This document shows, piece after piece, positions 1-64,000 of a DNA stretch of 64,000 nucleotides. Position numbers and translations under genes: made by a program. The DNA is from Treponema sp. (GTDB lineage Bacteria > Spirochaetota > Spirochaetia > Treponematales > Breznakiellaceae). The notes below the pieces were generated by a model, which was given only the letters and a program-made list of their open reading frames with translations, was not told where the DNA came from and did not search any database. Where the stretch lies: NCBI GenBank assembly GCA_009781635.1, contig WQXU01000001.1, forward strand, positions 124,001-188,000. The letters run 5' to 3'. Positions within the stretch are counted from its first letter, which is position 1. The number at the start of each line of letters is the position of its first letter.

Positions 1-2
1 CA

Positions 3-3000
3 ATGAAAAATATAAAATTATTTTATTGCGGTATTGCGATTCTTTTCTGCCTTGTCCTGTTCGCTTTTTCCGGATGTCAGGAACCTCCACAAACAGGCTC
101 TGCAACTCTTATGCTAACTATAAACGGGCAGGGGCGCACTATTATGCCAAGCCAATGGCCCGATTTTATCGAATATAAACTTGAGTTCACCGCTAAAACC
201 GGCGGCAACACAAGCTTTGATGAAACCTGGAGTGAAACAACAGGCCTTGTCGATTTAGATGTTGGCACATGGGAGTTAATAATTACAGCGTTTCTTGCAG
301 GGAATATAGAAGCTGCAAAAAGCAAGACAGAAACTATAACAGTACCCTTAACAAACCCGAGTGTTAATATTGAACTTTATCCTATAGAAGAAGGCCTGGG
401 AACATTCAGCTGGGAAATTGAATTTGAAGGCAGTTTTGATACCGCGCAAATGAAGATCTTCCATATATATAATGAAACCGAAACTTTAATAGATACAATT
501 AATATTTTAGTTAATCCTGACAGTTTAATTGATGATTTGCAGGCCGGACAATACCGTGTGGTTTTTGAGTTTACAAGCGCGCAGGACAATATAAAAATTA
601 CCGAGATTTTGCATATCTACAAGGCTTTGGAAAGCTCCTATGTAAAAACTTTTTCAGATAAAATTTTTACATATACAATCGATGCGCTTATAAATTTGGC
701 GGATATAGATGAATACCTGTCACAGGCATTAAATGGCAGCTCAGCAGATGATCCTGTTAATCTTACCCTGGCTATAAATCTTGGCATTATGACAGATGCA
801 CAAAGCAACTGGCAGCAACTGCTGGATATCCTGGAAACAAGAGGCAAGTATGTATCCCTTGATCTTTCGCTATGCGGTATGGTTGGAGATACAGGTAATT
901 ATATATTCAATCCAGATCCTTCTGTCGAAACTGGAAAGGATAGAATTGTTTCGCTTATTCTGCCTGAAGTTGCAACGAGTATCCCAGATGGAGATTGGAA
1001 CGAAAATACACATGCATTCTATTATTTTGATAACTTAAAAAACATAAGCGGAAAGATTACCACCATTGGCAATAATGCTTTCTATAGCTGTACAAACCTT
1101 ACAGAACTTAACTTCCCATTAGTAACAAGTATTGGCGATGGTGCTTTCCATAGCTGTACTAGCCTTGTTGAAGCTAACTTCCCATTGGCAACAAGCATTG
1201 GCGATGAAGCCTTCCGTAACTGTACAAGCCTTGAAGATGTAAGCTTTCCATTGGTAACAAGTATTGGTAATAGTGCTATCCGTAACTGTACAAGCCTTGT
1301 AGAAGTAAGCTTCCCATTGGCAACAAGCATTGGCGATGAAGCCTTCCGTAACTGTACAAGCCTTACAGAAGTAAACTTCCCATTGGTAATAAATATTGGC
1401 AATAATACTTTCAATAACTGTACAAGCCTTACAGAAGTAAACTTCCCATTAGTAACAAGTATTGGCAATAATGCTTTCCGTAACTGTACAAGCCTAACAG
1501 AAGTTAGTTTCCCGTTAGTTACAAATATTGGTGATGAAGCTTTCCTTAGTTGTTCAAATCTTACAGAGGTAAGCTTTCCGTTGGCAACAAGTATTGGCGA
1601 TGAGGCCTTCCGTTACTGTGGAAGCCTTGTAGATGTAAGCTTCCCATTGGTAACAAGTATTGGCAATTTAGCTTTCCATTACTGTACAAGCCTTATGGAA
1701 GTAAGCTTCCCGTTGTTAACAGGTATTGATGATGAAGTCTTCCGTTACTGTACAAGCCTTGTAGAAGTAAGTTTCCCATTGGTAACAAGTATTGGTAATA
1801 ATGCATTCTTCAATACCAGCCTTGTAGAAGTAAGCTTTCCATTGGTAACTACTATTAGTGATGAAGCCTTCCGTAGCTGTGAAAGCCTTGTCGAAGTCAA
1901 CTTCCCATTGGTAACAAGTATTGGTGATAGTGCCTTCATTGACTGTACCAGCCTTGTAGAAGCAAGCTTCCCTTTGTTAACAAGTATTGGCGATTGGGCG
2001 TTCGCTTACTGCAGCCTTACAGAAGTTAATTTCCCGTTAGTAACAAGCATTGGCGATGGTGCCTTCGCTTACTGTACAAACATTACAGATATTAACTTTC
2101 CACTGGTAACAAGTATTGGTGATGTTGCGTTCGCTAACTGTACAAGCCTTGTAGAAGCAAATTTCCCGTTGGCAACAAGCATTGGTAACAGAGCTTTCGG
2201 TGTATGTACCAGCCTTATAGATGTTGATTTTCCATTGGTAACAAGTATTGGTTATGGTGCCTTCGCTGCAACCAGCCTTACAGAAGTTGATTTTCCATTG
2301 GTAACAAGTATTGGCAATGAGACCTTTTATTACTGTACCAACCTTGTTGAGGTTTATATCCCATTGGCAACAAGCATTGGCGATGAAGCTTTCCGTAACT
2401 GTACAAGCCTTACAGAAGTAAACTTCCCATTGGTAACAAATATTGGCAATAATGCTTTCAATAACTGTACAAACCTTACAGAAGTAAACTTCCCATTGGT
2501 AACAAGTATTGGTTATGGTGCCTTCGCTGCAACCAGCCTTACAGAAATTAATTTTCCTTTGATAACAAGTATTGGTGATAGTACCTTCGAAAGTTGTGCC
2601 AGCCTTACAGAAATTAATTTTCCTTTGATAACAAGTATTGGTGAAATGGCATTCGCTGGTTGCACCAGCCTTACAGAAGTTGATTTTCCATTGGTAACAA
2701 GTATTGGTTATGGTGCCTTCGCTGGTTGTATAAGCCTTGTTGAAGTTAATTTCCCATTAATAACAAGTATTGATTATAGAACCTTCGCTGGTTGCTCCAG
2801 CCTTACAGAAGTTGATTTTCCATTGGTAACAAGTATTGGTTATATTGCCTTCGCTGATTGCACCAGCCTTACAGAGGTTGATTTTCCATTTGTAACAAGT
2901 ATTGGTTATGATGCCTTCGCTGATTGCACCAGCCTTGTTAAAGTTAATTTCCCATTAATAACAAGTATTGATAATAGAACCTTCGCTGGTTGCACCAGCC

Positions 3001-3224
3001 TTACAGAAGTTGATTTTCCATTGGTAACAAGTATTGGTTATTATGCCTTCCTTAATTGCACCAGCCTTAACAGTATAACACTAGGTACGATTGCTCCTGC
3101 AAATTTTAGCGAAGATGACTCATTCCCCGGAGATTTAAGAGATGTCTATTTTTCTCCAAGCGGAGGTGCAGGAACATACACAACAGTTAATCCTGGAAGT
3201 AATCCTTCCTGGGTAAAACAGTAA
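3..3224 (+). CDS. BspA-like leucine-rich-repeat surface lipoprotein
   Basis: The 1073-residue product starts with a lipoprotein signal peptide: a charged start, a hydrophobic run and the lipobox FSGC with Cys at residue 25, so it should be lipid-anchored and exposed. Residues about 30-330 are non-repetitive. From about 340 to 1040 there are roughly 31 tandem repeats of 21-22 residues of the type TEVNFPLVTSIGDEAF followed by RNCTSL, the LRR_5 or BspA class known from T. forsythia BspA and treponemal LrrA. The DNA repeats are nearly identical 66-mers. A short non-repeat tail with PSGGAGTYTTV ends the protein. Known members bind host matrix proteins or other bacteria; that role is only inferred here. 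The ATG lies two bases from the window edge, so promoter and RBS are not visible. Confidence 0.9.
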   Translation: MKNIKLFYCGIAILFCLVLFAFSGCQEPPQTGSATLMLTINGQGRTIMPSQWPDFIEYKLEFTAKTGGNTSFDETWSETTGLVDLDVGTWELIITAFLAGNIEAAKSKTETITVPLTNPSVNIELYPIEEGLGTFSWEIEFEGSFDTAQMKIFHIYNETETLIDTINILVNPDSLIDDLQAGQYRVVFEFTSAQDNIKITEILHIYKALESSYVKTFSDKIFTYTIDALINLADIDEYLSQALNGSSADDPVNLTLAINLGIMTDAQSNWQQLLDILETRGKYVSLDLSLCGMVGDTGNYIFNPDPSVETGKDRIVSLILPEVATSIPDGDWNENTHAFYYFDNLKNISGKITTIGNNAFYSCTNLTELNFPLVTSIGDGAFHSCTSLVEANFPLATSIGDEAFRNCTSLEDVSFPLVTSIGNSAIRNCTSLVEVSFPLATSIGDEAFRNCTSLTEVNFPLVINIGNNTFNNCTSLTEVNFPLVTSIGNNAFRNCTSLTEVSFPLVTNIGDEAFLSCSNLTEVSFPLATSIGDEAFRYCGSLVDVSFPLVTSIGNLAFHYCTSLMEVSFPLLTGIDDEVFRYCTSLVEVSFPLVTSIGNNAFFNTSLVEVSFPLVTTISDEAFRSCESLVEVNFPLVTSIGDSAFIDCTSLVEASFPLLTSIGDWAFAYCSLTEVNFPLVTSIGDGAFAYCTNITDINFPLVTSIGDVAFANCTSLVEANFPLATSIGNRAFGVCTSLIDVDFPLVTSIGYGAFAATSLTEVDFPLVTSIGNETFYYCTNLVEVYIPLATSIGDEAFRNCTSLTEVNFPLVTNIGNNAFNNCTNLTEVNFPLVTSIGYGAFAATSLTEINFPLITSIGDSTFESCASLTEINFPLITSIGEMAFAGCTSLTEVDFPLVTSIGYGAFAGCISLVEVNFPLITSIDYRTFAGCSSLTEVDFPLVTSIGYIAFADCTSLTEVDFPFVTSIGYDAFADCTSLVKVNFPLITSIDNRTFAGCTSLTEVDFPLVTSIGYYAFLNCTSLNSITLGTIAPANFSEDDSFPGDLRDVYFSPSGGAGTYTTVNPGSNPSWVKQ

Positions 3225-3230
3225 TTAGAT

Positions 3231-3265
3231 AATTCCACACAGATACTCTGCCTCTGTGTGGAATT
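3231..3265. terminator. Bidirectional hairpin terminator, 13-bp perfect stem
   Basis: Bases 3231-3243 (AATTCCACACAGA) pair perfectly with 3253-3265 around a 9-base loop. The hairpin sits just after the LRR lipoprotein stop and just after the stop of the fliJ relic on the other strand, so it probably once terminated both. Exactly one arm (3253-3265) recurs at 6108-6120 after the intact fliJ, which places the island breakpoint at the loop/arm boundary. Confidence 0.75.
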
Positions 3266-3266
3266 A

Positions 3267-3329
3267 TTAAAGATTCATAATCTGTCTTGCGGAAGTTAGC
3301 TCATCAATCTGATTCATCTCACTTACAAA
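3267..3329 (-). pseudogene. fliJ 3'-end relic (20 codons plus stop)
   Basis: Read on the minus strand this encodes FVSEMNQ...QIMNL and a stop, identical in protein to the last 20 residues of the intact fliJ at 6122. The larger direct repeat is 3253-3331 against 6108-6186: 79 bp with four differences. Three fall in the coding part and are all synonymous; one is just after the stop. There is no upstream coding sequence, so it is not a gene. It marks the left border of the toxin-antitoxin cassette island and looks like the tail of a fliJ from a related lineage. Confidence 0.85.
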
Positions 3330-3349
3330 ATGAGGGGTTTTCACCGCTT

Positions 3350-3394
3350 GGTTTAACGCCTACGCAGCAGTTACCGTGCGTTATACGAAATGGC
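3350..3394 (+). other. attC-like recombination site A (short)
   Basis: The core boxes are GTTTAAC (3351-3357, fits RYYYAAC) and GTTATAC (3380-3386, close to GTTRRRY), with the extension GTTATACGAAATGGC that recurs in altered form at the three other sites. GTTTAACGC pairs with GCGTTATAC at 8 of 9 positions. The site is only about 40 bp, so it could be a truncated attC or the distal end of a lost cassette. It lies at the left border of the first toxin-antitoxin cassette. Confidence 0.55.
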
Positions 3395-3417
3395 AAAAAA
3401 TTGAGAAAAATAACCCG

Positions 3418-3446
3418 TTGACAATATATCAAAATAATGATATATT
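3418..3446 (+). promoter_or_regulatory. Promoter with embedded operator for cassette-1 TA pair
   Basis: The -35 is TTGACA (3418-3423) and the -10 is TATATT (3441-3446) with a 17-base spacer. An 8-bp inverted repeat, AATATATC (3423-3430) and GATATATT (3439-3446), overlaps the -10, as expected for an operator bound by the antitoxin. The RBS GGGGTGG lies just before the antitoxin ATG. Confidence 0.75.
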
Positions 3447-3478
3447 AAATTAACAAATAATTTTTATGGGGTGGTATT

Positions 3479-3733
3479 ATGCCAGCGATCAGGAAAAGCG
3501 CAGATTTACGCAATAATTATAGTGAAATATCAGAATTTTGCCATAATTACAGGGAACCAATATTTATTACGAAAAATGGTCAAGGGGATTTGGCTGTAAT
3601 GAGTATTGCATATTATGAAGAATTAGTTGGAAAGCTAAAATTATATCAGGCTATTCAGGTAGGTATAAATGATATTGAAAATGGAGATATAGTAACAGAA
3701 GAAGAAATGACGGAATTTATTAATAATTTATAG
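3479..3733 (+). CDS. Antitoxin, Phd/YefM family
   Basis: This 84-residue protein has the Phd/YefM fold signature: a short N-terminal DNA-binding half with EISEFCHNYREPIFITKNG, then GDLAVMSIAYYEEL, and an acidic C-terminal tail ending TEEEMTEFINNL that should wrap the toxin. In this family the antitoxin neutralises the partner toxin and represses the operon. It starts with ATG after GGGGTGG, and the toxin follows 9 bases later. The promoter carries an inverted repeat. It is clearly related to the antitoxin at 5353, so cassettes 1 and 3 share ancestry. Confidence 0.88.
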   Translation: MPAIRKSADLRNNYSEISEFCHNYREPIFITKNGQGDLAVMSIAYYEELVGKLKLYQAIQVGINDIENGDIVTEEEMTEFINNL

Positions 3734-3742
3734 GAAAAAAAA

Positions 3743-4099
3743 TTGAACCAATTAATGCACTCAAAAACAATAAAAAGTGACATAAAAGCTGCTCATAAGT
3801 ATATTAAAGAAACAATTGAAGCGCCAATGGCTGCTGATAATTTAAAAGAAGAATTATTAAAAAAATTTGAATATATAAAGGAAAACCCTTTTTCAAGGTC
3901 TTTTGTTCAGGATGCGTTTTTAGCTTCTTTAAAGGTTAGATCCATAAATTTAAAAAATTTTTCAATATTTTATAGAGTAAATGAAAACAAAGATAAAAAA
4001 TTAAAATTTAATAATATTGTTACAGCATTAAGGTTTATGTATAGCAAAAGAGATTGGCAAAATATATTAAAAGAAGATGCAATAGAAGGGATAATATAA
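3743..4099 (+). CDS. RelE/ParE-superfamily toxin
   Basis: The 118-residue basic protein follows a Phd/YefM antitoxin directly. It resembles RelE/ParE toxins in size, in the N-terminal helical part (IKSDIKAAHKYIKETIEAP), in the middle strand NFSIFYRVNEN and in the ending LRFMYSKRDWQNIL, where the RDW motif is typical of the RelE/ParE-like plasmid-stabilisation branch. The likely target is ribosome-bound mRNA or gyrase; sequence alone does not decide. The start is TTG at 3743, seven bases after AGGAAAA; an in-frame ATG at 3755 is the alternative. The attC-like site B begins five bases after the stop, a typical cassette layout. Confidence 0.85.
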   Translation: MNQLMHSKTIKSDIKAAHKYIKETIEAPMAADNLKEELLKKFEYIKENPFSRSFVQDAFLASLKVRSINLKNFSIFYRVNENKDKKLKFNNIVTALRFMYSKRDWQNILKEDAIEGII

Positions 4100-4103
4100 A
4101 AAT

Positions 4104-4184
4104 GCCACTTCGCATAACACACGATCAACGCTGAGCCTGAGGGCGACTCGGGTTCCGCCAATCTTAAACGTTAGACGAAAGTTG
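4104..4184 (+). other. attC-like recombination site B
   Basis: The left arm is GCCACTTCGCATAAC (4104-4118), the exact reverse complement of the right arm of site C. The right core is GTTAGAC (4170-4176, perfect GTTRRRY), extended as GTTAGACGAAAGTTG. Between them lies an imperfect hairpin (GAGCCTGAG against CTCGGGTTC). Length, order of boxes and internal stem match integron attC sites. The presumed cassette junctions are between G and TT at 4170/4171. Confidence 0.72.
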
Positions 4185-4286
4185 AGAGACTTCGTATATG
4201 TCTAAATAAGGATGTAAAGCGAAAGAATTCTTTTTGCCACACAGTCATTCGTCTCAGGATAGAGATCATAAAGAGGAATAAGAGAA
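4185..4286. other. Cassette-2 non-coding stretch
   Basis: This piece of cassette 2 lies between site B and the small minus-strand reading frame at 4287. I see no reading frame with a ribosome binding site, no promoter and no clear terminator in it. Confidence 0.4.
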
Positions 4287-4385
4287 TTATGCCTGTTTTT
4301 CATATTGGCGTTCACGCCAAGCAGCAAAACAACCAATGGCTAAAATTGGAAGTCCAACAATAAGCATTCCAAGAATTAAATACAT
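4287..4385 (-). CDS. Putative 32-residue single-span membrane peptide
   Basis: An ATG at 4385 follows the RBS AGGAGA at a good distance. The 32 codons encode a peptide with a hydrophobic segment over residues 2-22 (MYLILGMLIVGLPILAIG) and a basic/polar tail WREREQ-like (actual WRERQYEKQA). It lies downstream of the cassette-2 toxin and one base after the 27-residue frame, within the same attC-bounded unit. It could be a type I toxin-like or small membrane protein; no family is recognised. The good RBS is the main support. Confidence 0.45.
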   Translation of the reverse strand: MYLILGMLIVGLPILAIGCFAAWRERQYEKQA

Positions 4386-4386
4386 A

Positions 4387-4470
4387 TTATTTCTCCTGTT
4401 TTTCCAGGTTTTGTTCGCTATTTTCTTTCTTTTTTGCTCCTAAAATAAGACCAGCTATACAAAATGGCAT
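4387..4470 (-). CDS. Putative 27-residue peptide downstream of toxin
   Basis: The frame opens two bases after the stop of the cassette-2 toxin and ends one base before the ATG of the 32-residue frame. It encodes MPFCIAGLILGAKKK and then a charged tail. There is no good RBS, so translation would depend on coupling to the toxin. Its DNA also supplies the RBS of the next frame. It may be only a leader; existence as a protein is uncertain. Confidence 0.25.
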   Translation of the reverse strand: MPFCIAGLILGAKKKENSEQNLEKQEK

Positions 4471-4472
4471 TT

Positions 4473-4808
4473 TTATACTATTTTTCCATCCATTATTTTT
4501 TTATATAATATTTCCTCTAAATTTCTTCTTCCGTCTATTATGGATATAATTTCCATTTTATTATTTTCCAATTTATAGTATATTATCCAAGGACTTATAT
4601 TAAATTGATGAATATGATTTACTCCGAATTCCCTTAATAATGGAGCTATTTTTCTTCCTTCCGGATTTTCCGATATTTGTTCTACTTCATTCATTATTTT
4701 ATCATTAATTTTTTTTGCTGTAATGTTTCCAGTGTTATATTTTACATATGAAATAATATCAACAAGTTCATCTCCAGCATCTTTTGACCAAATAATTTCA
4801 TGTTTCAT
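4473..4808 (-). CDS. RelE/ParE-family toxin (cassette 2)
   Basis: This 111-residue protein has the classic RelE/ParE layout: IIWSKDAGDELVDIISYVKYN at the N terminus, KINDKIMNEVEQISENPEGRKI in the helical hairpin, GVNHIHQFNISPWIIYYKLENN in the central strand, and IISIIDGRRNLEEIL near the end, where the GRRN-type motif resembles ParE/RelE family C-terminal motifs. It is encoded downstream of its antitoxin with a 6-base gap. The gene pair runs against the cassette direction and therefore has its own promoter, a common arrangement for toxin-antitoxin cassettes. Confidence 0.88.
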   Translation of the reverse strand: MKHEIIWSKDAGDELVDIISYVKYNTGNITAKKINDKIMNEVEQISENPEGRKIAPLLREFGVNHIHQFNISPWIIYYKLENNKMEIISIIDGRRNLEEILYKKIMDGKIV

Positions 4809-4814
4809 ATTTAT

Positions 4815-5087
4815 TTAGTCCAATATTGAATTTATTTTATTTTTAACTTCATCATGGGAATAAATTCTTCCATTTTTTATATCATTTTTCCCTATGGATA
4901 AAATTTTGATTAAATTTATTGTATCAATTATATTCTGATAATAATTTACATTCATTAAAACAGCCCGAGCTTCCCCATTTTGAGTTATTACAATTGGGTT
5001 ATTTTTTTCTCCAACTTGTTTTAAAATCTCAGCGGTGTGGGATTTTACATAAGATATTGGTCTAATATCTTGTATTAAATTAATCAT
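4815..5087 (-). CDS. Antitoxin, Phd/YefM family (cassette 2)
   Basis: The 90-residue product shows a well-conserved Phd/YefM N terminus: IRPISYVKSHTAEILKQVGE, then NPIVITQNGEARAVLMNVNYY. A C-terminal tail NDIKNGRIYSHDEVKNKINSILD should bind the toxin. RBS AGGAGA precedes the ATG, and a consensus-like promoter lies about 20 bases upstream. The sequence is more distant from the cassette-1 and cassette-3 antitoxins than those are from each other, so this pair probably came from a different source. Confidence 0.9.
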   Translation of the reverse strand: MINLIQDIRPISYVKSHTAEILKQVGEKNNPIVITQNGEARAVLMNVNYYQNIIDTINLIKILSIGKNDIKNGRIYSHDEVKNKINSILD

Positions 5088-5105
5088 AAAATCTCCTATT
5101 CTTAT

Positions 5106-5134
5106 ATAATACCATATTTAGATCGTTTTGTCAA
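5106..5134 (-). promoter_or_regulatory. Promoter of cassette-2 TA pair
   Basis: On the minus strand TTGACA (5134-5129) and TATTAT (5111-5106) are separated by 17 bases. A direct repeat TAAATNTGGTATT, one copy upstream of -35 and one overlapping -10, is a candidate operator for the antitoxin complex. Confidence 0.7.
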
Positions 5135-5189
5135 TATTCAATACCAAATTTAGTCATACCTAGGTGTATACTTTTTCATACACTTTTGT

Positions 5190-5270
5190 GGCGTTTCGTG
5201 TAACGTTTAATATTGATCCCGAGGGCGCAAACAGCGCCTTCAGCGCTAACCATGTGTTATGCGAAGTGGC
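5190..5270 (+). other. attC-like recombination site C
   Basis: The left box is GTGTAAC (5198-5204) with the extension GGCGTTTC before it; the right box is GTTATGC (5256-5262), extended as GTTATGCGAAGTGGC. An internal stem pairs GGGCGC-type and GCGCC-type sequence (5222-5238). Box order, spacing of about 60 bases and shared extensions match sites B and D. It separates the minus-strand cassette 2 from the plus-strand cassette 3. Confidence 0.7.
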
Positions 5271-5298
5271 AAGAAATTTGCAAAAAAATATATTGCAA

Positions 5299-5327
5299 TT
5301 GACAATACATCAAAGAAAATGTAAAAT
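5299..5327 (+). promoter_or_regulatory. Promoter of cassette-3 TA pair
   Basis: TTGACA (5299-5304), a 17-base spacer and TAAAAT (5322-5327). The stretch from the -35 onward is homologous to the cassette-1 promoter (TTGACAATAYATCAAA shared), supporting descent of the two cassettes from one ancestor. The cassette-1 inverted repeat is only partly kept here. Confidence 0.72.
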
Positions 5328-5352
5328 TAATCAAATAATTTCTGGAGGAAAT

Positions 5353-5619
5353 ATGCCTGTCGTAAAGGAAATAACAGAATTTAAAAATTCATATTATATT
5401 ATTTCTGATTTTTGTCATAAATATAATGAACCTGTAATTATAACCAAAAACGGAGAAAGTGATATTGCTGTTATGAATATTAAAATATATGAAGAAATTA
5501 CGGGAATACGAAATTTGGTAAATTTATTGGAAGAAGCGGATAAAGATATTGAAAAAGGTAATTATTTAACAGAAGAAGAAATGGATAACAAATTAGATTT
5601 ATTGTTTAAAAATGCATAA
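5353..5619 (+). CDS. Antitoxin, Phd/YefM family (cassette 3)
   Basis: The 88-residue protein begins at the ATG at 5353, directly after GGAGGAAAT; the longer open frame upstream runs through the promoter and attC site and is not real. Signature parts are ISDFCHKYNEPVIITKNGES and DIAVMNIKIYEEI, with an acidic tail KDIEKGNYLTEEEM. It is a close relative of the antitoxin at 3479. Its end overlaps the toxin start by 8 bases, indicating translational coupling. Confidence 0.88.
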   Translation: MPVVKEITEFKNSYYIISDFCHKYNEPVIITKNGESDIAVMNIKIYEEITGIRNLVNLLEEADKDIEKGNYLTEEEMDNKLDLLFKNA

Positions 5620-5926
5620 ATTAAAATTTTCAAATTATATATATGAAGATGTGGAATCATCTATTAATTATATAAATAATGTTTTGGAAAACCCAATTGC
5701 GGCAAAAAAATTATATGAAGAAATAAAAAAGATGTATAAAAAAATAAAAATTAATCCATTTATTTATCCCAAAGTGCCAGTTGATCATTTGGCAATAAAA
5801 GGTTTTAGATTCACAATGGTAAAAAATTATATGTTATTTTTTAAAGTAAAAGAAAAAGAAATAAATGTTGAACGTTTTTTATACGGTCCAAGAGATTGGA
5901 TAAGCATATTAGAAAATACAAATTAG
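5612..5926 (+). CDS. RelE/ParE-superfamily toxin (cassette 3)
   Basis: This basic 104-residue protein matches the cassette-1 toxin in layout: IYEDVESSINYINNVLENPIA, KKMYKKIKINPF, KGFRFTMVKNYMLFFKVKE and the ending FLYGPRDWISIL with the same RDW motif. The ATG lies inside the last codons of the antitoxin. The attC-like site D starts 14 bases after the stop. The toxin target is not decided by sequence. Confidence 0.85.
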   Translation: MHKLKFSNYIYEDVESSINYINNVLENPIAAKKLYEEIKKMYKKIKINPFIYPKVPVDHLAIKGFRFTMVKNYMLFFKVKEKEINVERFLYGPRDWISILENTN

Positions 5927-5940
5927 GAAATTTACAAACC

Positions 5941-6018
5941 GCCACTTCGCTTAACACATGGTAAAAGCTGCGCCGCTTGACGGCGGCTTGGGTTACTTTA
6001 AACGATATGCGAAATGGC
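5941..6018 (+). other. attC-like recombination site D
   Basis: The left arm is GCCACTTCGCTTAAC (5941-5955), with GCTTAAC a perfect RYYYAAC box. The right box is GATATGC (6004-6010), where the invariant GTT has become GAT, so this terminal site may be inactive; it continues GAAATGGC. The internal hairpin CGCCG-CTTGA-CGGCG (5971-5985) is clear. It closes the array. The bases from 6019 to 6107 carry no feature I can name. Confidence 0.68.
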
Positions 6019-6121
6019 ATTTTTACATATTTTTATCTGATGTTATTTCTTTTTAATATTATTTGTATTTTTTATAAAAAATTAGTTGCTTTGACAATCA
6101 AGGAAATTCTGTGTGGAATTT

Positions 6122-6547
6122 TTAAAGATTCATTATCTGTCTTGCAGAAGTTAGCTCATCTATCTGATTCATCTCACTTACAAAATAATCCTTGCGGTAT
6201 TCTTCGTAGCGTTTTTCTTTTAACTTTTCTATCGCCTTTAATTCCTTGTAGGCTTCCTGGTACAAAACTCTTTTTTCTTCTACAACCATTTCCGCTTGCG
6301 CCGCTTTTTCTGCAAGCTGCTCGGCTTCCCTTTCCAGTCTTAAAATATATGTATCCCAGAAAATCATCTGCGCAGGATCATTAAAACGCTGGGAGGCTGC
6401 GTTATGCCTTTTTACGGCGGTTTGCATTATCTGCTTTTCAATTAAATTTAAGACGCTTATTGCCTGTCCAAGCGCCATTTTACATTCTTCTTCATTGAAT
6501 TTTTTAATTCTTAAAACTTTTTCAAGTTTAAAATTAAATTTTTTCAT
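6122..6547 (-). CDS. fliJ: Flagellar export chaperone FliJ
   Basis: The 141-residue, highly charged, almost fully alpha-helical protein starts MKKFNFKLEKVLRIKK and continues as a long coiled coil, as in FliJ, the soluble stalk-like component that connects the FliI ATPase ring to the FlhA export gate. It is the last gene of the flagellar block and starts 3 bases after the fliI stop. Length fits the family (about 145). The last 20 residues are duplicated as a relic at 3267. Only one arm of the original terminator hairpin survives downstream, so transcripts may run on into the cassette island. Confidence 0.9.
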   Translation of the reverse strand: MKKFNFKLEKVLRIKKFNEEECKMALGQAISVLNLIEKQIMQTAVKRHNAASQRFNDPAQMIFWDTYILRLEREAEQLAEKAAQAEMVVEEKRVLYQEAYKELKAIEKLKEKRYEEYRKDYFVSEMNQIDELTSARQIMNL

Positions 6548-6549
6548 TT

Positions 6550-8085
6550 CTAATTATTTTCCAGCACAGACATTCCAGGTAATGATGAAAATAAAGAAGC
6601 TACGCTGTTTAAGGCTTTGGCTGTGTCTTCCATGGGAGCAGCCCTTGCCTTTTCCTGCACTGGTTTTGCTCTTTGTTCCTTGCGTTCTCTTGCAGCCTCG
6701 GCAAGTTTCATGTTTGTATCGAGCATTTCCTCTTCCGGTATTTCTATATTTGCTATTTCCGACATTCTTGTAAGCGTCTCTTCCAAGGATGCGCTCTCAT
6801 TAATATCCTGTATAAGAAATTCTTCTATTACATTGTGTTTTGCTATGGCTTCATCCGTTGCAGGATTTGTACCGGGGCGGTAGGCGCCGATATTTATAAA
6901 ATCTTCGGCTTCAGCGTAAGCTGCCATGTTTCTGCGTATAAGACCTGCCGCCTTTTTTGTCGCTGCGCCCGATACATCAGGTGCAAGACGCGAAATGCTT
7001 TTTAAAACATCAATCGGCGGGTAATGATGGGCCTCTGCAAGTTTTCTTGAAAGTACGATATGGCCGTCCAAAATACCGCGAACAGTATCGGCAACAGGCT
7101 CATCCATTTCATCGCCGTCTACAAGGACTGTGTAAAAACCCGTTATGCTCCCTTTTTCCGATGTGCCGGATCTTTCAAGGAGCTTTGGCATTGAATCGAA
7201 CATGCTTGGAGGAAAACCTCTCTGCGCAGGAGGCTCACCGGATGCAAGGCCAATTTCCCGCATCGCGCGGGCAAAGCGCGTAACAGAATCAAAAAGCAGC
7301 ATAACATCAAGCCCCTGATCCCGGAAATATTCTGCGACAGCAGTTGCAACATATGCGCCGCGAAGGCGCGCAAGCGGCGGAGAGTTTCCGGGCGTTACAA
7401 TTAGCACGCTTCTTTTAAGCCCTTCCTCGCCCAAATCCTTTTCAATAAAATCGTTAACTTCACGACCGCGCTCTCCGATTAACGCTACAACATTGACATC
7501 CGCCGTTGTGTTACGCGCAATCATTCCAAGAAGGGTGGATTTTCCAACCCCGGATCCTGCGAAAATGCCGAGCCTCTGCCCCTTTCCCGCAGCAAGAAGG
7601 CCGTCTATCGCACGCACGCCTGTTGTTATACGATCTTTTACACGCCGCCTTTTCAGTGGGTCAGGCGGGCTTGCAAGAGCCGGATACATGCATACTGAAT
7701 CAATAGAGCCCTTGCCGTCTGCAGGGTTTCCAAATGCATCCAGCACTCTGCCTAAAAGTTTTTGCGACACAGGCACTTCAAGCCTTGTGCCAAGAGCTAT
7801 AACGCGATCTCCCACTTCAAGCCCGTCAGTATCTTCATATGCCATTAGCTGCACAGTTTCATTTCTTAAACCGACAACTTCCGCTCTTATAATTCCTCTT
7901 CCCTTTGGAGACATTATTCTGCATATCTCGCCTATAATTGCCTGGGGTCCGCGGCTTTCTATCAATAAACCCTGTACTTTGGAGACTCTGCCGACGCACT
8001 TTATTGGATCTGTGCGATCTGTGCATTCAATGTATTTGTCAAAAATTACTGTTTCTATATCTTTTTCAGAATATAATCCCTGCAT
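6550..8085 (-). CDS. fliI: Flagellum-specific ATPase FliI
   Basis: FliI is the F1-beta-like ATPase of the flagellar type III export apparatus, acting with FliH and FliJ at the base of the basal body. The Walker A motif GSGVGKST is at residues 177-184, with the typical ALIGERGREVNDFIEKDLG, the Walker B region VMLLFDSVTRFARA, and GSITGFYTVLVDGDEMDEPV. The core is normal (about 440 residues), but a C-terminal extension of about 60 residues, charged then ending VASLFSSLPGMSVLENN, brings it to 511. The ATG at 8085 follows GGAGGGG. Confidence 0.95.
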   Translation of the reverse strand: MQGLYSEKDIETVIFDKYIECTDRTDPIKCVGRVSKVQGLLIESRGPQAIIGEICRIMSPKGRGIIRAEVVGLRNETVQLMAYEDTDGLEVGDRVIALGTRLEVPVSQKLLGRVLDAFGNPADGKGSIDSVCMYPALASPPDPLKRRRVKDRITTGVRAIDGLLAAGKGQRLGIFAGSGVGKSTLLGMIARNTTADVNVVALIGERGREVNDFIEKDLGEEGLKRSVLIVTPGNSPPLARLRGAYVATAVAEYFRDQGLDVMLLFDSVTRFARAMREIGLASGEPPAQRGFPPSMFDSMPKLLERSGTSEKGSITGFYTVLVDGDEMDEPVADTVRGILDGHIVLSRKLAEAHHYPPIDVLKSISRLAPDVSGAATKKAAGLIRRNMAAYAEAEDFINIGAYRPGTNPATDEAIAKHNVIEEFLIQDINESASLEETLTRMSEIANIEIPEEEMLDTNMKLAEAARERKEQRAKPVQEKARAAPMEDTAKALNSVASLFSSLPGMSVLENN

Positions 8086-8127
8086 GCAGCCCCTCCCTCT
8101 TCATGCAAAAACTTTCCGGCTATATTT

Positions 8128-9372
8128 TTATTTGACCGGATCTGTTTTTCTTTTCATACCAAGGCTTTCTATTTTTTCCGCTATTTTTCTGTCCGCTTCC
8201 CTTTTACCCTTTGTCGCCATTGTGGCAAGAGCTGCCAATGCCGCGGAAGCCGTAAGAGCTGCGTTTGCCCCCTGTGACAATTGCTCTTCTTCTTCATCGT
8301 CTTCAGATTCTGATTCAACCCTTGCGGCCAATTCAGCATGAGGCGGCGTAAAAGATGCTGCGGAAACTCCCAGCAATGTTGTGGCAGCGGCAAGCTCTGC
8401 GTTTAAATTTGCAGTTTTTACAACAGGTACAGGCGTATTTCCTTTTACCCTTGAACTGATAGGTGAAATTTCAAGTATTCTGTTTTCCAGTTCCGCAAGC
8501 TGGCTTGCAATACGCGCATCTATTTCGCCAAAATCAGTTTCTATAATACAGCCGCCCAAATCCACAGAGCTGTCTTCCACAATATTAATTGAGCTTGTTC
8601 CTTCCATCAAATTAATAAAATCCTGCTTGTGTTCCGTAGCAAGTTTTAGATCTGCAAGGTTAACCCTTATTATAACGCTTCCCTTCGCTTTTACTTTTCT
8701 TAGGGCCTCTACTATATTAAAAATAATTATATCTTTTTGATTTTCAGAAATTACTTTTATTACTTTGCGCGCGATAAGAAGAACAAGATCGATTATTTCC
8801 TTCTCTGTTTCGCTTAGGATATCACCCCTCTTGTCCTGGGCGCGTTCAAGCACAATCTGTGTTCTTTCTATTAAACGATCCACTTCCGCCTTTCCGTCTG
8901 TGTAACCGTCCTGTCTGCCTTCTACCTTTCCCTGTTCTCTTGCGTCTTTGCGTTCTGTTTCAAGGTTCTGCCTTATCTCATATTCAAGTTCATTTGCTTT
9001 TGTCCTTGCATCAGCCATGATACGTTCCGCTTCTTCTTCTGCCTGCTGTTTTATAACCTGCGCTTCATCGGTCTGTCTTTTTACTTCTTCAAATGCAGCT
9101 CTCTGCGCATTTTCTACAATGTTTTGCGCTTCTGTTCTTGCGTTTGAGAACATTTTTTCTTTTTCTTCTTCCCATCCTATTTTAAACAATTCAGCTTCGC
9201 GGCGCAGATCATCTGCAGTAGGGCCCTTGTATTCTTCAACATCTTCAATGGCCTCAACCTCATCTTCGATTACAGATAAATGCGCTATTTCTGGAAATGA
9301 GGTGGGAGAATTAATAACGATCTTTTCAGGAAGCGCTACAAGTTCGTTAGGTCTGAAAACAGCCTTTAACAT
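8128..9372 (-). CDS. fliH: Flagellar assembly protein FliH
   Basis: FliH binds and restrains FliI and docks the export ATPase to the C-ring. The N-terminal part contains the FliN-binding-type start MLKAVFRPNELVALPEKIV; the middle is a long coiled coil (about 70-175) with the GxxxG-like run REQGKVEGRQDGYTDGKAEV; and residues about 190-290 form the conserved V-type ATPase subunit E-like domain (EIIDLVLLIARKVIKVI, VDLGGCIIETDFGEIDARI). The Ala/Glu-rich tail after about 300 makes the protein (414 residues) longer than usual FliH. It is followed by fliI with a 42-base gap. Confidence 0.9.
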   Translation of the reverse strand: MLKAVFRPNELVALPEKIVINSPTSFPEIAHLSVIEDEVEAIEDVEEYKGPTADDLRREAELFKIGWEEEKEKMFSNARTEAQNIVENAQRAAFEEVKRQTDEAQVIKQQAEEEAERIMADARTKANELEYEIRQNLETERKDAREQGKVEGRQDGYTDGKAEVDRLIERTQIVLERAQDKRGDILSETEKEIIDLVLLIARKVIKVISENQKDIIIFNIVEALRKVKAKGSVIIRVNLADLKLATEHKQDFINLMEGTSSINIVEDSSVDLGGCIIETDFGEIDARIASQLAELENRILEISPISSRVKGNTPVPVVKTANLNAELAAATTLLGVSAASFTPPHAELAARVESESEDDEEEEQLSQGANAALTASAALAALATMATKGKREADRKIAEKIESLGMKRKTDPVK

Positions 9373-9390
9373 AAGATACCCTCTTTTTGT

Positions 9391-9537
9391 TTAGGGGTTA
9401 GGGGTCGGGGGTTGGGGTACGGGGATTGGGGGATTGGGGTGCGGGGATTGGGGGGTGGAAACGAAATTCCCTACTCCCTACTCCCTAACCCCTATTCCCT
9501 ACTCCCTAACCCCTATTCCCTATTCCCTACTCCCCAT
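9391..9537. repeat. G-rich/C-rich inverted minisatellite, copy 1
   Basis: The left arm (9391-9458) is a run of GGGGATTGGGG-type units; the right arm (about 9468-9537) is a run of CCCTATTCCCTACTCC-type units. Together they form a long imperfect palindrome around a short loop. It lies between fliG and fliH, inside the operon, and would give a large hairpin in the mRNA. A second copy is at 48495 and a fragment sits in valS at 56576. Confidence 0.85.
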
Positions 9538-9541
9538 TTAC

Positions 9542-10600
9542 CTAAACAACTAATTCATCTTCGCCGGCGCGGGCAACAACAATTTCACCTGTGTCTTCAA
9601 GATGCCTGATAATGGATACAATTTTCTGCTGCGCTTCTTCAACGTCTTTAAGCCGTACAGGCCCCATATACTCCATATCTTCCTTAAGCATACTGGCGGC
9701 GCGTTTTGACATATTTTTGAAAATCTTGTCCTGTACTTCCGAGTCAACGGATTTAAGCGCTTTTGCAAGTTCCTGAGAATCCACTTCCCGCATAACCTTC
9801 TGAATGGCGCGATCGTCGAGCATAACGATGTCTTCGAATACGAACATTCTTTTCTTGATCTCTTCTGCAAGTTCCGGATCTTCGTCTTCCAAAGCTTCGA
9901 TAATCTGTTTTTCAGATGCGCGGTCAACAAGGTTAAGTATTTCAACGATGCTTTCAACGCCGCCTGCCGCAGTGTAGTCTTCACTTGACAGTGATGAAAG
10001 TTTCTTTTCAAGAACGCGTTCAACTTCGCGCAAGACTTCAGGGCTTGTTCTGTCCATTGTCGCAATACGGCGCGCTACATCGCTTTGCACCTCATTAGGC
10101 AGATTCTGCAGAATAATGGATGCCTTGTTAGGCTCAAGATAAGCAAGGATGAGCGCAATTGTCTGCGGATGTTCCTGCTGTATAAAGTTTAAAAGATGCG
10201 CAGGATCTGTGCGGCGGATAAAATCAAAAGGACGAACCTGCAGCGATGATGTAAGGCGGTTAATTATGTCGATTGCCTTCTGGCTTCCAAGAGATCTCTC
10301 CAAAAGTTCCCTTGCAAAGTCGATACCGCCTGTTGATATAAATTGATTTGCCATCATAAGCTCCTGGAACTCCTGGAGGATGGCATCCTTTTGTTCGGCG
10401 TCTATTGTTTCAAGACGCGCGATTTCAAATGTTAACGTTTCAATTTCATCTTCACGCAAATACTTAAAGATTTCCGATGAAATATCCGAACCTATTGTTA
10501 CAAGAAAGATAGCTGCCTTCTGGCGGCCTGTATATTCTTTTACGCTTTTCTTTTTGGAACCGCCGACAACAGCTCCAGCCGCTAATGATGATTTTGCCAT
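9542..10600 (-). CDS. fliG: Flagellar motor switch protein FliG
   Basis: FliG forms the rotor ring that couples the MS ring (FliF) to the stators and sets rotation direction. The 352-residue protein has all three domains: the N-terminal FliF-binding part (GRQKAAIFLVTIGSDISSEI), the middle armadillo-like domain with the EHPQTIALILAYL motif, and the C-terminal domain with charged torque helix region (LAKALKSVDSEVQDKIFKNM). The ATG follows GAGGTTAACT. fliF is 67 bases upstream. Confidence 0.95.
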   Translation of the reverse strand: MAKSSLAAGAVVGGSKKKSVKEYTGRQKAAIFLVTIGSDISSEIFKYLREDEIETLTFEIARLETIDAEQKDAILQEFQELMMANQFISTGGIDFARELLERSLGSQKAIDIINRLTSSLQVRPFDFIRRTDPAHLLNFIQQEHPQTIALILAYLEPNKASIILQNLPNEVQSDVARRIATMDRTSPEVLREVERVLEKKLSSLSSEDYTAAGGVESIVEILNLVDRASEKQIIEALEDEDPELAEEIKKRMFVFEDIVMLDDRAIQKVMREVDSQELAKALKSVDSEVQDKIFKNMSKRAASMLKEDMEYMGPVRLKDVEEAQQKIVSIIRHLEDTGEIVVARAGEDELVV

Positions 10601-10667
10601 AGTTAACCTCTATAATAACCCGGCTGCAGGCCGGATGGTAAATTAAATATGAAACGAATGTTCATAA

Positions 10668-12380
10668 CTATTCCTCCAGAAGCCATGTTCTTATAAGCTG
10701 CGCAGCATCTTCCGGATGTTCTTTTGCCATATTGATGGCGCTTTCCATCAATTCCATCCTTGAACGCTCTTCAAGTGAAATGGACACTTCCATTCCCTCC
10801 TGTTCAGCTTCAGCCATTGCGCCTTCACGCATCATCTGCTCGCGCCGCGCCCGCTCTTCTTCGGCAAGTCTCTTGCGTCTTTCCATCTCGCGGGAGATCG
10901 TTTTAAACATCATAAATCCAAAGAGCAGTAATGTCAAACCGGCGATAAAAACAATAATTGTAGTCTGCATCTGTTTTCTTCTGAAGTAAGCCGCATCCTC
11001 ATCCCTGAATTCACTTGTGCGATCCACAGGAATATTTCTTACGGTTACAGAGTCTCCCCTTGCCGAATTATAACCAATGGCATCCCGTATAAGTTCATCT
11101 GCGTGGCGTAAAACCTCAAGCCCGACAGGTATGTACTCTCTTTCAATTGTTCCGTCAGGAAGCACAACAGGATTTCCCTTTGCATCGAAATTCCATTTCC
11201 ATGTTCCGTCAATATTTACTGATACTGTTACACGATCAATCTGGGGGCTTCTTTCCTCCTGAATATTGCGCTGGTTAATTTCTTCGTTACGGGTGCTTGT
11301 ACTTTGAGTCATCCTTCCATACAGGTTACTCATGTCCCTGAATGCAGGCGCTACATGTCCTTCTACCCCCGCAGGGCCTTCAGGATTAAAACCTGTTCCT
11401 TCCCAGTTTGTTTCTGAAATACTAGTTGATCTAAGCACAGATTCCTTTATTTCAGAATCGTCATAGGGAAGACCCGGAGTTCTGGGACGCACCACATACG
11501 GAAAGTACTCAACTGTCTCAACGCTCTTTTTAGACATATCAGTTTCTATTTTGATATTAAGATCCCTTACGCGATCTTCTGTGAATATCTTCTGAAGTGC
11601 TGTTAATATTCTTGCCCTGTAATGCGCTTCCTGCGCTCTTATCATTCTTGTTTCCTGATCAATAAGAGCAAGCCTGTCAGCTGCGGCCATGCCGTCAAAG
11701 TCATTAAGAATATTGCCTCTGTTATCTGTAATTACAATATGTTCCGGCTGCAGCCCTTCGATTGCATATTGAAGCAGCTTCTGTATGCCTTCGATCTGCC
11801 CGCGATTCTGCGGAGACTGCGTAATAATGCTTCCTGGTTTGGGTGTAATGCGTACGCTTGCGCTGGCAGGCTGCTGCTGGGAAGCAAAAAGTTCCCTCGT
11901 TGGCCATACAATCTGAATTCCCACATCATCAATATCATCTATTGATCTTAGATGTTCGATTATCATTCTCTGCTGGGCGCGCTGGAAATTTACGTTGCGT
12001 TCAAAATCGGTTATTGTCCAGCGTTCCCTGTCAAAAATGTTCCAGGGATCAATTCCAGAAGGAATTAAATCTTCCCTGATTAAAATTGCTCTCATGCGCC
12101 GCGCAGTAGATGCATCCGGAACCTGCACAAGACCTGTTGCTGTAACTGAAACTTTTACATCTTCCTGATTAAGGCGCAGCACAATCCTGTCAAGAGCAGC
12201 TTCGTCTCTTATCGGCGCGTCAATTACAGAATAAAGCACAGGTGTTGAAGAAACACTGAACAGCGTGACAATTCCGATTACAAGGATAATTGCAACAACG
12301 CCTGCAATGAGCCTTTGCTGCAATGACCATCCTGCCCACAAGACGGCGGCCTTGGCTAATAATTTTCTGAAAAACTCCAT
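10668..12380 (-). CDS. fliF: Flagellar MS-ring protein FliF
   Basis: FliF builds the membrane ring of the basal body. The 570-residue protein has an N-terminal membrane segment (about 19-46, LIAGVVAIILVIGIVTLF), the YscJ/FliF secretin-like domains (YSVIDAPIRDEAALDRIVLRL, RAQQRMIIEHLRSIDDIDDV), a large periplasmic part, a second membrane span (about 465-490, IIVFIAGLTLLLFGFMMF) and a cytoplasmic tail ending EHPEDAAQLIRTWLLEE, the FliG-binding motif. The length is normal. It follows fliE with a 22-base gap. Confidence 0.95.
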   Translation of the reverse strand: MEFFRKLLAKAAVLWAGWSLQQRLIAGVVAIILVIGIVTLFSVSSTPVLYSVIDAPIRDEAALDRIVLRLNQEDVKVSVTATGLVQVPDASTARRMRAILIREDLIPSGIDPWNIFDRERWTITDFERNVNFQRAQQRMIIEHLRSIDDIDDVGIQIVWPTRELFASQQQPASASVRITPKPGSIITQSPQNRGQIEGIQKLLQYAIEGLQPEHIVITDNRGNILNDFDGMAAADRLALIDQETRMIRAQEAHYRARILTALQKIFTEDRVRDLNIKIETDMSKKSVETVEYFPYVVRPRTPGLPYDDSEIKESVLRSTSISETNWEGTGFNPEGPAGVEGHVAPAFRDMSNLYGRMTQSTSTRNEEINQRNIQEERSPQIDRVTVSVNIDGTWKWNFDAKGNPVVLPDGTIEREYIPVGLEVLRHADELIRDAIGYNSARGDSVTVRNIPVDRTSEFRDEDAAYFRRKQMQTTIIVFIAGLTLLLFGFMMFKTISREMERRKRLAEEERARREQMMREGAMAEAEQEGMEVSISLEERSRMELMESAINMAKEHPEDAAQLIRTWLLEE

Positions 12381-12402
12381 TTATCCCCTCCCGAAAATAA
12401 AC

Positions 12403-12798
12403 TTATCTTGTATTTATCAAATCTCTCCAGCCCTGAACAAGCCTGCTTAATATGTTGCGCGTAATGCCAAGGGCCATACTGGCTTCGGCCTGCGCAATTG
12501 TAATATCGTGTATGTCAACAGAGCCAGGATTAATAATTGCTTCTTTCTGCAGATTGCTTGCATTTAACTGTGCGCCGGATACATTATCCAGAGCCTTAAG
12601 CATTACATCTTCAAAAGTTCCCGCTCTTGTAATTCCGTTTGCGCCTATTGTATCCCTTAAATGAAGGGCCTTGTTTCCGCTTCCAAAATAAGGACTGTCT
12701 GGCGGCAGCATGTGCTTTGAATTGGTGCGGTTCATTACTACAGAGTAATTTTTCGCCGCAGAAGCGCTCACATAAGAATCGCTGCTGTATATTTTCAT
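12403..12798 (-). CDS. fliE: Flagellar hook-basal body protein FliE
   Basis: FliE links the MS ring to the proximal rod. The 131-residue sequence has the family C-terminal half: FEDVMLKALDNVSGAQLNAS, then VDIHDITIAQAEASMALGITRNILSRLVQGWRD-type text that matches FliE (helical, ending near the C terminus). The N-terminal 60 residues are less conserved. It sits between flgC and fliF, its usual neighbours in spirochaetes. Confidence 0.92.
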   Translation of the reverse strand: MKIYSSDSYVSASAAKNYSVVMNRTNSKHMLPPDSPYFGSGNKALHLRDTIGANGITRAGTFEDVMLKALDNVSGAQLNASNLQKEAIINPGSVDIHDITIAQAEASMALGITRNILSRLVQGWRDLINTR

Positions 12799-12824
12799 AA
12801 AACCCTCCCGATTTTATTTATCTT

Positions 12825-13286
12825 TTATCTGGAACCTATATCTAACGCGCGCTGGAACATTGCTTTTGATCCTTCTATAATCGCTGCGTTTGCTTCATAT
12901 GAACGGGATGCGGAAATCATGTCCACCATTTCCGTTACAACATCAACATTCGGCATCTCAACATAATCTGTGCGGGGACCTGTTAATATTCTGTCCGGAT
13001 GAGTCGGATCATAAACATAGCGGGGCTCAGTTGATCTGTCCTTTTGAATTTCCACAACCCGCACTCCCCTGCCAAGCCCGTTGTCCATTGACTGCGGAAG
13101 AAAAGGAGATCTCCAGTAAGGGCTGTCCGCCACAGGCCTCATAATGACGCGGCTTCTTTTAAAAGGGCCGCCTTCATTGGTGCGCGTTGTATTGACATTA
13201 GCCATGTTATCTGCAATTACATCAAGCCTCATCCTGTTTGCGGACAAGCCTGTAGAAGCGATATTTATTGAATTAAAAATTCCCAT
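12825..13286 (-). CDS. flgC: Proximal rod protein FlgC
   Basis: A rod component of 153 residues with the N-terminal rod/hook motif FNSINIASTGLSANRMRLDV, then IADNMANVNTTRT, and the C-terminal motif VDVVTEMVDMISASRSYEANAA, both forming the axial coiled coil. It is exported through the type III pathway, so no signal peptide is expected. Four bases separate it from flgB. Confidence 0.95.
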   Translation of the reverse strand: MGIFNSINIASTGLSANRMRLDVIADNMANVNTTRTNEGGPFKRSRVIMRPVADSPYWRSPFLPQSMDNGLGRGVRVVEIQKDRSTEPRYVYDPTHPDRILTGPRTDYVEMPNVDVVTEMVDMISASRSYEANAAIIEGSKAMFQRALDIGSR

Positions 13287-13290
13287 TTAT

Positions 13291-13704
13291 TTATCCCCTT
13301 AAAACCTGATTGATCTGGGCAAACTCAAATGCTGCCGCCTGCGCAAAGAGTGTGTAGCTCATCTGGTTCTGCGTAGCAAGCATGAATTCCTGTTCCGGAT
13401 CAACATTGTTTCCGTTATTGTTATATGTGCTTGTATAATCCAAAACCCGGCGTATCTGCACATCACGGTAATCCCTTTCCTTAAAGTTTGGAAAATGTTT
13501 ATCATTCGTTCTTGTCAGTTCAAGAGCCGGCCTTTGATTTTCCGATTCCAGCGCACGCTTTAATTCGCTTTCAAAATTGACGACTGTACGCTTATAATTG
13601 GGCACATCAGCATTGGCCAGATTATTGGCAATTACCTGGCGGCGTACTGTGTTTGCATCCATCGCCCTGTGCAGCAAATCAATAGTTCTTGCAAAAGTGT
13701 TCAT
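13291..13704 (-). CDS. flgB: Proximal rod protein FlgB
   Basis: The 137-residue protein carries ANTVRRQVIANNLANADVPNYK, the ANNLANxxTPxYK-type N-terminal rod signature, and a C-terminal axial helix ending LFAQAAAFEFAQINQVLRG. It assembles with FlgC and FliE between MS ring and rod. It is the first gene of the flagellar part of the cluster, 52 bases after hslU. Confidence 0.94.
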   Translation of the reverse strand: MNTFARTIDLLHRAMDANTVRRQVIANNLANADVPNYKRTVVNFESELKRALESENQRPALELTRTNDKHFPNFKERDYRDVQIRRVLDYTSTYNNNGNNVDPEQEFMLATQNQMSYTLFAQAAAFEFAQINQVLRG

Positions 13705-13756
13705 AAAAAACCTTCCTTCCTACTCACTTTTCGGCGAATTTTACCCAAAACTGTAA

Positions 13757-15319
13757 TTACAGGATATAACGGCCCAGATCCTGATCCTTGACGATATCGG
13801 CCAGTTTATCATTGACATAACCCACGGTTATATCGATGTTTGCAGGCGCGATATCTGATGCCTCAAACGACAATTCCTCCAGCAGGGTCTCCATAATCGT
13901 GTGAAGCCGCCTTGCCCCGATATTTTCAAGCTTGGAGTTTACTTCCGCAGCCAATGCCGCAAGATGTTCAATGGCATCGGGTGCAAAATCTACCTTTACA
14001 TTTTCTGTTCCAAGCAGTTCTACATACTGTTTTATAAGAGCATTTTTCGGCTCTGTAAGGATGCGAAGAAAATCATCCTTTCCAAGAGAATCAAGTTCAA
14101 CGCGCAGCGGAAAACGCCCCTGCAATTCCGGAATAAGATCCGATGGCTTGCTTACATTAAAGGCGCCTGCCGCTATAAACAATATATGATCTGTGTTTAC
14201 AGGCCCCCATTTTGTATTTACTGTTGCGCCTTCTACAATCGGAAGAATATCGCGCTGCACGCCTTCGCGGCTTACATCAGGTCCTCCTCCGCGCTCACCT
14301 TTTACGGCGATTTTGTCTATTTCATCTATAAAAATTATTCCTGTTTCTTCCACACGCTGGCGGGCTTCTTCGCTTACCTTGTCGCGATCTACAAGTTTCT
14401 CCGCTTCTTCCGCCTTTAATATTTCTTTTGCGCGCGGAACAGAAACTACTTTTCTTTTCTGGCCTCCTGACAGCATTCCGGCTATCCCTGAAAGGCTTGC
14501 TTCCAGATCTTCCATGCTCCCGCCCATCATTTCAAATGCCGGAAATGTCGGATTCTGGCTTACAGTCAGTTCAACTGTCCTTGAATCAAGCTTGCCTTCA
14601 CGAAGCATTATGCGCAACTTTTCCCTTGTCGCCTTAAATTTTGCATCACTTGCCTTTGTCTCTTCTTTTAAGTTCTGCGTTTCATTTAACTGTTCATTTT
14701 TATTGTTTTCATTTTCTTCCTGGCCGTTTTGCGCATAATTTGGAATTCCAAACTGCAATGTTGTTGCGATTATTCTTGAGTTTGAATTTTCCGGATTGAT
14801 CGAAAATGCGTTCATAGGCCCCATTACAGGAGATGCTCTTGGTTTTGTATCCTTTTGTTTTTTTTCATTTGTCGGAAGCAATAAATCCAAAAGAACTTCC
14901 TCGGCTCTTCTTTCAGCTTCCTGGGTAACAAGTTCCTGCATCTCCTGCTTTACCATCTGAAAACCGGCGGCCATTAAATCGCGTACCATGGATTCTACAT
15001 CCCTTCCTACATATCCTACTTCCGTATACTTTGTCGCTTCCACCTTTATAAAAGGAGAGCCTGCAAGTTTTGCAAGCCGGCGCGCTATTTCAGTTTTTCC
15101 GACTCCCGTAGGACCTATCATAAGGATATTTTTCGGCGCGATATCTTCACGTAACTCAGGATCAAGTTTCAGTCTTCTTATACGGTTTCTTAGAGCGACT
15201 GCAACAGCTCTTTTTGCCTTTTTCTGGCCGACTATGTATTTGTCAAGTTCGGATACAATCTCTCTTGGCGTAAACTCGATCTTTTTTTCGCCAATCTGTT
15301 TTTTTTCTTCTGTCATCAT
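13757..15319 (-). CDS. hslU: HslU, ATPase of the HslUV protease
   Basis: HslU unfolds substrates and feeds them to HslV in the cytoplasm. Seen here: the N-terminal [21 protein letters not shown], Walker A GPTGVGKT (69-76), Walker [11 protein letters not shown], sensor region GRFPLRVEL and the C-terminal tail LGRYIL that inserts into HslV. The intermediate (I) domain contains an acidic insertion rich in Glu and Asn ([11 protein letters not shown]), so the protein is 520 residues against about 440-460 usually. Its start overlaps the hslV stop by 4 bases. Confidence 0.95.
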
Positions 15320-15855
15320 CCAAGTTCCTCTAATGTTATTTGCATATTCGTATAAATGCAGATGTTACCTGCAATCTTTAAACTCTTTTCCGCAATCTCC
15401 GCTGCGGAAAAATCACTGCCCTCAAGATATGCCAAAGCTGCTGCATAGGCATAATTGCCTCCGGAACCGATTGAAAGCGCGTTTTCCGCAGGCTCTATTA
15501 CATCGCCTGTTCCGGATATTAAAAGCGTTTTTGTTAAATCCGCAACAAGCAAAAGCGCTTCAAGGCGCCGCAAGTTTCTGTCCATGCGCCAGTCTTTTGC
15601 AAGTTCCACTGCTGCTCTTAATAAATCGCCTGAGTATTCCTTTAATTTTCCTTCAAAGCGATCAAAGAGGGTAAATGCATCGGCGGTCGCTCCTGCAAAA
15701 CCGCAAAGCACTTTTCCGTCCATAAGACGGCGTACTTTGCGCGCATTGTTTTTCATGACGGTATTGCCCATTGTAACCTGTCCGTCTCCTGCCATTGCAA
15801 CTTTGCCGTTTTTACGCACTGCAATTATGGTAGTGCTTTTAATTTTTTCCGCCAT
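15316..15855 (-). CDS. hslV: HslV, peptidase of the HslUV protease
   Basis: This proteasome-like threonine peptidase (179 residues) has the catalytic region [23 protein letters not shown] with the active Thr at residue 8, so seven residues are presumably removed; the family often has only one or a few. [14 protein letters not shown] and [16 protein letters not shown] are further family motifs. GGAGGGAG precedes the ATG. It uses TGA as its stop, which shows that TGA is a stop codon in this organism. Confidence 0.95.
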
Positions 15856-16870
15856 TGTGGCTCCCTCCGTACATTACTGTATTACCCTTCTTTTTTAAAT
15901 CTTTCCTTAATGCATTTTTATTTACATGCAATGATTTTGATGCATTTAGATATGTCTTTTTCATTTTTTCTATGTTGATGTGCGAATAACGCTGGGTTGT
16001 GGAAATGCTTGAATGTCCGAGCATTTCCTGAACAATGCGTACATCACATCCGGAGTTGACAAGATGAGTTGCAAAACTGTGCCGCAGCGCATGAGGGTGT
16101 ATATTTTTTCCAAAGCCTGAATGTTTGGAGTATTTAGAAATTATCCAGCGCACACCCGGCACAGAAATAGGCTGTCCCTTTCTGTTTATAAAGAGCGCTG
16201 ATTTTTTTTCATCTATCCCGGAAAGGCTAAGGCGCGCCGCTCTTTGCGGCAGGTACTCCAAAATTGCTTCCCTTGCCTCATCAGAGAAAAATACGTAACG
16301 CTGTTTCCCGCCCTTTCCTGTTATTTTTGCTTCTTCCAGCGTAGATTTAATATTTGCCATATTTAACGAAACAACTTCGCTTATACGCAAACCGGCGGAA
16401 TACATGGCCATTATAAGAGCCTTATCTCTTACCGGCCAGAGAATTCCTGCAGTATCCGGAAGAGATGCAAAGTCCGCCATTTCATTTTCCCATAAAACTT
16501 CCGGCAGTCTTAAAGGAGTTTTTATATTTTTTAATGCCGAGCAGGGGTTATCTTCCCTTTTATTCAGCCGGATCATCCATCGGTAAAAACCGCGAATAGA
16601 AGACAGATTGCGGTTTACGCTTGTTGCGGCCATGCTCTCCGCCGTTAAGTCGGCAATAAATTTCTGCACTTCATAAGATGATGCTTTCTCCGGAATTATT
16701 CCGAAATTGGCGCAATAATTTTTAAATCTGAATAAATCATTGTTGTATGCTTCCAGTGTGCTTTTTGAGCTTCCCTTAACAGATGCAAGATATTTAATAT
16801 ATTCCTGTATAAGGCTTAATTCACATTGAGTATTTTGATTATTCAAAGCCGCTTTTCCCAGTAAACCCAT
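15839..16870 (-). CDS. xerC: Tyrosine recombinase, XerC-like
   Basis: The 343-residue protein has an N-terminal SAM-like core-binding domain (about 20-110) and a catalytic domain with the full set of residues: Arg in [13 protein letters not shown], Lys in [11 protein letters not shown], HxxR in [11 protein letters not shown], and His in [14 protein letters not shown] with the nucleophilic Tyr in the same motif. Xer proteins resolve chromosome dimers at dif. The start ATG overlaps the topA stop by one base, and the end overlaps hslV by 17 bases. A second family member lies at 20774; which is XerC and which XerD is not certain. No dif site was identified in the window. Confidence 0.9.
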
Positions 16871-19029
16871 TATCCTTCCTCTTCCGCGCTGTGCAAATAA
16901 TCACAGTCAGGATTTATGCAAACCTTGTGCGCGCCGTTTTTCTTGTCGTATTTTTCAACCATAAAAAATCCGCATTTCGGGCAATCCTGCTTTATCGGTT
17001 TAAAATGGCTTATAAAATCACAGTCAGGGTAATTCGTGCAGCCGTAGAATTCCTTGCCCCTGCCCTTGGTTTTTCTTGCAACCACATCGCCTTCGCATTT
17101 CGGGCATTTTGCAAGCGGAATTGATTTTGTATTGCGGCATTCGGGGAAGGCTGAACATGCAAGAAAAAATCCAAAACGTCCGAGTTTTTTTAAAAGAGGC
17201 TTTCCGCATTTTTCACAGGTATGCTCTGTCAGTTCATCCAGCGTCCCCTTGTAAGATTCTATTGTTTTACTGACTTCATCTACAGTTGTTTTAAACGGAT
17301 CCCAGAACTCTCTTATCATCTCCGGCCAGCTTACCCTGTTCTCTTCAACTTCATCCAGTTTTGTTTCCATGGAAGCTGTAAAATCCGCATCCACATAAAG
17401 CGGAAAATGTTCAACCAAAACTTCATATATCAGCTTTCCAAGAATGGTCGGCACAAGCTGTTTATTTGATCGCGTAACATAATACCTGTCCAGAAGCACA
17501 GAAATAATTGATGCGTAAGTTGATGGACGCCCGATGCCTTTTTCTTCCAGGGTACGGACAATTGTAGCGTCGGAGTACCGCGCAGGCCCCTGTGTAAAAT
17601 GCTGATCGCTTCTGAATTTTTCTACCTTTACTTTATCGCCGGTTTTTAAAGACGGATATGAGCCCTGATTTTCTTCTTTTGATGAAAGAAGTTTTAACGC
17701 TCTGTAAAAACCTTTTTCTATCAGCTTGGTGCCGGAAACCCGGAAGAGCCCCTCATCTTTTTCATTGTTCTGTTCTGCGATGACTTTAATGTCAACGCTT
17801 ACCGTTTTACTCTTTGCATTGTTCATCTGGCTTGAAACAAATCTTTCTCAGATAATCGTATACAAACGAAGCTGATCCTTTGTAAGATATTCCTTTATTG
17901 AATCGGGCGTATAATCTGTATATGTCGGCCTTATTGCCTCATGAGCATCCTGGGAGTTTTTACCAACCGTATATTCAACGGCCTTTTGCGGCAGCTCATT
18001 GGGAAAGTTTTTTGAAAGCCAGTTTCTTACATCTTCAAGCGCGGTATTTGATATGCGGACACTGTCTGTGCGCATATATGTTATAAGACCAACCCTTGAT
18101 GCGCCTATGGCAACACCTTCATAAAGCTGCTGCGCAACCTGCATTGTCTTGCGCGAAGTAAAACCAAGCCGGTTTGCCGCGGTTTGCTGTAACTGCGATG
18201 TTGTAAAGGGAGCTTTCGGGCGTATGGTTTTTTCCGTTTCACGGACATCAGAAACAAAACATTCGTTGTTTTGAATTTTTTCTATTATTGCTTTTACTTC
18301 AGCTTCATTTTTAAGATCCGGTTTGCTGTTGTTCCAAAGCACAAGCTGCGCTGTATAGGTGGTTTTACCTGATTTAAAATCAGCTTCCAAAGTCCAATAC
18401 TCTTCCGGAATAAAACTTTCAACTTCCTTTTCCCTCTCACAGATAAGACGCAGCGCAACCGACTGCACCCTTCCTGCAGAAAGTCCGTTTTTAACTTTCT
18501 TCCAGAGAAGCGGAGAAAGATTATAGCCTACAAGCCTGTCAAGCACACGGCGCGCCTTTTGCGCTGCAACTTTTGATTCGTCAATGCTGCGCGGATTTAA
18601 AACCGCATCATTTACAGCCTGAGGAGTAATTTCATTAAAACTTATGCGTTCTATCGGTACAAGTTCATTTTTTGCCGTAATTGCATTTCTAAGATGCCAG
18701 GCAATCGCTTCTCCCTCGCGGTCATTATCGCATGCAAGCAGAACCTTGCCTGATTTTTTTGCATCTGTCTGCAGTTCCTTCAGTATCTTCGCTCTCCCGC
18801 GTACAGTAATATATTCAGGTTCAAAATTGTGATCTACATCTATTGCTGTTCTGGATTTTGGAAGATCTATTAAATGCCCCATAGAAGCTTTTACATTGTA
18901 TGAGGCGCCTAGATATTTTTCTATTGTCTTAACCTTTCCCGGTGATTCAACAATAACAAGGATCTTTTTATCCTGCTTTGATGTTTTTTTTCTTTCTGCG
19001 CTTTTTTTTGCCGTTTTTTCTTTTGCCAT
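16870..19029 (-). CDS. topA: DNA topoisomerase I, interrupted by an in-frame TGA
   Basis: TopA relaxes negative supercoils. The frame runs 720 codons: TOPRIM motifs VIVESPGKVKTIEKYL and DNDREGEAIAWHL, the active Tyr in GLITYMRTDS, and three C-terminal Cys4 zinc ribbons (CEKC..., CPKC..., CPKC...). Codon 394 (17848-17850) is TGA in the context LYTII-stop-ERFVSSQM; other TopA proteins have Trp at that place. There is no frameshift: both sides are in one frame. The N-terminal part alone lacks part of the core and all zinc ribbons. Either a sequence error, a real nonsense mutation or readthrough is possible. The start at 19029 follows AAGGGA; an ATG at 19050 would lie inside dprA. Confidence 0.88.
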
Positions 19030-19039
19030 AATGCGTCCC

Positions 19040-20035
19040 TTAGATCTCAATTTTTAGAAAATTTGCCATTGAAGATACAAGCATGTCTTTTCCATGCAGC
19101 TCTTCTTTCTTTTCATAAGCATCATAAGCTGTATTCATATTCCATTTGTCAAGCACATCACATGATGAGTGAATTACTTCAGCTCCGTCATCTGCAAGTT
19201 TTATTGTTCCCTCTCTGTCAAACAAGTCTTTTTTAATTCCGCTGGAAGCAACAAAAAGATCCTTTCCCTGCTCAAGTGCAAATGCAGCAGTAATTAAAGC
19301 CCCTGATTTTTTCGGCGCTTCCACTACAAGTACGCTTCGTGAAAGCGCTGCAATGATTCTGTTTCTTGCAGGAAAGCTCCATTTACACGGACGAAAACCC
19401 GGAGGGTACTCTGAAATTACAGCTCCTCCGGAATCCAGTATTCTTTTTGCAAGAGGCCTGTTTGCAGAAGGATAAAATTCATCTATGCCGCAGCCAAGCA
19501 CCGCATATCCGGGAGCGCCGCCTATCAAATTACCGCGATGGGACATGGCGTCTATTCCAAGTGCAAGCCCTGAAATGACAGACACTCCGTTTCTTCCTAT
19601 GTTACCTGCAATTTTATAGGCCTGTTCTGCAGCCTGGGGGCTTGGTCTTCTTGTTCCAACCATGCCTAAAAGCGATTTCTCCGGATTTGGAAGAACGCCC
19701 CTGTAAAAAATGACAGGCGGAGGATCATATGTTTCCCTTAACAGGGGCGGATAATCTTCATCTGTCCATGATACCCATTTAAATGAGCGCACTTTGCATA
19801 TTGTATCGATACTGCCTGCTCTTTCGCAATACTCGCTTATATCCCAAAATGATTTTAATTGCCTGCCGATGATTTTTTCTATATCTTTCTTTGATTGTAT
19901 AAATAATTTCTCTTCGCTGTCAAACTCTGTGAGCAGCAGTATTTTTTCTGTAATTCTTAGTTCCGGCAAAAGAGAAATAATTAATGGAAGAAGAGAGCCT
20001 TCATTCCGGGAATTAATAATGTTCTTGTTATTCAT
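19040..20035 (-). CDS. dprA: DNA-processing protein DprA (Smf)
   Basis: DprA binds incoming single-stranded DNA and loads RecA during transformation. The Rossmann-like core shows LLGMVGTRRPSPQAAEQAYKI (shortened motif GTRRPSPQ), SGLALGIDAMSHRG, VLGCGIDEFYPSANRPL, PARNRIIAALSRSVLVVEA and KSGALITAAFALEQGKDLF. An N-terminal SAM-like part is present. Length 331 is normal. It overlaps the upstream TPR gene by 8 bases. Presence of dprA does not show competence, as it is near universal. Confidence 0.94.
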   Translation of the reverse strand: MNNKNIINSRNEGSLLPLIISLLPELRITEKILLLTEFDSEEKLFIQSKKDIEKIIGRQLKSFWDISEYCERAGSIDTICKVRSFKWVSWTDEDYPPLLRETYDPPPVIFYRGVLPNPEKSLLGMVGTRRPSPQAAEQAYKIAGNIGRNGVSVISGLALGIDAMSHRGNLIGGAPGYAVLGCGIDEFYPSANRPLAKRILDSGGAVISEYPPGFRPCKWSFPARNRIIAALSRSVLVVEAPKKSGALITAAFALEQGKDLFVASSGIKKDLFDREGTIKLADDGAEVIHSSCDVLDKWNMNTAYDAYEKKEELHGKDMLVSSMANFLKIEI

Positions 20036-20777
20036 ATAATAACCCCTGTATTAAATCCTTGTTTGCCCATGCTTCCAGTCTTATATTGCTGTCTTTTGTT
20101 CTTTCAATAATCCTGTCATAAATGTCATTCGCCCGCGAGTAATTTTCGATCATGAAATAAGCTCTTGCAAGGACGAACATCGCAGGTATATCTGAGGGCA
20201 GTATTTGCAAATAACGTTCAAGCTGAACGATTGCATCCAGGGGTCTGTCCAGCTCAAAAGCGTACAGTATGCCAAGGCCGTACATTGGCCTTGTATAGGT
20301 AGCTTCCAGTTCCAGCGCCCGTAAGAATGAATTTTCCGCCAGTCTAAAATAACGTTCTTTCTCCCTTTCAGAGTTAGCTGAAAATCCCACGACAGATTTT
20401 GCAACAGCTCCTGCGGAGATTCCGGTAAGATAATAGAGAGCCGGATCTTCTGTATTAAAAAATATTGCCCTTTCCAGAGCTGCAAGCGCATCGTTATGCA
20501 TACCCCTGTCCGCAAGCCTTGTCGCAAGAATCTTCCAGTAGACTCCCGTTTGCGCGCCTTCTCTTACATTTCTTTCAATTTGATCTTCATAAATTGCAAT
20601 TGCCTGCTTCAAACCCTCTATTGTTTCAGGAGGGCCTCCGCGGGGGCTGAACTCCGCGACACGTTTTAACAGTTCCCTGTTCTGCCTTGCGCTTCCGCTT
20701 TGATAAATAAAATATATAAGGCATCCTGCAGCGGATAAAATGAGAACGGCAATTATAACTTCTTTTAGTTTTTTCAT
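20028..20777 (-). CDS. Membrane-anchored tetratricopeptide-repeat protein
   Basis: The 249-residue protein starts with a membrane anchor (about 8-27, VIIAVLILSAAGCLIYFIY) and then has TPR-like helical pairs: YWKILATRLADRGMHNDALAALERAIFFN, ENSFLRALELEATYTRPMYGLGILYAFEL and IPAMFVLARAYFMIENYSRANDIYDRII-type units. TPR proteins scaffold complexes; no specific function can be assigned. It sits between xerD and dprA and overlaps both slightly (4 and 8 bases), so it is part of the same transcript. Confidence 0.8.
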   Translation of the reverse strand: MKKLKEVIIAVLILSAAGCLIYFIYQSGSARQNRELLKRVAEFSPRGGPPETIEGLKQAIAIYEDQIERNVREGAQTGVYWKILATRLADRGMHNDALAALERAIFFNTEDPALYYLTGISAGAVAKSVVGFSANSEREKERYFRLAENSFLRALELEATYTRPMYGLGILYAFELDRPLDAIVQLERYLQILPSDIPAMFVLARAYFMIENYSRANDIYDRIIERTKDSNIRLEAWANKDLIQGLLYE

Positions 20778-21688
20778 TTTAATCCCATTCCCTGTGTTTT
20801 TAATTTCGGAAGATACATGCGGTGGTTTTCCCGCAAGACAGCGGTATTAACATGCGTATAAATCTGGGTAGTAGAGAGATCCGCATGCCCTAAAAGTTCC
20901 TGAACAGTTCTTAAATCCGCTCCCCCTTTCAGCAAGCCTGTTGCAAAACTGTGCCGTAATGCGTGAATATGCGATGAAGTCCCCGCAATTAAGGCGTATT
21001 TTGAGTAATTCTTCCATATGCCTTTTCTGGAAAGCCGCTTTCCGTTTCTGCTTATAAAAAGCGCCTGAGTTCTGTTTGCTTTTCCTGCAAGTTTGGGGCG
21101 CGTAAATCCAATATACTGCTTTAATTGAAACGCCGCTTCTTTTCCAAATAATACAAGACGTTCCTTATTTCCCTTCCCTCTTACTTTTCCAACTCCGCTT
21201 TCAATATCTATATCACCGATATTAAGAGATGCTGCTTCCGATACCCGAAGTCCTGCAGAATAAATCAGTTCAAACAAGCATCTGTCCCGGCTTCCTCCGG
21301 GTTTTTTAATATCTATTTTATCCAGAAGCTCTTCTATTATGTCTGCGTCCATTACTTCCGGCAGATTCATACTGCGTTTTGGAATTTCAAGTATATCCGC
21401 AGGATTGTTATTAACAAGTCTTTCATCCCGGGCAAATCTGAAAAAGGATCTGAGAGCAGAAATTATTTTTGCAATAGAGCGTGAATTGATTCTGCCGTTA
21501 TCGTGTCTGTATGACAAGTATGAAGAGAGGCAGAGTACATCAGCTTTTTCAAGAGGTATTTTTCTTTCGTCAAGAAAATCAAGAAAGTTTTTTATTTCAA
21601 GACGATAGCAATCCTTTGTCAGTATTGAAAGACGCTCTATTGCAATAAGCCGGGAACTAAATCTTGTTAAAATTATTTCTTTATCCAA
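20774..21688 (-). CDS. xerD: Tyrosine recombinase, XerD-like
   Basis: Site-specific recombinase of 304 residues, the usual XerC/D size. The N-terminal core-binding domain covers about 1-100; the catalytic residues are Arg in YSAGLRVSEAASL, Lys in GKGNKERLVLF, HxxR in [11 protein letters not shown], and His/Tyr in LGHADLSTTQIYTH. It starts one base after the ftsZ stop region, so it would be co-expressed with septation genes, which fits a role in dimer resolution at the septum. XerC/XerD naming of the two copies is provisional. Confidence 0.9.
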   Translation of the reverse strand: MDKEIILTRFSSRLIAIERLSILTKDCYRLEIKNFLDFLDERKIPLEKADVLCLSSYLSYRHDNGRINSRSIAKIISALRSFFRFARDERLVNNNPADILEIPKRSMNLPEVMDADIIEELLDKIDIKKPGGSRDRCLFELIYSAGLRVSEAASLNIGDIDIESGVGKVRGKGNKERLVLFGKEAAFQLKQYIGFTRPKLAGKANRTQALFISRNGKRLSRKGIWKNYSKYALIAGTSSHIHALRHSFATGLLKGGADLRTVQELLGHADLSTTQIYTHVNTAVLRENHRMYLPKLKTQGMGLK

Positions 21689-21689
21689 A

Positions 21690-23030
21690 TTAACACCCTT
21701 GCACCGCTTCTACAGCCTGTTTTTCTTCAGTATGGAAATTGTGTTTTCTTATCACAGACGGGACATCCAAATCATCCTGATATTCCCTTTGCGGCAGATA
21801 TGAAAGGTATTCCGGCCTTTTTGTCTTTTCTACCATTCTGACATATTCATTGTAGTCAATGAAATCAGAGTCTGCTATTTTTACAGGAGCAGCCTTTGGC
21901 GTATCTGTATAACGGCCTTCCTTAAAACCTGTAGCAATGACTGTTATGCGAATACTGTTTTCCAGTTCAGGATCGATACGAAGCCCCTGAATAATATGAG
22001 CTTCAGAATCGCATTTTTCCTTTATTGATTTGACAATACTCTGGATTTCAACCATTGTTATATCCTCAGGGCCTGCGATATTAATAAGTATCCCTGTAGC
22101 TCCTTCTATACATGTATCTTCAAGAAGGGGATTGTCAATTGCATTTGTAACCGCAGCCATTGCGCGGTTGTCGCCGGTTCCAAATCCAATACCCATTAAT
22201 GCATCACCCTTGCCTTTCATAATTGTTTCAATATCTGCAAAGTCGGTATTCTGAAATCCTGTTTCTGTTATAAGCTCGGATATTCCCTGCACTCCCCTGC
22301 AAAGAACTTCATCCGCCATAAGAAACGCTTTATTCCAGGTTGTTGTATTATCTACTATTTTAAAGAGGTGCTGGTTCGGAATGACAATTAATGTATCTAC
22401 TTCTTTCCTGAGTTTTGCAATTCCCTCTTCGGCAAGTCTCATTTTATAACGTCCTTCAAAATCAAAAGGAGTTGTAACAACTGCAACTGTAAGAGCGCCA
22501 AGCTGCTTTGCGATTTTTGCAATAACCGGAGCAGATCCGGTTCCTGTCCCGCCGCCCATTCCGGCTGTTATAAAAACCATATCTGCGCCTTTTAAGGCCT
22601 CCGCAATTGCAACCTGATCTTCAAGCGCAGCGCGTTCTCCCTTCTCCGGAATGCCTCCGGCTCCGCGTCCGCCGGTCACTTCTGTGCCGATTTGCACTTT
22701 GACTTCCGCCATACTCTTCTTGTTAAGATCCTGTATGTCTGTGTTTAATGCAATAAATTCCACTCCGCTTAAGTTTGCCTCGATCATCCGGTTTAATGCA
22801 TTGCCGCCTCCGCCGCCTGCGGATATTACCTTTATAATAGCAGGCACATCCTTTTTTACATGACTCTCCCTTCTCACCGAATTGGTTACATTTGCAAACT
22901 CCTGCGGCTTGAACTGAAGTACCCTTGATACTTCAACACCCTCAAGCCCGCATGCTGCATGCAGTTGCTGCTTGACTCTCAAAGCCTCCTCAAGACCACT
23001 CTTAAGTTCACGTACTGATGAAACATTCAT
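21690..23030 (-). CDS. ftsZ: Cell-division GTPase FtsZ
   Basis: FtsZ polymerises into the Z ring. The tubulin signature [13 protein letters not shown] is at about 157-169, with [17 protein letters not shown] at 71-87, [15 protein letters not shown], and a C-terminal interaction peptide [11 protein letters not shown]. Unusual points: about 60 extra residues precede the GTPase core, the first glycine loop reads [10 protein letters not shown] rather than GVGGGGNNAV, and 17 residues follow the conserved C-terminal peptide. Length is 446. The ATG follows GGGGGGAG. It is separated from ftsA by 99 bases holding a hairpin. Confidence 0.95.
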
Positions 23031-23078
23031 TTAAAACTCCCCCCCAAATTTTATATCTTTAATTGCCCTACTATTTAA

Positions 23079-23116
23079 AAGGTTTTAGTCTAATGATTTA
23101 CCTGACATAAAACCTT
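23079..23116 (-). other. Intergenic hairpin between ftsA and ftsZ
   Basis: On the minus strand AAGGTTTTA-T-GTC (23116-23104) pairs with GAC-TAAAACCTT (23090-23079) around a 13-base loop, followed by TTTTAAAT. It may be a partial terminator or processing site that sets the FtsZ:FtsA ratio; ftsZ has a strong own RBS after it. The T-run is short, so termination would be incomplete. Confidence 0.45.
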
Positions 23117-23129
23117 ATTAAACCCAATA

Positions 23130-24401
23130 CTAAAAAAACTCCTCTTTTAACCATGATTTTAATTTATCAATAATGGCGCCGCTTTTTTTATCACCCTGAC
23201 GCAATTCTGATTTTCTCTCTGAGTCATCCATATTTGTCCTTTTTAAACCTTCAAGCGCAAGCCCGACGACAGTGGCATAAGACGGGTTGCGGTAATCTTC
23301 TGCAAGCCCTCCCAATTCATAAGTTGGCATGGGACTGCCAAGCCTTGACGGTAATTTAAGGATACTGTTTGCAAGTTCTACAACGCCTGCAAGCTGCGCT
23401 GTACCTCCCGTCAGCACTACACCTCCTCCGAGCGGACGCGGAAGATTTAATGTATCAAGATGCTGTTTAACAAGTTTAAAAATTTCTTCCATTCTTGGTT
23501 TTATAATTGCAAGTATCTGGGATCTTGGTATAGACATGGGTGGCCTTCCGCCTACGCCGGGCACAATAACAGTATCGTCATCGTCGAGTAATGAATCCCA
23601 GCAGCAGCCTGCGTCTATTTTAATTTTTTCCGCATTTTCCATGGAAATATTTTTTATAATGGAAATGTCGCTTGTTACCTGGGTTCCGCCCGCTGCAATT
23701 GTATATGTTGAATACGGAGTACCGTCTATGTATACAAGCGCATCTGTTGTTCCGCCTCCAAGATCCAGCAGCATAACGCCAAGCTCCATTTCTTCCGTTG
23801 TAAGCGCAGCTCTGCCCGCCGCAAGCGTTTGCAGGATAAGTTCATTAACTCTGAATCCGGCGCGATTAACGCACTTAATAAGGTTCTGCGCTCCTGTTAC
23901 GGTGCATGTAATAATATGCACTTCTGATTCAAGCCGTACGCCAATCATGTCCATGGGATTTCTTATCCCTTTTTGATCATCAACTTTATAATTTTGCGGT
24001 ATCACTTCCAGTATCTGCCTGTCGGTCGGTATAACCACCGCTTTTGCAGCTTCTATTACACGATCAATATCTTCCTGGCCTATTTCCCTTTCTCTTGCAT
24101 CGCGTTTTTTTCCTGAAACTCCGACAACACCGCGTGAGTTTATTCCGTTTATATGGTTTCCGCCGATACCTGTCCAGCAGTCAACAACTTCAAGGCCGCT
24201 CATCATCTCTGCATCTTCAATCGCTGCCGATATTGCGCGTACAGTAGCTTCGATGTTTACAACAACGCCCTTTCTTAATCCTGTGGACTGACGCTCTCCC
24301 AATCCGATAATTTTCAAGCTGCCGTCCGCGTCGCGTTCACAGATAATGACGCGCACATATGTAGAACCAATATCCAGAGACGCAATAATTTGATTACTCA
24401 T
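23130..24401 (-). CDS. ftsA: Cell-division protein FtsA
   Basis: This actin-like ATPase tethers FtsZ to the membrane. Motifs are SLDIGSTYVRVIICE (phosphate 1), LGVMLLDLGGGTTDALVYIDG (phosphate 2), and GVVLTGGTAQLAGVVELA (adenosine). The C-terminal amphipathic helix IDKLKSWLKEEFF is the membrane-targeting sequence. The start is taken as ATG at 24401 (MSNQII), five bases after AGAGG, rather than a TTG 15 bases upstream. Length 423 is normal. Confidence 0.94.
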   Translation of the reverse strand: MSNQIIASLDIGSTYVRVIICERDADGSLKIIGLGERQSTGLRKGVVVNIEATVRAISAAIEDAEMMSGLEVVDCWTGIGGNHINGINSRGVVGVSGKKRDAREREIGQEDIDRVIEAAKAVVIPTDRQILEVIPQNYKVDDQKGIRNPMDMIGVRLESEVHIITCTVTGAQNLIKCVNRAGFRVNELILQTLAAGRAALTTEEMELGVMLLDLGGGTTDALVYIDGTPYSTYTIAAGGTQVTSDISIIKNISMENAEKIKIDAGCCWDSLLDDDDTVIVPGVGGRPPMSIPRSQILAIIKPRMEEIFKLVKQHLDTLNLPRPLGGGVVLTGGTAQLAGVVELANSILKLPSRLGSPMPTYELGGLAEDYRNPSYATVVGLALEGLKRTNMDDSERKSELRQGDKKSGAIIDKLKSWLKEEFF

Positions 24402-24437
24402 AACAACCTCTGCCAAAGACAGTTAAATTATTTTTTC

Positions 24438-25277
24438 TCATAAGGATTGCTCCTTTACCTGATATGAACCTATAATTGATCTGAAATCTATCTCATTTGG
24501 TTTATTTATATCTTTTTCAAGCACATTAAGCATTACAAGCATATACCTTAAAGTATGTTCTGTAAGATTATTTTCAATTCTGACCCTGATGGAACTGTGA
24601 ACCGGAAAAACAACAAGATCAAATCCGTCCCATGCCTTGCGTTCAATGCGTATTTCTGAAATTGCAGATAACAATTCCGGTGATGTCCGCGCCATTTCAC
24701 AGAGATTTTTTACAAGCGGAACCAGCGCGGAAGGAAGGCGCATGTTAAGCCTTACGTTTTCTATTCCCGCAAGAACAGGCAGATTCATATTTTCAAGCGA
24801 GGCGCTGTCTCCTATTTTGAAAAACACCCCATTTCTGTCAACATACACCGGAACCTGCCTGGAATTTATATTTGTCAGCGTAACAGCCGCAGCTTCGCGC
24901 GGATTAAGGAATATGGACAATCTGTCAGGAAATCTTTTAATTACAACTGCCGATTCTACAAGAAGATGAGAAGAAAGCCTGTCGCGGATCTCATTAACGT
25001 TAGCTGTAATGTAAGAAGAAGTTTCGTTGATTCCGGCCAGGGAAAGAGCTTCCGCGCGCTGAATGCCTGCAAATCCGTGGACTTCTACAGTGGAAAACGG
25101 AATAAAAGGGCTTACTCCAAAAAGCCAGATTAACTGCGCGGTAAAAATTACCAAAACTATGACAAGAAGTTTTTTTAGGCCTTTTTCGATTCTACCTGCA
25201 GGGCGCTTCGCTGTTAATGAGGATTTCTTTTTCATATCTATATTTTCGCAGTCCATATAATAATAATCGCTACTCAT
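24438..25277 (-). CDS. ftsQ: Cell-division protein FtsQ/DivIB
   Basis: A bitopic septum protein: a basic cytoplasmic start, one membrane segment (LLVIVLVIFTAQLIWLFG), then a POTRA-like domain beginning FIPFSTVEVHGFAGIQRAEALSLAGI and the FtsQ region with SIFLNPREAAAVTLTN and VYVDRNGVFFKIGD. The start at 25277 (MSSDYYY) is chosen because GGAGG lies seven bases upstream; it overlaps ftsW by 8 bases. Position between ftsW and ftsA is the usual one. Confidence 0.88.
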   Translation of the reverse strand: MSSDYYYMDCENIDMKKKSSLTAKRPAGRIEKGLKKLLVIVLVIFTAQLIWLFGVSPFIPFSTVEVHGFAGIQRAEALSLAGINETSSYITANVNEIRDRLSSHLLVESAVVIKRFPDRLSIFLNPREAAAVTLTNINSRQVPVYVDRNGVFFKIGDSASLENMNLPVLAGIENVRLNMRLPSALVPLVKNLCEMARTSPELLSAISEIRIERKAWDGFDLVVFPVHSSIRVRIENNLTEHTLRYMLVMLNVLEKDINKPNEIDFRSIIGSYQVKEQSL

Positions 25278-26445
25278 CTTCATCCTCCGAATTGTCATAA
25301 ACTGCATCTACCATGCATCCGCCTGCATTTAATCCGTTTTTTCTTGCGATATTCGCAATAAGCCCGACGCTTGCAAGCGTTGTTAAAAGCGAGGAGCCGC
25401 CTGCAGAAAAGAAGGGAAGCGGAATTCCTGTCGCAGGCAGCGCGCCGCAGACTACCGCAGTATTTAAAAGCGTCTGCGAAACTATCATTGTTGTTAACCC
25501 TGCCGCCAATAACCTTCCAAAAACAGTTTTACTTTTTATTGCGGCTCTGTATCCAAGAACCGAAAACACTGCAAAGAGTGTAAAAAATAAAAGTATACCT
25601 ATAAATCCTGTTTCTTCGACATATGCGCTGAAAATAAAATCTGAATGTATTTCAGGAATGCTCGCTATTTTACGCGTACCTTCTCCAATTCCTTTGCCGA
25701 AGAAACCGCTTGATATAATCGCATCCCGGCTGGCGTTAACCTGAAAACCAGCGCCCATGGGATCCCACTCCGGCCTTAGAAAACTTACAAGACGTCTTAC
25801 CCTATGTTCCTTTGTAAATACCAAAAGCGCTGAAACAGGAATTGTTATTATAATCGCTGCAAAAAAGTATCTGTATTTTATTCCGGCAATAAAAAAGATA
25901 ATTATTACATTAAAAATTATAAATACAGCAGTAGAAAAATTATTCTGCATGTATATTAAGGCAAAGAATACGCCCGTTGTAAAAACAGGAGTTAAAATAC
26001 CCGAATAAAAATTATCAAGAGCATGGGCTTTTTTATCCATATAGTGCGCCAGATAAAGTGGAAGTACAAACTTTACAGCCTCTGAAGGCTGGTATGAAAG
26101 CGTGCCGATTTCTATCCAGCGGGATGCACCGTAACGTTCTACTCCGATGCCGGGAACGCCTGTTAAAATACACAGACCGGCCGTTAAAATTAAAAACAGC
26201 AAAGTGAATTTTCTTAAGATTTCAAGATTGATATGTGAAAATAAAAAAAACAGCGCTATTGAAATTATTGAATATACAAGCTGCCTTGCAATAAGATAAT
26301 TACCGTTATTAAAAAAGCGGGATGCAAAAGAATATGATGCAGAGTACAGCGTAACAAGACCTGTTCCCAAAAGCAGAATTACGCAGAAATAAAAGAGATG
26401 AACATTTTTTTTGTTTTGCGTTCTTTCTACATCAAACTGATACAT
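25270..26445 (-). CDS. ftsW: Septal peptidoglycan polymerase FtsW (SEDS family)
   Basis: A ten-span membrane protein of 391 residues. SEDS signatures include GVERYGASRWIEIGTLSYQPSEAVKFVLPLYLAHYM, NNFSTAVFIIFNVIIIFFIAG-like segments, and near the end ALPATGIPLPFFSAGGSSLLTTLASVGLI, each typical of FtsW/RodA. SEDS proteins polymerise glycan strands from lipid II together with a class B PBP. Position after mraY and before ftsQ supports FtsW rather than RodA. An acidic tail (DNSEDEDE) ends it. Confidence 0.93.
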   Translation of the reverse strand: MYQFDVERTQNKKNVHLFYFCVILLLGTGLVTLYSASYSFASRFFNNGNYLIARQLVYSIISIALFFLFSHINLEILRKFTLLFLILTAGLCILTGVPGIGVERYGASRWIEIGTLSYQPSEAVKFVLPLYLAHYMDKKAHALDNFYSGILTPVFTTGVFFALIYMQNNFSTAVFIIFNVIIIFFIAGIKYRYFFAAIIITIPVSALLVFTKEHRVRRLVSFLRPEWDPMGAGFQVNASRDAIISSGFFGKGIGEGTRKIASIPEIHSDFIFSAYVEETGFIGILLFFTLFAVFSVLGYRAAIKSKTVFGRLLAAGLTTMIVSQTLLNTAVVCGALPATGIPLPFFSAGGSSLLTTLASVGLIANIARKNGLNAGGCMVDAVYDNSEDEDE

Positions 26446-26454
26446 TCTCTTTCC

Positions 26455-27534
26455 TTATTGAATCTTTAATGTTGAAAGGGCGATTATTGCAAACAGTCCG
26501 CCCAGTATCCAGAACCTGATTACAGTTTTTGTTTCCGACCACCCCATAAGCTCGTAGTGATGATGAAGAGGCGCCATCTTGAATACTCTTTTTTTACGGA
26601 GTTTAAAAGATATAACCTGTATTATTACTGAAGCAATCTCAAGCACAAAAACTCCGCCGATTACAAAAATCAAAATTTCTTTTTTTGCGATAAGTGAAAT
26701 TACGGCAATTACGCCGCCTAAGGAAAGTGAGCCTACATCGCCCATGAAGACTTCCGCAGGATGTGCGTTAAACCAAAGAAAACCTACACAGGCTCCGGCG
26801 GCGGCAAGACAAAACACAGTCAGCTCTGCGGCTTCCGGAATAAAAGGTATTCCAAGATAATTTGAATAATCAAAACGGCCGGAAATATACGTGAGTATTG
26901 CAAGAGTAATAAACACAACAATAAGAAGCCCTGCCAAAAGCCCGTCAAGCCCGTCTGAAAAATTTACGGCGTTTGATTCTCCAACGACAAGCAGTACGGC
27001 AAAAGGTATCCACCAAATGCCCATGTCAAAAACAGGATCTTTAAAGAACGGAATGTACAGGGCTGTCGTCTCATCTCCGCCTGTATAATAAATTACAAGC
27101 ACAATTGTTATTGCGACTGTAAACTGCAAAACAAGCTTTGCAAGAGCAGGCAGTCCTTCAGAGTTGTGCCGTTTTACTTTCAGAAAATCGTCAATAAAGC
27201 CAATTGCGCCGAATGCGACAAAAGCGCCTAAAGTTATCCAGATTGCCTTGTTTTGCAGGTTCCCCCAGAACAGCATGGCAATTACAACCGATAAAATTAT
27301 GAATATTCCTCCCATTGTAGGAGTTCCGGATTTCAACAAATGCGTTGCAGGGCCGTCCTGGCGGATTGACTGTCCTATTTTTAACCTGCGCAGGCTTTCA
27401 ATTATTTTTCCGCCGAAGATAAAACAAATTGATAATGTGGTAAGAGCGGCAAAGGCGCTTCTGAAAGTAAGATAGCCAAAAACGCGGAATGGAGTAAAAA
27501 TACTGTACAAGTACTCGATCAATTCAAAAAACAT
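26455..27534 (-). CDS. mraY: Phospho-MurNAc-pentapeptide transferase MraY
   Basis: MraY makes lipid I from UDP-MurNAc-pentapeptide and undecaprenyl phosphate in the inner membrane. The 359-residue, ten-span sequence contains LLKSGTPTMGGIFII, FIDDFLKVKRHNSEGL with the catalytic Asp pair, ESNAVNFSDGLDGLLAGL and MAPLHHHYELMGWSETKTVIRFW, all diagnostic. It follows murF directly (one shared base at 27534). Confidence 0.96.
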   Translation of the reverse strand: MFFELIEYLYSIFTPFRVFGYLTFRSAFAALTTLSICFIFGGKIIESLRRLKIGQSIRQDGPATHLLKSGTPTMGGIFIILSVVIAMLFWGNLQNKAIWITLGAFVAFGAIGFIDDFLKVKRHNSEGLPALAKLVLQFTVAITIVLVIYYTGGDETTALYIPFFKDPVFDMGIWWIPFAVLLVVGESNAVNFSDGLDGLLAGLLIVVFITLAILTYISGRFDYSNYLGIPFIPEAAELTVFCLAAAGACVGFLWFNAHPAEVFMGDVGSLSLGGVIAVISLIAKKEILIFVIGGVFVLEIASVIIQVISFKLRKKRVFKMAPLHHHYELMGWSETKTVIRFWILGGLFAIIALSTLKIQ

Positions 27535-28949
27535 TAATTAACCCCCGTAAACCCTGCATTTTCTTCATCTGTACCGGTAAGCATACCGCTTAATCTTTCC
27601 AGAGCGCAGCCGCGCGAGCCTTTTAAAAGCACAAGATCGCCCTCTTTCGCATAACAGTTAAGCTGTGAATAAAGAACATCAATTTTATCAGTATAAAAAT
27701 AATCCTTTTTGTTATCTGTCATGCAGTCAGCTGCCGCTTTAATTTCATTTCCGAATAAAAAGACTTTATCCGCTTTGGAAGATGCAAGGATGCTGCCGAT
27801 ATTTTTGTGTTCGCAGAAGGAAGCCTCCCCCAGTTCCAGCATGTCGGCAATAACATAGATTTTTCTTGCAGGCCAGTCAACTGAATCGCAGAATTCAATG
27901 GCTTTTTCGCATGACTGCGGGTTTGCATTGTAACAGTCGCGGACAACTGTAGTGCGTCCTTTCAGGATTTCAAGCCTGCCGAACAATGGTTTTACAGATT
28001 CCAGTCCCTGTTTAATTGCGCTTTTCTTTACAGGAATTTCTTTTGCGATTGCAATAGCGGCCATCGCATCCTCCAGGCTGTGTTTTCCCGGAAGCGCAAA
28101 ATGTATTTTTTCTCCGTCCCATAATATCTCTGTTCCTTCAAGCCCAAGACTGCGCGTTCCCTCAAGCTCACTGAAAAATCCTGCATCATAGTATTTTATT
28201 TTGCCCTTAACGCCCTGCGACAGCTCATTTTTAAACTCGTCATTCTGCGGAATAAGCGCAATATCATCATCATTTAAAAAATTAAAAATACATTTTTTTT
28301 CATCAACTATTTTCGCCTTACTGCCGAAATATTCGATATGGGCAGATCCGATGTTTGTAACAAGGGCAATGTTTGGTTTAAGAACTTCTGCAATCTCAGA
28401 AATCTCACCCGGCCTGTTCATCCCAAGTTCAAAAATTCCGACTTCATGACAGTCACGCACTTCAAAAACTGAAAGAGGAAGCCCTGTTTCGGAGTTAAAA
28501 TTCCCCTTATTCATGACTGTATTTTTATCGCAGGATATAATTGCCGCTGCAATTTCCTTTGTGGTTGTTTTTCCGGATGAGCCTGTTATTCCGACCTTAA
28601 TAATATTTTTAAATCTCTCTATATATGCCCTTGCAGAATCCTGCAGCGCTTTTAATGTATCATTGACAATTATTAAATCTTTTTCCATTTTCCGGGCAAT
28701 ATCGGAAAGATTAAATTTTTCATGCCCTAATAAGGAAACAACTGCAGCCTTTGCGCCCTTTTTAAAGGCATCTTCCACAAAACCATGCCCGTCCAATGAT
28801 GAACCTGCAAGCGCAAAAAACAGGGCACCTTCATTAACGCATCGGGAGTCAATGGCTACTGATGAAAATCCGCAATTGGATGTAAATGAAATATGGCGCC
28901 CTCCAATGGTACCGGAAAGTTCGCCAATGCCCATCAGGTTAGTATCCAT
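27534..28949 (-). CDS. murF: UDP-MurNAc-tripeptide D-Ala-D-Ala ligase MurF
   Basis: MurF adds D-Ala-D-Ala to the UDP-MurNAc tripeptide in the cytoplasm. The 471-residue protein has the Mur ligase N-terminal domain, the P-loop GITGSSGKTTTKEI, the central motif ELGMNRPGEISEIAEVLKPNIALVTNIGSAHIEYFGS in consecutive segments, and the C-terminal domain with VRDCYNANPQS and VIADMLELGEAS, where MurF has NPxS. It overlaps the ftsL-like gene by 11 bases. Confidence 0.95.
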   Translation of the reverse strand: MDTNLMGIGELSGTIGGRHISFTSNCGFSSVAIDSRCVNEGALFFALAGSSLDGHGFVEDAFKKGAKAAVVSLLGHEKFNLSDIARKMEKDLIIVNDTLKALQDSARAYIERFKNIIKVGITGSSGKTTTKEIAAAIISCDKNTVMNKGNFNSETGLPLSVFEVRDCHEVGIFELGMNRPGEISEIAEVLKPNIALVTNIGSAHIEYFGSKAKIVDEKKCIFNFLNDDDIALIPQNDEFKNELSQGVKGKIKYYDAGFFSELEGTRSLGLEGTEILWDGEKIHFALPGKHSLEDAMAAIAIAKEIPVKKSAIKQGLESVKPLFGRLEILKGRTTVVRDCYNANPQSCEKAIEFCDSVDWPARKIYVIADMLELGEASFCEHKNIGSILASSKADKVFLFGNEIKAAADCMTDNKKDYFYTDKIDVLYSQLNCYAKEGDLVLLKGSRGCALERLSGMLTGTDEENAGFTGVN

Positions 28950-29238
28950 GCTCCAGTCCCCCCGTTATTTTTACCTGAAGCAAATACTCAGGTTGTATCT
29001 TCTGCAAATTAAGTTCGTTCTTTGCAATATCTTCTATTCTGTCGGCGGAAGAGTATTCAGAAATACCCGCGATGAGTTTTTTATTGCTTTCCACCCATTC
29101 TGCCTGCGACTGTTCCAGACGGGTAATTTCCCTTGAAAGATTCCGGTACCTGTTGGACTGCCATACCAGAAGACCAAGAAAGACCGGTATGGTTAAAACC
29201 AGTAAATAAAGCAAAAAATATTTTTTATTCATTGTCAT
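28939..29238 (-). CDS. ftsL: FtsL/DivIC-like septum protein
   Basis: A 99-residue bitopic protein: a short cytoplasmic start (MTMNKKY), one membrane span (FLLYLLVLTIPVFLGLLVW) and a coiled coil (LSREITRLEQSQAEWVESNKKL) followed by DRIEDIAKNELNLQKIQPE, which matches the FtsL/DivIC ending. FtsL-type proteins link FtsQ and FtsW/PBP. The start at 29238 overlaps rsmH by 14 bases and follows GGACGG; an upstream ATG at 29301 is deep inside rsmH. Sequence conservation in this family is weak, so the call leans on position. Confidence 0.8.
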   Translation of the reverse strand: MTMNKKYFLLYLLVLTIPVFLGLLVWQSNRYRNLSREITRLEQSQAEWVESNKKLIAGISEYSSADRIEDIAKNELNLQKIQPEYLLQVKITGGLEHGY

Positions 29239-30202
29239 CACCGTCCAGGATTTTTTCTGCGACGCGCAGCCTTGCGCTTCTGGATGGAGGGTTACGCTCA
29301 ATCTCCTCTTTACTTGCAGTTATTCCTTTTTTTGTCAGCAGGTTGACTGAGCGGTGCCCTGTACATTTACAAATCGGCGCATTTTCAGGACAAATACAGT
29401 TTTTATTCATTGTTCTGAAAAAATCCTTTACGATTTTATCTTCCAGTGAATGAAAACTGATAACCCCAAGCCGTCCCCCCGGCTTAAGGACCCTAAGCGC
29501 CGCCTCAAGGAGCGACTGGAGCTTTACAAGCTCTCCGTTAACTGCAATACGAAGAGCCTGGAAAGTTCTAGTCGCAGGATGTATATGCCCATGCCTGTAA
29601 GAAGCAGGCACAGCCCTGTATACCAAATTGGCAAGAGCCGATGTAGTGGTAATTGTTGATTTTTGCCTGTCGTTTACGATTAGAGACGCAATACGGCGGG
29701 AATATCTTTCCTGCGCATTATTGTAAATAAGATCAGCTAACTCGCGCTCGCCAAGACGCGCAAGCAGGTCGGCGGCTGTAAACCCCGTTGAAACATCGAT
29801 ACGCATATCAAGATATTCGTCTTTCTCAAATGTAAAACCCTTGCCGCTTTTTTTATAGTGATAAAAACTTACTCCCAAATCAATAAGAATGATATCAGGC
29901 CTTTTAAACTGCGAAGGATAATCGGCAAAGAAATCATGGGACCAGCCGGAATAAAAATGAACGCGCTCTGCAAAACAGGACAGACGTTCTTTTGCAATTT
30001 CAAGAATACCGCTGTCCGCATCAATTGCAATAATTTTTATATTCTTAAATCTTGATAAAAATTCAAAGCTGTGACCGCCCTCCCCTGTTGTTGCATCGAT
30101 CATTAAAACGGGATTACTGCCGCTGTTTGGAGTTTGTTCACCCGGGCCAAGAAGGTTCAGGGTTTCTTCAATCAGAACAGGGGTGTGTACAATGTCTGTC
30201 AT
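29225..30202 (-). CDS. rsmH: 16S rRNA (cytosine1402-N4)-methyltransferase RsmH (MraW)
   Basis: This SAM-dependent enzyme methylates C1402 of 16S rRNA. Motifs: HTPVLIEETLNLL at the start, MIDATTGEGGHSFEFL (SAM loop), IIAIDADSGILEIAKERL, DIILIDLGVSFYH, and GGRLGVISFHSLEDKIVK near the end. The insertion YSRRIASLIV and HIHPATRTFQALRIAVN are also RsmH-specific. Length 325 is normal. The start overlaps the mraZ stop by 4 bases. Confidence 0.96.
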   Translation of the reverse strand: MTDIVHTPVLIEETLNLLGPGEQTPNSGSNPVLMIDATTGEGGHSFEFLSRFKNIKIIAIDADSGILEIAKERLSCFAERVHFYSGWSHDFFADYPSQFKRPDIILIDLGVSFYHYKKSGKGFTFEKDEYLDMRIDVSTGFTAADLLARLGERELADLIYNNAQERYSRRIASLIVNDRQKSTITTTSALANLVYRAVPASYRHGHIHPATRTFQALRIAVNGELVKLQSLLEAALRVLKPGGRLGVISFHSLEDKIVKDFFRTMNKNCICPENAPICKCTGHRSVNLLTKKGITASKEEIERNPPSRSARLRVAEKILDGDDNE

Positions 30203-30681
30203 ACATTCCCCTCTTCTGCAAAGAAGTTTGCCTTTCCCTGCATTTTCTTGTGAGTATTTTTATTTATAAGCCGTACTTCTTCCATGAAGACCTTGTTAAG
30301 TTCGGCATTCCATATTTCCAAATGCCCTTTAATGCTTACAACAAGGCAATCCTTTGTTAAATTCGCATATGATCTTAAGATAGCGGGAATTGGAATACGG
30401 CCTGTTTTTGGATCAACATCGACATGAAAGGCTGTGCTTATGTGCTGGTATTCAAAAGCTTCAATTTCATCGAAGCTCCAGTTATTTTCTATGCTTTCTT
30501 TTTTGAATGTAGCGACAAAATATTCAAACGCAGACGGCGTCATCACCCAAACGCATAATTCTTTTCCCTGCGTGATAACAAGCTTTCCGTTATACCGTTC
30601 ACGCAATGAAGCAGGAATCACAACCCGGCCTTTGTCATCTAGAGTACTCTCGGATGTCCCTGTTTGTAATATAAATCCCAC
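30199..30681 (-). CDS. mraZ: Transcriptional regulator MraZ
   Basis: MraZ is the first dcw gene and a DNA-binding repressor of its own operon in other bacteria. The 160 residues contain two AbrB-like halves: STLDDKGRVVIPASLRERY and VDVDPKTGRIPIPAILRSYANL, each with the DxxGR...P motif. The start is GTG at 30681, with AGGGAAG eight bases upstream. The TGGGN-type box array seen upstream of mraZ in E. coli is not evident here. Confidence 0.93.
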   Translation of the reverse strand: MGFILQTGTSESTLDDKGRVVIPASLRERYNGKLVITQGKELCVWVMTPSAFEYFVATFKKESIENNWSFDEIEAFEYQHISTAFHVDVDPKTGRIPIPAILRSYANLTKDCLVVSIKGHLEIWNAELNKVFMEEVRLINKNTHKKMQGKANFFAEEGNV

Positions 30682-30871
30682 CTGCTTCCCTTTATTTCTA
30701 ATTAATTACACCAAATGTCACTTATAGTAGTATTTCCCAAGATTGATTTGGGGTCAAGCACTATTCATAATATTTTTATATAAAAATGAAAAAAAATGCT
30801 AATTTAGCTATACACTTATGTAGTAAATGGGTATAATTGCGTGATTTTATCCATTAAGTTATGATTTACGC
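30682..30871. promoter_or_regulatory. Divergent intergenic region with leaderless plus-strand promoter
   Basis: The AT-rich gap separates mraZ (minus) from the gene at 30872 (plus). On the plus strand TTGCGT (30837-30842), a 17-base spacer and TATGAT (30860-30865) end six bases before the ATG, so transcription should start at the ATG itself. For mraZ the minus strand has TTGACC near 30755 but no well-spaced -10, so its promoter is uncertain. Confidence 0.6.
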
Positions 30872-31117
30872 ATGTATATAAGTGAATTTTTTATTGTTTT
30901 CCCGGAAGGCGATGTCCAGGAAATACGCGGAAGGCTGCCATTTAACTCCCTTGTTGACATGAACGGCAATGTGCTTGGCCTGCCGCTGCCGACCAACAAA
31001 ATGATTGTCTTTAAAGTTGCAGGAATTAAAACCGAGGAAAAAAAAGGAAGCAGCACAACCTATCATTTTCTTGACCTTTTAAGCGCAGAGGAATTACTTG
31101 GGTACACGAAAAGTTAA
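30872..31117 (+). CDS. Conserved-type hypothetical protein, 81 residues
   Basis: I do not recognise the family. The small soluble protein (MYISEFFIVFPEGDVQEIRGRL at the start; ending LDLLSAEELLGYTKS) has alternating hydrophobic stretches compatible with a small beta-rich fold and no signal peptide. There is no Shine-Dalgarno sequence, and a good promoter places the transcript start at the ATG, so the mRNA is probably leaderless. It overlaps the following gene by 20 bases, so the two are probably expressed and act together. Confidence 0.7.
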   Translation: MYISEFFIVFPEGDVQEIRGRLPFNSLVDMNGNVLGLPLPTNKMIVFKVAGIKTEEKKGSSTTYHFLDLLSAEELLGYTKS

Positions 31118-31826
31118 GGCAAAATCACTTCTTGCAGAGGCGCAAAGATTCAGAAAATCGATCGGCACAAAGAATGAAAGCAGCCTGCACAGAACTTTGA
31201 AATTCCGGTATACGGGGAAGGACGGAAAAGCGGAAACGCAGGTTGGAGATTATGTAGCAGACGGAATAAGAGACGACGGTGAATATATAGAAGTGCAAAC
31301 CGGCAGCTTCGGCCCTTTAAAAAAGAAAATTAAAGAATTTGCAGCTAATGGCAGGGTAAGGATTATTCACCCGATTGCAGTAACAAAAAATATTGAAGTA
31401 TTTGACACAGAGGGAAAACTTCTTTACAGAAGAAAAAGCCCCGTACGCGGCTGCGAAAGGGATATATTTGAAGCCCTCCTTCATGCTCCTGAGCTGCCGC
31501 TTATTAAGGGGGTAACAATAGAAATTGTCCTTGCAGACATAACGGAAAAACGCATAAAAGACGGCAGGGGTTCCTGGAGACGCAAAGGAATCAGCATTGC
31601 AGACAGGGAACTTGCCGCCTGGCATGAAAGCAAGGTATTTAAAAAACCAGGGGATTATCTTTGCTTTGTACCCTTTAAAAAAAATGAAGAGTTTACCGTT
31701 TCTTCGTATGCGGTAAAAACAGGAATAAAAACGCATACCGCGCGGAAGATCCTTTATGTACTGACAAAAATGAAGCTAATTAAAAGGATTGGAAAAAAAG
31801 CCCGCGCTTGGGTATATACAAGGTAG
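31098..31826 (+). CDS. Putative PD-(D/E)XK-like plus winged-helix protein
   Basis: The 242-residue basic protein starts with TTG at 31098, six bases after AGAGG. The N-terminal part holds SSLHRTLKFRY, VGDYVADGI and EYIEVQTGSFGPLKKKI, a D...ExQ pattern that resembles the PD-(D/E)XK nuclease core with Gln in the Lys position. The C-terminal 60 residues (SSYAVKTGIKTHTARKILYVL, then KLIKRIGKKARAWVY) look like a winged helix. I infer a DNA-related role; the exact family is not recognised. It follows the 81-residue gene with overlap. Confidence 0.55.
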   Translation: MGTRKVKAKSLLAEAQRFRKSIGTKNESSLHRTLKFRYTGKDGKAETQVGDYVADGIRDDGEYIEVQTGSFGPLKKKIKEFAANGRVRIIHPIAVTKNIEVFDTEGKLLYRRKSPVRGCERDIFEALLHAPELPLIKGVTIEIVLADITEKRIKDGRGSWRRKGISIADRELAAWHESKVFKKPGDYLCFVPFKKNEEFTVSSYAVKTGIKTHTARKILYVLTKMKLIKRIGKKARAWVYTR

Positions 31827-31835
31827 CAGTCTCTT

Positions 31836-31930
31836 TCTACGATTTTCGTAGAAATTACAAATAATTTCTGTTTTTCTACGATTTTCGTAGATTTTGATAA
31901 TTTTTATTAAGTATCTATGATTTTCATAGA
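31836..31930. repeat. Three 17-bp palindromes at exact 39-bp spacing
   Basis: TCTACGATTTTCGTAGA occurs at 31836-31852 and 31875-31891, and TCTATGATTTTCATAGA at 31914-31930. The third copy changes C to T in one arm and G to A in the other, keeping the palindrome. Start-to-start distance is 39 bases twice, while the 22-base spacers differ. The array lies between the convergent ends of the 31098 gene and the XRE regulator. It may be an operator array, or hairpins ending both transcripts. Confidence 0.8.
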
Positions 31931-31940
31931 AAAAAATAAA

Positions 31941-32219
31941 TCACAAAGCCTTAACAAGGTTAATTATATTGTCTTTTATATCATCGTTAGATGCACTGTC
32001 ATTTTCCGGGAAAAAGATTTTTGGACTTACATTGAGCGCGGAAGCAATTCTAAGTATGGTTAATACTGAAGGCTGTTTCTTTCCTTTTTCCAGACTTGCC
32101 AGAAAACTCTGGGACAGGTTTGATTTTACAGATAATTCCAGTTGAGATATAGATTTTTGTGTTCTGATTTCCTTTATTCTGCCAATAACATACTTTAATT
32201 GTTCATTAACATCTTCCAT
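31941..32219 (-). CDS. XRE-family helix-turn-helix regulator
   Basis: The 92-residue protein has a complete lambda-repressor-type HTH: VIGRIKEIRTQKSISQLELSV, then NLSQSFLASLEKGKKQPSVLTILRIASALNV, with an acidic tail. No sensor domain is present. The start at 32219 (MEDVNEQ) is preferred because the upstream ATG at 32252 lies in the promoter/operator region of the divergent gene. Twin TCTATAGA palindromes in that intergenic region are its likely targets, giving control of itself and of the lipoprotein gene at 32295. Confidence 0.85.
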   Translation of the reverse strand: MEDVNEQLKYVIGRIKEIRTQKSISQLELSVKSNLSQSFLASLEKGKKQPSVLTILRIASALNVSPKIFFPENDSASNDDIKDNIINLVKAL

Positions 32220-32235
32220 AGATAATAAAATAACG

Positions 32236-32274
32236 TCTATAGAGATTGACACAACGCTCTATAGATACTATTAT
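32236..32274 (+). promoter_or_regulatory. Promoter with twin TCTATAGA operators
   Basis: The -35 TTGACA (32246-32251) and -10 TATTAT (32269-32274) have a 17-base spacer. Perfect palindromes TCTATAGA lie at 32236-32243 (just upstream of -35) and 32258-32265 (inside the spacer), 22 bases apart, about two helical turns. A repressor bound to both would block the promoter of the lipoprotein gene; the upstream XRE regulator is the obvious candidate. Confidence 0.75.
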
Positions 32275-32294
32275 ATGCTCTGTGGAGGCTTAAA

Positions 32295-34229
32295 ATGAAA
32301 GAAACATTAAAATATATAAGAATTTTAACACTTTTAGGTATTATTTTTGTAATTGCTGCCTGCGGCGATGACAATGGCGGCGGATCAATAACTGTTACTT
32401 ACACTGTAACATTTAACAGTAACGGCGGCTCTGCAGTTCTGTCTCAGACTGTATCTGGCGGCGATAAGGCAGCAAGGCCTATAGGCGTTTCCCAGCAGGT
32501 GAACTTTGCCCTGGAAGGCTGGTACACCGATAATAATTCATTTGAAAATAAATGGGATTTTGACACTAATACTGTTACCGGCAATATTACCCTGTTTGCC
32601 AGATGGCAGGCTGTAAGCCAGACAGATTATGAAGATTTCGGCGCGGTGCTGGTAACAACAACATATACAGCAGCAAATACAACACATTGGATTAACGCCC
32701 TGGAAGCCATTGCAAACGGCGGCAATAATAAGGCTTATATCATTAATATTACTGATGATTTCTCTGTTGAAAGTAATCACTTCTATAACAGTATAAATAA
32801 CACTATTGGCGATGTAAGCGATGTTATAGTATCACTGCGAGGTACAGGTAATACCATTTCTACTCTGCCTGCAAGCGAATATGAAGACGGAAATATTTTA
32901 TACATAGGAAGCGGACAAAGTTTTGTACTAAGAAATGTAAATCTTAAGGAACAAAGAGATGCAAATTATGTTGGCGGACACTCTGGTATAGTTCATATAG
33001 ATAACGGCGCATTTATATTGCGTGAAGGGACTGTTTCTGGAAATTATAATGAAGAAGGATGGACAGTTTCCCACGGAGTGTATATCAAAGACGGCAGCTT
33101 TGTTATTTACGGCGGAAAAATCTCGGATAACATGAACGGTGTATATATGTCCGAAGGGATTATCAATATGTACGGCGGAAAAATATCAAGCAATGAAGGT
33201 TATGGTGTAGCTGTAAATAATGGATCTTTTACTATGCACGAAGGTGAAATATCGGAAAACGAAATTTACGGCGTGTTTGGTATGGGATGCAGCTTTACCA
33301 TGAATGGAGGAAACATCGTTAGAAATACGAACGCGGGAGTATATCTCGGTTATAGCTCCAGTACATTTACCATGAATGGTGGAAATATTGATAATAATAA
33401 TGGGTACGGCGTCTACGCTAGTGGTAATTTTATTATGAATGGAGGAAGTATCAACGGAAATAATTGTACCGGGGTATATTTTGAAGGAACCAGTTTTACT
33501 ATGAATGGAGGGAGTATCAATGGAAATACCGGTGAAGGAAACGGCGGCGGTGTGTATATTAGATTTGGCACTTTTATAATGAATAATGGAACTATAAGTG
33601 AAAATATAGTCAGTACTTTTAGTGAAAGCTACGGCAGTAATTTTGGTGGTGGTGTTTTAATTTATGGAACCAGTTTTACCATGAATGGTGGAATTATCAG
33701 CGATAATATTGCTGGTGGTGGCGGTGAATATAAAGTTGGCCACGGAGGCGGAGTATGTATCACATATGGTGGTAACTTTACCATGAATGGCGGAACCATA
33801 AGCGGAAATACTGCTTATAACTCTCCTGGAGGTGGAGTATATGTTGGTGGAATTCCCGGATATGAAAGTGGTGGCGTAGTTTACGAGCCCATAATCAGCA
33901 GTTTTACAATGACAAGTGGAATTATAAGAGGTAATACAGCCAGGGATACAGAGCCAGATTCCCGCGTTATGTATGGCGGCGGCTTATTTGTCGCTCTTGG
34001 AGATTTTAACAAGACAAGCGGAATTATATATGGAAAAAATGAAGGCAGTAACAGTAATACCGCTGATGATACCTATGGACATACCATATATTACTATGAT
34101 TATAATACAGGCGGTCGATTTTACAGAGACACTACCCTTGGTTTAAACGATAACATAAGTACTGACAATGAACTGCCGGCAAATACAGGAGAAACACTTA
34201 ACGGTTGGACAAAAAGAGAAGCTTTGTAA
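32295..34229 (+). CDS. Surface lipoprotein: InlB-type repeat plus beta-helix
   Basis: The 644-residue protein has a lipoprotein signal (lipobox VIAAC, Cys 23). Residues about 38-107 form a Listeria-Bacteroides (InlB B) repeat: TVTFNSNGGSAVLSQTVSGG and ALEGWYTDNNSFENKWDF followed by TLFARWQ. From about 180 to 600 there are many units of the type SFTMNGGSINGNTG and GGGVYI, a right-handed parallel beta-helix pattern of polymorphic outer-membrane/adhesin-like proteins. It probably acts on the cell surface in adhesion. RBS GTGGAGG and a strong regulated promoter precede it. Confidence 0.85.
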   Translation: MKETLKYIRILTLLGIIFVIAACGDDNGGGSITVTYTVTFNSNGGSAVLSQTVSGGDKAARPIGVSQQVNFALEGWYTDNNSFENKWDFDTNTVTGNITLFARWQAVSQTDYEDFGAVLVTTTYTAANTTHWINALEAIANGGNNKAYIINITDDFSVESNHFYNSINNTIGDVSDVIVSLRGTGNTISTLPASEYEDGNILYIGSGQSFVLRNVNLKEQRDANYVGGHSGIVHIDNGAFILREGTVSGNYNEEGWTVSHGVYIKDGSFVIYGGKISDNMNGVYMSEGIINMYGGKISSNEGYGVAVNNGSFTMHEGEISENEIYGVFGMGCSFTMNGGNIVRNTNAGVYLGYSSSTFTMNGGNIDNNNGYGVYASGNFIMNGGSINGNNCTGVYFEGTSFTMNGGSINGNTGEGNGGGVYIRFGTFIMNNGTISENIVSTFSESYGSNFGGGVLIYGTSFTMNGGIISDNIAGGGGEYKVGHGGGVCITYGGNFTMNGGTISGNTAYNSPGGGVYVGGIPGYESGGVVYEPIISSFTMTSGIIRGNTARDTEPDSRVMYGGGLFVALGDFNKTSGIIYGKNEGSNSNTADDTYGHTIYYYDYNTGGRFYRDTTLGLNDNISTDNELPANTGETLNGWTKREAL

Positions 34230-34247
34230 CATTCAATAAATACTCTT

Positions 34248-34368
34248 AAGGTGCGGACGCAAAGGGCTGGCAGCGACATTGGCGTGAAGTCCTAGCCGGC
34301 CACACCAGAGTGTGCGTCAATCGCAGCCACGACCACAAGGAGCTGCCAGAACTTTGCGTCCGCACCTT
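34248..34368. repeat. Structured inverted-repeat element, family 1 copy (34.3 kb)
   Basis: Outer arms 34248-34264 and 34352-34368 are perfect 17-bp inverted repeats; a second 8-bp stem (CTGGCAGC/GCTGCCAG) follows after a GG/AA mismatch. The loop 34275-34341 is exactly 67 bases and aligns with the loop at 59817-59883, although most of the outer stem differs. The inner hairpin CACACCAGAGTGTG corresponds to CACGCCAAAGCGTG in the other copy, a compensatory change. No gene lies in 34230-34450. It may also end the lipoprotein transcript. Confidence 0.8.
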
Positions 34369-34450
34369 TGCATTATTTTTAGAACATTTATAACAGACGG
34401 ACTCTACTTAATGTTTAAAGCCACGAAGACTGCTCTTTATTAATATACAA

Positions 34451-36151
34451 TTATTCAGACAAAAACTTCTCTATCTCCCCTGCCGTCTTAAGTTCCAAAG
34501 CCTTTTTTGCCAGCTCCTGCGCTTTTTCAATAGTCACGCCGGCAATAACTCTTTTTACAGCCGCTACCGATCTTGCTTCCATGCTGAATTTCCGCAGGCC
34601 AAGGCCGATTAACAGGGGAACAGCCTTCGTATCGCTGCCCAGCTCTCCGCAAATGGAAATTGGTTTTCCGGCATCTGTAAAATCTGCAACTGTATCTTTA
34701 ATAAGCCTTAGCATCGCAGGATGCAGGCTCTGATAATACGGCTCTGCTGCGCTGTTCATGCGGTCGGCGGCGCACAGATACTGGCATAAATCATTGGAGC
34801 CAATACTTGCAAAATCAACTTCCCTTGCAACAATCTGCGCAATAAGTGCTATAGACGGGATTTCTACCATTATACCTGTTTTAAAACGGCCTAAGGGTTT
34901 TCCTTCTTTTTCCAGTTCTTCCTGTGTATCAGAAATAATTTTTTTCGCTTTGTGAATGTCATCAAGAGAGCTGACCATGGGCAGCATCAGCCAAAGATTG
35001 CCGTAGAAGGATGCGCGAAGAGCCGCGCGGATTTGCGTTTTAAATATATCAGGACGGCTAAAGCAAAAACGCAGAGCGCGGATTCCAAGAAAAGGATTAT
35101 CTTCGCGCGGCAGTTCCATGCAGGAAAGTTTTTTGTCCCCGCCAATATCCAAAGTCCGTAAAATTACAGGACGTTCTTTAAAACATTCTAAAACCTTTTT
35201 GTATATTTCAAACTGCTCATCTTCTGCAGGTAATGCGCTTCGGTTCATGTATATGAACTCTGTCCGGAAAACTCCTACAGAATCCGTGTAACAGGATGCT
35301 TTTAATTCATCATCACTTGCGCTTGTAATATTTAAGGCTATGTCTATTTTCACGCCGCAGGCAGTACATCCCCTGCCGTGTAAAAATGTTTGCGTTTCTG
35401 ATTTTTCCTTAAAAAACAATTCTCTTTTTTTATTGTATTCTCTTATAACATCTTCATCAGGATCAAGAATTACAGTTCCTTCCTCCGCATCAACTGCTGC
35501 AAGCTGCCCCTGTTTTATATAACTTAAAAGCGCGTCCAGACCGGAAACTGCCGGTATCCCGTAGCTTTTTGCAATAATTGCAGCATGGGATGTTCCCCCT
35601 CCCCTTTCTGTAATAATTGCCAATACCTTGCCGGAGCTTAACCCTGCTGTATCTGAGGGCATAAGTTCGCGCGCGGCAATTATTACAGGCTCCTTAAGAT
35701 CGGATAAACCTTGCGTTTTCTCTCCGTACCATAAGCGCAGCAATAAACCGCGCACATCGTCAAAATCCGCTGCCCGTTCTGAAATTAAGGGATCCTGCGT
35801 ATTGCGAAGCACGCAAAGAACAGTTTCATAAACCTGGTAGATTGCCCAGTCTCCGCTCCATTTATCATTTAAGATTTTTGCGGGGATTTCTTCATTTATT
35901 ATAATATCTTCTACTATTTCTTTTTGAGCAGTAAATATTTCAGCTTTGCGGATGTCTATTTTTTCAACGGACAGCCTGATTTCTTCCAGCTCATCGAGCG
36001 CCTGTTTTTTTACAAGATTATATTGTTCAAGATGGGATTTTTCCTGCCCCGTAAGGATAAAACTTTCAGCAGGTATATTAAACTCTTTGTTATAAATATA
36101 AATGCTGCCCACGGCTATCCCCGGAACAGCTCTTTTTCCCTTTAAAATCAT
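34451..36151 (-). CDS. ptsI: PTS enzyme I (phosphoenolpyruvate-protein phosphotransferase)
   Basis: Enzyme I passes phosphate from PEP to HPr. The protein (566 residues from 36151) starts MILKGKRAVPGIAVGSIYIYN, has the phosphohistidine motif GGGTSHAAIIAKSYGIPAVSG (shortened: GGGTSHAAI), the PEP-binding barrel with SVGVFRTEFIYM and LRTLDIGGDKKL, and SIGSNDLCQYLCAADRMN and SICGELGSD near the end. A GTG at 36178 would place the start inside the terminator of the flaA genes, so ATG 36151 is preferred; no strong RBS is seen. In treponemes it may serve regulation rather than sugar uptake. Confidence 0.93.
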   Translation of the reverse strand: MILKGKRAVPGIAVGSIYIYNKEFNIPAESFILTGQEKSHLEQYNLVKKQALDELEEIRLSVEKIDIRKAEIFTAQKEIVEDIIINEEIPAKILNDKWSGDWAIYQVYETVLCVLRNTQDPLISERAADFDDVRGLLLRLWYGEKTQGLSDLKEPVIIAARELMPSDTAGLSSGKVLAIITERGGGTSHAAIIAKSYGIPAVSGLDALLSYIKQGQLAAVDAEEGTVILDPDEDVIREYNKKRELFFKEKSETQTFLHGRGCTACGVKIDIALNITSASDDELKASCYTDSVGVFRTEFIYMNRSALPAEDEQFEIYKKVLECFKERPVILRTLDIGGDKKLSCMELPREDNPFLGIRALRFCFSRPDIFKTQIRAALRASFYGNLWLMLPMVSSLDDIHKAKKIISDTQEELEKEGKPLGRFKTGIMVEIPSIALIAQIVAREVDFASIGSNDLCQYLCAADRMNSAAEPYYQSLHPAMLRLIKDTVADFTDAGKPISICGELGSDTKAVPLLIGLGLRKFSMEARSVAAVKRVIAGVTIEKAQELAKKALELKTAGEIEKFLSE

Positions 36152-36160
36152 GTAAGCAAT

Positions 36161-36198
36161 AAAAAAGCTGCCAAGCACATAAGTGATAGCAGCTTTTT
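36161..36198 (-). terminator. Rho-independent terminator after the flaA pair
   Basis: AAAAAGCTGC pairs with GCAGCTTTTT around a 17-base loop, with a T-run in either direction. It directly follows the stop of the second flaA gene and precedes ptsI, separating the two transcripts. Confidence 0.85.
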
Positions 36199-36206
36199 AC
36201 TGTTTT

Positions 36207-36926
36207 TTACCAGCCGTCGACCATGTCGTCCGGATCACGGTGATGTTCTGAGAACAGGTCCGTTTCCGCGCGAAGATCGTCAAAGTAGATATAGTAACTG
36301 CCTCTGGCTTCCATCGGGTCACAATCTATTCTAAAACCCATTACCTTTATGCCGAAATTACCCTGGTAATGATAGCTCCGCTGTACTACGCCGCTTAAGC
36401 CGTCATCCGGAGCAGGCGGGATAGCAACAGTCATTTTCTGCCAGCCCATGAAGTTGAGTTTTCCCATAATAAATTCGTAATTTCTGCCGTAGAAATCCTG
36501 GATCAAAAGAACGAGCGTATGATTAAAGTTACGGCCTGCAACCCAGAGAGAGACTGTCTTTGTTATACCTTCAATCGGGATTGGGCGGCTTGGGAAAATA
36601 GTAAAATGGTGATAACCTCTGCGAAGAAAATCTACTCTTGTGCCAAGGACGTGATCATCCGGTATATTAAGTCCTTCTTCATCCGGAATCGGCTGTTTGC
36701 CCAGAGGAGAACCTCTGAATAATCTTGTTGTTGTATAGCCGTTATCTGAAGACATCGAAGAGAGCCAGAAACCGTCATGTTCAAATTTTTCTACAGACAC
36801 TTCTTTTATAAGCTGCTGGGCGGAATCAATTCCTATCCTTTCCGCATCCGGCGTGCCTATTTCCTGCTGCGCAAAAGCGAACCCGCCGATACACAGGATT
36901 AAAGTAATAATTAAAAACTTTTTCAT
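36207..36926 (-). CDS. flaA: Flagellar filament sheath protein FlaA (second copy)
   Basis: FlaA proteins form the sheath of spirochaete periplasmic flagella and are exported by Sec. The start is ATG at 36926 with AGGAGA before it; the signal peptide MKKFLIITLILCIGGFAFAQ is cleaved after Ala. The mature part shows LSSMSSDNGYTTTRLFRGSP, DFLRRGYHHFTIFPSRPIP, VSLWVAGRNFNHTLVLLIQDF, GRNYEFIMGKLNFMGW and FGIKVMGFRIDCDP, typical of FlaA. Length is 239. It follows the other flaA by 10 bases. Confidence 0.93.
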   Translation of the reverse strand: MKKFLIITLILCIGGFAFAQQEIGTPDAERIGIDSAQQLIKEVSVEKFEHDGFWLSSMSSDNGYTTTRLFRGSPLGKQPIPDEEGLNIPDDHVLGTRVDFLRRGYHHFTIFPSRPIPIEGITKTVSLWVAGRNFNHTLVLLIQDFYGRNYEFIMGKLNFMGWQKMTVAIPPAPDDGLSGVVQRSYHYQGNFGIKVMGFRIDCDPMEARGSYYIYFDDLRAETDLFSEHHRDPDDMVDGW

Positions 36927-36936
36927 TTTTATCTCC

Positions 36937-37722
36937 TTAATTGCGTGACCAGAGTCTGTCAACATGATCCGGATCAGCCAAATCATTACCGTCAAACAGC
37001 AGGTCAAAGGTATCTGTTAAAATTTTCAGTTGTTTGAAGTAAATATAGAAGTTATCGACTCTTTCAACAGGCTGTGTCCAAATCCGGAACTTTACAAATG
37101 AAAGGCCTGCATACGAAGGTAATGTACGCCTGTTTTGCGTTATATTGCCGGGGATGGATACACGCAAGTTTCTCCAGCCGGGGAATGCGATATCGCCAAG
37201 GCGAAGCGTATGAATAACGCCGCGGTAATCCCTGACAAAAACTTCGATGTAGTATCTTAAGTTTGAACCCCAAACCCACACATCCATGTTATGAACTCTG
37301 CCGGGAATTGGAATTTCAAATGGCTTTTCATCAGCGTCATCAGCTAAAACAGGATATAAATCGATCCAGTTATATCCCCTGCGATCGAACTGACCGCGTA
37401 TTCCCAAACTCCTGATAGGAGCAGCATTCGGGTCTCTGGCATATCCGAAAACCGCGATCGGCCAGGCATCCACAAAGGTTGTTACAGGGTATTTTTGCGG
37501 GTTGCCGCTTGAGTCCTGTACTGCTTCACCGTCTGCATCCCTGACAACAGAAATGAATCTGCTAGCCTGGGTCTTCCATTTATATGGAGCGTCGTCGTCC
37601 CCGTTAAAACTTTCCAGAATCCTCGATTCCAAGGAAACGGTCGGTGACTGACCATAAGCTGAAAAGACCGCTATACATGCCCAAATAATCAGGCAGATAA
37701 TTTTGAAACTACCGTGTTTCAT
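36937..37722 (-). CDS. FlaA-family flagellar sheath protein (first copy)
   Basis: The 261-residue protein has a signal peptide (cleavage after AYG) and the FlaA fold: YNWIDLYPVL, IPIPGRVHNMDVWVWGSNLRYYIEVFVRDY in consecutive parts, HTLRLGDIAFPGWRNLRVSIP and FVKFRIWTQPVERVDNFYIYF. It is divergent from the gene at 36207; T. pallidum also has two neighbouring flaA-type genes. GAGGAG lies seven bases before the ATG, and a near-perfect sigma-70 promoter is upstream. Confidence 0.88.
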   Translation of the reverse strand: MKHGSFKIICLIIWACIAVFSAYGQSPTVSLESRILESFNGDDDAPYKWKTQASRFISVVRDADGEAVQDSSGNPQKYPVTTFVDAWPIAVFGYARDPNAAPIRSLGIRGQFDRRGYNWIDLYPVLADDADEKPFEIPIPGRVHNMDVWVWGSNLRYYIEVFVRDYRGVIHTLRLGDIAFPGWRNLRVSIPGNITQNRRTLPSYAGLSFVKFRIWTQPVERVDNFYIYFKQLKILTDTFDLLFDGNDLADPDHVDRLWSRN

Positions 37723-37754
37723 CCCTAACTCCTCTTTAATAAAGCCTTAGTTTC

Positions 37755-37783
37755 ATTATATTTGTTTACGCCCTCTTTGTCAA
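37755..37783 (-). promoter_or_regulatory. Consensus sigma-70-type promoter of the flaA operon
   Basis: On the minus strand TTGACA (37783-37778), a 17-base spacer and TATAAT (37760-37755) match the consensus at every position, about 35 bases upstream of the first flaA ATG. This fits the high expression expected of a filament sheath protein and argues against flagellar sigma-28 control. Confidence 0.85.
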
Positions 37784-37806
37784 TATTCAAGGTTTATATA
37801 TATATT

Positions 37807-38715
37807 CTAGTGCATTTTCCTTAATTTACGCAATATCTCCCTGTTAAAAACTTTATCATTTACTATTGTAAAATTTGATTTTATAAGCCCTTCCCTGTCT
37901 TCTTCTGCAAGAAATCCGGCAACCTGAAGGATGGCAGCCCAGGGTGAATCGTCAATTACGATAACTGTATCAACGGGCGCCAGGGAAGGATCCAGCCAGG
38001 AAAAGAGAATAACAGGAATTCCGCTTTTTTTGTCAAAATAATCAGAGCCCGCTCCTGCAAGCACCACACATGAAAGATCTTCTGTGTCATTAAAGCCTGT
38101 AATGCTTGTAAAAAAAGCTGCTCTTACAGTGGGCGCAAGCTCTTCTACACCCCTTGAAAAGGCCGTTCTTGCCTGCCTGTCTATACGTGAATCATGAAAA
38201 ACAGCGATATTACCCTCATTTACGCTTGCAATAGCTGCGGCGGCAAGCCCCGCCCTGTAAAAGTCAGCTTCAATATCGGTCTTATATAAAAAATACGCGG
38301 GAGAAATAATATTTTGATCTGTCTGACGGAAATAATTTGCCGGTCTGTCAACAGGTAAGCGTCCTTCCAGTATGACTATCCTGGTACCGGGGTTAAGTTC
38401 ATTGTAAATTCCAGCAGACCGGATAAACCTGGAAGGAAAAAGCACGTAAAATGGTTTTAACGACACTTCATTTATGGCGTACGGAACAATATCGTCCCCT
38501 GCGTCATTTGCAACAGTAACTGTTTTAACAGGACGAAAAAGGGTAATTGAAGAGCGTAATGATTCGCGTTTGGCTCTTTTTTCTCCATACAGATTGATAA
38601 ATGACTGCTCAACAAGAATTATAACAGGCGCTCTTAAGCTGAAAATGACGTATACCGCCAAAGCTGTCAAAAAAAGACCTGATAATATTATAAGATGCCG
38701 GGATTTTTTCTTCAT
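37807..38715 (-). CDS. Membrane-anchored periplasmic protein, function unknown
   Basis: The 302-residue protein begins with a basic stretch and a single membrane segment (LIILSGLFLTALAVYVIFSL) and has the rest outside. The alternating motifs NEGNIAVFHDSRIDRQARTA, VVLAGAGSDYFDKKSGIPVILFSWLDP and DTVIVIDDSPWAAILQVAGFL suggest a periplasmic-binding-protein-like fold of two Rossmann-like lobes. No ligand can be named. It sits between the flaA operon (same strand) and fba (divergent), in the same neighbourhood as in treponemal genomes. Confidence 0.65.
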   Translation of the reverse strand: MKKKSRHLIILSGLFLTALAVYVIFSLRAPVIILVEQSFINLYGEKRAKRESLRSSITLFRPVKTVTVANDAGDDIVPYAINEVSLKPFYVLFPSRFIRSAGIYNELNPGTRIVILEGRLPVDRPANYFRQTDQNIISPAYFLYKTDIEADFYRAGLAAAAIASVNEGNIAVFHDSRIDRQARTAFSRGVEELAPTVRAAFFTSITGFNDTEDLSCVVLAGAGSDYFDKKSGIPVILFSWLDPSLAPVDTVIVIDDSPWAAILQVAGFLAEEDREGLIKSNFTIVNDKVFNREILRKLRKMH

Positions 38716-38777
38716 AACGATTTATTTAAACATTATATCAAAAAAAATGAATAATGAGGAGAGCCTTTTTACATCCG

Positions 38778-38807
38778 TTGACCAAGTGCTTTAAAAACAT
38801 ATAGTAT
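38778..38807 (+). promoter_or_regulatory. Promoter of fba
   Basis: TTGACC (38778-38783), an 18-base spacer and TAGTAT (38802-38807), followed by RBS AAGGAG before the fba ATG at 38835. Confidence 0.65.
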
Positions 38808-38834
38808 TATAAAAATTGCTTTAAGGAGCCAAAG

Positions 38835-39833
38835 ATGACAAGTTATAAAGAACTGGGTCTTGTAAATACAAAAGACCTTTTTAAAAAGGCGGTTTCCGGC
38901 GGATATGCCATTCCAGCGTATAATTTCAACAATATGGAACAAATGCAGGCTATTATCCAGGCCTGCGTAGAAACCAAATCACCCGTTATACTTCAGGTTT
39001 CGGCAGGCGCGCGCAAGTACGCGAATCAGAACATTCTGCGAAATATGGCAAGAGGCGCTGTGGAATATGCCGGTGAGCTTGGATATGACATTCCCATCGT
39101 TCTGCATCTTGATCACGGCGATACTTTTGAGATTTGCAAGGATTGCATAGAAACAGGATTCTCTTCTGTAATGATTGACGGCTCTCATCTGTCCTACGAT
39201 GACAATGTCGCCCTTACAAGAAAGGTATGTGAGTTTGCGCATTCTCAAAAAGACTATGTTTGCGTCGAAGGAGAGCTTGGAGTTCTTGCAGGAGTTGAAG
39301 ATGATGTCTCCTCCGAACACAGCCATTATACAGAGCCGGGAGAAGTTGTGGATTTTGTAAGCAAAACAAAGGTTGATTCACTTGCGATTTCCATAGGAAC
39401 AAGCCACGGCAGAACCAAGTTTAAACCGGATCAATGTACAAGAGACGCCAACGGCATCCTTATTCCCCCTCCCCTGCGCTTTGACATCCTTGAAGAAATA
39501 GAAAAGCAAATACCGGGTTTCCCCATTGTATTGCACGGATCTTCTTCTGTCCCTATTGAATATGTGCAGATGATTGAGAAGTTCGGCGGCAAGCTGTCGG
39601 ATTCTGTCGGCATTCCCGAAGACCAGCTTCGCAAGGCCGCAAAAAGCGCTGTTTGTAAAATCAATATCGACTCCGACGGCCGTCTTGCAATGACCGCGAT
39701 AATCCGCAAGATACTGTTTGAACAGCCCGAAGAATTTGATCCGCGCAAATTAATAGGACCTGCAAGAGACGAACTTAAAAAACTTTACGCGCACAAAAAC
39801 GCAAATGTACTAGGCAGCGCAAACCAGGCGTAG
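38835..39833 (+). CDS. fba: Class II fructose-bisphosphate aldolase
   Basis: The Zn-dependent glycolytic aldolase cleaves fructose-1,6-bisphosphate. The 332-residue protein contains PAYNFNNMEQMQAIIQACVE, the zinc motif VLHLDHGDTFEICKDCIETGF (HLDHGD), VMIDGSHLSYDDNVALTR, VEGELGVLAGVEDDV, AISIGTSHG and VLHGSSSVP. All residues typical of the class are present. Aldolase lies beside the flaA pair, as in T. pallidum. RBS AAGGAG precedes the ATG. Confidence 0.95.
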   Translation: MTSYKELGLVNTKDLFKKAVSGGYAIPAYNFNNMEQMQAIIQACVETKSPVILQVSAGARKYANQNILRNMARGAVEYAGELGYDIPIVLHLDHGDTFEICKDCIETGFSSVMIDGSHLSYDDNVALTRKVCEFAHSQKDYVCVEGELGVLAGVEDDVSSEHSHYTEPGEVVDFVSKTKVDSLAISIGTSHGRTKFKPDQCTRDANGILIPPPLRFDILEEIEKQIPGFPIVLHGSSSVPIEYVQMIEKFGGKLSDSVGIPEDQLRKAAKSAVCKINIDSDGRLAMTAIIRKILFEQPEEFDPRKLIGPARDELKKLYAHKNANVLGSANQA

Positions 39834-39896
39834 AAATTTTAATCACATAACATTTACAAGGTGAATATTATAAAATACACACCATGTAAACAATTT

Positions 39897-40029
39897 GCAC
39901 CTGCTAGGCGGGCAGGCTGCGGGGCTGGAAAACAATCTTTGGAAATTCCCCGCCGGAGAGACTGAAGGGCTCATAGGCGGATTCCTCCAAATGTTTTACA
40001 GGCACGCAGCCTGCCCGCCTAGCAGGTGC
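39897..40029. repeat. Long hairpin element, 25-bp perfect arms
   Basis: Arms 39897-39921 and 40005-40029 are perfect inverted repeats of 25 bases, GC-rich (GCACCTGCTAGGCGGGCAGG start). The 83-base interior folds again: TTTGGAAATTCCCCGCC against GGCGGATTCCTCCAAA. It lies between fba and the ABC transporter operon. Interior sequence differs from the 34.3-kb and 59.8-kb elements, so it is a separate type. It could end the fba transcript, but there is no T-run. Confidence 0.75.
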
Positions 40030-40075
40030 GAGTACTTTAAGTACGTTATTATACATTCACCTTTAAAGGAACACC

Positions 40076-41821
40076 ATGGAGCAAATTGTTTGGGTCTGGA
40101 ATTACATGAAAGGAAGAAGGGCCGTCTTTATGTGCGGCCTTTTTCTTACTCTTGTAACATCGGCAATGCGCGTAATAAATCCAATGCTGGGTTTAAAAAT
40201 AATCGATGAAGTAATCATACCGCGCAACACTGCACCTCTTATTCCTCTTCTTGTCACCATGATGATAGTCCAGCTTGTCCGTTTAGGCCTTAACTATTTA
40301 ATGATTATATTGATGGAGATCGCCTCAACCGATGTTATGACACGCATAAGGCACGACATGTACGAAACGGTACAATGGCAGGATTACCGCTTTTTGGGAC
40401 TCTTTCCGACAGGCAACCTCATGACCCGCATGACCCAGGATCTGGATCGTTTAAGACATACAGTAGCATGGGTTTCCTACCAGTTTATCGGAGCTATAGC
40501 GCTTTTTATTTCCACTTTTACTTTTTATATGATAATAAACTGGAAGCTTGCCCTGTGCCTTGTAGCTGTAACTCCTTTCATCCTTTATATCAGCCGCCGG
40601 TTTATAAGAAAAATAAGACCGCGCTTTATGCTGCTGCGGCAGAAATTAACAGACCTTGGAACTGCTGTTACGGAAAACATCGACGGCAACCGCGTAGTAA
40701 GGGCATTTGCGCGCGAGGAATACGAAAAAGAAAAAGTTGAGAAACATAATTCGCAGTTCCGTGATATAAGCTGTGAAAACGCGCTTATATCGGCAAAGTA
40801 CCAGCCCTTCCTGGAAACAGCAAGCCAGTTTTTAATGGTAATAATGCTTGTAGTAGGCGGATTCTTCCTTATTAGGGAATGGATGACTCCAGGTGAGTAT
40901 ATGGCATTCTCTTCTCTTACATGGGCGCTGTCCATGCCCATGTGGATGCTCGGCCCGCTGTTGGCGGATCTTGAACGCTACACCTCGGCAGGACAGATGA
41001 TAAGGGAAGTAGTTGAGTCTCCAAAGGGAATAAGCGATATTTCCGGAGCAGTGGAACTTGCGCACAGGCCCAAGGGAAAAATCGAATTCAGGGATATTAA
41101 ACTTACAATAAATGAAACAGCAATCCTGCAAGACATAAATTTTACAGCCGAGGCCGGATCTACAATAGGCATACTTGGCAGCACAGGATCCGGCAAGACT
41201 TCTCTTGTAAACCTTCTTGCGCGTTTTTACGAGCCTGACTACGGCGCAGTGCTTTTGGACGGTGAAGATATAAGGCGTTATACGCTATCATCGTTAAGGC
41301 GGAATATCGGGCTTGCGATGCAGGATGTATTTTTATTTTCAGATTCTGTAAAGGGAAACATCTCCTACGGCCGGCCGGAAATGGACGATGAAACCATACA
41401 AAAAAGAGCTGTCCAGGCTGACGCAGACAGTTTTGTAAGCTGCATGAGCGGCGGATACAACACCCTTGTCGGCGAGCGCGGCGTCGGAATCTCAGGGGGG
41501 CAGAGGCAGAGAATAGCGCTTGCCCGCGCTCTTGCAACAGAGCCTGCCATACTTGTGTTAGATGACACTACATCCGCTGTGGACAGCGAGACAGAGCAGT
41601 TTATCCAGGAACAGCTTGAAAAGCTCGATTTCTCCTGCACCAAAATCATAATCGCGCAGAGGATATCATCATTCAGAAAGGCGGATTTAATTCTTGTCAT
41701 GGACAAGGGACGCATTATAGAAAGAGGGACTCACAGCGAGCTGCTTGAAAAAAAAGGCTTTTATCATCACATATGGACATTGCAGTATAATGCCGGCATT
41801 GAAGCCATGGAGGGCAAGTGA
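40076..41821 (+). CDS. Heterodimeric ABC exporter, degenerate-site subunit
   Basis: A type IV ABC exporter half (581 residues): six membrane spans (about 15-310) and one ATPase domain with Walker A GSTGSGKT, signature ISGGQRQR, Walker B ILVLDDTTSAVD and switch region IIIAQRISS. The catalytic Glu after Walker B is Asp and the switch His is Gln, as in non-catalytic subunits of TM287/288, BmrCD and TAP1. It therefore pairs with the next gene, which it overlaps by 4 bases. Substrate is unknown; drugs or lipids are common in the family. Confidence 0.9.
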   Translation: MEQIVWVWNYMKGRRAVFMCGLFLTLVTSAMRVINPMLGLKIIDEVIIPRNTAPLIPLLVTMMIVQLVRLGLNYLMIILMEIASTDVMTRIRHDMYETVQWQDYRFLGLFPTGNLMTRMTQDLDRLRHTVAWVSYQFIGAIALFISTFTFYMIINWKLALCLVAVTPFILYISRRFIRKIRPRFMLLRQKLTDLGTAVTENIDGNRVVRAFAREEYEKEKVEKHNSQFRDISCENALISAKYQPFLETASQFLMVIMLVVGGFFLIREWMTPGEYMAFSSLTWALSMPMWMLGPLLADLERYTSAGQMIREVVESPKGISDISGAVELAHRPKGKIEFRDIKLTINETAILQDINFTAEAGSTIGILGSTGSGKTSLVNLLARFYEPDYGAVLLDGEDIRRYTLSSLRRNIGLAMQDVFLFSDSVKGNISYGRPEMDDETIQKRAVQADADSFVSCMSGGYNTLVGERGVGISGGQRQRIALARALATEPAILVLDDTTSAVDSETEQFIQEQLEKLDFSCTKIIIAQRISSFRKADLILVMDKGRIIERGTHSELLEKKGFYHHIWTLQYNAGIEAMEGK

Positions 41822-43623
41822 TGCTGTGGCAGAAAAAGCGCGTGCAAAAAACCGCAAAAGAACGTAACCGCTATGATGTTGATGAATACCTGGACGAAAA
41901 GGTAAGCCTTTTTAACGTCAAGCGCGTTTTAAGTTATTTAATAAAAGCGCAGGGGCATTTAAAACTTTCTCTTGTATTCAGTATCCTTTCCAGCATTGCA
42001 TCTCTTGTAGGCCCTCTTTTTATCAAAAGAGCACTGGACGAGGCTGTTCCCAACAAGGATTTAAGACTGCTTGTCATGATGGGTGTTTATCTTACCGCAT
42101 CCATTATTATAAGCGTTGCGTTAAGCACAATCCGCAATATCCTTGTAGCAAAAGCGGGCGCGGGCATCATTCATGATATAAGAGAGGATCTTTTTTCTCA
42201 TCTGCAGAAACTGTCCTTCAGTTTTTTTGACAGCCGGCCGCACGGTAAAATATTTGTGCGCGTTGTGCCTTATGTAAACAGCGTATCCGATGCGCTCTCC
42301 AACGGAATCATAAATTTTGTAATAGAAATATTAAACATATTTTTTATCATCTTTTTCATGTACCAGGTTGATCCCCATCTTGCTACGGTAACTGTGATCG
42401 GACTTCCTCTTCTTGCAATTTTTATCTGGACCATAAAACCTGCGCAAAGGCGCGCATGGCAGGCTGTCAGCAACAAGGGCGCAAACCTTAACGCCTATGT
42501 CCAGGAATCCATAGACGGAGTAAGGGTAACGCAGGCCTTTGACAGACAGAAAAAAAACATAGACATAATGAATGATCTGGCGCAGGAGCGCAACCATGAA
42601 TGGATGAAAGCCATTTATATTTCAAATACCGTGTGGTTTTCCACTGAATCCATAAGCCAGCTTGTGTGGTCTTTTGTGTTTATAATGGGCGTATACTGGA
42701 TGAATCCGATGGCAAGTTTCGGGATGCTTCTTGTTATGGGAAACTATGCATGGCGCTTCTGGCAGCCGATTATAAATCTTGCAAATATTTATAATACATT
42801 CATAACGGCAATGGCGTATCTTGACAGAATCTTTGACACAATAGCGGAGCCAGTTACAATAAAAGATATTCCCAACGCTGTGGAGTTTCCGTTTGTAAGA
42901 GGCCATGTCGAATTTAAAAATGTCAGTTTCAGCTATGACGGGGTGCGCAGGGTGCTTAACAACATCAGTTTTAACAGCCATCCCGGACAAAGCATTGCAA
43001 TTGTAGGTCCTACAGGAGCCGGAAAAACAACCATTGTGAATCTGCTTTCCCGTTTTTACAATATAGAAGAAGGACAGGTTTTAATTGACGGACAGGATAT
43101 AATGAAAGTAACCATGCATTCCCTCCGCAGCCAGATGGGAATCATGCTGCAGGACAGTTTCCTTTTTACCGGAACAATTGCAGATAACATCCGTTACGGA
43201 AAATTGAATGCAACAGATGAAGAAATACAGAATGCAGCCTGCCTTATCGGCGCTAACCACTTTATAGAAAAACTGCCCCAGGGATACAACACCAATATAA
43301 CAGAACGCGGAGGAGGCATCTCGGCGGGAGAAAGGCAGCTTCTTGCCTTTACGCGCACATTAATTTCCAATCCGCGGATTTTAATTCTTGATGAAGCCAC
43401 AAGCAGCATAGACACGGGCACAGAACAGCTTGTGCAGGAAGGCATAAAAGCCCTGATGAAAGGCCGCACCTCTTTTATAATCGCGCACAGGCTTTCAACA
43501 ATCAGAAACTGTACATGTATTATGTTTATAAATGATGGGGAAATTGCAGAAAGCGGCACGCATGAGCAGCTGATGGAGTTAAGGGGACGCTATTATGAAT
43601 TATGCCTTGCACAGTATAAATGA
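41818..43623 (+). CDS. Heterodimeric ABC exporter, catalytic subunit
   Basis: The 601-residue partner has six spans and an ATPase domain with Walker A GPTGAGKT, Walker B ILILDEATSSID with a proper Glu, and switch IIAHRLS with His, but a deviant signature ISAGERQL instead of LSGGQ. The deviant signature faces the degenerate Walker site of the first subunit, so one ATP site is consensus and one degenerate, exactly as in BmrCD-like exporters. It ends with TGA. Confidence 0.9.
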   Translation: MMLWQKKRVQKTAKERNRYDVDEYLDEKVSLFNVKRVLSYLIKAQGHLKLSLVFSILSSIASLVGPLFIKRALDEAVPNKDLRLLVMMGVYLTASIIISVALSTIRNILVAKAGAGIIHDIREDLFSHLQKLSFSFFDSRPHGKIFVRVVPYVNSVSDALSNGIINFVIEILNIFFIIFFMYQVDPHLATVTVIGLPLLAIFIWTIKPAQRRAWQAVSNKGANLNAYVQESIDGVRVTQAFDRQKKNIDIMNDLAQERNHEWMKAIYISNTVWFSTESISQLVWSFVFIMGVYWMNPMASFGMLLVMGNYAWRFWQPIINLANIYNTFITAMAYLDRIFDTIAEPVTIKDIPNAVEFPFVRGHVEFKNVSFSYDGVRRVLNNISFNSHPGQSIAIVGPTGAGKTTIVNLLSRFYNIEEGQVLIDGQDIMKVTMHSLRSQMGIMLQDSFLFTGTIADNIRYGKLNATDEEIQNAACLIGANHFIEKLPQGYNTNITERGGGISAGERQLLAFTRTLISNPRILILDEATSSIDTGTEQLVQEGIKALMKGRTSFIIAHRLSTIRNCTCIMFINDGEIAESGTHEQLMELRGRYYELCLAQYK

Positions 43624-43632
43624 GGCTGTCCC

Positions 43633-43661
43633 TTGACGTATGTTATAAATCCAATTATGCT
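43633..43661 (+). promoter_or_regulatory. Promoter of the LuxR-type gene
   Basis: TTGACG (43633-43638), a 17-base spacer and TATGCT (43656-43661), about 100 bases upstream of the ATG at 43763. The long leader (about 95 bases) has no obvious structure. Confidence 0.6.
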
Positions 43662-43762
43662 TTTTGTAGATATACTTTTATAAAGGGAAGCATTTCAAAT
43701 TTCGGGAGGGCTATATTCTTCAGAACCGGTTAGGAACAATTTTAAAAAGATCGATTCAGGCA

Positions 43763-45196
43763 ATGGATGAGCTGTCCATCCGCAATATCAGGCTCTCCAT
43801 GTGGCCTGTGCTTTTTATTTTTCCGCTTTCCGTCATAATCGGAGACTTGCGTTATTTTGATTTAAAAATTATCGCTGCGGGTTTTCAATCATATGAACTT
43901 ATGCTTTATCCCCTGGGACTTGGCTGGCTTTTTAGTATATTTTTTCCAAAACGTTTTATAATTCATCTTCTGCGTATATCGGCAGTCTGCTCTGCACTGC
44001 TTTTGCCTTTTCAGTTTTTACTAACAAATGACATGGCGCTTCTTGGCGCATTCATGGCTTTCCAGTTTTTTAACGGAATATGCGCTTCCTGCGCTTTCTT
44101 TCTTTTTTGTTTCAGATTAAATAATGTCGAGCGTCTTTTTGGAATGTCCCTGATTCTTTTTTATTACGGATTTTATTATACAATCTGGCGGGCATTCGAA
44201 ATTGTTCAGTCAGTTGGAAAGGCATGGGGCGGCCCTGTTGTAATGCTGATCTACCTTGTTGTGGTTTTCTGCCTTCATAAGGCAAAGGATGAAGTTCAGC
44301 CCGGGCTTAGAGTATATTCAAACACAGAAGACGGCGCCTTTCTTGATGAAATCTCGGATACTGCGGACGGCAAAGGATCGGGAGCACGTCTTGTTATCGG
44401 CCTTCATATTGTTTATTACACGATAATGTGCATGATAAACTACATTGAATGGGCGGAAAATATTGTTTACAGCCTGCCCTACGGGCTTGGTTCATTTGCT
44501 TCCATTGCGCTTATCATTTTTATAATGCTTTTGATTAACCGCAGCGCGCTTTACATATGGCTTATGTATCTTGTTTTTACGCTTTTTGGGATGTGCATTC
44601 TTATTTATGATTCTCAATTTACCCATTTTACAGGATCCCTTGTTTACGGCCTTGGAGACGGCCTTGGCTATATTATTATCTATTATCTTTGCGCAGGAGC
44701 AATCAAACGCAGCAAATCATTTAAAATGTTCAAGCTTTACTGTATTGTTTTCTTTATTGAATATTTTATTATTTCCGGCATTTTTACCCAGGCCTTCGGG
44801 AATTTTAAAGGCCCAAATCACCTTTTGGCTCTTGGCGTTGTTCTTGTGTTAAGTTCAGTTTGTTTTCTGCTGCTTCCTGTTATGCAAAAGAAGCTGTTTG
44901 AGGCGGACTGGACAGACGGCATATATCTTCATGATGTTGTCAAGTACACACGTTCCCTTGAAGAAACGCAGGCAATAAACAAAAACGATAATCTGAATCT
45001 TACAAGCCGCGAACAGGAAATTTTCACCATGCTGCTTACCGGCATGAATCCAAAAGAAATCGCCTATACCCTTAAAGTAAGCTATTATACAGTGGATTTC
45101 CACCGTAAAAATTTATACCGCAAACTCGGCATACAAAGCAGGGCGGAACTTTTTGCAAGATACGCCCATAAAGTAAATCACACCCACGCAGGATAA
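43763..45196 (+). CDS. Membrane-integrated LuxR-type transcription regulator
   Basis: The first 370 residues form about ten to twelve hydrophobic spans (WPVLFIFPLSVIIGDL, GFYYTIWRAFEIV, LALGVVLVLSSVCFLLL and others) and the last 70 a LuxR/GerE HTH: LTSREQEIFTMLLTGMNPKEI, YYTVDFHRKNLYRKLG, QSRAELFARY. Membrane-bound one-component regulators of this kind are known from several anaerobes; the signal sensed is unknown. The gene lies between the exporter and an ACT-domain gene and has its own promoter. Confidence 0.85.
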   Translation: MDELSIRNIRLSMWPVLFIFPLSVIIGDLRYFDLKIIAAGFQSYELMLYPLGLGWLFSIFFPKRFIIHLLRISAVCSALLLPFQFLLTNDMALLGAFMAFQFFNGICASCAFFLFCFRLNNVERLFGMSLILFYYGFYYTIWRAFEIVQSVGKAWGGPVVMLIYLVVVFCLHKAKDEVQPGLRVYSNTEDGAFLDEISDTADGKGSGARLVIGLHIVYYTIMCMINYIEWAENIVYSLPYGLGSFASIALIIFIMLLINRSALYIWLMYLVFTLFGMCILIYDSQFTHFTGSLVYGLGDGLGYIIIYYLCAGAIKRSKSFKMFKLYCIVFFIEYFIISGIFTQAFGNFKGPNHLLALGVVLVLSSVCFLLLPVMQKKLFEADWTDGIYLHDVVKYTRSLEETQAINKNDNLNLTSREQEIFTMLLTGMNPKEIAYTLKVSYYTVDFHRKNLYRKLGIQSRAELFARYAHKVNHTHAG

Positions 45197-45206
45197 AAAA
45201 ATACCC

Positions 45207-45584
45207 TTGATAGAACTTGAGTTACTTAAAGATGAATATTCAATATACAAATTTTCACCTGACTTTGATTTAATAGATTATGCAAAAGAAGAAGCTTTTT
45301 TTTCCCTTACAAAAACCAAAGACGAGTTATCTGCAGTAGCTAAAGAGAATACGCTTTCCGGTTTTATAAAAGAAGAGAATGGCTGGAAAATCCTGAAAAT
45401 AAACGGAATACTTGATTTTTCACTTACTGGAATACTAAGTAAAATAAGCAGTGTTCTGGCTGATGAAAATATCAGTATTTTTGTTATATCAACATTCAAT
45501 ACTGATTATATAATGATAAAAAATGAAAATATAAACAAGGCAGTAAACGCATTAAGAAAATCCGGTTACAGTATTATTGTTTAA
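45207..45584 (+). CDS. ACT-domain protein (aspartate-kinase-like ACT)
   Basis: The 125-residue protein carries an ACT fold in its second half: GILDFSLTGILSKISSVLADENISIFVISTFNTDYIMIK in consecutive strands and helix, then INKAVNALRKSGYSIIV. The pattern matches the small stand-alone ACT proteins that bind amino acids. The start is TTG at 45207, 10 bases after the LuxR gene stop, so the two may form one transcript. Confidence 0.82.
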   Translation: MIELELLKDEYSIYKFSPDFDLIDYAKEEAFFSLTKTKDELSAVAKENTLSGFIKEENGWKILKINGILDFSLTGILSKISSVLADENISIFVISTFNTDYIMIKNENINKAVNALRKSGYSIIV

Positions 45585-45586
45585 AA

Positions 45587-46186
45587 TTACCTGCGCAATA
45601 CAAAGGATAAAACAAGAGGAACGTTGGTTACAGCCAGTAAAGCAAAGCCAAACAAAGTCTGCTGGGAAAAGAAAGCCCAATAAGTTGCGGCGGCGGATAC
45701 CGGTAAAATCAACATGCAAAGAACACAGATAATGGAAATTAAAATATTATAGCTTTCGAGCATCCAGTTAATAAAAAACGGAATACCGGATGCAAGCGCC
45801 GTCCATAATACCGGAACCAATATCAGAAGGATTGGATCATTAAAAGCGCTCCAGCCAAGAGCTCTCAGAGCGCCGACAGGAATCAGCCAAAGAAGCGCAA
45901 AATTTGCAAAATCACCGCCGCCGGAAAGACCCCGGAAAAGCATCATTAAAAAATAAATAAAAAGCGGAATAATAACAGCAAGGCTTACAAGATCTATAAA
46001 ACCAAAAAGAAAACGTGAGAATCCAAAACCTCCCGGACTTACAAGATAGCCCAGGAAGAATTGAATTATTGCCGTTATGCTTCCCAATAACAGCGCCCAT
46101 ACGCTGCCTGACAAGTTACTATCCCCGACTATTGAACGGCGAAGAAGATAAAACAGCGGAACCCACAACAGGCAAAAAATACTCAT
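45587..46186 (-). CDS. Polytopic membrane protein, unknown function
   Basis: The 199-residue protein has five to six hydrophobic spans (IFCLLWVPLFYLL, WALLLGSITAIIQFFLGYL, LAVIIPLFIYFLMMLF, LLILVPVLWTALASGI, ILISIICVLCMLIL) and no recognisable motif. It overlaps the tpiA stop by 4 bases and is the last gene of the glycolytic operon; its stop lies 2 bases from that of the ACT gene on the other strand. I do not recognise the family. Confidence 0.7.
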   Translation of the reverse strand: MSIFCLLWVPLFYLLRRSIVGDSNLSGSVWALLLGSITAIIQFFLGYLVSPGGFGFSRFLFGFIDLVSLAVIIPLFIYFLMMLFRGLSGGGDFANFALLWLIPVGALRALGWSAFNDPILLILVPVLWTALASGIPFFINWMLESYNILISIICVLCMLILPVSAAATYWAFFSQQTLFGFALLAVTNVPLVLSFVLRR

Positions 46187-46938
46187 GATTTAAATTTTGC
46201 AATAGGTATAAATGTATCAGTTTTTAATGAAGCGCCGCCGACAAGCGCGCCGTCAATATTTTCCATTGCCATAAGCTGCGCGGCATTTTCAGGTTTTACA
46301 GAACCGCCGTATTGAATAATTATTTTGGAAGCTGCATCTTCGCCGTAAAGGCGCGCGATTACCCTGCGTACAAAAGCATGAACTGCTTCCGCATCCTGCG
46401 GCGTGGCGGTCTTCCCTGTGCCAATTGCCCAGACAGGCTCGTAAGCGATAACGACATTCCCAAGATCAGATACGCTTACCCCTTCCAGGCCTTTAACAAT
46501 CTGCCTTTCGCAAACTTCTTCCACCTTGCCGTCTTCGCGCTCCTGCAAGAGTTCACCGATGCAAAGAATAACTTCAAAACCGTGTTTAAGGGCAAGCTTT
46601 ACTTTTTTATTAATAAGCGCGTCATCTTCCATATAGACATGACGTCTTTCCGAGTGTCCTAAAATGACAGTTTGCACGCCAAGATCCTTAAGCTGCAATA
46701 CAGAAACTTCACCTGTATGCGCGCCCTGCTCTTCGGATGCGCAGTTCTGCGCTCCAAGGCGGATGTTTGTGCCTTCGGTTATTGCCGAGACAGTTTCAAG
46801 CAGGGTAAAGGATGGTGCAACAAGATACTTATGCATGCCGTCCCTTAGCTGATTTACAAATTCCGCAGCCAGTTGCGCGGCATCATTGCGGGTAAGATGC
46901 ATTTTCCAGTTACCCGCCATATAATAATATCTACTCAT
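46183..46938 (-). CDS. tpiA: Triosephosphate isomerase
   Basis: Interconverts dihydroxyacetone phosphate and glyceraldehyde 3-phosphate. The 251-residue barrel has MAGNWKMHLTRNDA (Lys), the catalytic His in VILGHSERRHVY, the catalytic Glu in VIAYEPVWAIGTGKTAT, the loop and IIQYGGSVKPENAAQL. It is translated in overlap with a 30-codon frame upstream and belongs to the gap-pgk-tpiA operon. Confidence 0.96.
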   Translation of the reverse strand: MSRYYYMAGNWKMHLTRNDAAQLAAEFVNQLRDGMHKYLVAPSFTLLETVSAITEGTNIRLGAQNCASEEQGAHTGEVSVLQLKDLGVQTVILGHSERRHVYMEDDALINKKVKLALKHGFEVILCIGELLQEREDGKVEEVCERQIVKGLEGVSVSDLGNVVIAYEPVWAIGTGKTATPQDAEAVHAFVRRVIARLYGEDAASKIIIQYGGSVKPENAAQLMAMENIDGALVGGASLKTDTFIPIAKFKS

Positions 46939-47023
46939 AATGTTTCCTTAAAAGACGAGCTATCATAAAAAGAGAAATACCAATAATCAATAATGATATA
47001 CTGACTATTAATTGAAATATCAT
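46931..47023 (-). CDS. 30-residue membrane peptide upstream of tpiA
   Basis: The ATG at 47023 follows a strong RBS, GGAGGTTAAA, which is built from the last codons of the preceding gene. The product has one hydrophobic span (FQLIVSISLLIIGISLFMI) and a basic tail RLLRKHYE. Its last 8 bases overlap the tpiA start, so it could couple tpiA translation to the upstream gene. No family is known to me; it is too short for most annotation pipelines. Confidence 0.6.
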   Translation of the reverse strand: MIFQLIVSISLLIIGISLFMIARLLRKHYE

Positions 47024-47024
47024 T

Positions 47025-47207
47025 TTAACCTCCAAAAACTAAATTATAGATAATTTCTGCAATACCTATAATTGCCAAAACACTTACTACAGCTCCTGCA
47101 ACTTCAAGAATCCTTAAAAAAATATTTTTTGGCTTTTTCATAAATGCCAATATTTCATCAAGCGTATCACTGATATGCTGCAGGATCTTATACTCCTCAT
47201 TTTCCAT
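47025..47207 (-). CDS. 60-residue single-span protein in glycolytic operon
   Basis: The start MENEEYKILQHISDTLDEILAF is an acidic amphipathic helix, followed by a basic KKPKN stretch and a hydrophobic span (LEVAGAVVSVLAIIGIAEIIY). The layout suggests a cytoplasmic helix tethered to the membrane. It begins 2 bases after the pgk stop. I do not recognise the family. Conservation of position next to pgk and tpiA in other treponemes would support a role linked to glycolysis. Confidence 0.7.
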   Translation of the reverse strand: MENEEYKILQHISDTLDEILAFMKKPKNIFLRILEVAGAVVSVLAIIGIAEIIYNLVFGG

Positions 47208-47209
47208 CC

Positions 47210-48472
47210 TTATCCTCTGCAGACTTCAATGCCGGGAAGCTTTTTGCCTTCCAGCAGTTCCAAAGACGCGCCGCCGCCTGTAGAGACATGGCTCATCTTG
47301 TCTGCAAGAGCGAATTTATTGACAGCCGCAACTGAATCGCCTCCGCCAACTACTGTGATGGCTCCTCTTCCTGTTGCCTCCGCTACAAGTTTGGCAACTT
47401 CCTGCGTGCCTTTTGCAAAAGCGTCAAACTCAAAAACGCCTACAGGGCCGTTCCATACAATGGTTTTAGCTCCAGCGATTACTTCCCTGTATTTTGCGAC
47501 AGTTTTTGGTCCAACATCAAGTCCCATTAAATCGTCCGGAAGATCTAGTGAATCAACCGCAACTGCTTCCGCGCCTGCGTCAAATTTCTGCGCTCCGATA
47601 TGATCAAGCGGAAGAACAATTTCCACATTCGCAGCTGCCGCCGCATCAAGAATATTTTTTGCTGTCTGGATATGATCATCCTCGACTAAAGACTTCCCGA
47701 TTTTTTTACCCTGCGCTTTAAGGAAGGTATAGGCCATACCGCCGCCAATAACAAGGGCTGCAGAATTTTTAAGAAGGCTTTCCAGAACCGCGATTTTAGA
47801 AGATACTTTCGCGCCGCCTATAATTGCAACTAATGGTTTCTGCGGAGATGTAACAATCGGTTCAAGGTAATTTACTTCTTTTTCCATCAAGAAACCCGCT
47901 ACAGACACCGGCACAAATTTGGCAATGGATGCAGTTGAGGCATGATCGCGATGAGCAGTACCAAATGCGTCATTTACAAACACATCGCCGTAAGTTGCAA
48001 GTTCTTTTGCAAGCTTGTCCAAATCGGCAGCTTCCTTGGCTGTCTCCTCTTTGTGAAAACGGGTATTTTCAAGCATGATAACAGAGCCGTCGGCCTGGCT
48101 TTCTATGAATGCCTTTTTTCCGTAGCAGCTGTCTTCGCCTGCAAAAATTACAGGTTTGCCAAGCTTGTTTTGTAAATATGCGGCGACAGGAGCCATGCGG
48201 TGCTTGCCCTTAATGTATGCATCTTCATCAAAGGATTTACCGTCTTTTTCGGCTTTTTCCCTTGCCTTCTTCGCGTCCTTTGAAGGATCTCCCAGATGAG
48301 ACATTAATGTAAGGGACTTTACTCCCTGCTGCAGAATATATTGAATGGTAGGAATAGCGGCAGTTATGCGGGTATCATCCTGCACTACGCCGTCTTTCAT
48401 CGGTACATTAAAATCAACGCGCATTATTACCCGTTTGTTTTTTAAATCAACGGATTTAACAGTTTTAATCAT
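47210..48472 (-). CDS. pgk: Phosphoglycerate kinase
   Basis: Makes ATP from 1,3-bisphosphoglycerate. The 420-residue two-lobed enzyme has VIMRVDFNVPMKDG, SLTLMSHLGDPSK, VFVNDAFGTAHRDHAST, AIIGGAKVSSKIAVLESLL, GGGMAYTFLKAQGKKIG and TVVGGGDSVAAV. It stands downstream of gap with a G-rich/C-rich repeat between, in a lower-glycolysis operon. Confidence 0.96.
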   Translation of the reverse strand: MIKTVKSVDLKNKRVIMRVDFNVPMKDGVVQDDTRITAAIPTIQYILQQGVKSLTLMSHLGDPSKDAKKAREKAEKDGKSFDEDAYIKGKHRMAPVAAYLQNKLGKPVIFAGEDSCYGKKAFIESQADGSVIMLENTRFHKEETAKEAADLDKLAKELATYGDVFVNDAFGTAHRDHASTASIAKFVPVSVAGFLMEKEVNYLEPIVTSPQKPLVAIIGGAKVSSKIAVLESLLKNSAALVIGGGMAYTFLKAQGKKIGKSLVEDDHIQTAKNILDAAAAANVEIVLPLDHIGAQKFDAGAEAVAVDSLDLPDDLMGLDVGPKTVAKYREVIAGAKTIVWNGPVGVFEFDAFAKGTQEVAKLVAEATGRGAITVVGGGDSVAAVNKFALADKMSHVSTGGGASLELLEGKKLPGIEVCRG

Positions 48473-48494
48473 TATTTATTTTCTCCCCAAAAAA

Positions 48495-48642
48495 TGGGGA
48501 GTAGGGAGTGGGGAGTGGGGAGTGGGGAGTGGGGAGTGGGGAGTGGGGAGTGGGGAGTGGGGTTTAAAACAATAAACCCTATTCCCTATTCCCTATTCCC
48601 TATTCCCTATTCCCCATTCCCCATTCCCTAATCCCTGCTCCC
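48495..48642. repeat. G-rich/C-rich inverted minisatellite, copy 2
   Basis: The left arm (48495-48562) repeats GGGGAGTGGGGAGT-type units almost perfectly, and the right arm (48577-48642) repeats CCCTATTCCCTATTCC. The arms are largely complementary around TTTAAAACAATAAA. It fills the gap between gap and pgk, as copy 1 fills fliG-fliH. On the plus-strand DNA the G-runs could form quadruplexes; the mRNA from the minus strand would have a large hairpin. Confidence 0.85.
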
Positions 48643-48655
48643 TGACACTTACGAA

Positions 48656-49773
<1,118 letters not shown>

Positions 49774-49855
49774 TTAGTGATTATAGGGCCTTATTATGTA
49801 TTGCAAGGCCAGGGACAATTAAGGATTCTGGCCTTAAAGTAATTTACTTTACCAA

Positions 49856-50521
49856 TTAAACCTGAATACCCTTAGATTCTTGTTCAATCGTAGTTGCATC
49901 TCCATGTCCGGGATAAACTTTGATACTACTTTCCATTGCAAAAAGACGGCGGAGACTTTCGCAGATTTGTTTCTCATTTCCGCCTGGCAGGTCGGTGCGG
50001 CCGTAACCTCTCTGAAAAAGAGTATCGCCTGTAAAAAGAACGCCATTTTCCCTGTCCCAGAAAGCCATGCTTCCCGGAGTATGCCCGGGAATATGAAGCG
50101 CTGTAAATGGGCCTATTGTACTTCCCTCTTCAAGAATGATGTCCGCAGACGGCATTCCGGGAAAGGCGTTCCAGTAATAATCCAGTATTGATGCATCTCC
50201 CATTGCCGCTTTCATGCTCTGTTTGTGCGTATTGTAGGCATCAGGACCAAGGTAATTTGCATCCAGACTGTGAATGGCAATTTTTACATCGTCTTTAAAT
50301 ACATTTTTTAACTGCGGTACAGCGCAGATATGGTCAAAATGACCGTGAGTCAGTAATATATACTCAGGCTTTAAAGGCCCTGAGTTTATGTTTTTCAAAG
50401 CGGATATAATCACATCTGCCTCATCGCCGGGATCGATGATTGCGGCACAGCCGTCTGCATACGGATATATCCAGCAATTGGTTGAAACAGGACCTACAAC
50501 CGACAAAAGCGGATATTTCAT
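49856..50521 (-). CDS. Metallo-beta-lactamase-fold hydrolase (glyoxalase II-like)
   Basis: The protein (221 residues from ATG 50521) has the metal motif LLTHGHFDHICAV (HxHxDH), a second ligand in HIPGHTPGSMAFWD, the Asp in LFTGDTLFQRGYGRTDLPGG and a final His in VYPGHGDATTIEQE. This branch includes YcbL-type thioesterases with glyoxalase II-like activity. A start at 50569 is possible, but ATG 50521 begins the conserved MKYPLLSVVGPVSTNCWIY. Its start overlaps the divergent membrane protein gene. Confidence 0.88.
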   Translation of the reverse strand: MKYPLLSVVGPVSTNCWIYPYADGCAAIIDPGDEADVIISALKNINSGPLKPEYILLTHGHFDHICAVPQLKNVFKDDVKIAIHSLDANYLGPDAYNTHKQSMKAAMGDASILDYYWNAFPGMPSADIILEEGSTIGPFTALHIPGHTPGSMAFWDRENGVLFTGDTLFQRGYGRTDLPGGNEKQICESLRRLFAMESSIKVYPGHGDATTIEQESKGIQV

Positions 50522-51456
50522 GGAGGGATAATAGCACGAGGCTTTCAATTTTACTAGGCATACTGTCAATTGTTGTCTTCTGGTACGCTCTTGTTCCCAT
50601 TACAGGCGGTTTTTTTAACCGATACAAATGGAGAAAGTTCAGAAACCGTTTTAACAATATGCGCTTAAGTCCGCTTCTTTGTTACCGTCAATACCGTCAG
50701 TTAAATAATGAGGGCGGCATTTTCCGCTTTACTGGAAATATCGAATCCATAACAGACGGACATACGCTCTGGGTAAGAGGCGATGATCTTACAATCGCCG
50801 TTTCTCTTTTAAAGACCAACTGCTTTCTTTTACCCCTGCATCAGGGGAGCGCTTTTCCGGACGCTCCTGAGCAAATACGCTGGAACCGTGTTTCTACATT
50901 AACGGAAGGTTTAAAAGTTTTCATTGGCGGCCAGCTGAAGATGCAGGATAACAGATTGATATTCGCCTCTTCCAAAGAGCTTCCTTTAACCGTAATTTTT
51001 TACAGCTGCCCCGATACTGAACTTCCGCAGACTATTATCCGCGCTGCAAGAACGCGTAATGAATACTGGAACAGTATAACACCTGTTTCTTTAGTAACAG
51101 GCGCGCTCATTTTAGTTTACATTGCAGCTTCCTTTCTTGGCCGCCCGGCATTCCGTCTTACTGTAATTACCGCGTTAGCTGCCATTTTTATCCCTATTCT
51201 TCCTGTTTTTCCGCCCGGGTTTTTACTTACAGTCTTCTACAGAAGGATAACGGAGGCTTCAAGGGAATCAAGGGCACACTGGGATCTTGCCCGTTTCGGC
51301 CTTTTGCAGGGCGCGTCAAAAAACTCCGCAAGGCGTTATGCGATCCGCGCCTATACGCTGGAAGCGCTTGCATGGGCATTAATGCTATTGGGAATTTTTA
51401 TAAACCTTACTTTTATTTTCCTGATTTTACTTTTATTCCAGGTAATTTCATTCTGA
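50440..51456 (+). CDS. Membrane protein of unknown function
   Basis: The open frame gives up to 338 residues from a TTG, but the first about 28 codons run antisense through the MBL gene. The hydrophobic N-terminal span (LSILLGILSIVVFWYALVPI) suggests the true start lies near 50536-50560, although no ATG, GTG or TTG is well placed after GGAGGG at 50522. The middle (about 80-200) is a soluble domain with FRFTGNIESITDGHTLWVRGDDL, an OB-like pattern; two or three spans follow. I do not recognise the family. Confidence 0.6.
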   Translation: MRHSRLHTDISSNWLKQDLQPTKADISWRDNSTRLSILLGILSIVVFWYALVPITGGFFNRYKWRKFRNRFNNMRLSPLLCYRQYRQLNNEGGIFRFTGNIESITDGHTLWVRGDDLTIAVSLLKTNCFLLPLHQGSAFPDAPEQIRWNRVSTLTEGLKVFIGGQLKMQDNRLIFASSKELPLTVIFYSCPDTELPQTIIRAARTRNEYWNSITPVSLVTGALILVYIAASFLGRPAFRLTVITALAAIFIPILPVFPPGFLLTVFYRRITEASRESRAHWDLARFGLLQGASKNSARRYAIRAYTLEALAWALMLLGIFINLTFIFLILLLFQVISF

Positions 51457-51500
51457 TTTAAATGTTCAAAAAAAAGCGCAGAGGACTTTGAATTCTTCTT

Positions 51501-52034
51501 TTATTCGTTTTCATTTTCCTGAGACTTGGGTTTTGCGTAGTTGACTGTCAGCGTCCTGCCGCGAAACTTAATCCCAGTAATTTTTTGAATAATTTCATCA
51601 GCCTTGGAGCTTCTGACCTGTACAAATGAATAATTATCAAGGATTCTTATAATGCCTATATCCTCTCTTGCGGCCGATGTTTTAGACATTATAAGAGTTA
51701 TAACCTCTCTTGGAAAAAGACGCCGGTTCTTGCCTATGCTGATAAAAAGCCTTTTTGCTTCATCTTCGTTTAAAGTGATTTCAACCACTGGCTTTTCCGG
51801 CGCGGCTTTTGTTTTCCTGCCTTTTAAAAACGGTTTTTTTTCCGCAGGCCCTGCCTTTGGAGTTTCCAGTTTGTCATAGTACATGAAAAGCCATGCAGCC
51901 GCCATAGACCTTTTAAAAAAAGAGATTTCTTTTCTATATAACTTGTGGTATTCATGCAGCTCTTTTACATCTGCCTCTTCCTGCATTCTTTCCAGGACTG
52001 TTTCAAGATTTCTTTTTGCTTTTTCCTTATCCAA
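51501..52034 (-). CDS. DbpA-type RNA-binding domain protein
   Basis: The last 80 residues (KRLFISIGKNRRLFPREVITLIM, AAREDIGIIRILDNYSFVQV, ADEIIQKITGIKFRGRTLTVNYAKP) match the C-terminal RNA-binding domain of DEAD-box helicase DbpA/CsdA, which recognises 23S rRNA. No helicase domain is present. The first 90 residues are charged and helical with a Lys-rich linker. A stand-alone protein of this kind may assist ribosome assembly. The gene lies just downstream of the GH43 gene. Confidence 0.82.
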   Translation of the reverse strand: MDKEKAKRNLETVLERMQEEADVKELHEYHKLYRKEISFFKRSMAAAWLFMYYDKLETPKAGPAEKKPFLKGRKTKAAPEKPVVEITLNEDEAKRLFISIGKNRRLFPREVITLIMSKTSAAREDIGIIRILDNYSFVQVRSSKADEIIQKITGIKFRGRTLTVNYAKPKSQENENE

Positions 52035-52050
52035 TTTTTATTCCCTATTC

Positions 52051-53016
52051 TCAGTTCCCGCCGCCGTCTATTGTCTGTATCGAGCCGTCGGCATTGTATT
52101 TTAACTCTGTCACTTTAAGGCTTCTAAGCCATGTTTTGCCGCCTGAGGGAACACAGTCGTGATGAAACAAATACCACTTGCCCTTAAATTCTGTTATACA
52201 ATGATGCGTTGTCCAGCCGCAAACAGGCGTCAATACTACTCCCTGATACGTAAAAGGCCCGTATGGATTATCGCCTGTAGCATAGCAAATTAAATGAGTA
52301 TCGCCTGTTGAATATGAAAAATAATATTTACCATTATATTTATGCACCCAGGCCGCCTCAAAATACCTGCGAGCGGTATCGCCTGCGGTAATTGGGCTGC
52401 CGTCCTTATCGAGTATAACAATGGGCCTCGGATCTTCTGCAAACTGGAGCATATCATCGCTAAGTTTTGCTACCCGCGGGCAAATCGCAGGTTCATCACT
52501 TGCAGGATAGGTTGCGCCGTTTTCAAGCGCCTTATTGTCCTTGTATCTCTGAAGCTGGCCGCCCCAGATACCGCCAAAATAAAAATAATATTCGTTTTTT
52601 TCTTCAAGAATGCTGTAATCGATGCTGTAACTGCCGCGCATCGGATCCGGCTGCGGAATAAAAGGACCTTCCGGGCGGTCAGAAATGGCTACACCCGTGC
52701 GGAATACATCATTTTTATCTTTAAGCGGAAAATACAGATAATATTTACCGTTTTTATGCGCAACATCACCATCCCATAACTGGCGGCCTGCCCAGGGAAT
52801 ATCCTTAACATCGAGCGCAACGCCATGATCTGTCACTTCGCCGTTTTCTACATCATCCATAGAAAAGACATGGTAGTCTTTCATGTTGAAATGATCGCCG
52901 CTGTCATTTTCGGGTACACCGCTTTCCCAGTCGTGGGAAGGATAGATATACAACTTGCCGTTAAAAACATGGACAGAAGGGTCTGCCATGTAGTCGTTTG
53001 GTACTAAATATCTCAT
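52051..53016 (-). CDS. Glycoside hydrolase family 43 enzyme
   Basis: A five-bladed beta-propeller with the start MADPSVHVFNGKLYIYPSHD (catalytic base Asp in ADPSV), LWDGDVAHKNGKYYLYFPL, IDYSILEEKNEYYFYFGG (Asp that tunes pKa), YFEAAWVHKYNGKYYFSYS with the acid Glu in EAAW, and GWTTHHCITEFKGKWYLFHHD. GH43 members act on arabinose- or xylose-containing glycans. No signal peptide is present, so it would act on imported oligosaccharides. It lies alone, without transporter genes nearby. Confidence 0.9.
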   Translation of the reverse strand: MRYLVPNDYMADPSVHVFNGKLYIYPSHDWESGVPENDSGDHFNMKDYHVFSMDDVENGEVTDHGVALDVKDIPWAGRQLWDGDVAHKNGKYYLYFPLKDKNDVFRTGVAISDRPEGPFIPQPDPMRGSYSIDYSILEEKNEYYFYFGGIWGGQLQRYKDNKALENGATYPASDEPAICPRVAKLSDDMLQFAEDPRPIVILDKDGSPITAGDTARRYFEAAWVHKYNGKYYFSYSTGDTHLICYATGDNPYGPFTYQGVVLTPVCGWTTHHCITEFKGKWYLFHHDCVPSGGKTWLRSLKVTELKYNADGSIQTIDGGGN

Positions 53017-53076
53017 GAGCTTAAGATAGCAGGAAAAACCAATTCATGCAAGGGATAATTTTTGACCCAACTTTTC

Positions 53077-53115
53077 CGTTTTCATAGAATCCGCGGCGTT
53101 CCGGTACTCTGGGTT
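53077..53115 (+). pseudogene. 39-bp relic of an internal valS segment
   Basis: The 39 bases match 54650-54688 within valS at 35 positions and in frame would encode RFHRIRGVPVLWV against RFHRMRGVPVLWV. Three of four differences are synonymous; the fourth is Met to Ile. Matching stops abruptly at both ends. It lies between the GH43 gene and the promoter of the basic-protein module, so the module is framed by relic and real valS. Confidence 0.7.
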
Positions 53116-53141
53116 AGATTTTTTAACGTAATACGCCACCC

Positions 53142-53170
53142 TTGACAATTTTCTTAAAATGTGATATAAA
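53142..53170 (+). promoter_or_regulatory. Strong promoter of the basic-protein module
   Basis: TTGACA (53142-53147), a 17-base spacer and TATAAA (53165-53170), one mismatch from consensus. A leader of about 45 bases ends in AAAGGAGGAG before the ATG at 53222. Confidence 0.8.
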
Positions 53171-53221
53171 AGCATAACAATACTAAAAAAATTGCACTTA
53201 AAACAAAGGAGGAGTATAAAA

Positions 53222-53716
53222 ATGGCACAAAAAAAGCCGGTATCAACGACGGTTAAGAAGGTAACTAGTACAGCTAAAACCGTAGTCAAAAATGTCAAAA
53301 AAGACCCAATAGGATCAACAGCCGCAGCTGCGAAAGCCGTGGTTGGAGGAGTTACAGGCGCAGCGCAAGCCGGAATATCCAAAGTGGCAAACTCCAAGCT
53401 GCTTAAGGGCACCAAGGCGGGAACCGCTGTAGAATTGTCAAACACTTTAGTTGGTATGCCCGGGTCAGTGATAAATATTGGAATTAGCTCTCTAGCCGGA
53501 CTTGCCTCAGGTATTTATCAGGGAAAAACGATTGCGCAGCTTGAAAAAATGGTTGCCGATATTGCAGTAAAAGAAGCAAAAGGCAATGTGGATGCTGTTA
53601 TAAAACAGGCTATGGCATGTTTGCAAGTTTATGATCCATCTCTCACTTCAAAAGAAGTGGGTGATTTTTTCAAAGATTTAGGACAAAGCGCAAAGGCAAA
53701 ACTAAAGAAAGCGTAA
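53222..53716 (+). CDS. Lys/Ala-rich basic protein 1, unknown function
   Basis: The 164-residue protein begins at ATG 53222 after AAAGGAGGAG. The first 40 residues are Lys/Thr/Val-rich (KKPVSTTVKKVTSTAKTVVK), the middle is Ala/Gly/Val-rich (TAAAAKAVVGGVTGAAQAGI; PGSVINIGISSLAGLASGIY), and the C-terminal 60 residues are helical with KDLGQSAKAKLKKA at the end. No signal peptide or known domain is seen. The low-complexity basic N terminus recalls histone H1-like bacterial proteins, but the hydrophobic middle does not. Two smaller basic proteins follow. Confidence 0.75.
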   Translation: MAQKKPVSTTVKKVTSTAKTVVKNVKKDPIGSTAAAAKAVVGGVTGAAQAGISKVANSKLLKGTKAGTAVELSNTLVGMPGSVINIGISSLAGLASGIYQGKTIAQLEKMVADIAVKEAKGNVDAVIKQAMACLQVYDPSLTSKEVGDFFKDLGQSAKAKLKKA

Positions 53717-53726
53717 GGAGATTAAA

Positions 53727-53939
53727 ATGGCAAAAGCAGTATTACCGCCCAAGGGTACGGTGAAAAAGATTACGTCTAATAAGGTTTATGCAACAATACA
53801 TAAGGTTGACAAAAATGATACATCTAATAAAATAATTGCGCCGAAACATGTTGTAAAGAAAGAAACACCAGCAAATAAAAACCCTAAAGCGGCGGCGCTA
53901 ATGAAGAATGCCAAAAACGCGATCAATAAGAAAAAGTAA
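53727..53939 (+). CDS. Lys-rich basic protein 2 (70 residues)
   Basis: This small protein, MAKAVLPPKGTVKKITSNKV at the start and AAALMKNAKNAINKKK at the end, is nearly one-quarter Lys and has no hydrophobic core. It is probably disordered and nucleic-acid binding by charge alone; that is inference. The leader TAAGGAGATTAAAATG is shared with the third gene, pointing to duplication of the unit. It begins 10 bases after the first gene. Confidence 0.65.
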   Translation: MAKAVLPPKGTVKKITSNKVYATIHKVDKNDTSNKIIAPKHVVKKETPANKNPKAAALMKNAKNAINKKK

Positions 53940-53996
53940 ACATTCCTGCAGGGGCTAGCTGCCTCTGCGAGGAAAACCTGTCTTAAGGAGATTAAA

Positions 53997-54299
53997 ATGC
54001 CAAGAACAGTAACGCCGTCTAAAGCGGGTAAGGCAGTGACAAATGCCGCAAAGAAAACAGTAGCTGCAACTAAAAAAGTGGTTAATAAAGCCATAGAGAA
54101 TAAAAGAACCTATGATAAGCGTGTAGATGATATGCTGGAAGCAGACAGAAAAAAGCTTCAAAAGGATCGTGAGCTTTCGAAGGGTAAGATTGATCCGGTA
54201 ACACTGGGATATAAAACATGTTCAAAGTCCGCCAAAGGGTTAGCAATGGATCGGGCAAATAAGATACAAGCAGAAATCGACGCCGTAAAGAAAAGATAA
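53997..54299 (+). CDS. Lys/Ala-rich basic protein 3 (100 residues)
   Basis: MPRTVTPSKAGKAVTNAAKK at the start resembles gene 2; a Lys/Ala-rich stretch (KKTVAATKKVVNKAIENK) is followed by a charged helical part (DDMLEADRKKLQKDRELSKG) and ends ANKIQAEIDAVKKR. The same RBS leader as gene 2 precedes it, after a 57-base spacer with a small GCAG/CTGC hairpin (53947-53966 region). No family recognised. The three-gene set has one promoter and probably one role. Confidence 0.65.
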   Translation: MPRTVTPSKAGKAVTNAAKKTVAATKKVVNKAIENKRTYDKRVDDMLEADRKKLQKDRELSKGKIDPVTLGYKTCSKSAKGLAMDRANKIQAEIDAVKKR

Positions 54300-54404
54300 A
54301 CTTCTGCAGGTATAAGGACTATTCAGCACTTAAGAAACAGACTGCTCAAATATACATCTGCTGCATTATATAAATCTTTTAATAATATTCGCATTTTTTC
54401 TTGG

Positions 54405-54433
54405 TTGAAATAATTTTCCCAAAAAAGTATATT
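54405..54433 (+). promoter_or_regulatory. Leaderless-type promoter of valS
   Basis: TTGAAA (54405-54410), a 17-base spacer and TATATT (54428-54433), with only six bases before the ATG at 54440. No Shine-Dalgarno sequence is present, so transcription probably begins at the start codon. The remaining bases 54300-54404 show no other feature. Confidence 0.65.
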
Positions 54434-54439
54434 ACTACT

Positions 54440-57142
54440 ATGAACTCGATTGAACTTGCAAAAGCTTATGACCCAAAATCCTTTGAAGATCGCATCTATG
54501 CGCGGTGGAAGGAATCAGGCGCTTTTACTCCGGAAAATTCCGGGAATTTATGCGAAAAACCTTTTGTTATCACCATTCCTCCTCCCAATGTTACAGGTGT
54601 CCTGCACCTGGGGCATGGTTTAAATAATAGTTTACAGGACATTATTGTACGTTTTCATAGAATGCGCGGCGTTCCCGTGCTTTGGGTTCCGGGCACCGAC
54701 CATGCAGGAATCGCAACCCAAAACGTAGTTGAGCGCAAGCTGAAGGAACAGGGAAAAAGTCGCCGTGAACTTGGGCGGGAAAAGTTCCTGGAAGAAACAT
54801 GGAAGGTAAAAAACGAGCACCACGCAATTATTACAAAGCAGCTGGAAAAAATAGGAGCTAGCGTTGACTGGAACCGCGAGCGTTTTACCATGGACGAAGG
54901 GCTCTCGCGCGCGGTGCGTGAAGTTTTTGTTACTCTGTACGAGCGCGGCCTTCTTTATAAAGGCAACTACCTTGTAAACTGGTGCACTTCCTGCGGCACG
55001 GCTCTTGCGGACGATGAAGTTGAGCATGAAGATACTGCGGGAAAAATGTATCATATTCGCTATTACTTTACAGACGATAAAGATAAATATATTGAGATTG
55101 CAACAACACGCCCGGAGACCTTGTTAGGCGACACTGCTGTTGCCGTTCACCCCGAGGATGAACGTTATACTGCCTTCAAAGGCAAAACTCTTCGCCTGCC
55201 GTTAACAGAAAGAGATATACCTTTAATCTTTGACCCATATGTTGAGCGCGCTTTTGGAACAGGAGCATTAAAAGTAACTCCTGCCCACGACCCCAATGAC
55301 TGGGAACTTGGCAGAAAGCACGATCTTGCGATTATCAATATACTCAATCCCGACGGAACGTTAAACGAAAATGCGCCTGAAAAATACCGGGGGCTTTCTG
55401 TAAAAAAAGCGCGCGCTGTTGTTATAGAAGATTTAATCGCAGGCGGCTTTTATGTAAAAGATGAACCTATTAAACATTCTGTCGGACATTGTTATCGCTG
55501 CAATACTGTAATTGAACCCTTCCTCTCCGAGCAGTGGTTTGTAAAAATGAAACCACTAGCCGATAAGGCGCTTGCCTGCTGGCAAAAAGGCGAAATTGTT
55601 TTCTATCCCAAAAAATGGGAAAACACCTACAAACACTGGATGGAAAATATAAAAGACTGGTGCGTAAGCCGCCAATTATGGTGGGGACACCGTATCCCGG
55701 CATGGACTTGCGCTGAATGTACTAAGCTTACAGTTTCGCGTAACGACATCGATGTTTGCCCGCAGTGCAACAGCAAAAATATCGAGCAGGACAGCGACGT
55801 TCTTGATACATGGTTTTCCAGCTGGTTATGGCCGTTTTCAACTTTAGGCTGGGAAAAAGCCGGCGATTCTACTGCCGACCTGCAAAAATTCTACCCTACC
55901 ACTTCTCTTATTACAGCTTACGATATTATTTTCTTTTGGGTGGCAAGAATGATCATGGCTGGTCTTGAGTTTACAGGCAAGGCGCCGTTCCATGATATCT
56001 ATATTCATGGGCTTGTACGTGATAAACAGGGACGCAAAATGAGCAAGTCTCTTGGCAACGGGCTTGATCCTCTTGAACTTGTTGATGAGTTCGGCGCAGA
56101 TGCAATGAAGTTTACTCTTGCATTTATATGCGCTCAGGGACAAGACGTATTGTTAGACAAGGATTCTTTTAAACTTGGTTCCAAGTTCGCAAACAAGATT
56201 TGGAACGCAAGCCGTTATATATTGATGAATCTTGACGGCAGGGAAATGATCGAAAACCCGCAGCTGAATCCCGCAGATAAATGGATTTATTCACGTTTAA
56301 ACAGCGCGGTAAAATCAATGAACGAAGCATTCTTTTCATACCGTTATAACGATGCAGCTCAAAGCGCCTACGAATTTTTCTGGAATGATTTTTGCGACTG
56401 GTATGTAGAAGCTACAAAACTTTCCATGAAAGGCGGAAACGACTCAGATGTTCCATCCGCAGAGAAGGATCGGGCCACAACAGTGCTTTTGGATGTGTTA
56501 TCAGAATCGCTAAAGCTTCTCCACCCTCTCTTGCCGTTTGTAACAGAAGAGATTTACAGCAAATTGCCTTTAAATCAGGGAATGGGGAATGGTGAACGGG
56601 GAACCGGATTATTAATTTGCGCGCGTTATCCCCAATACGATGAGAAGCGCTGCTCCCCAATTGAAGAAAAAAACTTTTCGGCTCTTCAATCGCTTGTTGG
56701 CATGGTGCGAACTCTGCGAAGCGAATGCGGCATAACACCCGATAAAAAACTGCGGGTACTTGTCCGCGCATCAGCAGAACTGGAAACGCCTTTTAACGAA
56801 AATTCCGAACTTATTAAACTTCTTGCAAAGCTTGGCGAACTTGTCATCGAAGCGCAACTGGCCTCCCCGCTTCCAAAACCGGCAGGTTCCATAGGAATGG
56901 CGGCAGCGGGATTCGAAGTTTTTGTATTCATCGCAGAAGCTGCAGACACTGCCGCGCTTAAGAAAAAGTTTACAAACGATCTTGAAAAAGACCGCAAATA
57001 TATTGAGGGATTAAGAAGCAAACTTGCAAATCAGCAGTTTATCATGAATGCGCCTGCAGAGCTTGTTGCAGAACAAAAAGCAAAACTGGAGGAAGCGCTT
57101 TTGCGCACCGGAAAGTTTGACAGCTATTTAAGGGATTTATAA
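54440..57142 (+). CDS. valS: Valyl-tRNA synthetase
   Basis: Class I synthetase charging tRNA-Val. From ATG 54440 it has 900 residues: the HIGH-type motif NVTGVLHLGHGLNNSL, LWVPGTDHAGIATQ, the editing domain (TTRPETLLGDTAVAVHPED), WCVSRQLWWGHRIPAW, the KMSKS loop GRKMSKSLGNGLDPLE, the anticodon domain and a C-terminal coiled coil (KFTNDLEKDRKYIEGLRSKLANQQF in parts). Near 56576 a short in-frame G-rich insert encodes QGMGNGERGTG; it resembles the minisatellite units seen between other genes. The upstream ATG at 54401 would overlap the -35 box. Confidence 0.95.
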   Translation: MNSIELAKAYDPKSFEDRIYARWKESGAFTPENSGNLCEKPFVITIPPPNVTGVLHLGHGLNNSLQDIIVRFHRMRGVPVLWVPGTDHAGIATQNVVERKLKEQGKSRRELGREKFLEETWKVKNEHHAIITKQLEKIGASVDWNRERFTMDEGLSRAVREVFVTLYERGLLYKGNYLVNWCTSCGTALADDEVEHEDTAGKMYHIRYYFTDDKDKYIEIATTRPETLLGDTAVAVHPEDERYTAFKGKTLRLPLTERDIPLIFDPYVERAFGTGALKVTPAHDPNDWELGRKHDLAIINILNPDGTLNENAPEKYRGLSVKKARAVVIEDLIAGGFYVKDEPIKHSVGHCYRCNTVIEPFLSEQWFVKMKPLADKALACWQKGEIVFYPKKWENTYKHWMENIKDWCVSRQLWWGHRIPAWTCAECTKLTVSRNDIDVCPQCNSKNIEQDSDVLDTWFSSWLWPFSTLGWEKAGDSTADLQKFYPTTSLITAYDIIFFWVARMIMAGLEFTGKAPFHDIYIHGLVRDKQGRKMSKSLGNGLDPLELVDEFGADAMKFTLAFICAQGQDVLLDKDSFKLGSKFANKIWNASRYILMNLDGREMIENPQLNPADKWIYSRLNSAVKSMNEAFFSYRYNDAAQSAYEFFWNDFCDWYVEATKLSMKGGNDSDVPSAEKDRATTVLLDVLSESLKLLHPLLPFVTEEIYSKLPLNQGMGNGERGTGLLICARYPQYDEKRCSPIEEKNFSALQSLVGMVRTLRSECGITPDKKLRVLVRASAELETPFNENSELIKLLAKLGELVIEAQLASPLPKPAGSIGMAAAGFEVFVFIAEAADTAALKKKFTNDLEKDRKYIEGLRSKLANQQFIMNAPAELVAEQKAKLEEALLRTGKFDSYLRDL
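56576..56606 (+). repeat. G-rich repeat fragment inside valS
   Basis: AGGGAATGGGGAATGGTGAA and the following GGGGAACC match the units of the G-rich minisatellite arms at 9391 and 48495. The frame is kept and adds about 11 Gly-rich residues between two helices of the anticodon-binding domain. This suggests that single units can insert without their partner arm. Confidence 0.6.
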
Positions 57143-57729
57143 TGAATGCAGAACAAACGGATCAATTAAGCGGAACCCGTCTTGCTCCGTACATCCAGCT
57201 TGCTACATATTTAATCGGCAAATCGCGTGAAGCCGGAGGAAACATGTTTCGTCATCAGCTTGATACTATGGCGATTCTTGTAGATTACAAATATATTGAT
57301 TCGGTTCTGTTAAAGGCATCGCTTGTCCATGATATCCTGGAAGATATTCCGGATTTTAATCATAATATACTGCTTTCCATAGACTTTGAAAGCCATGCTG
57401 TTTATAAGCTTGTAATGGAAGTTTCGCGACGGCACGGAGAGGCAAAACCTGATTTTCTTAACCGCATAAGGGAATCGGGCTCTCATAATGCAAAAATATT
57501 AAAGGTTGCAGACCGTATTTCCAACATGATTTCTTTGGGTTTTGTTAACGATATGGAGTTTGTTGAACGTTATATAAATGAAACCGAAAAGTACCTTCTT
57601 CCTCTTGCTGCAGAGGTTGATAAAAATATGCATACAGAACTTTCAGATCTTGTCGCTTCCAGGCGAAAATACCTTAACGATTTTAATAATCTGGAGCGTT
57701 TTATACTTGATAATGTTACGGGGGGTTAA
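57142..57729 (+). CDS. HD-domain phosphohydrolase, RelA/SpoT-hydrolase-like
   Basis: The 195-residue protein has the metal-binding HD pattern of (p)ppGpp hydrolases: FRHQLDTMAILVDY (His), LLKASLVHDILEDIPDF (HD followed by ED), and ILKVADRISNMISLGF (Asp in ADR...N). Length fits small alarmone hydrolases such as MESH1; no synthetase domain is present. It begins inside the valS stop (1-base overlap). Hydrolysis of (p)ppGpp is the family-based guess, not proven. Confidence 0.82.
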   Translation: MNAEQTDQLSGTRLAPYIQLATYLIGKSREAGGNMFRHQLDTMAILVDYKYIDSVLLKASLVHDILEDIPDFNHNILLSIDFESHAVYKLVMEVSRRHGEAKPDFLNRIRESGSHNAKILKVADRISNMISLGFVNDMEFVERYINETEKYLLPLAAEVDKNMHTELSDLVASRRKYLNDFNNLERFILDNVTGG

Positions 57730-57738
57730 CCTTTAATT

Positions 57739-59655
57739 TTGCTGCAGGAAATCCGCTCTCCACAAGATATAAAAAAATTAACATTACGCGAACTTAATCT
57801 TCTTGCGCAGGAATTAAGAGAGCTCATCGTTTCTACTGTTTCGAGTAACGGCGGGCATTTGTCATCCAATCTTGGCGTTGTTGAACTTAGTATCGCCCTG
57901 CATCGTGTTTTTAATACGCCGCATGACAAGATTGTCTGGGATGTCGGACACCAGTGTTATGCGCATAAAATCCTTACAGGCCGTTTGGATGCGTTTACAA
58001 CCCTTCGTAAACAAAACGGACTTGCAGGCTTTCCCAAACGCAGCGAAAGCCTTCATGATTCATTCAATACAGGGCACGCTTCAACTTCCATTTCCGCCGC
58101 GCTTGGAGTGCTTGCCGCAGAACGCATACAGAAAGGCAAGGGGCTTTCAATTGCCGTAATAGGAGACGGCGCGCTTACAGGCGGAATGGCATATGAGGCC
58201 TTATCCCATGCAGGGCATCTTGGCCTGCCTTTGATAGTAATTTTAAATGACAATAAAATGTCAATCAGCCGCAATGTCGGAGGATTGTCAAAATATTTAA
58301 GCCGTCTTTCCATGAAAGCAAAATACCAGACTTTCCGCCGTCATTTTGATGCGATGGCAAAAAAAATACCCTATATAGGAGAAGCGTTTTTTGATCTTGT
58401 GCTGAGACTTAAAAGAGCAGTAAAGGCTGTGTTTTACACGGACAATTTTTTTGTAGACCTTGGTTTTGAATATGTAGGGCCGATAAGCGGACACAATATT
58501 CAGGCGCTTGTCAGCGTTCTGGAAGATGTAAAAAAATTAAACCGCCCTGTTGTTGTGCATATAATTACGCGAAAGGGCAAAGGCTACGGTTATGCGGAAG
58601 ACGACCCTGACAGTTATCACGGTGTTGGCTCCTTTTCCGTTGACGGCGGCCTTTCCTCCTGCGAACAGTCAGATTTGCCGAAACAACAAAACATAAAAAA
58701 AAGTTTTACTGAAAGCTTCTCTGACTGCCTTCTGGAAGCGGCCGGAAAAAATGAGCGCATTGTTGCCATAACGGCCGCCATGCAGACAGGGACAGGGCTA
58801 TCATCATTTGCGGTAAATTTTAAAAACCGCTTTTTTGACGTTGGCATTGCAGAAGAGCATGCCGTAACATTTGCAGCGGGAATCGCATCTAAAGGTTTAA
58901 TACCTGTTGCAGCCATTTACTCCACTTTTATTCAGCGCGCTGTTGATCAGGTTATTCATGATACCGCTTTGCAGAAATTGCCTGTAATTTTCGCTCTTGA
59001 CAGAGCGGGCTTTGTTGGAGCGGACGGCGAAACCCACCAGGGGCTTTTTGACATATCAATTTTCAGAAGTTCACCTAACACAAGCCTGCTTGCTCCTGCA
59101 AGTGAAAATGAACTAAGGCTCATGTTTGACTGGGCTTTTAGCAGGGAAGCAGAAAATCCGGGGCCAATTTTTATCCGTTATCCGAAAGCGTACTGCCCAA
59201 AGGAGACTGATGCTTTTTCATTACCCCTGGAGTCCGGGCGCGGCGTCTGGGTTTCAAAGGAGTGCAGACAGCAGGTTTGCCTTGCATTTACAGGAAGCCT
59301 TTACAGAGAGGTAAAAGAAGCTGCTGATGCACTTGCGCAAAGCGGCATCGATGCAGATCTTTATAATCTTAGATTCCTTAAACCTGTCGATGAGGATTAT
59401 CTTGCGGATATATTAAACAGATACAAACTTGTATGTTTTATAGAAGAAGGCATAAAATCCGGAGGCTTCGGCGAATATGCCGCCACACTGGCGCTTGAAC
59501 GCAATTGCAAAGCAAAAACGCTAGTACTGGCAGCAGACAGCAAATTCCTGGAAGAAGACAAGGCGCTTGGCACAAGGGAAGAGCTGCTTACCCTAAACGG
59601 CCTTGACGGCAAAGGGATAGCCACAGCAGTTGAAAAACACATGAAGAGTTTATAA
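57739..59655 (+). CDS. dxs: 1-deoxy-D-xylulose-5-phosphate synthase
   Basis: The first enzyme of the MEP isoprenoid pathway joins pyruvate and glyceraldehyde 3-phosphate using thiamine diphosphate. The 638-residue protein has SSNGGHLSSNLGVVELSIAL, WDVGHQCYAHKILTGR, AVIGDGALTGGMAYEAL (TPP Mg site with LNDNKMSIS), YHGVGSFSVDGG, DVGIAEEHAVTFAAGIA, and VCFIEEGIKSGGFGE. TTG at 57739 is the only plausible start, since the next Met is far inside. It lies 9 bases after the HD gene. Confidence 0.95.
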   Translation: MLQEIRSPQDIKKLTLRELNLLAQELRELIVSTVSSNGGHLSSNLGVVELSIALHRVFNTPHDKIVWDVGHQCYAHKILTGRLDAFTTLRKQNGLAGFPKRSESLHDSFNTGHASTSISAALGVLAAERIQKGKGLSIAVIGDGALTGGMAYEALSHAGHLGLPLIVILNDNKMSISRNVGGLSKYLSRLSMKAKYQTFRRHFDAMAKKIPYIGEAFFDLVLRLKRAVKAVFYTDNFFVDLGFEYVGPISGHNIQALVSVLEDVKKLNRPVVVHIITRKGKGYGYAEDDPDSYHGVGSFSVDGGLSSCEQSDLPKQQNIKKSFTESFSDCLLEAAGKNERIVAITAAMQTGTGLSSFAVNFKNRFFDVGIAEEHAVTFAAGIASKGLIPVAAIYSTFIQRAVDQVIHDTALQKLPVIFALDRAGFVGADGETHQGLFDISIFRSSPNTSLLAPASENELRLMFDWAFSREAENPGPIFIRYPKAYCPKETDAFSLPLESGRGVWVSKECRQQVCLAFTGSLYREVKEAADALAQSGIDADLYNLRFLKPVDEDYLADILNRYKLVCFIEEGIKSGGFGEYAATLALERNCKAKTLVLAADSKFLEEDKALGTREELLTLNGLDGKGIATAVEKHMKSL

Positions 59656-59679
59656 CTGTTTATATAAATTCTATTTCAA

Positions 59680-59756
59680 AGCCACAGCCGCCCGAAGCTG
59701 GTCACGCCAAGGAACTTTAGTTCCAGCGTGCATTAATTAAAATCACACCCACCCTG
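59680..59756. repeat. Partial copy of structured repeat family 1
   Basis: The segment GCTGGTCACGCCAA...AGCGTGCATTAATT, followed by AATCACACCC, aligns with the loop of the element at 59787. Its inner hairpin is longer: GGAACT pairs with AGTTCC inside CACGC/GCGTG. The long outer arms are missing or replaced. It lies directly after dxs. Confidence 0.6.
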
Positions 59757-59786
59757 AGATGCAATTAAATATTACTTATACAATGC

Positions 59787-59913
59787 TCCTGTGCAGGTAC
59801 GCAAAGCCCTGCCGGCGACTTCGGTGTGAAGTCGTAGCCGGTCACGCCAAAGCGTGCGTTAATTTATATCACAGCCGCCCGGAGCCGGCAGGGCTTTGCG
59901 TACCTGCACAGGA
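59787..59913. repeat. Structured inverted-repeat element, family 1 copy (59.8 kb)
   Basis: Arms 59787-59816 and 59884-59913 are a perfect 30-bp inverted repeat, followed by a T-run that could terminate the dxs transcript. The 67-base loop (59817-59883) has the same length and much of the sequence of the loop at 34275 (GTGAAGTC, TAGCCGG, GTGCGT shared) with a compensatory change in the inner hairpin. The rest of 59656-59994 holds the partial copy and the cdaA promoter, and no gene. Confidence 0.85.
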
Positions 59914-59957
59914 ATTTTTTAATTAAATTATACTAAATGCATACATTCCCGCCTTGC

Positions 59958-59987
59958 TTGAGTTTAAAGCCACCCCCATGATATAGT
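59958..59987 (+). promoter_or_regulatory. Leaderless-type promoter of cdaA
   Basis: TTGAGT (59958-59963), an 18-base spacer and TATAGT (59982-59987), seven bases before the ATG at 59995. No RBS is present, so initiation is probably leaderless. Confidence 0.55.
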
Positions 59988-59994
59988 AGAAACA

Positions 59995-60819
59995 ATGGTA
60001 TGGTTCCAATGGCTATCCTCCATATATGATTTTATCCGCCCCGTCCTGGATGTCGCCCTTCTTGCCTTCATATTGTACAAGGGATACGAACTCCTTGAAA
60101 AAACACAGGCTTTGCCGCTTGTTAAAGGTGCCGGATTTCTTGCCCTTGTCTACGGTATAGCCTTTCTATTTAACCTTACAACCCTGCAATGGGTGCTTAC
60201 AATGATAGCCCCCGGGCTTTTTATCGCCATTGCCATCGTTTTCCAGCCGGAATTAAGAAAGATATTCATGCGTCTTGGGCAGACAGATTTTTTCCGTCCA
60301 AGCACAACAGTGCATATAGGCAAACTGGACGCTGTCATAACGGCAGCAGAGCTATTGTCCCGGCGAAGACGCGGGATGCTTGCGGTTTTCCCAAGAAAAA
60401 TCAATTTAAAAAACATAATAGAGACAGGTACAAAAATCAATGCGGAAATATCTTCCAGTTTAATCGTAGCGCTGTTCGAATTTGACGGCCCGCTTCATGA
60501 CGGCGCAATGGTGATACAGCACGGGAAAATTGCCGCGGCAAGCTGCTTCCTTCCGCTCTCCGAAAGGCAGGACATACGAAAAAATTTCGGCACACGCCAC
60601 AGGGCAAGCCTTGGAATGGCAGAGCAATCCGATGCCGTTGTGCTGATTGTTTCAGAGGAAACAGGAGCTATGTCCCTTGCCTATGATGCAAAACTCTACT
60701 ACGACCTTACCCCGGCGGAAGTTACGCGCAAATTGATGGATCTGCTTGATAAGGGAAGCAGAAAAGAGGCTGCCGGTAAAGATGTATCCGAAGAAGACAG
60801 GGAGGTTCTTGTTGAATAG
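59995..60819 (+). CDS. cdaA: Diadenylate cyclase CdaA
   Basis: Makes c-di-AMP from two ATP at the membrane. The 274-residue protein has two to three N-terminal spans (VLDVALLAFILYKGYELL; GAGFLALVYGIAFLFNLTTL; VLTMIAPGLFIAIAIVFQPEL) and a DisA_N domain with the catalytic DGPLHDGAMVIQHGKIAAA (DGA) and FGTRHRASLGMAEQSDAVVLIVSEETG (RHR). The C-terminal tail is charged. The following gene, a YbbR-domain regulator, overlaps it by 8 bases, as in the cdaA-cdaR pair of Firmicutes. Confidence 0.94.
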   Translation: MVWFQWLSSIYDFIRPVLDVALLAFILYKGYELLEKTQALPLVKGAGFLALVYGIAFLFNLTTLQWVLTMIAPGLFIAIAIVFQPELRKIFMRLGQTDFFRPSTTVHIGKLDAVITAAELLSRRRRGMLAVFPRKINLKNIIETGTKINAEISSSLIVALFEFDGPLHDGAMVIQHGKIAAASCFLPLSERQDIRKNFGTRHRASLGMAEQSDAVVLIVSEETGAMSLAYDAKLYYDLTPAEVTRKLMDLLDKGSRKEAAGKDVSEEDREVLVE

Positions 60820-61564
60820 AGCAAAGCTTCTTGTAAAGATTACTGAAAAATGGCCTGTAAAGGTGCTCTCTTTGGCGGCGGCGCTTGTCATCTCTGTTTT
60901 TTACAGAATGAATACGCTGGAAACACGTTTTTTTTCTGCTCCTCTTATAATTGAATCCAGCGAGACATTAATCCCTGCAAGCTCTTTTGCAAGCGCAGTA
61001 AGGGTATCATTAAGAGGCGAAGCTGACGGAATACAGCCTATACTGGAAGAAGATATCGAAGCTTATATTGATCTTGGAAGATACACAAACGAAGGCAGTT
61101 ACAGAGTACCGGTGCAAATACGCAAAAAAGGCAGCGCTCTTGGAGTTGAACCTCTTGAAATATCCGTGCTTCCAATAGAGATCCCTCTTGTGCTGGAGCA
61201 AAGAATTACAAAAAATATTTATGTCTTTCCTGTATTCAGCGGAATAGTTGCAGATGGTTTTGAATTGACATATCAGGCATTAATTCCCGCCAGCGTGATC
61301 GCAGAAGGCCCGCGCAGCGTTTTGGAAAGTTATATCGAATTTAATACAGAAACAATCAATCTGGACAGGCGTTATGATGATTTTTCGATTATGGTAAATG
61401 TTATAAACGATAATCCTTTAATCTCAATTCACGGAAACAGGATACTTGAGTTCAGAGGTTCTATAAGCCGCATCGCGCGGGAAGAACAACAGGAAGAAAT
61501 CGAAGAAAATGAAGAAACTGAAGAGATTTCGCATAACGAAGAAACCGGAGATGACGAACAATGA
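60812..61564 (+). CDS. cdaR: YbbR-domain protein CdaR
   Basis: The partner of CdaA. The start is TTG at 60812, six bases after a perfect GGAGG inside cdaA. The product has a membrane segment (VLSLAAALVISVFYRM) and two YbbR-like repeats outside (SFASAVRVSLRGEADGIQPI; YRVPVQIRKKGSALGVEPLEISVLP in parts; GFELTYQALIPASVIAEGPRSVLE), then an acidic tail. In Bacillus CdaR tunes CdaA activity. It overlaps acpS by 4 bases. Confidence 0.88.
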   Translation: MNRAKLLVKITEKWPVKVLSLAAALVISVFYRMNTLETRFFSAPLIIESSETLIPASSFASAVRVSLRGEADGIQPILEEDIEAYIDLGRYTNEGSYRVPVQIRKKGSALGVEPLEISVLPIEIPLVLEQRITKNIYVFPVFSGIVADGFELTYQALIPASVIAEGPRSVLESYIEFNTETINLDRRYDDFSIMVNVINDNPLISIHGNRILEFRGSISRIAREEQQEEIEENEETEEISHNEETGDDEQ

Positions 61565-61935
61565 TTACAGGTATTGGAGTTGATATCGTTCAAATTGAAA
61601 GAATGGAAAGGTGGCTCCAAAACGAAAAGCTTCTGGAAAGATATTTTCACAGCGAAGAAGTCGCCCTTGCCAATTCAAGAGGAAAGAGCGCGGCTATGGC
61701 ACTGGCTGCAAGATTTGCAGCAAAGGAAGCCTTCGGCAAGGCGCTGGGAACAGGACTTTCGCAGATAGCGCTTAAAGATATTATAGTTATAAATAATGAA
61801 AACGGAAAACCAAACCTGCAGTTAACAGGAACTGCGCAGGAAGCGTTTGAAAAATCCGGCGCGAATAAAGTGCATATTTCATTATCTCATGAAAAGGAAA
61901 ATGCAATCGCCATGATTGTTCTGGAGGGGGTGTAA
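61561..61935 (+). CDS. acpS: Holo-acyl-carrier-protein synthase
   Basis: Transfers phosphopantetheine from CoA to ACP. The 124-residue protein shows ITGIGVDIVQIERMERW with the Mg-binding Asp, and ARFAAKEAFGKALGTGL with the catalytic Glu, plus HISLSHEKENAIAMIVLE at the end, all typical of the AcpS trimer class. It overlaps cdaR by 4 bases. Confidence 0.95.
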   Translation: MITGIGVDIVQIERMERWLQNEKLLERYFHSEEVALANSRGKSAAMALAARFAAKEAFGKALGTGLSQIALKDIIVINNENGKPNLQLTGTAQEAFEKSGANKVHISLSHEKENAIAMIVLEGV

Positions 61936-61936
61936 A

Positions 61937-62797
61937 ATGAAAAAAAAGCCTGAAGAAGACAAAGAATTAAAAATTACTTTTCAATCCACAAAAGAATATA
62001 GATGTCCTGTATGTGATAGTGAGTTCCGCAAAGAAGAGCTGCGCTCAGGAGGCGGCAGACTGATTGCCGGAAAACTGACAGAGGAGCTTCACCGTTTATA
62101 CGAGCCGTCTGCAAAATACGGTGAAATATATCCGCTTGTATATGTATCTATTGTCTGCCCTCAATGCTGGTTCTCATCCATGGAAGCGGATTTTTCCCAA
62201 TTGCCCAGAGAGAACAAAGACAAATTGATGGAAGATACTGAAAAACGGATGAAAAATACTAAATTGGTGTTTCCCAATGTAGATTTTTCGGAAAACAGAA
62301 CCTTAATGGAGGGAGCTGCTTCCCAGTATCTTACATTACACTGTTATGATTATTACAACAAACCGTCTTCTCCAACAATAAAACAGGGACTTGCTTCCAT
62401 CCGCTGCGCATGGCTGATAGACGAATTACACAGAAAATATCCGGAGCAGCACTATGACTGGCTTGCTCTGCTCTTCCGGAAAAAAGCGCATTATCTTTAC
62501 AATGAAGCGCTCTCCCGCGAGCAAAGCGGCAGAGAAAAGCTTTCCGGCTTAAATGTTTTCGGTCCGGATACAGACAAGAATTATTCGTACGAAGGAATGC
62601 TTTACATGTGCGCATATTTAAAATACAAGTACGGGCCTGCCAACGATGCGACGGAAAGAAAAACATCACTGGAAGACGCCCGCCGCACAATCTCAAAATT
62701 GTTCGGCATGGGAAAAGCATCCAAGGATAAACCGGGCGCATTCCTTGAACATGCAAGAGCTCTTTATGATACCATTAATAAAGAAATATCAGAGTAA
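61937..62797 (+). CDS. DUF2225-family zinc-ribbon protein
   Basis: The 286-residue protein starts at ATG 61937 after GGAGGGGGTG; the longer frame from 61916 lies in acpS. YRCPVCDSEFRKEELRSGGGRL and SIVCPQCWFSSMEADFSQLP give two CxxC pairs that probably bind zinc. The rest is helical, with TPR-like parts (IKQGLASIRCAWLIDEL; GMLYMCAYLKYKYGPA). This matches the DUF2225 family found in spirochaetes and clostridia; its role is unknown. Confidence 0.85.
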   Translation: MKKKPEEDKELKITFQSTKEYRCPVCDSEFRKEELRSGGGRLIAGKLTEELHRLYEPSAKYGEIYPLVYVSIVCPQCWFSSMEADFSQLPRENKDKLMEDTEKRMKNTKLVFPNVDFSENRTLMEGAASQYLTLHCYDYYNKPSSPTIKQGLASIRCAWLIDELHRKYPEQHYDWLALLFRKKAHYLYNEALSREQSGREKLSGLNVFGPDTDKNYSYEGMLYMCAYLKYKYGPANDATERKTSLEDARRTISKLFGMGKASKDKPGAFLEHARALYDTINKEISE

Positions 62798-63552
62798 TGC
62801 AAAGGAATATTAAACTTGTCATTGCATACGATGGAACTGATTTCTGCGGCTGGCAGAGACAGGGCGGTACAAAGGCAAGAACAGTTCAGGGTGTAATAGA
62901 AGAAGCGCTTGAAAAATTACACGGCTCATTTATAAAGCTCACAGGTTCCGGCAGAACTGATTCTGGCGTTCATGCAAAAGGACAGGTTGCCAATTTTTAT
63001 ACTAATATCGAAAGCATTCCCGCAAACCGTTTTGCTTCGGCTTTAAACTCATCTCTTCCGCGTGATGTCCGCATACTGGAATCGGCGGAAGTGCCGCCTG
63101 AATTTCATGCCCGTTTCAGCGCCTGCTTTCGTACATACCGGTATCAGTTTATTTACCGCCGTCCTTCCTTGCCGACAGAAAACCGCTATAATCTGCGGTT
63201 ATGGCATGTTCCAAACCTGGAACTTCTTAACGCCTACGGAAGACTGCTTTTAGGTGAAACAGACTGCTCCATTTTTGCAGGCGCAGGCGATACAAGCAGA
63301 TCGAAAACACGCTACATTTACAGGGCGTATTTTTATGCGGAAAAAGACAGTATAATTTTTGAGATCTGCGCCAACGCCTTCCTTAAAAATATGGTTCGCT
63401 CTGTTGCAGGGACATTCCTTCACTACGAGGAAAGCGCTGTGCCACCCTGCGCGCTTAAGGAAATAATCGCATCAGGAAAACGCTCGCTTGCAGGCCCCAC
63501 TCTTCCGCCGCAGGGACTTTTTCTGTGGAAAATTGAATTTAAAATCTCTTGA
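62797..63552 (+). CDS. truA: tRNA pseudouridine(38-40) synthase TruA
   Basis: Modifies U38-U40 in the tRNA anticodon stem. The 251-residue protein has LVIAYDGTDFCGWQRQ, the catalytic Asp in LTGSGRTDSGVHAKGQVANF (GRTDSGVH), ARFSACFRTYRYQFIYRR and ANAFLKNMVRSVAGTFL. It begins on the last base of the DUF2225 stop. Nothing unusual is seen. Confidence 0.95.
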   Translation: MQRNIKLVIAYDGTDFCGWQRQGGTKARTVQGVIEEALEKLHGSFIKLTGSGRTDSGVHAKGQVANFYTNIESIPANRFASALNSSLPRDVRILESAEVPPEFHARFSACFRTYRYQFIYRRPSLPTENRYNLRLWHVPNLELLNAYGRLLLGETDCSIFAGAGDTSRSKTRYIYRAYFYAEKDSIIFEICANAFLKNMVRSVAGTFLHYEESAVPPCALKEIIASGKRSLAGPTLPPQGLFLWKIEFKIS

Positions 63553-63653
63553 CATTATTTTTAAAAAACCCCATTGTTCACTATGGATTAATCAGCCGGC
63601 GTTGGAAGATGCTGTGCTATGAACGCTTCTAAAGGGAGGCTGGAAGGAATATA

Positions 63654-64000
63654 TTGATAGGAAGCAATGTTGTCATCGACGGGATTTGCAAATCCTTTGG
63701 TGATTTCGAGGTGCTCAAGAATGTGAGCCTGGAAATTAAAAAAGGAGAGTTTTTTTCCCTATTGGGGCCGTCGGGATGCGGCAAAACTACTTTATTGCGC
63801 ATAATCGCCGGTTTTGAACATCCTGATAAAGGAACACTCACCCTTGACGGAGACAATGTGCTTTCCCTTCCGCCCAATAGGCGTCCGACAAATACCGTGT
63901 TTCAAAGCTATGCCCTTTTTCCCCATCTTAGCGTATTTGAGAATGTTGCTTTCTCTCCAAGATTAAAAGGCGCCTCTTCAGCGCAGGTAAAAAGCAAGGT
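63654..64000 (+). CDS. potA: Spermidine/putrescine-type ABC ATPase PotA (5' part)
   Basis: The reading frame starts with TTG at 63654, after GGAAGGA, and runs off the window end (115 codons seen). It encodes [21 protein letters not shown], Walker [31 protein letters not shown], the [24 protein letters not shown] block with the Q-loop, which is typical of PotA-type importers. Permease and binding-protein genes would be expected downstream, outside the window. Confidence 0.88.

Follow-up and report, generated by a model that had tools for sequence, protein, structure and literature searches.

The question raised by this locus is how three small genes for basic proteins came to lie between a GH43 glycoside hydrolase gene and valS, why a fragment of valS lies just ahead of them, and what the encoded proteins might do. 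The window, by which we mean the whole 64,000-nucleotide stretch of DNA that was analyzed, spans positions 124001-188000 of contig C1 from a 2.77-Mb genome that is 99% complete, and it also contains a FlaA-like flagellar sheath gene, which points to a spirochaete. We refer to the three proteins by their lengths as P164, P70 and P100, and the features of the locus are collected in Table 1.

Accessory DNA occupies the spacer between GH43 and valS

GH43 and valS are divergent neighbors in eight relatives from the genus (G002, G003, G006, G014, G015, G024, G033 and G036). The gap between the two genes is approximately 70-135 bp in six of them, measuring 84 bp in G002, 93 bp in G006, 102 bp in G015 and about 135 bp in G014, with G003 and G036 also short. 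Wider gaps are found in G024 (256 bp) and G033 (1.1 kb), and in the genome studied here the gap is 1423 bp. The left edge of the additional DNA is the conserved GCAAG of the GH43 promoter, and its right edge is the valS promoter. Comparing this spacing in relatives had been proposed in an earlier note on this DNA, which took the three genes for an accessory module bordered by a valS relic, and the comparison bears that reading out: because the spacers in relatives are mostly 70-135 bp, the empty sites show that about 1.34 kb of accessory DNA has been added between the GH43 and valS promoters, both of which are undamaged. Both marks of an accessory insertion that carries a scar from a neighboring gene are present here: relatives have an empty site, and part of the neighboring gene is copied at one edge.

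The sequence 5' of the valS promoter differs again in G008 and G034, the sister species that are the nearest relatives: one has a gene for an ORF6N protein ahead of valS, the other a metallophosphoesterase gene. Further members of the genus carry a PemK toxin gene (G027) or a DUF488 fragment upstream of valS. With such different accessory genes in this DNA across relatives, the valS 5' flank seems to be a junction, or exchange point, that has been used repeatedly in the genus. At the locus studied here, small accessory genes without a known family have entered the spacer beside an essential gene and left what we read as a scar.

Table 1. Features of the GH43-valS locus, in window coordinates.
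Feature	Position	Strand	Evidence or remark
GH43 glycoside hydrolase	52051..53016	-	Divergent neighbor of valS; Pfam 3.8e-21; synteny
Possible remnant of duplicated valS promoter	53056..53071	+	ATAATTTT-TGA-CCCAA vs ATAATTTTCCCAA at 54410
Inserted DNA, approximate extent, between GH43 and valS promoters	53066..54400	.	Empty sites in relatives
Relic, 39-nt copy of valS codons 71-83	53077..53115	+	35/39 to 54650-54688; E 3e-7 in window
Module promoter, TTGACA-17-TATAAA	53142..53170	+	Read from sequence; 11/12 consensus positions
P164, 164 aa, basic, Gly/Ala-rich core	53222..53716	+	Full-length homologs in G593 and G595
P70, 70 aa, basic	53727..53939	+	No homolog found; codon score 0.198
Strong intercistronic hairpin without T run (P70-P100)	53943..53974	+	-24.2 kcal/mol; z -3.5 for 61-nt stretch
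P100, 100 aa, basic, long predicted helix	53997..54299	+	No homolog found; codon score 0.192
valS promoter, TTGAAA-17-TATATT, retained	54405..54433	+	Kept in G008 and G034
valS, intact	54440..57142	+	Pfam tRNA-synt_1 6e-138

The module carries its own promoter and three genes for basic proteins

The reported promoter, one mismatch from consensus, was recovered with TTGACA at 53142-53147, a 17-nt spacer and TATAAA at 53165-53170. The three open reading frames downstream also proved to be as described, encoding basic proteins of 164, 70 and 100 residues behind related leaders. These ribosome-binding leaders, AAAGGAGGAGTATAAAAATG for the P164 gene and TAAGGAGATTAAAATG for the P70 and P100 genes, provide good sites. 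Codon scores of the three frames are 0.18-0.20, against 0.225 +/- 0.06 for host genes and an average of -0.15 for alternative frames; an alternative frame within the 70-aa gene reaches 0.16. Lysine and arginine outnumber aspartate and glutamate in every case (24/10 in P164, 18/3 in P70 and 27/12 in P100), and the predicted pI values are 9.9-10.5.

Within 53714-54022, the P70 and P100 genes have in common a 28-nt leader and start, 89% identical, and similar sequence after the stop codon (CTGCAGG), as if they came from one duplicated unit. The hairpin between them could set the relative expression of both genes.

No family was found for any of the three proteins in Pfam, PHROGs, NCBIfam or PADLOC, the last giving no match to known anti-phage defense, and none of them was found in phage, viral-contig or plasmid records. 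To this extent the earlier claim that they lack a recognized family holds, but P164 has homologs and thus is not an orphan. The weak matches L002 and L003 and the IMG/VR match L093 to P70 were to long unrelated proteins or antisense frames and were discarded, and a DNA match to P100 in G038 coincides with a reading frame unrelated to P100 and was put down to composition noise. A crude test found no signal-peptide-like N-terminus or transmembrane segment, with a maximum 19-residue hydropathy of 1.47, which makes the secreted role once put forward for these proteins unlikely.

P164 represents a lineage-restricted family

A DNA search of the insert against 200 genomes of the bacterial family matched a gene in G593 (73% over 163 nt, E = 2e-20), and a profile search added a second homolog in G595; these two genomes belong to another genus of the same family. 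P164 and the G593 homolog are 42% identical over their full length, and the G595 copy is near-identical to that of G593. Identity is 44/75 across residues 28-102, 8/27 in the basic N-terminus and 16/62 in the C-terminal part, and stretches common to the family include DP-x-G, VVGGVTG, LSN-x-LVGM, GIY-x-GK and YDP. Because the G593 and G595 genes differ by 11 silent codon changes and only 1 replacement change (pN/pS about 0.03), the homolog, judged by its substitutions, is a real gene under strong purifying selection.

Consensus promoters lie directly upstream of both homologs (TTGACA/TATAGT and TTGACA/TATAAT), and genes of the P164 family have a consensus sigma-70-like promoter of their own and a strong ribosome-binding site. 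Since homologs in another genus also carry such promoters, strong expression of the module is plausible. The block of promoter plus gene is 96% conserved between G593 and G595, and the DNA on both sides of it differs. In these genomes the P164 gene stands between conserved neighbors, a gene for a 70-aa protein and yhhN, flanked in turn by variable genes; neither P70 and P100 genes nor valS sequence are present at the two loci. A prophage-like region of G593 (L111 1296-8824) that encodes a tape-measure protein and two tyrosine recombinases has its end next to yhhN and the P164 homolog.

Protein searches of 100 relatives and 393 genomes of the phylum, sets that did not include G593 and G595, returned nothing convincing for P164, and profile searches of genomes sampled from the order and the phylum added no further members. 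By these searches P164 is the founding member of a lineage-restricted family of small helical proteins that had not been described, is absent from the searched libraries and has members in three related genomes. It was found only in one bacterial family and is probably well expressed.

A relic of valS borders the module

The piece of valS ahead of the module promoter had been described as differing from valS mainly at silent sites, with the true valS following the module, and our alignment agrees. The two sequences match at 35 of 39 positions on the same strand (E = 4e-6 within the 240-kb contig), and every one of the four differences is at the third position of a codon: three are silent and one (ATG>ATC) replaces Met with Ile. 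The relic ends 26 nt 5' of the module promoter and lies inside the inserted DNA; valS codons 1-70 are missing. Its match to valS of the sister species G034 is also 35/39, equal to that with its own valS, and these two valS genes agree with each other at 34/39. Because the relic is equally close to both and matches valS of other relatives at 32/39 at most, it behaves as a valS lineage of its own, roughly as old as the sister species.

A survey of the DNA ahead of valS in 30 relatives turned up no relic. The earlier note had counted absence of the relic from relatives against its case; the empty sites nonetheless show an insertion. As the relic is missing from the relatives' loci, we read it as a local scar of the insertion and no part of the module. 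Just before it, a colinear gapped alignment picks out a weak trace (p about 0.01-0.02) of what may be a duplicated valS promoter. This trace slightly favors an imported or duplicated valS 5' end over a short templated insertion.

The fliJ region has a comparable edge and different contents

Besides intragenic repeats and one non-coding repeat, the only other relic in the 240-kb contig repeats 79 nt of the fliJ 3' end (3253-3331 versus 6108-6186, 95%). The DNA between the fliJ copies contains Phd/YefM and ParE toxin-antitoxin genes and attC-like cores at 3380, 4104, 5256, 5941 and 6004. Folded as single strands, these sites resemble attC only in part, and no integron integrase was seen near the array. 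Tentatively, the region from 3253 to 6186 looks like an integron cassette cluster. No integrons were reported in termite-gut treponemes (PMC3607928), so the habitat of the host matters for this reading.

A partial copy of a neighboring gene at the edge of accessory DNA is a real feature of both the fliJ and valS cases. The equivalence that the earlier note drew between them is not supported by their contents: the Phd/ParE pairs and attC-like repeats of the fliJ region are both absent at valS, where no attC-like core occurs between 52900 and 54500. Like integron cassettes and attC arrays, of which the fliJ region is the tentative local example (for Treponema integrons see PMC3607928), the valS module places small accessory genes next to a housekeeping gene that is partly copied at the edge. 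Unlike them it has no attC-like repeat and has its own promoter, and an integron-cassette origin was rejected because attC is missing.

Origin of the insertion

We propose that a fragment carrying the cargo and part of valS recombined at valS, using homology on one side and illegitimate joining on the other. About 1.34 kb of accessory DNA would thereby have entered the GH43-valS spacer with both promoters left intact, bringing three genes with their own near-consensus promoter. Most of the extra valS copy would then have been lost, and the 39-nt piece would be the scar that remains of a valS 5' end which came in or was duplicated. The relic fits an anchor in valS, and a donor genome with module and valS together was not found among the genomes searched. 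We consider the insertion with its scar probable. A similar process, homology-facilitated illegitimate recombination, has been modeled for effector-immunity arrays of the Vibrio cholerae type VI secretion system (PMC5361080). As in that model, foreign genes stand beside conserved sequence, partial older sequence lies at the edge and one homologous anchor is assumed; unlike those arrays, the leftover here is 39 nt of a housekeeping synthetase, the cargo is unrelated to it, and the event itself is read from sequence. The insertion is an event of a known kind, and the protein family is new to the searched libraries.

The relic might instead be a separate short templated insertion, 39 nt copied from valS during repair and unrelated to the arrival of the module. 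Its shortness, its sharp bounds and the lack of adjacent valS codons are as such an event would leave them. The position of all four differences at third codon positions, however, is more readily explained by divergence of two functional valS genes than by neutral decay following a copying event; the relic also sits within the inserted DNA, and the weak colinear promoter remnant precedes it. We regard a separate templated event as rather unlikely. It is more doubtful still that the module is a mobile unit, such as a cassette or phage satellite, with specific integration, the relic being part of its attachment site. The G593 and G595 promoter-plus-gene blocks, so alike between different flanks, and the tyrosine recombinase of the prophage-like region near the G593 homolog would suit a unit of this kind, but the valS module has no attC, recombinase or terminal repeat, the G593 and G595 loci lack valS sequence, and phage, plasmid and viral collections yielded nothing.

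What P164 might do

No significant match to any family, solved structure, phage protein or fold was obtained, the fold search with P164 included, the matches being at chance level only. AlphaFold2, given no alignment, yields an all-helical model of P164 that is poor overall (mean pLDDT 57), with fair confidence from about residue 90, and for P100 one long helix and a short one. The N-terminal helix is amphipathic in P164 (p = 0.007) and in the homolog (p < 0.001). In P164 this is significant for residues 7-27 only and not consistently so in later segments; the idea that the central part forms a long amphipathic helix was tested and gained no support from amphipathicity.

An amphipathic N-terminal helix in a protein with neither a transmembrane segment nor a signal-peptide-like N-terminus leads us to suggest, tentatively, that P164 is abundant in the cytoplasm, where this basic helix would let it dock on an anionic surface, most likely the inner membrane. 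The conserved Gly/Ala core would mediate self-association, and P70 and P100 would serve as basic accessory proteins to it. A three-part complex lacks support from co-occurrence, as the P164 homologs stand without P70 and P100. The N-terminal helix, built of small residues and Lys, resembles perilipin 4 (PMC5889406) and synuclein by physical analogy only; unlike in those proteins, the later segments of P164 are not significantly amphipathic, and there is no homology. Taken together, the explanation that combines insertion, scar and a surface-docking P164 seems to us evenly balanced between right and wrong. A bolder version is a long shot: P164 would be the first member to be described of a bacterial family of abundant proteins that coat surfaces with amphipathic helices. 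Its promoter and gene would be carried together as a portable unit between related spirochaetes, and P70 and P100 would be partners acquired along with it.

Nucleoid binding is the main rival to surface docking. The three proteins would then be nucleoid-associated and bind DNA through Lys/Ala-rich helices, with the same insertion history. Their composition and pI are those of H1-like Lys/Ala-rich nucleoid proteins, and their high Lys and Arg content, small size and strong promoter would suit such a role, as would the Lys-rich P70, which is predicted to be little structured. Unlike in H1-like proteins, conservation in P164 is greatest in the Gly/Ala core and not in the basic ends or tail; the N-terminus of the homolog alternates Glu and Lys (AAEAAKK), unlike H1-type tails, and neither a sequence match to such proteins nor a match to a DNA-binding family was found. 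We judge nucleoid binding unlikely. A small toxin-antitoxin or bacteriocin-immunity set would be in keeping with small basic accessory genes at a site where relatives hold toxin-antitoxin-type genes (PemK in G027), but the lack of PADLOC, Pfam and NCBIfam matches, the strong constitutive-looking promoter and the absence of a partner gene in G593 and G595 make this highly improbable. Of these readings we prefer surface docking by P164.

Other repeats in the window and contig

G+C-rich repeats with inverted ends, 72-89% alike and without an Rfam match, occur at 34232-34384 and 59725-59926. A long protein gene at 3-3224 of the window, with many 22-residue repeats that look BspA-like by eye, borders the fliJ relic. 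Outside the window, contig C1 holds a 113-nt non-coding repeat (L094 1037-1149 and 5267-5379; 88% identical) with hairpin-like arms, which may be a structured RNA or a terminator element.
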